A stretch of DNA of 36,235 bases, taken from assembly GCA_938028665.1 (NCBI GenBank), contig CALIMB010000001.1, positions 1-36,235 of the forward strand, in the 5' to 3' direction. Origin of the DNA: an uncultured Thermomicrobium sp. (GTDB lineage: Bacteria > Chloroflexota > Chloroflexia > Thermomicrobiales > Thermomicrobiaceae). Made by a program: the position numbers and the translations under genes. Below the pieces are notes generated by a model. That model was not told the origin of the DNA. It did no database searches and saw nothing but the letters and a program-made list of their open reading frames with translations. Shown here one piece after another: positions 1-36,235 of the stretch (positions are counted from its first letter, which is position 1; the number at the start of each line of letters is the position of its first letter).

Positions 1-526
1 TTGCTCTCCTGGGCCTCAGTTCTTGGCCAGTACAATGAGGGGTCCATGGGGGTGCCGCACTGCTCGAGCTAGCGAGGTCCTGAGCTGGCTGCCCAAGACC
101 AGGAGCCCCAGCTTATCTGGTCATCCAGGGAAAGCCTAGTCGCCTCCCAAGGAGGAGCCCATGTGGGCTCCTCCTTGGGTTCCCTCTCTACAGCCAGCGT
201 GAAACCGCTTCTTGGACGAAGCAGGCATGAGCAGATCTCTGCCGAGCGACCTGACGGTGCATCACTGGGATTTCATCGTTCTAGTAAAAGGACTGAGTAG
301 CCGAATGCCCTGACTGACGCTCCTCCTCGATCCCGGCTTGGGCGCAGTCGCTGCAACCCAAGCGGTTGGTTGGTGACACCAGTTTGGTAGTGGTACCCCC
401 GCGCCTTCGGCTGTCGATTGGTGGCGGTGAGCTGGGTCCCACGGTTGTGCTGTCTGCTCGTGCGGGTACTGCACAACGTTGGCGTGGGCGGTCAAGCGTG
501 TTTATCCGGGGACTCTCTGCTGAACC
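1..526. other. Left-edge region without a recognisable gene
   Basis: No frame in this stretch gives a protein I recognise. A frame from the left edge stops at 70-72 and another near 137, so the C-terminus of a gene lying outside the window could be here but cannot be identified. A strong hairpin at 146-179 supports transcription ending in this area from the left. Positions 190-526 hold only short frames on both strands. The segment at 391-408 slightly recalls the T-box core but lacks the rest of that element. Confidence 0.5.
146..186 (+). terminator. Hairpin terminator left of the pyr leader
   Basis: A perfect inverted repeat has 15-base arms at 146-160 and 165-179 with a 4-base loop (atgt). 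It is followed by a short pyrimidine run (ttccctctct) rather than a pure T tract. The stem is strong enough to act as a terminator for whatever gene reads in from the left. Because the stem is symmetrical it could work in either direction, but only the plus side has a T-containing tail. Confidence 0.7.
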
Positions 527-555
527 TTGACGCAGGGCAGCGGGTGCGCTATGCT
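527..555 (+). promoter_or_regulatory. Sigma70-like promoter of the pyr operon
   Basis: TTGACG at 527-532 and TATGCT at 550-555 are separated by exactly 17 bp. This matches the sigma70 consensus well (5 of 6 at -35, 4 of 6 at -10). A transcript starting near 561-563 would have a leader of about 140 nt before pyrC, with an intrinsic terminator inside it. It is the clearest promoter in the window. Confidence 0.6.
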
Positions 556-565
556 TGTGCTTTGA

Positions 566-687
566 GTGTCGGTAGTAGAGCGTACGGACGCAACCAGGTG
601 AGGCGTGCACAGCAGCGGTAGTCCACAACCTCCGATACGGCAGATGAGCGGGCCTCTGGATTCAGCCCGAATCCAGAGGCCTTTTTT
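566..687 (+). terminator. pyr leader with intrinsic terminator: candidate attenuator
   Basis: The leader can fold a 7-bp stem, 566-572 with 632-638 (one G-U pair), closing a region with smaller hairpins such as gcgt/acgc near 580-590. Downstream, 13-base arms at 651-663 and 669-681 form a perfect stem with a 5-base loop, followed by TTTTTT at 682-687: a textbook intrinsic terminator. It ends 16 bases before the pyrC start and after the promoter at 527-555, so it must be conditional for the operon to be expressed. Bases 593-604 (ccagg and aggc parts) could compete with the 5' arm as an antiterminator. No clear PyrR-binding consensus is visible, so the sensor (UMP/PyrR, UTP or another ligand) is unknown. 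Confidence 0.6.
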
Positions 688-703
688 ATGGGCTCCTGCA
701 CTA

Positions 704-2095
704 GTGCTCCGTGGCGGTCGTGTCATTGACCCTACCCAAGGGATGGATGCGCCGGCGGATCTCGTTATCCGTGATGGGAAGGTTGTCGCCGTTGGCCCCT
801 GTCTTCCGCTCCCGGATGATGCACGTGTGGTGGAGGTGCAAGGGCTGGTTGTTGCTCCGGCCTTTGTTGACGTGCACGTGCACTTACGTGATCCAGGCTT
901 CCCGGAGAAGGAGACACTGCAGAGCGGCGCTGCAGCAGCCGCCGCCGGTGGCTTTGCCACGATATGCTGCATGCCCAATACCCAGCCGCCGCTCGATACA
1001 CCGGAACGTGTGCGCGACATCGTTGAGCGGGCCCGGGGGTTGCCAGTACGCGTCTTTCCGATCGGCGCAATTTCGCGCGGTCGCCGTGGTGAAGAGCTGG
1101 CCGACTTGGTGGGGATGGCTGAAGCAGGCGCAGTCGGTTTTTCCGACGACGGTGACAGCACCCGCAGTGCACGTGTGTTGCGTGCAGCACTCGAGACCAG
1201 CCGTCTGCTGGGTCGGCCAATCATGGTGCACTGCGAAGAGTGGACGCTGGCAGCGGGGGGTGTGGTCCACGAGGGACCGGTAGCGCGCCGACTTGGCCTC
1301 CCTGGAGTCCCGGCGGCAGCGGAGGAGATCGTGTTGCTGCGCGACCTGGAACTGGCACGCGTGACTGGCGGCTGGTTGCATGTTTTGCATCTGACGACAG
1401 CGCGGGGGCTCGCCTTCGTGCGCCGGGCAAAACGTGACGGTGTGCGGGTGACCGTCGAAGTGACGCCGCATCATCTTTTACTGACTGATGAGTGGGTGGC
1501 TGGGGTGCGGCGGTTTGCGGGGGAGGAGGAAGTGCAACCGCCGGGGCCGTGTCCCGATCCCAACGCGAAGGTGAATCCGCCTTTGCGGCCAGAGGAGGAC
1601 GTGTTGGCCTTACGGGCCGGCCTACGGGACGGCACGATCGATCTGATTGCTACCGATCATGCTCCACACCACGAGCAGGATAAGCCCAGCGATCTCCGTC
1701 GGGCGGCATTCGGTATGGTCGGGCTCGAGTTGGCACTTCCGCTCTTGTTGCGCCTTGTCCACGCTGGATCCCTGACGCTACGGGAACTCATCGAGTTCCT
1801 TTCTTGCCAGCCAGCACGGGTATTGGGTCTGCCCGGAGGAACGCTCAGGCCGGGTTCCCCGGCCGATGTCGTAGTGTTCGATCCCGCGGTCCCCTGGCAG
1901 ATCACCCGCGAGACGTTACGCTCGCGCAGCGCCAACACGCCGCTCTTGGGCCTCACGCTGCACGGGCGCGTACTCCTGACCATCGTCGAAGGGAAGGTAG
2001 TCTATGGTGATACACACTTCACGGACCGGTGCACTGGTCTTGGAGGACGGCCGGATCTTTCCGGGTACCCCATTCGGGGCGCACCGCAACGCTGA
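704..2095 (+). CDS. pyrC: Dihydroorotase
   Basis: Class I zinc dihydroorotase of about 463 residues, which cyclises N-carbamoyl-aspartate to dihydroorotate in cytosolic pyrimidine synthesis. Metal-binding HxH is at residues 58 and 60 (DVHVHLRDPG). FSDDG carries the Asp found where urease-like relatives have a carboxylated Lys, VTPHHLL and HLTTARG follow, and IATDHAPHH supplies the late Asp/His. GTG at 704 is the only in-frame start after the leader terminator that keeps the beta strand VLRGGRVIDP; it lacks a visible Shine-Dalgarno. A longer frame from 605 would translate the terminator and is rejected. The C-terminus runs about 30 residues past the usual end (after GKVVYG) and overlaps carA by 92 bp. 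It heads the operon pyrC-carA-carB-cax-pyrE. Confidence 0.93.
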   Translation: MLRGGRVIDPTQGMDAPADLVIRDGKVVAVGPCLPLPDDARVVEVQGLVVAPAFVDVHVHLRDPGFPEKETLQSGAAAAAAGGFATICCMPNTQPPLDTPERVRDIVERARGLPVRVFPIGAISRGRRGEELADLVGMAEAGAVGFSDDGDSTRSARVLRAALETSRLLGRPIMVHCEEWTLAAGGVVHEGPVARRLGLPGVPAAAEEIVLLRDLELARVTGGWLHVLHLTTARGLAFVRRAKRDGVRVTVEVTPHHLLLTDEWVAGVRRFAGEEEVQPPGPCPDPNAKVNPPLRPEEDVLALRAGLRDGTIDLIATDHAPHHEQDKPSDLRRAAFGMVGLELALPLLLRLVHAGSLTLRELIEFLSCQPARVLGLPGGTLRPGSPADVVVFDPAVPWQITRETLRSRSANTPLLGLTLHGRVLLTIVEGKVVYGDTHFTDRCTGLGGRPDLSGYPIRGAPQR

Positions 2096-3155
2096 GGGCG
2101 AAGCCGTCTTCACCACAGTTATGACCGGTTATCAAGAGGTGGTCACAGACCCCTCTTTTTATGGGCAGATTGTCTGCATGACCTACCCACTGATTGGTAA
2201 TTATGGCATCTGTGCCGAGGACGACCAGTCGCGCCGACCCTGGGTGGCGGGACTGGTGGTGCGTGAGTACTGTGCTCGGCCAAGTCATTGGCGTGCCCAA
2301 GGTACGCTGGGCGAGTACCTGGAGCGCTGGGGAATCCCGGGGCTGACGGGAGTCGATACCCGGGCACTTACCCGGCACCTCCGCCTGCACGGGACCATGC
2401 GTGCCGTGTTGGTGAGCGACCGCCGTGGCCTCACGGACGAAGAGCTCCGTGAGATGGCACGCCGTGCCTGGACACCGGACACAGAAGACGTTGTTCCTGC
2501 GGTCCGGGGCGAGCGTGCGACCTTCGGCCCGGTGGATGCGCCGCATGTTGTGGTGATTGACTGCGGGGTGAAGCACAACATCCTTGTCTCGCTCCGCCAG
2601 CGTGGGGTGCGCCTGACGGTGCTGCCCTATGGGGTGCAGGCGGCCGAGGTACTCGCCCTCGATCCGGATGGGGTGGTTGTTTCCCCGGGACCCGGCGATC
2701 CAGTACAGGCGCGCCGGGCAGTGGAAACGGTACGGGAGCTTGCGTACTCTGGCGTGCCGTTCTTCGGTATCTGCTTGGGCCACCAGCTTCTGGCGCTCGC
2801 AGCTGGTGCCCAGACGACGAAGCTTGCCTTCGGACACCGCGGGGGAAACCATCCGGTGAAAGATCTTCTCACTGGACGGGTTCGCATCACGTCACAGAAT
2901 CACGGCTACTGCGTGGAAGCAGCCAGCGTGCCGACCGAGCAGGGCTGGCTCGTCTGGATGGTGAATGTCAACGACGGGACGGTGGAAGGCCTCCGGCATC
3001 AGGAGTTGCCAGTGCTCAGCGTCCAGTTCCACCCGGAGGGAGCACCCGGGCCGCAAGATAGTCAGGACCTCTTCGATATCTTCTTGAAACTCGTGCGGCA
3101 GCGCTGGCAGGCAAGTATGACGCAGGCAGCACTCCTTGCTGGAGAGGGGGTGTGA
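2004..3155 (+). CDS. carA: Carbamoyl-phosphate synthase small (glutaminase) subunit
   Basis: 383 residues, the normal length. It hydrolyses glutamine and channels ammonia to CarB. The N-terminal CarA domain spans about residues 8-150 and a class I glutamine amidotransferase domain about 180-365. The nucleophile is Cys257 (FGICLGHQ), with His343 and Glu345 (QFHPEG) completing the triad; VVSPGPGDP and FGHRGGNHP are typical of the family. ATG at 2004 has a good purine-rich site (gaagggaaggt) just upstream although it lies 92 bp inside pyrC; GTG at 2007 is the alternative. It ends 1 bp before carB. Confidence 0.95.
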
Positions 3156-3156
3156 G

Positions 3157-6100
3157 ATGGCTCGTGCACCAGTGGTCTCCAGTGTCCTTGTCATCGGCTC
3201 GGGTCCGATCGTCATCGGCCAAGCTGCCGAGTTTGACTATTCCGGGAGCCAGGCACTTCGGGCGCTGCGCGAGGAAGGAGTCCGCACCATCATCGTTAAT
3301 TCCAACCCAGCGACCATTATGACTGACGAGGATATGGCCGATGCCGTCTACATCGAGCCTCTGACGGTGGAAGTGCTTGAGTACATCATCGCCCGCGAGC
3401 GTCCAGAGGGACTCTTGGCAACACTCGGTGGCCAGACCGGATTGAACCTCGCTGTGGCGCTGGCCGAAGCGGGGGTGCTTGATCGGTACGGTGTGCGGCT
3501 CCTTGGGACGCCGCTCGAGGCGATCCGCAAGGCGGAGGACCGGCAACTTTTCAAGGAGCTTCTGCATGAGATCGGAGAGCCAGTGCTGGAAAGTGTGACG
3601 GCCTACAGTGTGGAAGAGGCACTGCGCTTTGCCGAGGAAGCGTCACTCCCGCTCATCGTACGCCCAGCTTTCACGCTCGGTGGGACGGGCGGCGGGATTG
3701 CTTTCACGCGGGAGGAACTGATTACCCTGGTGCAACGTGGCCTTGCTGCCAGTCCAATTGGCCAGGTGCTTGTCGAGCGGAGTCTTCTGGGGTGGAAAGA
3801 GATCGAGTATGAGGTGATGCGGGATGGCAATGATACCTGTATCACAGTCTGCAACATGGAAAATCTTGATCCGATGGGTGTCCATACTGGAGATAGCATC
3901 GTAGTCGCCCCCTCGCAGACGCTCAGTGACCGCGACTATCAGATGTTGCGCAGTGCAGCCCTCAAGATCATTCGGGCCCTAGGCATTATTGGTGGATGCA
4001 ATATTCAGTTCGCACTCGATCCTCACTCCGATCGGTACTATGTCATCGAGGTCAATCCTCGGGTCAGTCGCAGTTCGGCCCTGGCTTCGAAAGCCACCGG
4101 TTATCCGATTGCGCGGATTGCGGCTAAGCTGGCCATTGGACATACCCTTGACGAGTTGCCCAATCCGGTGACCGGAAAGACTATGGCCTCGTTTGAGCCG
4201 GCGCTCGATTACTGTGTGGTCAAGATTCCGCGCTGGCCCTTTGACAAATTCGCCCACGGTGATCGGACGCTTGGCTCGCAGATGAAGGCAACTGGTGAAG
4301 TGATGGCAATTGACCGTTGCTTTGAAGCAGCGTTGCAGAAGGCAGTGCGCGGGCTTGATTCCGATCAGGCTGACCTCCTCTGGGAGGATCCAACCTGGCA
4401 GGACGAGGAGGCACTGAAACACGCGCTGCGGGTGCCGACCGATCTGCGGCTCTGGGCGGTGGCTGCGGCGGTTCGTCGCGGCTGGGACCCGGATGAGATC
4501 AGTACTCTTTGCGGAATCGATCCCTGGTTTGTGCGGGCAATCCAGCGCATTGTCACCTGGGAAGGGCTCCTGGCTCGCACTGAACTCACGCCAGAGCTCC
4601 TGTGGGAGGCCAAGCGGCTTGGGTTCAGCGATCGTACAATCGCGACTCTCCGGGGTACGACGGAACGGGCGGTGCGGCAGCTCCGCCGGACCTGGGGCAT
4701 TCTCCCGGTTCACAAGCTGGTTGATACCTGCGCTGCCGAGTTTGCTGCCGAAACGCCGTATTTCTACGCGACGTACGAGGACGAGGACGAGGCGCCACTG
4801 CTTGATCCCCCGAAAGTAGCAGTCATCGGAGCCGGACCGATCCGGATCGGTCAGGGAATTGAATTTGACTACTGCAGTGTCAAGGCTGCCCAGGCACTGC
4901 ACCATGCGGGTGTCGCCGCCATCATGCTCAACAACAACCCAGAAACGGTCTCCACCGATTTTGACGCATCCGACCGACTCTATGTTGTGCCGCTTGATGC
5001 TGAGTCGGTACTTGATGTACTGCTCCATGAGGCAGGAGGGGATCCTGAAGCCGTTCCACCGGTCATCGTGCAATTTGGCGGTCAGACGGCGATCAACCTC
5101 GCAGGAGAGCTTGCCGTTTCCGGGGTTCCGATCCTTGGCACCGATCAGGAGGCGATCGATATCGCGGAAGACCGGAGACGGTTCGAACAGTTCCTGCGTC
5201 AGTTAGGCATCCCACAGCCACCGGGTGCCGGTGTACGAAGCCTTGAGGAAGCACTCGCAGTGGCCGAGCGCGTCGGATATCCTGTCCTCGTTCGGCCCTC
5301 CTATGTGCTCGGTGGACGAGCAATGGAGGTTGTGTACCGCCGTGAGCACCTGGAGCGCTATCTGGAGCTGGCCGGTGCCTTTGCCAGCGGCCGTCCAGTG
5401 CTCATCGATAAGTATTTGGATGGAGTTGAGCTTGAAGTCGACGCGATTACCGATGGACGTGAAGTGCTGATTCCTGGCATCATGCAGCACATTGAGCGTG
5501 CAGGAGTGCATTCCGGCGATAGCTTTGCTGTCTACCCAGCTGTTGAGCTCCCACACGAGTATGTCCAGACGCTCGTGCACTATACGACGGAGATCGCGCT
5601 TGCGCTCGGCGCGCGTGGACTCCTGAATATCCAGTTCGTGTTGCACGGGGGGACCATCTACGTTCTGGAAGTCAATCCGCGGGCCTCGCGGACGGTCCCC
5701 TTCTTGAGCAAGGTGACTGGTGTCCCGATGGTCGAGGTGGCGACGCGGGTTCTGCTCGGCCAGACGCTCGCCGAGCAGGGGTATAACGGTGGACTCTGGC
5801 CACGCCAGCCACTGGTAGCGGTGAAGGCGCCGGTCTTCTCAATGGCCAAGTTGCACGGTGTGGACGTGCAACTTGGACCAGAGATGAAGTCGACTGGTGA
5901 AGCGCTGGGAATTGATCGCACGTTCGAGGCGGCGCTGGCCAAGGCGTTCCTGGCCGCGGGACTGGTGATCCCGCGCGGGGCTCCGGTGCTCCTTAGCCTT
6001 GCGGATGAGGACAAGCCAGCTGGAGTCGAGCTTGCACGAGCCTTGGCCGAGCTTGGTTACCCGATCGTTGCGACTGAGGGGACGGCAGCCTATCTTCGCT

Positions 6101-6396
6101 CGCGTGGCGTACCCGTTGAACTGGTGGTGCACCATATCGGTCAAGGACATCCGAATGTTCTTGAAGTGATCCTTGATCGGACAGTACGCGGTGTGATCAA
6201 TACACCGGGGCGGGATGAGGGTACGATCCAAGACGGTTTCCTGATCCGGCGCGCGGCAGTGGAGCGTGGAATGCCTTGTCTCACCTCACTCGATACGGCG
6301 CAGGCATTAGTGCGGGCATTGCTCGGTTGTACGACGTACTCGGTGCAGCCATTGCCAGCATACCGGACTCGGGAAACCGTACCGGCTTTCGTTTGA
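3157..6396 (+). CDS. carB: Carbamoyl-phosphate synthase large subunit
   Basis: 1,079 residues, as expected for CarB. It makes carbamoyl phosphate from bicarbonate, ammonia and two ATP, for pyrimidines and arginine. Two homologous ATP-grasp halves are visible: the first begins [20 protein letters not shown] and contains [18 protein letters not shown] and [18 protein letters not shown]; the second begins [18 protein letters not shown] and contains [12 protein letters not shown] and [18 protein letters not shown]. The C-terminal MGS-like allosteric domain (about 940-1070; [17 protein letters not shown]) is present. ATG at 3157 follows ggagaggggg and lies 1 bp after carA. Seven more in-frame codons exist upstream but overlap carA and lack a better site. 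Confidence 0.96.
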
Positions 6397-6404
6397 GGGG
6401 ACCG

Positions 6405-7436
6405 ATGCGCTGGTGGATCGCGGGACTTGTGCTCGTACCGGTCGCAATCGTCCTTGAGGTGTTGCATGCGCCGCCGCTGGCAATTCTGCTCACCTCGGCA
6501 GCCGCGCTGGTGCCGCTGGCAGCACTATTAGGACGAGCGACTGAGGAGGCAGCTTCGCATGCTGGCCCTTTTATTGGTGGGCTGCTCAATTCGACGTTGG
6601 GAAACGCTGCCGAGGTGATCATTGCCTTGGCCGCGTTACGTTCCGGGCTGCATGAGCTTGTCAAGGCCTCGATCTCAGGATCTATCCTGGGAAATCTGCT
6701 CCTCATCCTCGGGGCGAGCCTCCTCGTTGGCGGGCTTCGCCATGGAGTTCAGCAATTCGATGCGCACTTAGCTGGCATCAGCGCGACGATGATGACGCTC
6801 GCGGTTATCCTGTTGCTCGTCCCTGGGCTCTTCACCCTAGGTCCCACGCCGGTGCAGGGCGTTGCCGTAGAGTGGATGAGTATCGGCCTTGCAGTTGTCC
6901 TTACGGTGATCTACGTTCTGTACCTCGTCTACACACTGCGAATCGGTGGCCCGCTGACCGAGCATGCGCATGCAACCTGGTCATTACGGCGGGCGATCGC
7001 TACATTGGCAGGTTCCACGCTGGGTGTCGTGGTGATGAGCGAGCTACTGGTCGGTGCAGTGGAACCGGTCGTCGAAGCGACGGGCATCTCCGAATTTTTT
7101 CTTGGTGTTGTCTTGATCCCACTCGTCGGGAACGTTGCCGAACATTTTGTCGCGGTGCAAGTGGCTGGGCGGAACCAAATGGACTTGAGCCTTGGTATCG
7201 CCTATGGCTCGAGCCTACAAATCGCCCTGGTTGTCACGCCGGTGCTGATCTTCGCCAGTCTTCTGACGAACCAGCCGATGTCGCTGGTCTTCAATGTCTA
7301 CGAGCTGGTCGCGCTCCTCGGGGCGGCACTGGTGTCTTCGCTGATCGCTGTTGATGGTCGCTCACACTGGCTGGAAGGGGCAATGCTGCTGGCGGTTTAT
7401 ACTGGACTTGCGGTTGGCTTTTTCTTCCTACCATGA
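6405..7436 (+). CDS. cax: CaxA-type calcium/proton (cation) exchanger
   Basis: 343 residues with about ten or eleven hydrophobic segments: an integral membrane antiporter of the CaCA superfamily, expected to expel Ca2+ (or another divalent cation) against protons. The two family alpha repeats are clear: LNSTLGNAAEVIIALAAL near residue 65 and LVGNVAEHFVAV near 240. ATG at 6405 follows gagggg and starts 8 bp after carB; upstream in-frame codons lie within carB. It is co-transcribed with pyrimidine genes, an unusual partnership with no known functional reason. Ion specificity cannot be read from the sequence. Confidence 0.88.
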   Translation: MRWWIAGLVLVPVAIVLEVLHAPPLAILLTSAAALVPLAALLGRATEEAASHAGPFIGGLLNSTLGNAAEVIIALAALRSGLHELVKASISGSILGNLLLILGASLLVGGLRHGVQQFDAHLAGISATMMTLAVILLLVPGLFTLGPTPVQGVAVEWMSIGLAVVLTVIYVLYLVYTLRIGGPLTEHAHATWSLRRAIATLAGSTLGVVVMSELLVGAVEPVVEATGISEFFLGVVLIPLVGNVAEHFVAVQVAGRNQMDLSLGIAYGSSLQIALVVTPVLIFASLLTNQPMSLVFNVYELVALLGAALVSSLIAVDGRSHWLEGAMLLAVYTGLAVGFFFLP

Positions 7437-7653
7437 CCGTCCACTGCGGGGCAGCAGCTGCGCGGAGCGTGCCCCCAGGAGTGGTATGACGAGAGGCCGA
7501 GCCCTGTGGAAGGCTATGTTTCCGGCCGTTCGCTTGAAGATGACACCAGCATTGACCTGCGGTACAAGCTTGTGTACCCGCGTCTCGTTGGGGGCAGAGG
7601 TGCTACGCCAGGATGACCGCGGTCATGATTGACCGAGTGATGCGAGGAGCCGA
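7437..7653 (+). other. Gap between cax and pyrE, open frame after the cax stop
   Basis: 217 bases without a recognised gene. In the cax frame, the codons after its TGA stay open for about 60 residues, reading WYDERPSPVEGYVSGRSLED and on to a stop before 7620, but with no good start codon. Another frame gives a short ORF from about 7487 to 7632. I see no terminator, so pyrE can still be read from the pyr promoter. Confidence 0.3.
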
Positions 7654-7659
7654 GTGCCA

Positions 7660-8283
7660 ATGGTTTCTGTGTTAGCCGACGAAGCAACAGCCAAAAAGCT
7701 GGTGAACCTCCTCGATGACGTTGGGGCGTTGTTGCACGGCCACTTCCTCCTCGCCTCAGGCCGACATAGCGATCGCTATGTTGAGAAGTTCGCCTTGCTC
7801 CGTTGGCCAAGACAGGTGGAGGAAGTGTGCCGCGAGCTCCTTTCCCGCTTGCCCTGGAGCACTATCGAGGCAGTGGTAGGGCCGACGACTGGCGGTCTCC
7901 TGCTGGCGTTTGAGTGTGCGCGCCAGTTAGGGGTGCAAGCGGCCTATGCCGAGCGGGAGACAGAGGGGAGCACGCGCCGGGTCATCCGCCGCGGAGCCTG
8001 CTTCCGGCCGGGAATGCGCGTGCTCGTGGTTGACGATGTGCTTACAACCGGAGGCTCGGTGCGTGAGACACTTCGTGCGCTCGCCGAATATCCCATCGAG
8101 ATTTGCGGTGTGGCGGTGCTCGTTGACCGCTCGACCGAGCCTGTGGAACTTGGTGTTCCGCTGGTTGCGTTGTTGCGACTGGAGATCGCAAGCTGGCTAC
8201 CCTCAGACTGCCCGCTGTGCAAAGAAGGCGTCCCCCTGGTGAAGCCGGGAACAACTGTGAGGGAGGCAACGCAGGGATGCTGA
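7660..8283 (+). CDS. pyrE: Orotate phosphoribosyltransferase
   Basis: About 207 residues. It converts orotate and PRPP to OMP. It belongs to the type with ALLHGHFLLASGRHSDRYVEK near the N-terminus. The PRPP-binding motif VLVVDDVLTTGGSV is clear, and PTTGGLLLAFE is the pyrophosphate loop region. A C-terminal CPLC pair is present. A gaggag site (7644-7649) precedes both GTG 7654 and ATG 7660; spacing of 4 and 10 bases does not decide between them, and ATG is chosen. It is the last intact gene of the pyr operon; pyrB, pyrD, pyrF and pyrR are not in the window. Confidence 0.93.
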   Translation: MVSVLADEATAKKLVNLLDDVGALLHGHFLLASGRHSDRYVEKFALLRWPRQVEEVCRELLSRLPWSTIEAVVGPTTGGLLLAFECARQLGVQAAYAERETEGSTRRVIRRGACFRPGMRVLVVDDVLTTGGSVRETLRALAEYPIEICGVAVLVDRSTEPVELGVPLVALLRLEIASWLPSDCPLCKEGVPLVKPGTTVREATQGC

Positions 8284-8545
8284 CTGCGGTAACCTTGAAC
8301 AAGCCACAGTGGGTCGTCCAAGGAGGGCCGGCAGCGCTCGCCAGGCACGCTTTCCCAAGGCGTGGACCTCGCCGACTGGCTAGGAGTATTCTTGGGGGCT
8401 CAGGAGACGTCATTTCCTGTACCCCAACACAGTGTTTCTCGAAGCGCTGCGCAACTCTGAACCGCTGTTGGCCGTGACATGGTGCGATCGAGATGGTTCC
8501 CCGCCTCCCGGTTCCAACGTACCCGGCTGCTTAGCTTGTCGCTGA
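8277..8545 (+). pseudogene. Possible decayed gene coupled to pyrE
   Basis: An ATG at 8277 overlaps the pyrE stop (atgctga) behind gggagg, as for a translationally coupled gene. It reads MLTAVTLNKPQWVVQGG and on. After about residue 27 the protein-like sequence seems to continue in the next frame (GVDLADWLGVFLGAQETSF, about 8362-8430), then in a third (VFLEALRNSEPLLAV, from 8432), ending at TGA 8543-8545. This would need two frameshifts. I recognise no family, so both the relic idea and its extent are inference. Confidence 0.3.
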
Positions 8546-9125
8546 AACACCTCACGTATTGCTTCTGGGCAAGACCCGCTTTGGGCGCGTGCTCGGAAGG
8601 GGCACCACACCTGGTGCCTTCGCAGATGTAGGACGACGTGCAGGCAGCTGTGAAGTGTTGCGCAGAGGGGATGATTGCCCTTGGGCACCACGCTCGTCGA
8701 CGGTAGAGATCACCTTCAAAATCGCTTGGAGAGCTGTTATCGCGTGGGAAGGTCTCTTGGAACCGTGTAGTAGCGGTGACCGGTGCGCTTGGGTCACTGT
8801 GGCTAGTGACGTCGCACCAGCGCAGCGGCGCACAGTAGACACGCTTGTGGACTCAGCTGAGGCCGAGCTGCAGCGATTCTTCCCACGGAACTCGCTCCAC
8901 GGTGGTCGGGCTTGAGCCGGATCGTTCTGGTGAGAAGCATTATTTGGTTGTTACTTCTGCCCACAACCGACACGGCTCACCAGGCTGTCCCATGGTGTTG
9001 GGGAAGGAGTTCACTGAGTGCGGACGTGCCCAGCCTTTGTCAGCTGATAGCGGCTGAGACTCGGTCACGCGGCGCTGAGCAGAGGAGACGAGCTCGGTGC
9101 TGGAGGGTCTCCGCTTTCGTGTCGC
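8284..9125. other. 842-bp convergent gap between pyrE and pnp
   Basis: The longest plausible plus-strand frame, after the possible relic, is 8559-8915 (118 residues, TTG start, no ribosome site). It resembles no family I know. A second short frame from 8912 begins with a hydrophobic stretch (IVLVRSIIWLLLL). A small hairpin, ggcacc/ggtgcc near 8600-8618, lacks a T tract. No RNase P, tmRNA or SRP RNA signature was found. The content is unknown. Confidence 0.4.
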
Positions 9126-9974
9126 TCACACATCGACTGTTGTGAGCACGGGGAGGATCGCCTCGAGCAGAGTGAAGAGCTGTGGACGTGCTTGTTCGCC
9201 AATCGTCGCCACTTCTTCATGCGTGGGAATGTGGGGCTCATCAGGGAGCGCTCGGTTGGTAACCACAGAGAGCGCCAACACCCGCAGACCAAGTGCCCGT
9301 GCCATGATGACTTCTGGCACTGTCGACATGCCGACGAGGTCTGCACCAGCGAGACGTAACCACCGGAGCTCAGCTGCTGTCTCGAATGTGGGGCCGGCCA
9401 CCATCGCATACGTTCCTTCGCGGAGCGTGAGTCCGCGATCCTCGGCCACGCGGCGCACCGCTGCCCGGAGCTCTGGATCGTAAGCATCACGCAGACTGAA
9501 AAAGCGCACCGGTCCGGGTGGTGGGATCAACGGATGTTGCCCTGCCAACCCAGGGACAAAGAGGTGATCACGGATCAGGACGATATCGCCAGGTTGATAC
9601 GTCGGATCAAGGCCGCCGGCCGCATTCGTCAGGACGACACAGCGTACCGGGAGGTATGCCAACATGGCGATCGGGCTTGCGACCGCTGCTGCGGAGAGAC
9701 CCTGGTAGAGATGATATCGTCCAAGACAGAACCAGAGCGCCACATCCTGCCAGTAAGCGAACACGAGTTCGCGGGTATGCCCGACAACCGCTGCTGCTGT
9801 TATTCCGGTGACCTCATCGAGTGGGACACGGGCGGCAATGCGTGCGTTGGCCGGTAACCCACCAAGTCCTGATCCCAGAACGATCAAGGCTATCGGTTCC
9901 ACGCCGTACTGCTGGGCAAGTCGCTTTGCACGTTCAGCTGCTTGTTCCTGGTAGGGGTGTAGCAGGTTGCTCAT
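9126..9974 (-). CDS. punA: Purine nucleoside phosphorylase (trimeric type)
   Basis: 282 residues; phosphorolysis of inosine/guanosine to free base and ribose-1-phosphate in purine salvage. Family hallmarks in order: VLGSGLGG (phosphate loop), VVGHTRELVF, GRYHLYQG, TNAAGGL, then MVAGPTFETAAE with the purine-pocket Glu, GMSTVPEV, and SVVTNRA with the base-binding Asn. ATG at 9974 follows aggag by a few bases; an upstream extension of 11 codons reads into recO and is not needed. It overlaps recO by 41 bp and is the last gene of eda-recO-pnp. Methylthioadenosine phosphorylase is a relative, but the Glu/Asn pair favours PNP. Confidence 0.9.
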   Translation of the reverse strand: MSNLLHPYQEQAAERAKRLAQQYGVEPIALIVLGSGLGGLPANARIAARVPLDEVTGITAAAVVGHTRELVFAYWQDVALWFCLGRYHLYQGLSAAAVASPIAMLAYLPVRCVVLTNAAGGLDPTYQPGDIVLIRDHLFVPGLAGQHPLIPPPGPVRFFSLRDAYDPELRAAVRRVAEDRGLTLREGTYAMVAGPTFETAAELRWLRLAGADLVGMSTVPEVIMARALGLRVLALSVVTNRALPDEPHIPTHEEVATIGEQARPQLFTLLEAILPVLTTVDV

Positions 9975-10767
9975 GGTTCTCCTCTGGCTGCTGGAGGATC
10001 GTCGCAACTGTTGCGGAGGGAAGTGGTCCGCCGATAAGCGCCTCGAGTGCTGCGCGGAGCACTGCCTCGACTTGGATGCGCAAGGAGTGACTCAATGGTC
10101 GGCTTGCCACCTCGTGCCACTGGTCAGCGAGGAGGAAGCGCAGTGCCTTGACCGCGCCGACGCTCACTGGAATCTCGTTCGCAGTGCTGCCAACGCACTC
10201 CGCGCAAAGGATCCCACCCTGTTCTGGTGCGTACGCGAGTGATCCGGGCCTAAGGCGCTTGCTGCAGCGCGGGCAGTTGGAGAGTTCCGGCTGGTAGCCG
10301 AGGAGAACCAGGAGGCGCATCTCGAAGCGTCGAACGATGACGAACGAGTCGGCACCGGTAGCCAACATGCGCAGCGACTCGACAAGCAGGTCATACAGCG
10401 CTGGCTGTGGGTCGGCATCTGCTGTCGCACGGTCCGTGAGATCGGCGAGGTAGCCTGCCCAGCCGGCTCGCCACGGTTCGTGGCGGAGGCCGAGAAACGA
10501 TTCGAGTAGTTGTGCCTGGGTCACCACGTCCAGTTCGCGGCCGCGTGCCAGCAGTACCTGTGTCCGGGCAAAGAGATCCAGGTGCCCGCCAAGACGGCTG
10601 AGGGGTCGGCGTACGCCCTTTGCCACGACGCGCACTTTCCCGAGCTCGCGCGTAAACAGTGTCAGGATGCGATCCGCCTCGCCAAGATCTCGTCGCCGCA
10701 GGACGATCGCCTCGGCGCGGACCAGGCGGATCCGGCGATCCTCGAAAGCGCCTGCGATTTGACTCAC
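9934..10767 (-). CDS. recO: DNA repair protein RecO
   Basis: 277 residues. RecO mediates RecA loading onto SSB-coated single strands, with RecR in the RecFOR pathway. The N-terminal OB fold (about residues 17-90) contains EAIVLRRRDLGEADRILTLF. A zinc ribbon in the helical C-terminal part has Cys165, Cys168, Cys188 and Cys191 (CPRC and CAEC). The GTG start at 10767 overlaps the aldolase stop (GTGA) and follows agagagga. The C-terminal tail overlaps pnp. RecR is encoded about 6 kb to the right. Confidence 0.92.
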   Translation of the reverse strand: MSQIAGAFEDRRIRLVRAEAIVLRRRDLGEADRILTLFTRELGKVRVVAKGVRRPLSRLGGHLDLFARTQVLLARGRELDVVTQAQLLESFLGLRHEPWRAGWAGYLADLTDRATADADPQPALYDLLVESLRMLATGADSFVIVRRFEMRLLVLLGYQPELSNCPRCSKRLRPGSLAYAPEQGGILCAECVGSTANEIPVSVGAVKALRFLLADQWHEVASRPLSHSLRIQVEAVLRAALEALIGGPLPSATVATILQQPEENHEQPATPLPGTSS

Positions 10768-11405
10768 GCTCTCGGGTCCTCTCTGCTTGGCCGTGCCACG
10801 AGTTCAGCCCACTGGCGGGCGCGCTGGCGGAGTGCTGCCCAATCACGAGCCATGACCAGTTTCCGATCAACGAGGTGACTACCAACCGCAACCGCCACGG
10901 CACCAGCGGCAAGGAAGGCTGGCGCGGTCTCAAGTGTGACACCTCCCGAGGGGATGAGCTTCACCTGCGGGAGCGGTGCAAGCACGTCCTTGAAGTAACT
11001 GGGACCGGCAAGACTGGCGGGGTTAACCTTAATGTAGTCTGCGCCCCACTCCCACGCTGTCAGGATCTCAGTAGGGGTGAAGGCCCCGATCAGACTTGGT
11101 ACAGCGTAGCGGCGACAGATCTCAATGGTCTCGCGTCGTAAAGTGGGGGTCACAATGAACTGTGCGCCGGCCAGCAGTGCCTGCCGTGCGGTTTCTGCAT
11201 CGAGTACTGTGCCCGCACCGACAAGACATGATCCCTCAAAGCGACGGCGCACCTCTTCGATCGCTCGGCCGGCTTCTCGATTCGTGTAGGTGAACTCCAG
11301 GACGCGAACGCCACCTTCAAGGAGCGTTTCCGTGAGCTCAGTCGCGCAGCTGAGATCGTCCAAGCGGACGACAGCGATGAGTCGATAGGTTTCAATCCAG
11401 TTCAC
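10764..11405 (-). CDS. eda: KDPG/KHG aldolase (class I)
   Basis: 213 residues, a (beta/alpha)8 barrel aldolase that cleaves 2-keto-3-deoxy-6-phosphogluconate or related keto acids. Glu37 (LEFTYTN) and Schiff-base Lys126 (DYIKVNPA) match the catalytic pair of the Eda family; GAGTVLDA and IPSGGV form phosphate-binding loops. GTG at 11405 follows aaagga with 8-base spacing; TTG at 11426 is a weaker alternative. No edd, sugar kinase or transporter is nearby, so the substrate is uncertain. It leads recO and pnp with a 4-bp overlap, an unusual company for a sugar-acid enzyme. Confidence 0.85.
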   Translation of the reverse strand: MNWIETYRLIAVVRLDDLSCATELTETLLEGGVRVLEFTYTNREAGRAIEEVRRRFEGSCLVGAGTVLDAETARQALLAGAQFIVTPTLRRETIEICRRYAVPSLIGAFTPTEILTAWEWGADYIKVNPASLAGPSYFKDVLAPLPQVKLIPSGGVTLETAPAFLAAGAVAVAVGSHLVDRKLVMARDWAALRQRARQWAELVARPSREDPRA

Positions 11406-11496
11406 GTGCTGTTTCCTTTCGTTCAAGTACCATTCCCGTGGATGCCCGTCCGGTGCTCAGTGTCTTCGCTCCGGGTTGGGAGGAGGAGCAATTGAG

Positions 11497-12360
11497 ATGG
11501 CACGACGTTTTGGTGTGGTGGCAGCGCATGACAAGCCAGAAGCAGCGCTCCTCGCCAGGCAGATCCACGACTGGCTCGTCGCGCGGGAATGTGAGGTTGC
11601 CGACGAACAAGAGCTTGCCCAGTCCTGGCGTGATCGCCACGTCGTCATTGCGATTGGCGGCGATGGCCTGATCATGCGTGTTGCGCATACCTATCCTGCA
11701 GTGCCGATTCTGGGCATTAATCTCGGACGAGTCGGCTTCCTCGCTCTGGTCGAACGAGAAGACTGGGAACGCGCGCTGACCGATCTGATCAGCGGCCACT
11801 ATCACGTCCAGGAAGGACCGACACTTGCGGTTCAGCTTGAGCGGAATGGTACGGTGATCGTGGACGCCTGGGCGATCAACGACGTGGTCGTCCGCGCCGG
11901 ATTCCAGCTGATTGAGCTGGAGCTCTACATCGATGGCCAATTTGTCAATACCTATCCCGGAGACGGCATGATCGTGGCGACCCCACAGGGCAGCACGGCA
12001 TACTGCATGGCAGCTGGTGGCCCAGTTCTGACGGCCGGAGTACACGGCTTCGCGGTCACGCCGATCTGCCCGCATTCGCCAATCCGCATCGCACTTGTGG
12101 TTCCGGAGCAAGCGACGATCGAGCAGGTATATGTGAGTGATCGGGAGGCTCGCCTGATCATCGACGGTGATCCGGTGGTTGCGCTGCAGCGCGGAGACCT
12201 CATTCGCGTGACGCGCGGAACGCAGCTCTTCCGCCTGGTGATCCTGCCTGGAACGAACTTCTACGAGGCGTTCCGAAGCAAGTTCAACTTTCAAATCCGT
12301 CCCGAAGTGCAACCGAGTCGTAGGACTCACCATACTGCATCCCAGTCAGGCGCGCGGTAA
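11497..12360 (+). CDS. nadK: NAD kinase
   Basis: 287 residues; phosphorylates NAD to NADP with ATP or polyphosphate. The GGDG nucleotide motif is at residues 54-57 within AIGGDGLIMR; most family members have GGDGT followed by hydrophobic residues, so Leu replaces Thr. AINDVVV supplies the NAD-contacting Asn plus acid, and GDGMIVATPQGSTAY (155-169) is the second conserved motif. ATG at 11497 follows an aggagga site. It diverges from the aldolase with 91 bp between start codons. Its 3' end overlaps the convergent zinc-ribbon gene by 15 bp. Confidence 0.92.
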   Translation: MARRFGVVAAHDKPEAALLARQIHDWLVARECEVADEQELAQSWRDRHVVIAIGGDGLIMRVAHTYPAVPILGINLGRVGFLALVEREDWERALTDLISGHYHVQEGPTLAVQLERNGTVIVDAWAINDVVVRAGFQLIELELYIDGQFVNTYPGDGMIVATPQGSTAYCMAAGGPVLTAGVHGFAVTPICPHSPIRIALVVPEQATIEQVYVSDREARLIIDGDPVVALQRGDLIRVTRGTQLFRLVILPGTNFYEAFRSKFNFQIRPEVQPSRRTHHTASQSGAR

Positions 12361-12972
12361 CTGGTCGGTCTCTGGCTCGGTCCGTGCCTCGCGATGTGAC
12401 CAACCGGGAGGCAGGGTGGAAGCTGGCTCCTCTGGCAGGGACGATTCTCCCCGACGTTCACGAAGTGGCACGGTGCGTCCCAATACCCGCTGAACTGCTT
12501 CGAGCGGTGATCGCCGATCGCGAACGGTGAGCTCCGGTTCCTCGCTTGGTTGGGCCGCGCCGCAGTAGGGGCAGTGTGGCCAGTCCAAGTTCAACAGCCG
12601 TCCGCAAGCAACACAGAGCTGCTTGAGAGCAGTACGACAATACGGGCAGAACTGGAACTCCTCTTGCACTGGTCGGTGACATGATGGACAACGATAGACT
12701 GTCTCCAAATCCTGAATCAAGTACTCCTCTTCCAGAGCCCGTTCATATTGCTCTTCGAGTGTCTCGCGTGGACGCATGAGCAAGTAGAGTAGAACCCCAG
12801 GAACCGAGAAGAGAACCACAAGGAGGGTTGCAAAGATCTGTGCGATCACGCTCCGCGTTCGTGTCTGGATGTCCTGGAATGCCCAGACAACAAGCGCGAA
12901 CCAGAGTGCAAGGTAATACGCGCCTCCCAGCGCTAGCAGCAGGTGTATTGCTTGCGCGATCACCTGTTCCAC
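12346..12972 (-). CDS. Membrane protein with double zinc ribbon, function unknown
   Basis: 208 residues. Two membrane segments at about 8-34 and 43-67 are followed by a charged helix rich in Glu and two cytoplasmic zinc ribbons: Cys95/98/109/112 and Cys120/123/134/137 (CPSC, CPYC, CVAC, CPYC), as in DZANK-type ribbons. The last 70 residues look disordered and charged. GTG at 12972 follows a purine-rich site. It is the last gene of the nine-gene minus-strand run, 22 bp after the c-di-AMP receptor. No enzymatic motif is seen; an adaptor or sensing role is only a guess. Confidence 0.8.
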   Translation of the reverse strand: MEQVIAQAIHLLLALGGAYYLALWFALVVWAFQDIQTRTRSVIAQIFATLLVVLFSVPGVLLYLLMRPRETLEEQYERALEEEYLIQDLETVYRCPSCHRPVQEEFQFCPYCRTALKQLCVACGRLLNLDWPHCPYCGAAQPSEEPELTVRDRRSPLEAVQRVLGRTVPLRERRGESSLPEEPASTLPPGWSHREARTEPETDQLPRA

Positions 12973-12994
12973 CGCGCGACCTTACCCTCCTCTC

Positions 12995-13336
12995 TCAGGG
13001 GATGCGCTCGAACCGCTCAACAGGAACAATGAAAACGTTGGCACCACCTACCTCGACCTCAATCGGTTGCGGAACAAAGAACTCACCCGACTCAACGATT
13101 GGTAACAGCGGATTCACGTACTGCGTTCTCGTATAGCAATTCGCTTTGATAATACGCAAAACATGTTCCAGACGAGTTGCTTCCACACCGATGAGCACGG
13201 TGACGTTTTGCTCCCGAAGAAAGCCGCCAGTGCTGCTGATGCGCGTTGCGCGGAATCCCTCTTGCTGAAGTGCCTGAAGGAGCTTTTCGGCGTCTTGCGC
13301 CTGTACCACGGCGATGACGAGCTTCATCGAGCTCAT
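12995..13336 (-). CDS. darA: Cyclic-di-AMP receptor, PII-like (DarA/PstA family)
   Basis: 113 residues, the family's usual length. These trimeric PII-like cytosolic proteins bind c-di-AMP and presumably relay it to unknown targets. MKLVIAVVQ at the start, GFRATRISSTGGFLREQNVTVLIGVE in the middle and the C-terminal strand GGANVFIVPVERFERI match the family closely. ATG at 13336 overlaps the tmk stop (ATGA); ATG at 13327 is an alternative giving MKLVIA directly. The tmk neighbour is also seen in Bacillus (tmk-yaaQ), which supports the assignment. The ligand is inferred from the family. Confidence 0.87.
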   Translation of the reverse strand: MSSMKLVIAVVQAQDAEKLLQALQQEGFRATRISSTGGFLREQNVTVLIGVEATRLEHVLRIIKANCYTRTQYVNPLLPIVESGEFFVPQPIEVEVGGANVFIVPVERFERIP

Positions 13337-13968
13337 CGGCCCATCCGTTTCTCCTGCTCAAGGAACTCTACAACCGCTGTCCAGACAGCCTCGGCTACCA
13401 GCTCCGCTGCCTGCGTGGCATCAACAACCCGCCAGCGGGTGGGCTCACGCTGTGCGGCGGCATGGTACCAAGCCCGAACGCGTGCATGAAAGCTCACCAG
13501 CTCGCTGTCCAGACGTGTTAAGGTCTCGCCAGCTGCCCGACGGCGCGCTAAGCCGAGTTCCACCGGAACATCAAGTAAGAGAGTCAGGTTTGGCCACAGG
13601 TCTCCAGTTGCCACGCGGTGGAGCTCGCGTAGCCACCCTTCATCCAACCCCCGTCCTGCCCCCTGGTAGGCGAGCGTGGAATCCACATAGCGGTCGCACA
13701 ACACGATCATGCCACGGGCGAGTGCTGGGCGGATCCGTCCCCAGACATGTTCAGCCCGTGCCGCGGTGAACAGGAGTGCTTCCGTCTCCGCGCGTAACGC
13801 GTTCCAGCCCAGCAGCCATTCCCGAACGGCCTCACCCAGTGGGGTTCCACCGGGTTCTCGCGTGACCAAACAGTCATACCCGTGTTCCCGCAGCCGTGTT
13901 GCCAGCGCGTGACACTGTGTTGTCTTCCCAGCGCCCTCCGGCCCCTCGAAGGTGATGAACCAACTCAC
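13333..13968 (-). CDS. tmk: Thymidylate kinase
   Basis: 211 residues; dTMP + ATP to dTDP + ADP. The P-loop GPEGAGKTT is at residues 9-17, [14 protein letters not shown] forms the dTMP-binding segment, and [18 protein letters not shown] carries the DR(Y) motif. The GTG start at 13968 overlaps the stop of the R3H ATPase gene (GTGA), and the stop overlaps darA, so all three are likely translationally coupled. Confidence 0.95.
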
Positions 13969-15686
13969 CAGCCTTCGTCCTCGCGGTAGATTTCCACCCG
14001 ACGGAATGGCTCGCGTCCTCGGCTGCGTGAAGCAAGGTTGTAGCGCTCAGCAAGCTGGTGCTGTAGACGGCGGATCCAGGCTTCTTGGGGGCGGAGCTCG
14101 ATGCGGTCACGTGTGCCCTGTAAGACTTGATGTGCTGCGGTTTCAGCCTCGTACATCGCAGCCGCGATCCGATCCTGCGGTGTAAATGACCCTCCACCGT
14201 CATCCGTCTCTTCCGCATCGCTTTCCTCAAGGAAGCGATCTGGGAACAGGGAGCGGAAGAGATTTGCCATCTGCTGAGCGGTATTACTGCGGAGCACATA
14301 GACAGGGACACCCCGCTGCTCTGCTTCGCGGAGCACCTGCGGTCGCTTCCGGAAGTAGTTCTTCAGGGTCACCACTGCATCTGCTTCCCGCGGTGAACGG
14401 ACGAGTTCCACTGGCAGGACAAGTTGTTGGATCACTTGCTCCAATCGATTGCGACTCACACCGAACGGAAAGAGCCGCATGCTCCGCCGGGTCGGCTCGA
14501 CGGGGAGTGCGGACAGAGGGGTGGATGGGACGGGTGCGATCGTCGGTCGGCTGGGCGGCTGTGTACCGGGAATCCGCTGGTAGGTGCGGCGCGGCCCTGA
14601 GGGAAGCATTGAACGTTCTGCGCGGTGCTCTTGTCCGTAGAGCTCTTCGTACCAGACCGACACTGTGCCATCGGGATTCCGTTCACGAATTTCCACTCGT
14701 AACGGCTGATTGCGCAGGATGGCATCGACTGCAGCGGCGACGTCACGATGCACGGCGACACGGTTGCGGGACTGAATCTCGACAAGGACCCCAAAGGTCG
14801 GTGGAGCCTTGCGCTCCAGGATGGACTTTTGCGTCCCGCGCCGACGTGCTTCTTCATCACTCAGGGTGACAGACTGGATCCCACCAATCAGATCAGAGAG
14901 GGTCGGGTTCATCATGATGTTCTCGAGCGTATTGCCGTGAGCGGTGCCAATCAACTGGACACCGCGCTCAGCGATTGTCCGGGCAGCGGCCGCCTCGAGT
15001 TCGGTGCCGATTTCGTCGATGACAATCACCTCCGGCATGTGGTTCTCTACCGCTTCGATCATGACTGCATGCTGGAGGCTCGGCGTTGGTACCTGCATGC
15101 GGCGCGCGCGTCCGATCGCCGGATGAGGGATATCACCGTCTCCGGCTATTTCATTGCTGGTGTCCACGACGATGACCCGCTTCCGCAAGTCATCAGCCAA
15201 GACTCGGGCTGTCTCACGCAGCATCGTGGTCTTGCCGACGCCGGGTCGCCCAAGCAGCAAAATGCTTTCACCGGACTCGATGAGGTCGCGGATAATGGCG
15301 ACCGTTCCGTAGACGGCGCGCCCAATGCGGCAAGTGAGTCCGACAATCTCCCCGGAGCGGGAGCGGATCGCTGAGATGCGATGGAGGGTCCGCTCGATCC
15401 CAGCACGGTTATCGTCGCCAAAACGTCCGATCCGTGCGGCGACGTACGCAATGTCCTCGCGCGTTACCTCCCGCTCGGCAAGATAGACCTCGCGATCCTC
15501 GAACCGGGCTTCAGGGCGACGCCCGAGATCGAGGACGATCTCCAGCAACTTGGCCCGATCCTCGGGATTGTTGTACTGCTGGAGCGCGTCGACAATGTCA
15601 GGAGGCAAAACTGCGAGCAGATCCTCAAGATTGTCAGTGATCGTCTGCTCCGGTGCTGCTGGAAGAATTGTTGTGGGTTTTGTCAC
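13965..15686 (-). CDS. R3H-domain AAA ATPase (SpoIIIAA/Ycf45-like)
   Basis: 573 residues. An N-terminal helical region (about 12-90) precedes a secretion-type P-loop ATPase with Walker [10 protein letters not shown] (146-154) and Walker [13 protein letters not shown] (220-231), followed by [12 protein letters not shown] Pro-rich linker near 360-400 leads to a second alpha/beta region, and the C-terminus is an R3H single-strand nucleic-acid-binding domain ending in [15 protein letters not shown]. This resembles the plastid Ycf45 and SpoIIIAA-like family; the cellular role is not established. The GTG start at 15686 has its best ribosome site (aggagg) rather far upstream, about 15 bases, so the start is uncertain. 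Confidence 0.85.
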
Positions 15687-15719
15687 GGTTCGCGTACTCG
15701 TCCTCCTTTTGTCTCGATT

Positions 15720-16700
15720 TCAGTGTGAGGTCGTGCGTTCAACCACGGCAACCTTCGGGCGTTCCCGCCGGTAGAGGGCGTGCCGCGCGTCAGCCAGGGC
15801 GGCCAGACTCGCTGCATCACCTGCCAGCGTACCGACCCGGAGCCGTCGTACGGTATAACGTGCGAGCCAAACTCTCCTCTCCTGCATCCGAAAGCCTGCG
15901 CGCTCAAATGCTTCGCGCGTGTTGGGAGCCTCTTCGGGAAGGAGCAACAGAACCTGGTCGTGCGGTCTCGCGCTGTGCCCAAGTGCATACCACACCAAAT
16001 TGACTGCATCGTCTGCCGCGTTGTCAGCTGCGAGTACTTCGATGAGATGCCATGTGCCACGCGAGCGAACACGACAATAGGCTGTTGTTTCCCCTTCATT
16101 CGAGAGCAAGAATCCTCGTACACGCCATCCCGCACGCCGACCGACCTGCCACGTCGCACGGTTCCGCGCCTCCGCGAACTGCACGGGACGTGGTGTGAGC
16201 CGCTCGTAGAGGCGTTGCACTTCCCAAGCGTCAACGGCGGTCTGCACGCGGATGATTCCCTCAGGGGCGGCATGATGCCCCTCTGCCGTTGCCGTGAGAA
16301 AGACGACACGCCGAAACGGTGTGAATCCGGCCCGCTGCCACCACTCCAGCACATCCGGGTGCTCCGTCACCAACGTGTGCAGGCGGATCACTCCACGCGT
16401 CCCCGCTTCTCGAGCAATCCGGTCAAGGAATGCTCGATCACCATCCGCAGTGCCGGTTGGGGTCACCAGGCGAACAATAAACCAATGGTCGCGCCCCGGT
16501 TCGGCAACCACCTGTGCGAAGGTGAGTGGTCGCTGGTGATCGAGGAACAAGCGTCCTCCGGCAAAACTGAACGCATTGCCAAGGACGGACTGCACCAACC
16601 AGGGCCGGAACGCGGGCGGCAAGTTGACAAGGTCCCAACCATTGAATGCCGGTCGACCCGGCTGATGATCTGTCGCCCGGTGAGGCCGTCGCCATAGCAC
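15720..16700 (-). CDS. Tandem GNAT-fold acetyltransferase-like protein
   Basis: 326 residues that look like two GNAT folds in tandem. The first half has WFIVRLVTPTGTAD, then a region ending VLEWWQRAGFTPFRRVVFL. The second has TTAYCRVRSRGTWHLIEVL and NTREAFERAGFRMQERRVWL, each with the typical C-terminal RAGF motif. The acetyl-CoA pyrophosphate loop (Q/RxxGxG/A) is not obvious in either half, so activity is uncertain. The GTG start at 16700 follows gggagga by 6 bases. It lies 23 bp after recR and 33 bp before the R3H ATPase. The substrate is unknown. Confidence 0.65.
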   Translation of the reverse strand: MLWRRPHRATDHQPGRPAFNGWDLVNLPPAFRPWLVQSVLGNAFSFAGGRLFLDHQRPLTFAQVVAEPGRDHWFIVRLVTPTGTADGDRAFLDRIAREAGTRGVIRLHTLVTEHPDVLEWWQRAGFTPFRRVVFLTATAEGHHAAPEGIIRVQTAVDAWEVQRLYERLTPRPVQFAEARNRATWQVGRRAGWRVRGFLLSNEGETTAYCRVRSRGTWHLIEVLAADNAADDAVNLVWYALGHSARPHDQVLLLLPEEAPNTREAFERAGFRMQERRVWLARYTVRRLRVGTLAGDAASLAALADARHALYRRERPKVAVVERTTSH

Positions 16701-16723
16701 GCCGGGTCCTCCCTCGTATCCTC

Positions 16724-17335
16724 TCAGAGTGCGCGTCGGCCGGCGAGCGCGCGACCAAGTGTCACTTCGTCGGCATATTCCAGATCGCCGCCAACCGGGA
16801 GCCCACTTGCTGGACGTGTCACTGTAACGCCTAACGGGATGAGCTGGCGTGCCAAGTACATTGCTGTCGCATCTCCCTCGATATTCGGGTTCAGTGCCAG
16901 GATGACCTCAGTGGGGCGCTCCTCCCGCACACGCTGCACGAGTTCTCGGATACGCAGGCGCTCCGGACCAATGCCGTCCACCGGCGAAATGACACCGTGC
17001 AGTACATGATAAATCCCGTGATAGGCACCAGTTCGCTCAAGCGCCAGGACGTCCAGTGGATCCTCGACTACGCAGATCGTCTGGTGGTCCCGCGTCGGAT
17101 CAGAACAGATCGGGCAAGGATCCACATCTGTCAAATTGAAGCAGCGCGAGCAGAACTGGACGCGCTCTTTGACCTCAACGATGGCTTGCGCAAGGGCCAA
17201 CGCCTCGTCGCGCGGGCTGCGCAGCAAGTGATAGGCCAACCGTGATGCGGTCTTGGGACCGATTCCGGGAAGTTTGGCGAGTTCCTCAATGAGCCGAGCG
17301 ATCGGCTCGACTGGACCCCGTGCGCGCACAGTCAC
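16724..17335 (-). CDS. recR: Recombination protein RecR
   Basis: About 203 residues, matching family length. RecR works with RecO/RecF to load RecA at gaps. The N-terminal helix-hairpin-helix [17 protein letters not shown], the Cys4 zinc finger [16 protein letters not shown], and the Toprim domain ([30 protein letters not shown]) are all present, and the C-terminus ends [20 protein letters not shown] as usual. The open frame extends far upstream into ftsK but RecR proteins start just before [12 protein letters not shown] at 17335 or 17329 fits, neither with a strong ribosome site. Confidence 0.92.
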
Positions 17336-17408
17336 CTCAGTCGCCGTCCGGCAAAACGCGCGTTCACACACACCAGTATACCAAAGCGGCCTCGCGGCTT
17401 TTCCCCGT

Positions 17409-19652
17409 TCACTCGTCCCCAAGGTAGACCATGCGGCCGCGTGCCCCTTCCGCTGGACCGACAACCCCTTCGGCCTGAAGCTGTTCCATAATCCGCGCTG
17501 CCCGGTTGTAGCCGACCCGGAGTCGTCGCTGGAGGAGCGACGTCGAAGCCGTGCCGAGCTGCCGGACAAGCTGTCTGGCCTGCTCCAACAGTGGATCATC
17601 GCCTCGGTTCGGCTCCAACGCTGCTTCTTCAAGCTCCAGCCACGTCGGGTCATAGCGTGGTTCCGGATAGAATCGTCGCCAGTGTTCGACGACATACTCC
17701 AGATCACGATCCTCGATAAACGACCCTTGCACCCGGAGCGGACGCGCGGCGTCTGGTGGAAGGTAAAGCATATCGCCACGACCAAGCAAACGTTCGGCTC
17801 CCGGCATGTCCAGAATCACACGGCTGTCAGTCTGAGAGGTGACAGCGAAGGCAATTCGTGCCGGGACGTTCGCCTTAATGAGCCCAGTGAGAACGTCAAC
17901 GGATGGGCGCTGTGTCGCGATCAAAAGATGAATGCCTGTTGCCCGGGCCATCTGCGCTAACCGTACGAGCAGAGTCTCGACCTCGTCCGGTGTGGTCAAC
18001 ATGAGGTCAGCCAGCTCGTCGATGATCACCACCAGGTAGGGCAGCGGTTCCAACGAGGGATCTTCTTCGCGTCGTAACCGATATCCTTCAAGGTTCCGCA
18101 CACCAAGCTGTGCAAACAGCTCGTAGCGGCGCTCCATCTCCTGAAGAACACGCCGCAACGCGCCGACGACTAATCCCATGTCGGTCACCACTGGACGCTT
18201 GAGATGCGGCACACCGTCATAGCCTGCAAGCTCCACCTTCTTCGGATCGATCAGGAGCATTTGGAGTTCATCCGGCCTGCGTGTGAGCAGGAACGTTGCA
18301 ATAATGCTGTTGATACAGACCGATTTCCCGGATCCGGTTGCGCCAGCGATCAAGAGGTGAGGCATCCGGGTCAGATCGGCAATGACGTACTCGCCGTGCA
18401 CGTCGCGTCCGAGTGCTAATGGTAATCGTGCGCGCGAACGCTGAAACGCCGCTGATTCGATGACTTCCCGCAGTCCAACAGTCGAAATCGCCACGTTGGG
18501 AACCTCGATTCCCACGCGCGCCATCCCGGGCACTGGGGCCTCAATGCGGATTGCCGGAGCTGCAAGTGCCAGTGCCAGATCATTCTGCAACTCAGTGATG
18601 CGTCGCACTTTCACGCCTGGGCCGGGCTCGAGAGTGAAAAGCGTCACAGCCGGCCCTGGATAGATCTCACGGACCCGCGCATCGACCCGAAAATTGGCGA
18701 GCGTTTCCTGAATGATCGCAGCTTTCTGCTGAAGCTCCTCTGGGTTGGGCAGACTTGCTTCGTAGCGTTGCAGTCGTTCGAGAGCTGGCAGCACATCCTC
18801 GCGACGTGCCGGAGGCTGAACGCTTGCGGCGTTCGTCGCTTTCGGTTCCGGGGTGGTCGGTCGCTCCAGGCGTGGCTGGCCGTCGTTTGTTCCCCGTTTG
18901 TTGCGTTGGCGATTCGCACTCGCGTGTCGCTGTGGGGTGATAACGGTGAGTGCTGGCTCCAGCGCTGCCGTGGCCTCTCCTTGTTGTCCTGACGCAACCG
19001 TGGGCGGTTCCAACATCGAGCTGCTGTTTACCCTTGGCATACGTCGTGCGACGTGGTTGGACAGGACACGTCCCAGCCCAATCCCTCGCGCTACCAGGGT
19101 TCGCAAGTCGATCCCGGCGACGAGGATCGATCCTGCCAGCCCGAAGGCGATCGCCAGAAGACCACGTCCGATCTCACCACCAACGAACCGCAGTAGAGTA
19201 GCGATGCCTGCCCCCAGATACCCACCAGCTTCCTCGACACGATCGGTCACCCGGGCGTCGAGCAACGCCAGCGCGCCTGTGGCATAGAGTCCAAGACCAA
19301 CCATGCGTCGGGCGGTGGCTTGGCGAGAACTTGAGGCCACAAGTTCGAACGCGCTCCACCAAAAGAGGAGTGGCACAAGGAGTACGCCGCGCCCAAACAG
19401 CTGCCGGCACCCCGTCGCAATCCACCCGACCAGTCCTGTCTCTTGCGTCTGCCCCAGAAGGGCGAGCGCTAAAAGCACTCCAACGGTCGCCAGGAACAGA
19501 GCGGCCAGATCGCGCGGTAGCCGCTGTCGAATCCCCATCCCTGCCCAGCGACCGATCCGCGCGAGGTGCCGTAGCACGTTGGCTGCCAGTGAAGCTGAAG
19601 CGCGCTTGGATTCGACCGCTTGCCGCCGACCCCGCGTCCGTGCGTGCGTCAT
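17409..19652 (-). CDS. ftsK: DNA translocase FtsK/SpoIIIE
   Basis: 747 residues. A septal DNA pump for chromosome segregation. Four or five membrane segments lie in the first 190 residues (for example [19 protein letters not shown] and [18 protein letters not shown]). A variable linker precedes the motor: the alpha domain, then the beta RecA-like ATPase with Walker [14 protein letters not shown] and Walker [14 protein letters not shown]. The C-terminal gamma winged helix (about 685-747; [22 protein letters not shown]) should read polar DNA motifs such as KOPS/SRS. ATG at 19652 follows an aggggg site; upstream codons in the same frame reach into the UDG gene and are rejected. Confidence 0.95.
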
Positions 19653-19701
19653 GGCATCCCCCTGCGTCCGTTCGCATGTCCGTACGCAGTATAGCAGCCG
19701 T

Positions 19702-20355
19702 TCAGAAGAGACGCATCTGTTGGGGCTTCTCTTGTGGGGCATCGTCCGGCATCGCGGCGGTCTCAGCGCGGGCTTGGCTGATAATCTCACCGAGCTTCTC
19801 GAAGTCCTTCTCTACCAGCTCCTTTAATGCTGGCTGATGTAATGCAGCGGCCGGGTGATACATCGGGACCACAAGGTAGTTGCCCACGCGGCGTGCCTGA
19901 CCATGCACACGGGAGATCTTCTCGGTGGGGAACCAGCGGGACATGGAGTAGCGCCCGAGCGTCACGATGACCCGTGGTCGGATCACCTCAAGCTGCTCGT
20001 CCAAGTAGGGTGCACAGGCAGCAAGCTCGTCCGGTAGCGGGTCACGGTTGCCAGGAGGTCGGCACTTTACAACGTTCGTGATGTAGACCTCCTCCCGTCG
20101 TAAACCGGCTCGTTGGAGCAGTTCATTCAAATACTGGCCAGCTGCCCCCACGAACGGCCTCCCTTGCTGGTCTTCGTGATACCCCGGGGCCTCACCGATG
20201 AACATCACCTCAGCCCGGGGATTCCCTTCACCCGGCACCGCTTGCGTTCTTGTGCGCCAGAGATCACAGCGCGTACACACGCGCACCCGCTGGGCAATTC
20301 TCTCCAGTTGCTCCTCAACGCGCTGTTGCTCCACTTCCGATCGTTCCTCCCTCAC
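19702..20355 (-). CDS. udgA: Family-4 uracil-DNA glycosylase with 4Fe-4S cluster
   Basis: 217 residues. Excises uracil from DNA, the usual route in thermophiles facing cytosine deamination. Four Cys (27, 30, 98, 114) are placed as in family 4 for a 4Fe-4S cluster. The catalytic motif GEAPGYHED (54-62) and MYHPAAAL (165-172) are intact. A charged C-terminal tail ends in QQMRLF, which resembles the PCNA/clamp-binding type of terminal motif (Q..MxLF), suggesting contact with the beta clamp; that part is inference. The GTG start at 20355 follows aggag by 6 bases. It sits 51 bp after the nuclease gene and 49 bp before ftsK. Confidence 0.9.
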   Translation of the reverse strand: MREERSEVEQQRVEEQLERIAQRVRVCTRCDLWRTRTQAVPGEGNPRAEVMFIGEAPGYHEDQQGRPFVGAAGQYLNELLQRAGLRREEVYITNVVKCRPPGNRDPLPDELAACAPYLDEQLEVIRPRVIVTLGRYSMSRWFPTEKISRVHGQARRVGNYLVVPMYHPAAALHQPALKELVEKDFEKLGEIISQARAETAAMPDDAPQEKPQQMRLF

Positions 20356-20406
20356 CTCTCGCTCCTCTCATCGGTCCGTACTGCTTCATTTCTCCCGATC
20401 GCTTGG

Positions 20407-22344
20407 CTACTCCTCAATCGGTGCATGCACGGCCAGGACGCTATCCGGAAGTTCCCGTCCGTAACGCACAACTGCCTCCCAGTCCATCGGTTCCTTCAAC
20501 GCGACGACCGTTGGATGGCCGGCATGACGTTGCAACCAGCGCGCCAGGATAATGGTCGCATCCAGCGTCTCCTGGTCAAGCGTCCAGGGGGGAGCCTGTT
20601 GGGCGCGCTCCCAAGACGCCTTCAGACGTGCGGCTACGTCGGCGTCGTGCTCTTTCCGATCAGCCAGGACACGTGCCCACAGGCGCCCACGGATGATCAG
20701 CAAGAAGGCCCGGTCTCCCGTCTCTGGGCACGGGGTGACGATGAGACAGGGGCGCCCAGTGATCGTGTTTTCGACCAACTGGTGAGTGAGCACAAGTTCC
20801 CCACTCCGCTGCAGGAGGTCACGGAGGCGTGCTGCGCGCTCAAAGTCCAATCGTTCGACGGCCTCCGCGAGTAGCTGTTGAGTGCGTTCGATCACTCCAT
20901 GCGTATTCCCTGCGAGGTACTGCACGGCGATTTCAACCAGTGCACGATATTCCTCCGGCTCCACCCGGCCAGTACAGGGGCCGATGCAGCGTCGCAGTGT
21001 CAGCTGGAGACAGGGTCGCCCATAGGAGCGTGCGTCGCGGAAGGAGCGGTGGCAGGTGCGCAAGGGTAGCACGGTATGCAGGAGCTCGACGACCGAGCGT
21101 GCCGTAGCCGAACTACGGAATGGGCCAATGTAGAGCGCACCGTCATCCTCGCGCTGACGGGCGAGCAGGACGCGCGGCCAGGGGCGACCAACTTCGACCT
21201 TGATGTACGGATAGCTTTCGTGGTTGCGGAGCTGTGTGTTGTAAGGCGGGCGATAACGTTGGATAAACTGGCTTTCCAGGAGTAAGGCTTCAAGCTCTGA
21301 GCCCACGACGACCGTCTCAATCTCGGCCACGGACTCGAGGAGTCCGTCCATCTTGCGTGTGTAGCCAAGCGGTTGCGCAAAGTACGAGCGCAACCGCTGC
21401 GCAAGGCTCCGCGCCTTGCCCACGTAGAGCACCCGTCCGAGTGCATCGCGCATCACGTACACTCCCGGGAGTTCCGGTACACCATCGAGGAGGCGCGGAT
21501 CCAACAGTGCCCGTCCGCGGGCGACTGCTTCCACAACCACTGGGCGGTGCGTGGTTTCGGTGTGGACGTCGCTTGGTGCGCGCAGATTAGCCCGTTCAGC
21601 CCGCTCGATGAGACACAAATAGAGCGTTGCCGTCGCCTCAGCATCCGCTAGTGCACGGTGTCGCACCGTGCGCGTGATCCCCAAAGCCCGACAGACCGAA
21701 TCCAGATCGTAGCGGCCGTTGCTCACGCCCAGTGCCCGTGCCAGCGCCAGGACATCGAGCGCGGGATTGGGAAGCGGCCCCTGACCGATCCGCCGCAGCT
21801 CAAAGTTGAGAAAATCGAGATCGAAGCCGACGTTGTAGCCGATGACGACGCTGTCGGCCAGAAAAGCACGCAGCGCCGCAGCCACATCAGGGAACGGTGC
21901 TGCCGTCAGGAGGTCTTCGTCGCGGATACCCGTCAAGCGCACGATATACGTTGGTAACCGCCGATGCGGATTGACCAAGACAGCAAAGCGCTCCACGCAC
22001 TGCCCATTCAAGTATCGAACAGCGCCGATCTCGATCACGCGGTGTCGGGTTGGCCGGAGACCCGTTGTCTCAACGTCGAGTGCGACAAAGGTGCGCGGCC
22101 AGCCCTCATCAAGCAGCAGTGGCCGATGCCGCAGTGCCCATGTCCCGTCTGGACGTCGCACGACTTCGTTGTCAGCCTCGAAGAGCTGGGCGAGGAAGGG
22201 TGCCCACAGACGGCGATTGCCGACCGAGCCGAAGAGTGCCGTAATCAGCTGCTCCTCGCTGACAATCCCACCCCTCCCAAGGAGGAGTCGCTTAGCGCGG
22301 TTCCGTAAGCGCTCGTAAGGCGTGGTGTCGGGATCGCTGACCAT
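20407..22344 (-). CDS. DEDDh exonuclease fused to GIY-YIG (UvrC/Cho-like) endonuclease
   Basis: 645 residues. Domain order: an 80-residue N-terminal helical region resembling a winged helix (KRLLLGRGGIVSEEQLITAL ... DGTWALRHRP); a DnaQ-type 3'-5' exonuclease with Asp90/Glu92 (ALDVETTG), Asp175 (NVGFDLDFL) and His229...Asp234; a GIY-YIG nuclease (LPGVYVMRDALGRVLYVGKA) with the UvrC-type IQRYRPPYNTQLRN and CIGPCTGR; then a UVR-like helical pair (VERLDFERAARLRDLL). The UvrC RNase H-like and HhH domains are absent. Similar exo/GIY fusions exist in actinobacteria. ATG at 22344 follows aggag; GTG at 22362 is the alternative. Role: probably DNA-damage incision and trimming. Confidence 0.88.
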   Translation of the reverse strand: MVSDPDTTPYERLRNRAKRLLLGRGGIVSEEQLITALFGSVGNRRLWAPFLAQLFEADNEVVRRPDGTWALRHRPLLLDEGWPRTFVALDVETTGLRPTRHRVIEIGAVRYLNGQCVERFAVLVNPHRRLPTYIVRLTGIRDEDLLTAAPFPDVAAALRAFLADSVVIGYNVGFDLDFLNFELRRIGQGPLPNPALDVLALARALGVSNGRYDLDSVCRALGITRTVRHRALADAEATATLYLCLIERAERANLRAPSDVHTETTHRPVVVEAVARGRALLDPRLLDGVPELPGVYVMRDALGRVLYVGKARSLAQRLRSYFAQPLGYTRKMDGLLESVAEIETVVVGSELEALLLESQFIQRYRPPYNTQLRNHESYPYIKVEVGRPWPRVLLARQREDDGALYIGPFRSSATARSVVELLHTVLPLRTCHRSFRDARSYGRPCLQLTLRRCIGPCTGRVEPEEYRALVEIAVQYLAGNTHGVIERTQQLLAEAVERLDFERAARLRDLLQRSGELVLTHQLVENTITGRPCLIVTPCPETGDRAFLLIIRGRLWARVLADRKEHDADVAARLKASWERAQQAPPWTLDQETLDATIILARWLQRHAGHPTVVALKEPMDWEAVVRYGRELPDSVLAVHAPIEE

Positions 22345-24576
<2,232 letters not shown>

Positions 24577-24907
24577 GTGGTGGTTCCAGTGGAAAGGGTG
24601 CTTTCGTCTACGTCCAGCAGAGTGCTGCGGAGACGGTGGGCGAGATATCGGACGTTGTGCCGAGATTCTCAATGCTATACAGAGCCGGCTTGGTCCCCTC
24701 GAGTGTGTGCTCGGCACCACGTGGGCGAATTGCAGTGGGGGATTCTTCTCCTGCAGCATCCTCTGGGGGGGCGAGCTTTTTGGGCTAAAGAGGCGGCGCT
24801 CGCGGGAAGGACGACTGGCCATGATGGTACTACCGGGGGTAGCGGTCGGGAGTGTATCGAGACAAGGAGGGGACTTGGAAAGAGGGGAAGAGTGGTTGCG
24901 AATGGGG
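24577..24907 (+). other. Gene-free region between ligA and speD, purine-rich at its end
   Basis: No recognisable protein in any frame; open frames exist but look random. From about 24860 to 24930 the plus strand is strongly G/A-rich with G runs at 24869-24872, 24884-24887, 24904-24907, 24917-24922 and 24924-24927. No terminator for ligA is apparent. Confidence 0.5.
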
Positions 24908-25002
24908 TTGCAGAATGGGGGGAGGGGTGATACACTGTATTGTCGTTGCCCGTGAGGTTGCTACGGGCTGTTGGGGGGTGATCGTTCTCAAGTAAATGGA
25001 GG
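24908..25002 (+). promoter_or_regulatory. Candidate speDE promoter and leader
   Basis: TTGCAG at 24908-24913 and TACACT at 24931-24936 are 17 bp apart, a fair sigma70-like match; the spacer is almost all purine. The leader that would follow contains a 6-bp hairpin, gcccgt at 24948-24953 with acgggc at 24963-24968, and ends with ggagg (24998-25002), 10 bases before the speD GTG. No known SAM riboswitch consensus is recognised. Confidence 0.4.
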
Positions 25003-25012
25003 TCCGTGGGGA

Positions 25013-25363
25013 GTGAAGAGCCTGGGTCGACACGTCATTGTCGAACTCTGGGGTTGCAAGAACATCGACTCCCTGCAGGCGGTCGAAGAGGCCATCCGCG
25101 ATGCAGTCGCGGCAACCAATGCGACGTTGCGCGACCTGCAGGTTTTTCCCTGGGAGCCGTACAACGGAGTGAGTGGGATCGCGATCCTGTCGGAGTCGCA
25201 CCTGAGCATCCACACCTGGCCGGAGCTCGGGTATGCGGCAGTTGATGTCTTCACGTGTGGTGAGCATACTGACCCGGAGGCGGCGATCCCCGTTCTGCGG
25301 GAGCGGTTCCAGCCGCAGCGGATGGAAGTGCTGCAGGTGAGTAGGGGGATGATCGTTGATTGA
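25013..25363 (+). CDS. speD: S-adenosylmethionine decarboxylase proenzyme
   Basis: 116 residues, the short prokaryotic class 1B type. Produces decarboxylated SAM, the aminopropyl donor. The self-cleavage site Glu61-Ser62 lies in SESHLSIHTWPE, with Ser62 becoming the pyruvoyl group; His67 and Cys82 match the processing and proton-donor residues of the Thermotoga enzyme, offset by one. GTG at 25013 gives VKSLGRHVIVELWGC, the usual N-terminus; longer in-frame extensions have no homology. The gene overlaps speE by 8 bp. Confidence 0.95.
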   Translation: MKSLGRHVIVELWGCKNIDSLQAVEEAIRDAVAATNATLRDLQVFPWEPYNGVSGIAILSESHLSIHTWPELGYAAVDVFTCGEHTDPEAAIPVLRERFQPQRMEVLQVSRGMIVD

Positions 25364-26294
25364 CGGAGGACTCTGGCATACGGACGATCCGGAGGTTCCT
25401 AGCCAGCGCGTTTTCCTGCAGGTGCGTGACGTCCTGTATCGGGGTACGTCCCCCTACCAGGAGATCGCGATCATCGAGACGGTCCTCTTCGGCCGCGCGC
25501 TGGTGCTAAACAATGTGCTCCAGACGGCGGAGCGCGACGAGTTCTGCTACCACGAGATGCTCGTCCATCCGGCGATGATTGCGCATCCGAATCCTCGCCG
25601 GGTGCTCATCATCGGCGGTGGAGACGGTGGTGCGCTCCGGCGGGTGCTGCAGCATCCGATGGAACACGTCACAATGGTGGAAATCGACGAGCAGGTCGTC
25701 CAGGCCTGCCGTGCACATCTCTGGGGTGTGCATCATGGGGCGTTCGACGATCCACGGGTGGAGCTGCGCTTTGAGGATGGATTTGCCTACGTCGCACGCC
25801 GACCGGCGACGTATGATGTCATTATCGTCGATGGTCCAGACCCTCTAGGTGACACGCCCGGGATGGTACTCTTCTCCTCCGACTTCTACCACAGGCTTGC
25901 GGAGATGCTTGCGCCAGGTGGGTTAGTGGTGCAGCAGACGGAGTCACCGATGCTGCTCCCGATCCAGACGGCAGCTACTCATCTCCACCTGCGCGAGGTG
26001 CTCCCCATTGTCCGCACCTATTTGACGACAGTACAGTCCTACGACAGTTTTTGGAGCTTTACTGTGGCTTCGCGCGATGTCGATCCGGCGGCGCTCGAGG
26101 TGGAAACAGTTGCTGCGCGCATGAAGGCACGCGGAATCAATGACTGCCAGTACTACTCGCCGGAAATCCATTGGGCTGCGTTCCGCTTGCCGCCCTTCCT
26201 CCAACGTTTCCTTGAGGACTCGCTCGCGCTCGGGCGGCCAGCGGACTCTCATCCGCTATTGCCGGAAGCAGCAGTTCGGCGGCCGACAGCCTGA
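25356..26294 (+). CDS. speE: Spermidine synthase-family aminopropyltransferase
   Basis: 312 residues, Rossmann-fold polyamine aminopropyltransferase. The dcSAM-binding loop IGGGDGG is at 86-92, MVEIDEQVV supplies the next acid, and VDGPDPLG (158-165) retains both Asps (159 and 162) of the usual D-S-S/T-D-P motif, although Ser and Ser/Thr are replaced by Gly and Pro. QSYDSFWSFTVAS is typical of the C-terminal part. The TTG start at 25356 follows aggggg and overlaps the end of speD, so the pair is coupled. The acceptor may be putrescine or, as in some thermophiles, agmatine; sequence alone cannot tell. Confidence 0.92.
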   Translation: MIDGGLWHTDDPEVPSQRVFLQVRDVLYRGTSPYQEIAIIETVLFGRALVLNNVLQTAERDEFCYHEMLVHPAMIAHPNPRRVLIIGGGDGGALRRVLQHPMEHVTMVEIDEQVVQACRAHLWGVHHGAFDDPRVELRFEDGFAYVARRPATYDVIIVDGPDPLGDTPGMVLFSSDFYHRLAEMLAPGGLVVQQTESPMLLPIQTAATHLHLREVLPIVRTYLTTVQSYDSFWSFTVASRDVDPAALEVETVAARMKARGINDCQYYSPEIHWAAFRLPPFLQRFLEDSLALGRPADSHPLLPEAAVRRPTA

Positions 26295-26320
26295 AGTGGG
26301 ACATCAAGAGAGAACTCGTC

Positions 26321-26361
26321 GGCGGGATGGCAGCAGTCGGCGTCATCCCGCCTCTTTTGTT
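26321..26361 (+). terminator. Terminator of speDE
   Basis: Nine-base arms ggcgggatg (26321-26329) and catcccgcc (26344-26352) enclose a 14-base loop, followed by tcttttgtt. It lies 27 bp past the speE stop and before the convergent AAA+ gene. A T tract occurs only on the plus side. Confidence 0.75.
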
Positions 26362-26393
26362 GGCTATCATGCGGTGCCGCGCCAAGCTTGGCA

Positions 26394-27659
26394 TCAGGGA
26401 TTGATGAAGTAGCTTTGACAGGCGCGATCGATCAGGTCAGGTGTGAGGCGTGGTTCGCGTCCAAGGTAGCGAGCTGCGCCTACCAAGGCGCGCAAGATGT
26501 CTCGTGGGTGACATGCGCGGAGTTCTCGCTTTCCGACGTAGTACGTTCGTAAGAGGTAGGCGAGCCCCTGTGGATCGAACGGTACACCGAGTTCCTCGCA
26601 CTGTGCACGGAAAATTTCAGCAAACTGTTGGACTGTTGGGTTGCCAAGATGGATCTTGTTTGGAATCCGTCGCAAGAACGCCTCATCGACGAGATCGTTT
26701 GGCTGAAGATTTGTGGAGAAGATGACCAGCCCCTCAAAGGGCACCTCGATTTGCTTCCCCGTGTGCAGGGTGAGGATATCGATCCGTTGTTCCAACGGAA
26801 CGATCCAGCGATTCAGTAGAGCTCGTGGCGAGACCCGCTGCCGGCCAAAATCGTCGATGAGGAGCACACCATTGTTCGCTCGCAGCTGGAGCGGAACCTC
26901 GTAGAAACGATTCCGTTCATCGTAGATCAGGTCGAGCTGTTCGAGCGTCAGTTCTCCACCTACCTGAATGAGCGGCCGCTCACAAAGAACCCAGCGGCGG
27001 TCACCAGCAGGTTGTTCAGCTACAGGATGATGGTGGTGCCGATCGAAGACCCGAATGATTTGCGAATCAGCCAGGATGGCGTGCGGAACGAATACGGCCC
27101 CGCCGTACATTGCGACGACACGTTGGGCCAAAGCAGTCTTGCCGTTGCCCGGCTTTCCAAAGAGGAAGATCGCTTGGCCGCTATTCAGCGCTTGCCCAAT
27201 CTGATCGAGCACTGGTTCCGAGAAGACAAGTCGTCCTAAGGCTTGTCGAATCGCCTGCGGCGTTACGGGGATGTGTCGGAGACTCTGCGTAGTGACAACA
27301 GATCGGTACTGTCCGATCGGGACCGGAGCCGGGCCAATGTAACCGTTCCGAGCTAGGTACTCCTGCGCGCGATGGTGCCCTTTGGTCGTGAGAGCATACC
27401 GGTAGGCTAATTCCCCAATCCCGTTACTCCCGGTTACCTCAATCAGCTCTTCACGCTTGGCCTGGCTCAGTGCTCGCTCAAGCGATCCCGTATAGGGCAG
27501 ACAGAGCGTATCAACCAAATCACGTGCCGTCTGAGAACCGTGCGCGTAGAGGAGCTTGAGCACCAATTCGACCACGAGCTGGAGATCAAGCCCCGCCTCT
27601 TCGAGGTTTGCCGGTTGCGGAATCGTCAGGACAGCATGTTTCCGAGTGCCGACGGTCAT
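26394..27659 (-). CDS. Winged-helix AAA+ ATPase, role unknown
   Basis: 421 residues. Residues about 25-110 look like a winged-helix DNA-binding domain (LVLKLLYAHGSQTARDLVDT ... YRYALTTKGHHRAQEYLARNGY). An AAA+ module follows: Walker A GKPGNGKTAL near 165, Walker B VLLIDDFGRQ near 265, sensor-1 VIFSTNLQP, and arginine-finger candidate FLRRIPNKIHLG. Between the Walker motifs is an unusual insert with a four-His run (RHHHHPVAEQP). ATG at 27659 has only a weak ribosome site. The neighbours do not suggest a partner; MoxR-like chaperone, secretion-linked or regulatory roles are possible but unproven. Confidence 0.75.
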   Translation of the reverse strand: MTVGTRKHAVLTIPQPANLEEAGLDLQLVVELVLKLLYAHGSQTARDLVDTLCLPYTGSLERALSQAKREELIEVTGSNGIGELAYRYALTTKGHHRAQEYLARNGYIGPAPVPIGQYRSVVTTQSLRHIPVTPQAIRQALGRLVFSEPVLDQIGQALNSGQAIFLFGKPGNGKTALAQRVVAMYGGAVFVPHAILADSQIIRVFDRHHHHPVAEQPAGDRRWVLCERPLIQVGGELTLEQLDLIYDERNRFYEVPLQLRANNGVLLIDDFGRQRVSPRALLNRWIVPLEQRIDILTLHTGKQIEVPFEGLVIFSTNLQPNDLVDEAFLRRIPNKIHLGNPTVQQFAEIFRAQCEELGVPFDPQGLAYLLRTYYVGKRELRACHPRDILRALVGAARYLGREPRLTPDLIDRACQSYFINP

Positions 27660-27768
27660 ATCGTTGGCTGCTCCGACTCCCGTGTCTCTGCTCCCTTAAA
27701 ATCACATCGGCACAGCGGCAACACCCCAAGAGGGCAGCCTGCCACCCAGCTATCCTAGCCATGATGTC

Positions 27769-28746
27769 TCATCCCGGCGGGGGAAGAACTACTTGCTCTC
27801 CCTCCCCTAGCCCGGCAGCCACCTCCACCATCCCACCACTCCGGAGACCAAGTGTGACTTCCCGGTCCTCACGCTTCCCGTTGCGGACGACGGTTACAAA
27901 GGCACGCTCACCCACAATCCGTACCGCCCGCTCTGGAACGAGCACCACGTTGTGGCGGACGACCGCAGCGACATGGATCGTGGCGGTCATACCAGGTCGT
28001 AGACCATCTGTGGTATCGATGAGACGGGCGGTGAGGGGAAAACCGACAACGCCGGCTTGCTGCGTGGCGGTCCGCCCTAGTGCGACGACCTTGCCCCGTC
28101 CTTCCCATCCAGGCAGCGCATCGACGGTCACCCGGACATCCTGTACCGCTTCAACATAGCCGGCATCGACTTCATCGACGGTCGCTGAGACTCCAAGAGC
28201 ATGGGGATCGGCTATCCGGAGAAGAATGCTTCCTCCTCCGACCGGTGCTCCTTCAGCGACGATGACTTCGGTGACGATACCATCGATCGGGGCAAGAACA
28301 TACTTTTCGGCGAGACGTGCGGTTGCCTCACGATACGCTTCGGCAGCATCACGTCGCTGCTGTTCGGCGCGTAGCCGAACATCGAGCGGCGTGTTGCTGG
28401 CCTCGGCCTGTGCGAGAGCTGCCTCGGCTTGGCGGAGCTGCTGCTCTGCCTGCTGCAGCCGCGCCCTGAGGGGTGTGTCATCGAGGACGGCCACAATATC
28501 TCCGGTCCGGACCGCATCTCCCAGCGAGACGGGAAGGATTTGAACACGCGTGTCGAATGTGGCCCGAACGGGCACTGTGCGGAGGGAAACGATCCGTCCG
28601 GGAAACTCGAGTGAGCCGGTCAGATCACCGCGTTGCACTGTCCAGAGTGCCTCGCTCGGCCTTCGCACAGACAACACAAGTGCGAGTGCTCCGATCGCAA
28701 GGAGGCTCAGTGCGAGGAGAATCCACCGCCGGCGCCCTTTACTCAT
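27769..28746 (-). CDS. Periplasmic adaptor (MacA/HlyD-like membrane fusion protein)
   Basis: 325 residues. An N-terminal signal anchor (about 8-26, WILLALSLLAIGALALVLSV) is followed by a lipoyl half-motif, a coiled-coil hairpin rich in Gln, Ala and Glu (about 95-150), the second lipoyl half (YVLAPIDGIVTEVIVAEGAPV) and a beta-barrel region (GLRPGMTATIHVAAVVRHNVVLVPERAV). In a single-membrane or thin-walled Chloroflexota cell it would act on the outer face of the cytoplasmic membrane with the FtsX-type permease. ATG overlaps the permease stop by 8 bp (atgagtaa), so the two are coupled. Confidence 0.87.
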   Translation of the reverse strand: MSKGRRRWILLALSLLAIGALALVLSVRRPSEALWTVQRGDLTGSLEFPGRIVSLRTVPVRATFDTRVQILPVSLGDAVRTGDIVAVLDDTPLRARLQQAEQQLRQAEAALAQAEASNTPLDVRLRAEQQRRDAAEAYREATARLAEKYVLAPIDGIVTEVIVAEGAPVGGGSILLRIADPHALGVSATVDEVDAGYVEAVQDVRVTVDALPGWEGRGKVVALGRTATQQAGVVGFPLTARLIDTTDGLRPGMTATIHVAAVVRHNVVLVPERAVRIVGERAFVTVVRNGKREDREVTLGLRSGGMVEVAAGLGEGEQVVLPPPG

Positions 28747-31087
28747 AGCGGAGCACCTCGACGGGGCGGAGTCGTGCCGCTACACTCGCCGGGAGGATAA
28801 TGGTGAGGCCAGCGCTCAGGAGCGTGACACCGATCAGCAGGACGATGGAGGAAGCGTCAACACTCAGCGGAACGCGAAAAAGCTGGATGCTCACCATGCG
28901 CAGCGTCAACAGCCCGACGCCAAGGCCAAGGACACTCGCCACAAGAGCGCCACTCCCGACGATGACCAGTGCTTGACCAAAGAGCAGTGTGAGGAGCGTG
29001 TGCCGATCGCTTCCGATAGTTCGTAGGACCCCAAATTCGCGACGCCGCTCAGTCACATCGAGCAGTAGTGCATTGGTGACACCAAAGAGGGCGGTGAGCC
29101 CGACTACCAAGACGACGGCCCTAGCAAGGATGGTGAGGATAGCCAAAACACGCTCGGTTGCAGCGCGATCTTCTGCCATCAGCAGCGTGAGGGGGCGTAC
29201 GGCTCGCTCGCGCTGTTCAAGGTAGTCCAAGGCTGCCGCGGCTTCCGTAGGCGTTGCCGGCCAGAAGCGAATGGCGAAAAGCGCAGTACGCTCGTCTCGA
29301 CCAAGCAGCCGCGCCAGCTCGCTTCGGTCGACGAATACCTTGCCGATCGCTGTCGCTCCAAGATAGGTGCTCTCATCGTCGACGATGCCGATCACCCGTA
29401 CCGGAACACGCCGTGGGCCGAGGTCAAGAGCAAGGAGGTCGCCGACTTGTACTTCCACGTACCTTGCCAAATTGCTGGTGAGGACTACGGCCGGTGGCTG
29501 TGATGGCTGTAGCCACGAGCCGGAAATGATTGCAGGCTGATAGACTACGGTTTGGCGAGGTACACCCCACACGTCGGTGCGCACCGCACCGATCGCTCCT
29601 TGGGTAATCATCCAAGCTTCAGCAACCTGCACCGGTGCGGCTGCCTCGAGGTGACGCGTATAGTTTGACACCACAGGTGGATTGGTTAACATCCAGGCAT
29701 CGGCTTGGTAACGACGATACATATGGTCGATCGCTGTGCGGAGTGAGTGGTCGACAAGGTGACTGGCCAGTAAAGCGGCAAGTGCCACGGCACTGACCGT
29801 GAGGGCAAGGCCTGTTCGGAGTGGACGGCGAAACGGGTCACGCACGCTGACTGCCAGAATCGGTGACCGAGTGGCTAACCAGCTGGTGAGTTGTGTAAGC
29901 CAGCGCGGTGTGATGGAGAGCGTGGTCGGGCTTTCGCGCAAGAGCTGTACTGGCCGTGTTCGTATACTGGCTACCATCGGTACCGCTGCTCCGGCTAGCG
30001 CACTCCCAAGCCCAGCAGCGCAGCCGAGGGCGATCGTGTCCAGTGCCAGGGAGAACGGCGGTACAATCAGTCCAGCCAGTCGAGCGAGTGTCGAAGTCAA
30101 AAGGTGCCCGCCGATTGTACCGAGCACGAGTCCCGCCAGCGTGCCGAGTGAACCGAGCACAGCAAAGGGGAGTAGGTAGAGAAACAGGGTTTGCCGCTGT
30201 GTCGCACCGATTGCTCGAAGGGTTCCAAGATGTGGTCGTTCCTCGGTGAGAAGCCCCAGCGTCGTGTTGGCGACAATAAAGAAGGTTACGATGATCCCTA
30301 AACCGGCGAAAATTCGAAGAAGCACAAGTAAGGTCTGGAGTTCACGTGCGCCAAGAAACGACTGTGGATCGCGTACGGTCCAGCCGTAACTTGGAGCTCC
30401 TCTTGCCGCGAGGAAGCGCTGAAGCTCACGAGATATCTGCCCCGCTAAGTTCGGTTGTGTGACCTTGACCAGCAGCGTGTTTGCTGTGTCGGTTCCCAGC
30501 ATAGATTGGAGATCTCTTTCTGGCAAGTATGCGGTGAGCTGATTGAGCAGGGCTGCATCTGGACGTGCCGGCACCCAGGCGAAACCGCTCACCCGAGCGT
30601 AGTGAATAGGATCAGCGGGATTCGCCTGCAGTGCGACGAGCGAGCCCTCCTGGACTGCCAGCAAGCGGCGTGCGGCCACATCAAGCGTAATCTCCCCATG
30701 TTCTGGCCAGCGACCGGAGAGAAGCTGGGGACGATCCAGTGTCATTTCATCGAAGCGGCGCACCCCAATCAAACGCACCGGCATCCAGCGTTCTCCGGCT
30801 GAGATGCGGCTTGGCTGCACGGTACGTGCCTCGACAGCGGCTACCCCGGGTCGCCGGGCGAGTGTGGCCTGAAGGCCCGGGGTCAGCTGGGGCACGCTAG
30901 CGACAATGTCGGGTTGACCGGTATCGGCAAAGGTACGACGTTGCGCTTCAGCGAGTGCCAGGCCGGTCGAATGAATAGCGACGAGCGTGAAAACGCCCAA
31001 CGCAATGCTGGCGGTTGCAAGTACTGTGCGGGTACGCCGCACAACAAGCGTACGCAGGGCAAAACGGAGTGCTGGACAGACATGCAT
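28739..31087 (-). CDS. FtsX-like (MacB-type) ABC transporter permease, duplicated
   Basis: 782 residues. It has an N-terminal membrane helix (TVLATASIALGVFTLVAI), a large extracytoplasmic domain, then an FtsX core (GLGIIVTFFIVANTTLGLL, ERPHLGTLRAIGATQRQTL). A second copy follows: helix, external domain, and FtsX core (TERRREFGVLRTIGSDRHTL) ending with two helices and LRPVEVLRYE. This is the double-FtsX type used for mechanotransmission or lipoprotein/peptide export. ATG at 31087 sits 7 bases after ggaag; GTG at 31093 is the alternative. A TACAAT -10 candidate lies at 31107-31112 (minus). Its ATPase is probably the gene at 33235-33924. Confidence 0.88.
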   Translation of the reverse strand: MHVCPALRFALRTLVVRRTRTVLATASIALGVFTLVAIHSTGLALAEAQRRTFADTGQPDIVASVPQLTPGLQATLARRPGVAAVEARTVQPSRISAGERWMPVRLIGVRRFDEMTLDRPQLLSGRWPEHGEITLDVAARRLLAVQEGSLVALQANPADPIHYARVSGFAWVPARPDAALLNQLTAYLPERDLQSMLGTDTANTLLVKVTQPNLAGQISRELQRFLAARGAPSYGWTVRDPQSFLGARELQTLLVLLRIFAGLGIIVTFFIVANTTLGLLTEERPHLGTLRAIGATQRQTLFLYLLPFAVLGSLGTLAGLVLGTIGGHLLTSTLARLAGLIVPPFSLALDTIALGCAAGLGSALAGAAVPMVASIRTRPVQLLRESPTTLSITPRWLTQLTSWLATRSPILAVSVRDPFRRPLRTGLALTVSAVALAALLASHLVDHSLRTAIDHMYRRYQADAWMLTNPPVVSNYTRHLEAAAPVQVAEAWMITQGAIGAVRTDVWGVPRQTVVYQPAIISGSWLQPSQPPAVVLTSNLARYVEVQVGDLLALDLGPRRVPVRVIGIVDDESTYLGATAIGKVFVDRSELARLLGRDERTALFAIRFWPATPTEAAAALDYLEQRERAVRPLTLLMAEDRAATERVLAILTILARAVVLVVGLTALFGVTNALLLDVTERRREFGVLRTIGSDRHTLLTLLFGQALVIVGSGALVASVLGLGVGLLTLRMVSIQLFRVPLSVDASSIVLLIGVTLLSAGLTIILPASVAARLRPVEVLRYE

Positions 31088-31214
31088 AGCCACGCTTCCC
31101 GGAGGGATTGTACGAGATCGGTGTGGTGGAGGGCTCAGCGTACTGGTAAGACGAACCCTGCTGTCGCTTTTCCGCGTCGCTACATCAGGAAGAGGTCACT
31201 TAACAGTAGCATTC

Positions 31215-31247
31215 TTGTGCAAGTTGACTCGAATGGGTAACATTCGG
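31215..31247 (+). promoter_or_regulatory. Candidate promoter and palindrome upstream of the peptide-binding gene
   Basis: TTGTGC (31215-31220) and TAACAT (31238-31243) are 17 bp apart. The -10 lies within a palindrome, cgaatg-ggtaa-cattcg at about 31230-31246, with perfect 6-base arms. Such a palindrome over the -10 would suit a repressor operator, although no regulator gene is adjacent. The gene's ATG is about 60 bp downstream. Confidence 0.4.
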
Positions 31248-31304
31248 AGAAACTGCACGATTCGGTACGTGTGTGGACCTGTATGGTAAGGGGAGGAGTG
31301 TACG

Positions 31305-33173
31305 ATGGATCCGTTGAGGGAGCTCCAGGGAGCTGTGCAAGCTGGCCGACTGACACGACGTGAAGTGCTGGAGCGTGCCGCGGCGTTGGGGCTCACAGCA
31401 CCAGTTATTGCGTCGTTGCTCGCCGCATGTGCTGGTGGGCAGCAGGCCACACCAACGGCTGCTCCTGCGGCGCAGACCCCGGTGGCAGTGCCGACGCCAA
31501 CCCAGGCGGCAGCTGCCACACCTCAGCCACAACCAATAACGCCAGCAGCACAGCGTGGCGGGGGTGGAACGTTGCGGTTGCTCTGGTGGCAGGCGCCAAC
31601 CATTATCAATCCACATTTGGCGCAGGGAACCAAGGACTTCGATGCATCGAACATTGTGTTGGAGGCACTGGCGTATTTCGATGCCGAGGATAAGCTGGTG
31701 CCGCGGCTTGCGGAAGAGGTCCCATCAGTGGAGAAAGGAACGCTCGATCCGGAGGGGCGTTGGGTTATTTGGAAGCTGCGCAAAAATGTCAAATGGCACG
31801 ATGGCCAGCCGTTTACAGCAAAGGATGTGAAATTCACGTGGGAATACGTCACAGACGAAAAGACGACAGCAACGACAATCGCCTCCTATCGTGCGATTGA
31901 AAATGTGGAGATTGTGGATGATCACACGGTGAAAGTTACCTTCAAACAGCCGAATCCTGCCTGGTTTGAGCCGTTCGTGGGTGGGTTTGGCCTTATCCTG
32001 CCCGAGCATATCCTTCGCGAGTACAAGGGTGAGAAGGCGCGGAACGCTCCATTCAACCTCAAACCGATTGGGACCGGGCCCTACAAAGTTGTTGATTTTA
32101 AGCCGGGTGATGTTGTGGTCTATGAGATCAATCAGGACTACTGGCAAGAGGGGAAGCCGTATTTTGACCGTGTTGAGTTGAAGGGAGGAGGCGACGCGAC
32201 CAGCGCCGCACGGGCTGTGCTCCAGACCGGTGAGGCGGATTGGTCGTGGAACTTGCAGGTTGAAGCCCAAATTCTCCTGCAGTTGGAAAAGGCGGGACAG
32301 GGGAAACTTGTCATTGCGCCTGGCCCCAATGCCGAACGGATCATGATCAACTTTGCGGATCCCAATACGGAAAAGGATGGCGCACGGGCAGAACCTGATG
32401 TGCCACATCCGTTCTTGACCAATAAGAAGATTCGCGAGGCCATTGCCTTGGCGATCCGGCGCGATGTTATTGCCGAGCAGCTCTATGGACCAGCTGGGCA
32501 AGTAACAGCGAATAACTTGAATGCTCCGGCCCGTTTTAAGCATCCAGATCTGAAATGGGAATTTAATCTGGAGAAGGCTGCGAAGCTCCTTGATGAGGCC
32601 GGTGCCGTCGATACAAACAATGACGGCGTGCGCGAATACAACGGCAAGCCACTCCAGATCCTCTATCAAACGTCAATTAATCCTATCCGTCAACGCACCC
32701 AGGAGATTGTAAAAGCGGAGCTGGAGAAGCTTGGGTTCAAGGTCGAGCTGAAATCGATTGATGCCTCTGTTTTCTTCTCATCGGATCCAGGTAATCCTGA
32801 TACCTATGGTCACTTTTACGCGGATATCGAGATGTACACCAATGGTCCAAGCAACCCATTCCCACTCAACTGGGCACGGCGGTACCACTCCAAAGAGGTA
32901 GCCCGCAAAGCAAACAACTGGGCAGGCGTGAACATTACACGCTACCAAAACCCGGAGATGGATAAACTTCTTGATACCCTCGCAACCGAGATGAATCCAG
33001 ACAAGCAGACGGAACTGTTCCGACAAGTGAACTGGATCAGTGTCACTGATGTTGTTGAGATACCGCTCGTGCATCGGAACGCGGTCTCGGCAGCGACCAA
33101 GAACCTCACGGGTTATCAGCCGTCAACGTGGGCGTCCGATGTGTGGAACATCGGGGACTGGCGACGCCAGTGA
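31305..33173 (+). CDS. Peptide/oligosaccharide ABC substrate-binding lipoprotein (SBP family 5)
   Basis: 622 residues, an OppA/DppA-like family 5 solute-binding protein. The N-terminus carries a twin-arginine motif (LTRREVLERAA, Arg18-Arg19), a short hydrophobic stretch and a lipobox SLLAAC with Cys42: a Tat-exported lipoprotein in outline. A Thr/Pro/Ala/Gln-rich linker (about 48-85) follows. The core has LRKNVKWHDGQPFTAKDV and GTGPYKVVDF, both family signatures, and LTNKKIREAIALAIRRD. ATG at 31305 follows ggggagga. No cognate permease or ATPase is adjacent, so it is an orphan receptor or serves transporters elsewhere. Ligand unknown. Confidence 0.92.
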   Translation: MDPLRELQGAVQAGRLTRREVLERAAALGLTAPVIASLLAACAGGQQATPTAAPAAQTPVAVPTPTQAAAATPQPQPITPAAQRGGGGTLRLLWWQAPTIINPHLAQGTKDFDASNIVLEALAYFDAEDKLVPRLAEEVPSVEKGTLDPEGRWVIWKLRKNVKWHDGQPFTAKDVKFTWEYVTDEKTTATTIASYRAIENVEIVDDHTVKVTFKQPNPAWFEPFVGGFGLILPEHILREYKGEKARNAPFNLKPIGTGPYKVVDFKPGDVVVYEINQDYWQEGKPYFDRVELKGGGDATSAARAVLQTGEADWSWNLQVEAQILLQLEKAGQGKLVIAPGPNAERIMINFADPNTEKDGARAEPDVPHPFLTNKKIREAIALAIRRDVIAEQLYGPAGQVTANNLNAPARFKHPDLKWEFNLEKAAKLLDEAGAVDTNNDGVREYNGKPLQILYQTSINPIRQRTQEIVKAELEKLGFKVELKSIDASVFFSSDPGNPDTYGHFYADIEMYTNGPSNPFPLNWARRYHSKEVARKANNWAGVNITRYQNPEMDKLLDTLATEMNPDKQTELFRQVNWISVTDVVEIPLVHRNAVSAATKNLTGYQPSTWASDVWNIGDWRRQ

Positions 33174-33198
33174 CGCAAGGTCTTGGTCGGAATCGGGT

Positions 33199-33235
33199 CA
33201 ACCGGGCCGGCATCCGTCGGCCCGGTTGCTCTTTT
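33199..33235 (+). terminator. Terminator of the peptide-binding gene
   Basis: Eleven-base arms caaccgggccg (33199-33209) and cggcccggttg (33218-33228) with an 8-base loop, followed by ctctttt. It lies 26 bp after the SBP stop, and its T tract reaches the stop codon of the opposing ABC ATPase gene at 33235. Confidence 0.8.
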
Positions 33236-33924
33236 CAACGCCGGAGAAGCCTGTCTGCCACCAGAATTCCGTCGCGGAGTTGGAAGCAGCGCTGGGCACG
33301 CCCTGCAAGCTCAGGATCATGGGTGACCAGGAGCACGGTCTTCCCGCCTCGCCACGTCTTCTCCAGGAGGGTGAGGACAGATGCGCCACTCTGTGAGTCA
33401 AGATTTCCGGTGGGCTCATCGGCGAGGAGCAGGCGTGGTTCGTTGGCCAAGGCGCGAGCAAGCGCGACCCGTTGTTGTTCTCCGCCGGAGAGTTCGCCTG
33501 GGAATCGGTGTGCAGCATGGACGAGACCGACTTGCTCAAGTAATTCGAGGGCGCGCGCTCGTGCACGCGGCTGTCCCGTCAGCAGGAGCGGGAGTTGCAC
33601 GTTCTCGACAGCTGTCAGTGTGGGGAGGAGCTGGAAGAACTGAAAAACAAATCCGATATGCCTTCGTCGCCAACGAGCCAACTCTTCCTCATCGAGTGTG
33701 CCCAGATCAGTTCCCTCAACAATGACTCGGCCACATGTCGGTCGGTCAAGGCCGGCAATCACGTTGAGAAGGGTCGATTTGCCACAGCCAGAAGGCCCAA
33801 CAATGGCAACCCATTCTCCTGGCCAAATTTGGAGTGTGATGTCTCGGAGCGCAATAACCTCACGCGTGCCCGCACGGTGAACTTTCGTAACTCCTTCGAG
33901 CTGGACAATCGGAGCAGCACACAT
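33235..33924 (-). CDS. ABC transporter ATPase (MacB/LolD type)
   Basis: 229 residues. Walker A GPSGCGKST, Q-loop VFQFFQLLPTLTAVENVQLPLL, signature LSGGEQQRVALARALA, Walker B LLLADEPTGNLDS and H-loop VTHD are all intact. The LPTLTA and EPTGNLDS segments are typical of ATPases pairing with FtsX-like permeases, so its likely partners are the permease and adaptor at 27769-31087, on the same strand beyond the SBP gene. ATG at 33924 is chosen; TTG at 33930 is in frame, and neither has a clear ribosome site. It begins 12 bp after the GlsB-type gene. Confidence 0.92.
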   Translation of the reverse strand: MCAAPIVQLEGVTKVHRAGTREVIALRDITLQIWPGEWVAIVGPSGCGKSTLLNVIAGLDRPTCGRVIVEGTDLGTLDEEELARWRRRHIGFVFQFFQLLPTLTAVENVQLPLLLTGQPRARARALELLEQVGLVHAAHRFPGELSGGEQQRVALARALANEPRLLLADEPTGNLDSQSGASVLTLLEKTWRGGKTVLLVTHDPELAGRAQRCFQLRDGILVADRLLRR

Positions 33925-33936
33925 CGTCAAGACTAG

Positions 33937-34203
33937 TCAGGCCGCACGTCGGAGGAAATTGGCGACAGCAAGTAACACGCCCGCTCCAACGAGGGCAACA
34001 AACAGACTCCCGAAAAAACCGGCGGGCCCACGGACACCGAGGAGGTGAAAAAGGTACCCGCCAATCACTGCGCCAAGCAGTCCTACGGCAATATTGCCAA
34101 GGCAACCAAACCCGCGACCACGGGTCAATAATCCGGCAAGCCAACCTGCCAGAAAGCCGATGAGAATCCATCCTACCAGAGAGCGCGGCTCGGTCGGTGG
34201 CAC
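33937..34203 (-). CDS. GlsB/YeaQ/YmgE-family small membrane protein
   Basis: 88 residues with three hydrophobic segments (GWILIGFLAGWLAGLL, CLGNIAVGLLGAVIGGYLF, FFGSLFVALVGAGVLLAVANFL). The pattern GFLAGWLAG...G.GCLGNI.VGLLGA.IGG is the signature of this family, linked in other bacteria to general stress; the biochemical role is unknown. The GTG start at 34203 follows aaggag by 6 bases and lies 1 bp after the trmD stop. Confidence 0.87.
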   Translation of the reverse strand: MPPTEPRSLVGWILIGFLAGWLAGLLTRGRGFGCLGNIAVGLLGAVIGGYLFHLLGVRGPAGFFGSLFVALVGAGVLLAVANFLRRAA

Positions 34204-34204
34204 G

Positions 34205-34981
34205 CTAGTCTCCTTCCTCAGTTTCGTTCACAATTGGTCCCACATGTGCGAACGGATCAGGTGGACAATCTTGGAGCAGGTTAAGATCCCGCGGTGTCAG
34301 GGTGGCGCGTTCGAGGAGATCGGGGCGGCGGGCCTTGGTCCGGCAGAGCGCCATCATGCGTCGCCACTCGGCGATTTTGGCATGATGCCCACTCAAGAGG
34401 ATCTCCGGAACAGCCAGACCGCGGAAGACTGGCGGCCGCGTGTACTGTGGATATTCGAGTAGTCCGGAGCTGTGGGACTCTTCGGCCAGCGACTCGGGAT
34501 CGATGACGCCGGGGACGAGCCGGCTTATGACGTCAATGACGACCGCTGCTGCCAGTTCCCCACCAGTCAGGACGTAGTCACCAATAGACAGTTCGCGGGC
34601 TCGCAAGATGATGCGCACGCGGTCATCGATCCCCTCATAGCGCCCACAAATCAGCGCGAGACGCGGATACTGGACAAGCTCGCGGGCGACCTGTTGCGTG
34701 AACAGGTCACCGGATGGACTCAAAATGACAATGGGAGTGGTGGCCAGCTCATGACCGAGCACACTTTCAACAGCGTGGACGATCGGCGGTGCCATCATCA
34801 CCATGCCTGGTCCACCGCCATAAGGCGTGTCGTCGACGGTACGATGTTTGTCGGTCGTCCAGTCACGGATATCGTGGAGTGCAATCTGGATGAGTCCAGC
34901 CTGTTGCGCGCGCTTGAGGATACTCTCGTTCAGGAAGCCGGTGAACATCGATGGGAAGATGGTGAAGATATCGAAGCGCAT
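34205..34981 (-). CDS. trmD: tRNA (guanine37-N1)-methyltransferase
   Basis: 258 residues, SPOUT-class enzyme that methylates G37 next to the anticodon to prevent frameshifting. [26 protein letters not shown], the knot segment [13 protein letters not shown] and [14 protein letters not shown], and the helical C-terminus [13 protein letters not shown] are all canonical. ATG at 34981 follows gggag; GTG at 34984 precedes it. The usual neighbours rpsP, rimM and rplS are absent here; instead trmD leads the GlsB-type gene and the ABC ATPase. Confidence 0.95.
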
Positions 34982-35183
34982 CACTCGCTCCCTTCACCCT
35001 CAGCCTAGCAGATTGGAGTGTGGTTGCGCAGGGACCTTGCCAGAGGTGATGCCAAGAGAAGGGTGGGGATGGTCGTAACAGTGGTGGTCTGGGGAAAGAG
35101 CGCACGGCATGGAACAGCAATCGCTGCACACTGGACGTGCTGGGCCAAGACAGGTGAATGAAAAGGAGTCACGCTGGGCTTGG

Positions 35184-36235
35184 TTACGTAACAGAGGCTG
35201 CTGCCTTCTCACGCACCGCTGTGCTGGCGCGCGTGACGGCGCGTTCGAAGGCGGCAACAACCGCGGGGTCAAACTGGGAGCCTGCCCCGCGACGAAGCTC
35301 AGCCATGGCCTCTTCATGAGTTAAGGCGCGTCGGTAAGGCCGGTCCGTGGTCATCGCATCGTACGTGTCGGCGACAGCGATCACCCGTGAGCCGAAGGGG
35401 ATAGCTTCACCGGCAAGGCCATCGGGATAGCCGCGCCCGTCCCAGCGCTCGTGGTGGTGCCGGACGATCTCGACGATGTGACGGTATGGGCTGAGGTGAC
35501 GCAGAATTTCGCTTCCATCGACTGGATGGCGCTGAATCATTCGGAACTCATCGTCGGAGAGTTGTCCTGGCTTGCGCAGGATCAGGTCACTGGTTGCGAC
35601 TTTACCAAGATCGTGGATGCGAGCGGCCGAGATAATAGCGTCACGTTCCTCGGCAGTCAGTTCAGGGAACTCATCCAGGATCAGCGCAGTAAGCTGAGCA
35701 ACACGTTGGGAATGTGCCGCGGTATAGGGATCACGGCGATCCAGCAGGTCGGCCAAGAGTTCAAATGTGCTCTGCGTTTCGTGGTGCAGTTGGCGGTAAT
35801 CGCGGAAAGCAAGGTATGGGCCAAGCAGGGGGATCACCATGAGAATTAGTGCCACGGGATGTTCCTTGGCAAGGATTGGGAAGAGACTTCCCAAGGCTGG
35901 GAGAGCCAAGAACTCCACCAACAGACCCCGAGCCATCGACCGCCAAAGATACCAGGCACTAGTACATGTGGCGACAGCGAGCAAGAAGCCAAGAAGAACG
36001 GTCTGCGCAGTGGAGGAAGCGACGGCAGCGAGCATCATCGCGAAGAAGTTGCGCAAGCTGGCGAGAGGGGAACCACCCGCTGTGATCGTGAAATAAATTG
36101 GAGCAGCAATGATGCCTTGCAAGGCGAAATTATTCACGTTGACGAGCATCTTGATCGGCTCTCTACGCTCAAGAAGGTCGTCGAGGAGTGTACCGAGGAC
36201 AGCAATAGCAATTCCAAGGGTTGGACCCAATGTCA
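35184..36235 (-). CDS. Membrane-anchored HD-GYP phosphodiesterase, cut by the window edge
   Basis: At least 350 codons; the frame is open to the right edge, so the true N-terminus lies outside. The visible N-terminal half has several membrane helices (for example NFFAMMLAAVASSTAQTVLLGFLLAVATCT and PVALILMVIPLLGPYLAF), likely a sensory membrane domain. The C-terminal HD-GYP domain (about 155-330) has HSQRVAQL, IHDLGKVATSD, RHPVDGSEIL, HHHERWDGRGYPDGLAGEAIP and DTYDAMTTDRPYR: all metal ligands and the GYP motif are intact, so it probably hydrolyses c-di-GMP or a related cyclic dinucleotide. It ends 202 bp before trmD. Confidence 0.9.
   Translation of the reverse strand, partial: TLGPTLGIAIAVLGTLLDDLLERREPIKMLVNVNNFALQGIIAAPIYFTITAGGSPLASLRNFFAMMLAAVASSTAQTVLLGFLLAVATCTSAWYLWRSMARGLLVEFLALPALGSLFPILAKEHPVALILMVIPLLGPYLAFRDYRQLHHETQSTFELLADLLDRRDPYTAAHSQRVAQLTALILDEFPELTAEERDAIISAARIHDLGKVATSDLILRKPGQLSDDEFRMIQRHPVDGSEILRHLSPYRHIVEIVRHHHERWDGRGYPDGLAGEAIPFGSRVIAVADTYDAMTTDRPYRRALTHEEAMAELRRGAGSQFDPAVVAAFERAVTRASTAVREKAAASVT

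Follow-up and report, generated by a model that had tools for sequence, protein, structure and literature searches.

The pyrC-carA-carB genes of a heat-loving, Thermomicrobium-like bacterium appear to be controlled by a translation-coupled transcription attenuator, working like that of pyrBI/pyrL in Escherichia coli but made intragenic through fusion of the leader to pyrC. From comparisons of sequence we put the probability of this reading at roughly 70%. Antitermination would probably fall to a translating ribosome and not to an aptamer fold, and we infer both the coupling of ribosome to polymerase and control by pyrimidine supply. A first-pass annotation of the same DNA had suggested attenuation by an RNA sensor. 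The attenuator-type terminator in that suggestion stands while the sensor falls, the leader having no covariation and showing instead a conserved reading frame through the terminator, together with a short conserved box.

The locus lies on contig G000:C1, the whole of which (36,235 bases) is called the window here; the features below are given on its + strand. Its PyrC is 89-90% identical to those of Thermomicrobium sp. CFH 73360 and Bacterium HR28, the nearest of the named relatives. The pyrC reading frame (605-2095) has 496 codons, and it is only from residue 29-34 on that its product can be aligned to known dihydroorotases. Its end is overlapped by carA, for the small subunit of carbamoyl phosphate synthase (2004-3155; NF009475, TIGR01368), and carB encodes the large subunit (3136-6396; NF003671, TIGR01369). 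Upstream of the pyrC promoter, positions 1-520, where the contig ends, are by eye unlike the DNA of the close relatives L004 and L005, where an ORF judged by eye to be Maf-like lies upstream. Near the contig start a perfect inverted repeat of 16 bp spans 146-179 (CCCAAGGAGGAGCCCA / TGGGCTCCTCCTTGGG); its loop is 2 nt long and it lacks a T-run.

Promoter and terminator ahead of the PyrC homology

A promoter of the sigma-70 type is seen at 527-555, comprising TTGACG (527-532), a 17-nt spacer and TATGCT (550-555). Since a 5-kb scan for promoters of this type found one against 0.9 expected by chance, conservation was used as the evidence instead. The search with PyrC took in 61 genomes of the order Thermomicrobiales, with sequence ahead of pyrC being read wherever it was available. 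A T-run before pyrC was found in 47 of the 61, nearly always preceded by a hairpin. In 39 of these 47 genomes (the window included) TTGAC-like and TATACT-like hexamers with a spacer of 17-18 nt lie 104-176 nt upstream of the point where the T-run ends, while the search found no promoter in the other eight. The good promoter noted in the first-pass annotation is thus present, and its layout is kept across the order.

The intrinsic terminator at 651-687 has a stem of 13-14 bp, a 5-nt loop and a run of six T. In the window the stem has 14 pairs, eight of them G-C, and is followed by TTTTTT at 682-687; the region 562-690 folds with a z-score of -3.5 against shuffles. Among 21 aligned terminators 89% of cells are paired and changes on both sides are seen in 8 of 13 pairs, with 36 cells of compensatory change compared with 15.3 in shuffles. 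When the structure was slid along the alignment, each shifted version scored worse. The marks of an intrinsic terminator, namely a GC-rich hairpin, a T-run and compensatory changes, are thus all found at 651-687, so that the earlier claim of a terminator ahead of the PyrC homology is borne out. The conserved promoter and the covarying terminator together argue from sequence that the promoter-leader-terminator unit before pyrC is under selection.

Start codon of pyrC and the leader reading frame

The terminator had previously been placed so as to end 16 bases before the start codon of pyrC. This proves to be wrong, the supported start, GTG605, lying upstream of the terminator. GTG605 is preceded, after a gap of 3 nt that is normal for a Shine-Dalgarno core, by AGGTGA at 596-601, and GGTGA or a close form is seen in five of the six genus members. 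The AGGTGA sequence includes an in-frame stop, TGA 599-601, and from there the pyrC frame runs without interruption through the terminator. The leader coding segment thus read (605-703; MHSSGSPQPPIRQMSGPLDSARIQRPFLWAPAL) has a GTG start and 33 codons, is fused to pyrC and would give the first 33 residues of PyrC, including the stretch around GPLDSARIQRPFLW; residues 16-26 would be encoded by the terminator hairpin itself. This N-terminal extension varies in length between genera with its frame kept. Its residues are poorly conserved outside the hairpin, and some relatives have only a weak Shine-Dalgarno match, or none, at their start codons.

The alternative is that the terminator is fixed, or is controlled by a protein, and that pyrC starts after it at GTG704 or a CTG, the upstream open frame being incidental in GC-rich DNA. 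It can point to GTG704 in the window, to a GTG near the same site in G001 and G015, and to the GGAGG or AGGAG which precedes ATC CTG in genus g2. Stops are moreover rare in such DNA, and 25-51% of shuffling trials retained an open frame and a start. However, in eight of the 13 Thermomicrobiaceae genomes with the fused arrangement (G002, G003, G005, G006, G007, G009, G013 and G016) the stretch from the T-run to the conserved L-x-R-G-G core contains no ATG, GTG or TTG. In close relatives codon 704 reads CTG and lacks a Shine-Dalgarno sequence, and in genus g1 none stands ahead of the CTG. All 13 fused-type genomes have an open frame whose start is 20-33 codons from the T-run, against 4.8 expected from shuffles; neither of the other two frames has this in any of the 13. 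The start codon also agrees between genera, as does its gap to the upstream box GTACGNAC (see below); in G009 the codon homologous to GTG605 is ATG. We consider a start after the terminator unlikely. Judging from these comparisons, GTG605 is most likely the start of pyrC, GTG704 is not a conserved start, and the terminator most likely lies within the pyrC coding sequence. Fusion of the leader to pyrC has good support from the alignments in genera g1, g3 and g4. In g2 (G007, G012 and G015) pyrC may instead begin at a CTG downstream of the terminator, since G007 and G012 contain, besides the fused frame, one in +1 with a TGA overlapping a CTG (CTGA).

In 29 of the 34 other genomes for which enough DNA was at hand the leader ORF is separate, being in the +1 frame relative to pyrC, crossing the T-run and having a stop which overlaps the pyrC start. 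The overlaps are mostly of the form NTGA (ATGA, GTGA or TTGA) and sometimes TGATG. Among the five exceptions (G027, G040, G041, G045 and G060), all but G060 have a leader in the third frame that ends shortly after the pyrC start. The separate peptides are mostly of 29-45 residues, and in most cases 20-29 codons separate their start from the T-run. In 27 of the 34 genomes of separate type a start at 20-33 codons from the T-run is followed by a frame open through it, against 11.2 expected from dinucleotide shuffles of the promoter-to-hairpin DNA only; the corresponding counts for the other two frames are 5/34 and 6/34. The tail values of the shuffle tests, 7e-9 and 2e-6, are too optimistic, since the genomes are related and statistics of independent trials overstate the significance. 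The leader is also separate in g5, a genus of the same family as g1-g4. Transcriptional slippage on the T-run as a means of shifting frame was dropped because in some relatives (G020, G022, G023 and G046) frame 0 meets stop codons after the T-run and ahead of the start of pyrC. At seven Chloroflexota loci (L006-L010, L035 and L048) no terminator and leader ORF of this kind was found by eye; several of these seem to have pyrB directly upstream.

Sensors, PyrR and a conserved box

According to the first-pass annotation the leader was folded and might be an RNA sensor of a different kind, considered here as one that binds a metabolite or a protein. Each genus member does have a low-energy fold, and the box and start region could pair as GUACG/CGUGC within the genus. 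Once the terminator is left out, however, the leader (562-649) folds no better than its shuffles, with a z-score of +0.64 and 144 of 200 shuffles at least equally stable. For the supposed 7-bp closing stem (566-572/632-638) pairing survives in 63% of cells among the six genus members, no more than in shuffles, and there are no compensatory double changes in those genomes; as it is not conserved it was dropped. The GUACG/CGUGC hairpin across the start region was dropped as well, being invariant in the genus and hence uninformative. The leader matches no Rfam family at the gathering score, with nothing credible below it, no covarying aptamer was found among the relatives upstream of the terminator, and folding g1-g4 to a consensus yields nothing besides the terminator. 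Further copies of the leader were sought elsewhere in the genome and none was found. The leader folds like its shuffles and lacks covariation, the latter being the very outcome which the first-pass annotation had named as telling against a sensor, and we regard a sensor in the leader RNA as very unlikely. Less probable still, to the point of being negligible, is PyrR-dependent attenuation of the Bacillus type. Some relatives carry pyrR (11 of the 61 genomes), and both arrangements have a terminator ahead of pyrimidine genes. Nevertheless, the PyrR binding loop (RF00515) has no match in the window or the genome, no antiterminator was found, and the best hit to pyrR in this genome, 99.3% complete, scores 32 bits against a cut-off of 138. 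Nor does any genome of the genus that was searched have a pyrR over the cut-off, which was exceeded in 6 of 14 named control genomes, and the leader layout is identical in genomes with and without the gene. The earlier remark that no PyrR site is visible was therefore correct. On this genomic evidence PyrR is not the regulator of pyrC here, and PyrR attenuation is largely refuted for this genome, barring a pyrR in the missing part of the assembly. Within the order pyrR is patchy, being found in genera g3, g4 and g5 and in G025, G039 and G060. Two candidate PyrR sites were discarded: copies of CCNGNGAGG, whose count in the window is at chance level with none in the leader, and a degenerate match near 592-604 (AACCAGGTGAGGC), which is the Shine-Dalgarno and start region and has a loop one base too long, pyrR itself being absent.

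A more plausible alternative, and one compatible with the translation-coupled attenuator, is that the GTACGRACG box, which is near the pyrC promoter and also upstream of the pyrB promoter, is bound by a protein, leaving terminator and leader ORF secondary. The box at 580-591 (GCGTACGGACGC) may be an operator in the DNA or an element of translation initiation. Its gap to the leader start codon is 14-19 nt, with GTACGRACG 15 nt ahead of the start, and GTACGNAC is found at a matching gap to the start in all 13 genomes of g1-g4 and in G021, G029 and G058. GCGTACGRACG has only four occurrences in the genome, of which one falls within the pyrC leader and another lies upstream of pyrB, and related boxes lie ahead of the pyrB promoter in g1, g3 and g4. 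The pyrB copy is upstream of the -35 box and outside the expected transcript, which points to DNA rather than RNA and makes a DNA operator the simplest reading. On the other hand, the motif was chosen after being seen and is not enriched in this genome (four copies against seven for the reversed control), its spacing from the pyrC -10 box is variable, at roughly 8-28 nt, no box was found before pyrB in g2, g5 or the other families read, and a conserved ORF across the terminator is left unexplained. Control through the box is accordingly a tentative alternative, and the box as a candidate DNA operator is a lead rather than a result. The two remaining GCGTACGRACG copies, at G000:C5:938 (L170) and G000:C57:16838 (L182), are beside promoter-like sequence, and one of them precedes an ORF that by eye is integrase-like. 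Past the -10 box of pyrB, a stretch like TATGGGTTCCTCCGNACAGGCAACCTCC is conserved in the genus (L146, L148 and L150-L153) and partly shared (GGGTTCC) with G009 and G016; it may be a separate leader.

Proposed translation-coupled attenuation compared with pyrBI

In the attenuation proposed here, RNA polymerase would start near 562 and a ribosome would load at AGGTGA/GTG605, translating toward the terminator 15 codons on. A ribosome close behind the polymerase would cover the 5' arm of the hairpin (651-663), so that no terminator forms and the operon is transcribed. Were the ribosome to lag, an RNA of about 125 nt having no in-frame stop codon would be released. Termination at 687 would leave the start codon without an in-frame stop, so that ribosomes would need rescue. 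Stopless RNAs require tmRNA, the gene for which is present in the genome. Over most of the order the leader ORF is separate, with its stop overlapping the pyrC start codon; in Thermomicrobium, as in two or more related genera, its fusion to pyrC would place the terminator inside the enzyme gene.

In pyrBI a U-rich pause region precedes the terminator hairpin, and the E. coli leader has such a stretch, TTTTTCTTCCCGTTG, before its hairpin. A tract of this kind was looked for in the window leader and not found; the T content of the 60 nt before the hairpin is 12% in the window and 5-33% in relatives. The UTP-sensing step of pyrBI is therefore not evident, and the pyrC attenuator, although it probably works like pyrBI by analogy, is not assigned to the UTP-sensing pyrBI class for want of this feature. 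We can suggest, as a possibility well short of even odds, that an attenuator within the enzyme it controls has a trigger other than UTP-dependent pausing, possibly a box-binding protein that alters transcription or ribosome loading at GTG605.

The resemblance to pyrBI/pyrL is otherwise extensive. A ribosome near the polymerase suppresses the terminators that are reached, and the pyrBI terminator is inside the leader gene (PMC4824070, PMC5021804). Used as a control, E. coli pyrL showed a promoter, 44 codons, a terminator within the leader and a stop 3 nt before pyrB. In both systems a pyrimidine operon has a promoter and a short leader ORF spanning an intrinsic terminator, there is no dedicated regulatory protein, and, as seen here in the relatives, the leader stops at the first structural gene (PMC5021804). 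The attenuated RNA of pyrL likewise has no in-frame stop. There are also differences. The first gene here is pyrC, and the phylum is another one; the distance from leader start to T-run is mostly 20-29 codons rather than 36; the stop overlaps the start codon in relatives; and a separate leader peptide, seen in 29 of the 34 relatives, is replaced in the window, as throughout the genus Thermomicrobium, by the fused form. Leader genes with adjacent stop and start and ribosome reinitiation (PMC4833913) are similar in having a short leader whose stop meets the next start, but here the leader crosses a terminator and, in Thermomicrobium, is fused.

A search of the open literature, with subscription papers mostly outside it, found no report of such an attenuator in this group. 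Besides correcting the start codon of PyrC, the analysis suggests a counterpart, in Chloroflexota genomes lacking PyrR, to the ribosome-coupled pyrimidine control that is best known from enterics, with graded states, from a separate leader with stop-start overlap to a fused one, in living relatives. The pyrC leader would be a clean place to study what sets the distance between ribosome and polymerase where there is no U-rich pause tract, and also how the cell deals with attenuated RNAs lacking a stop codon.
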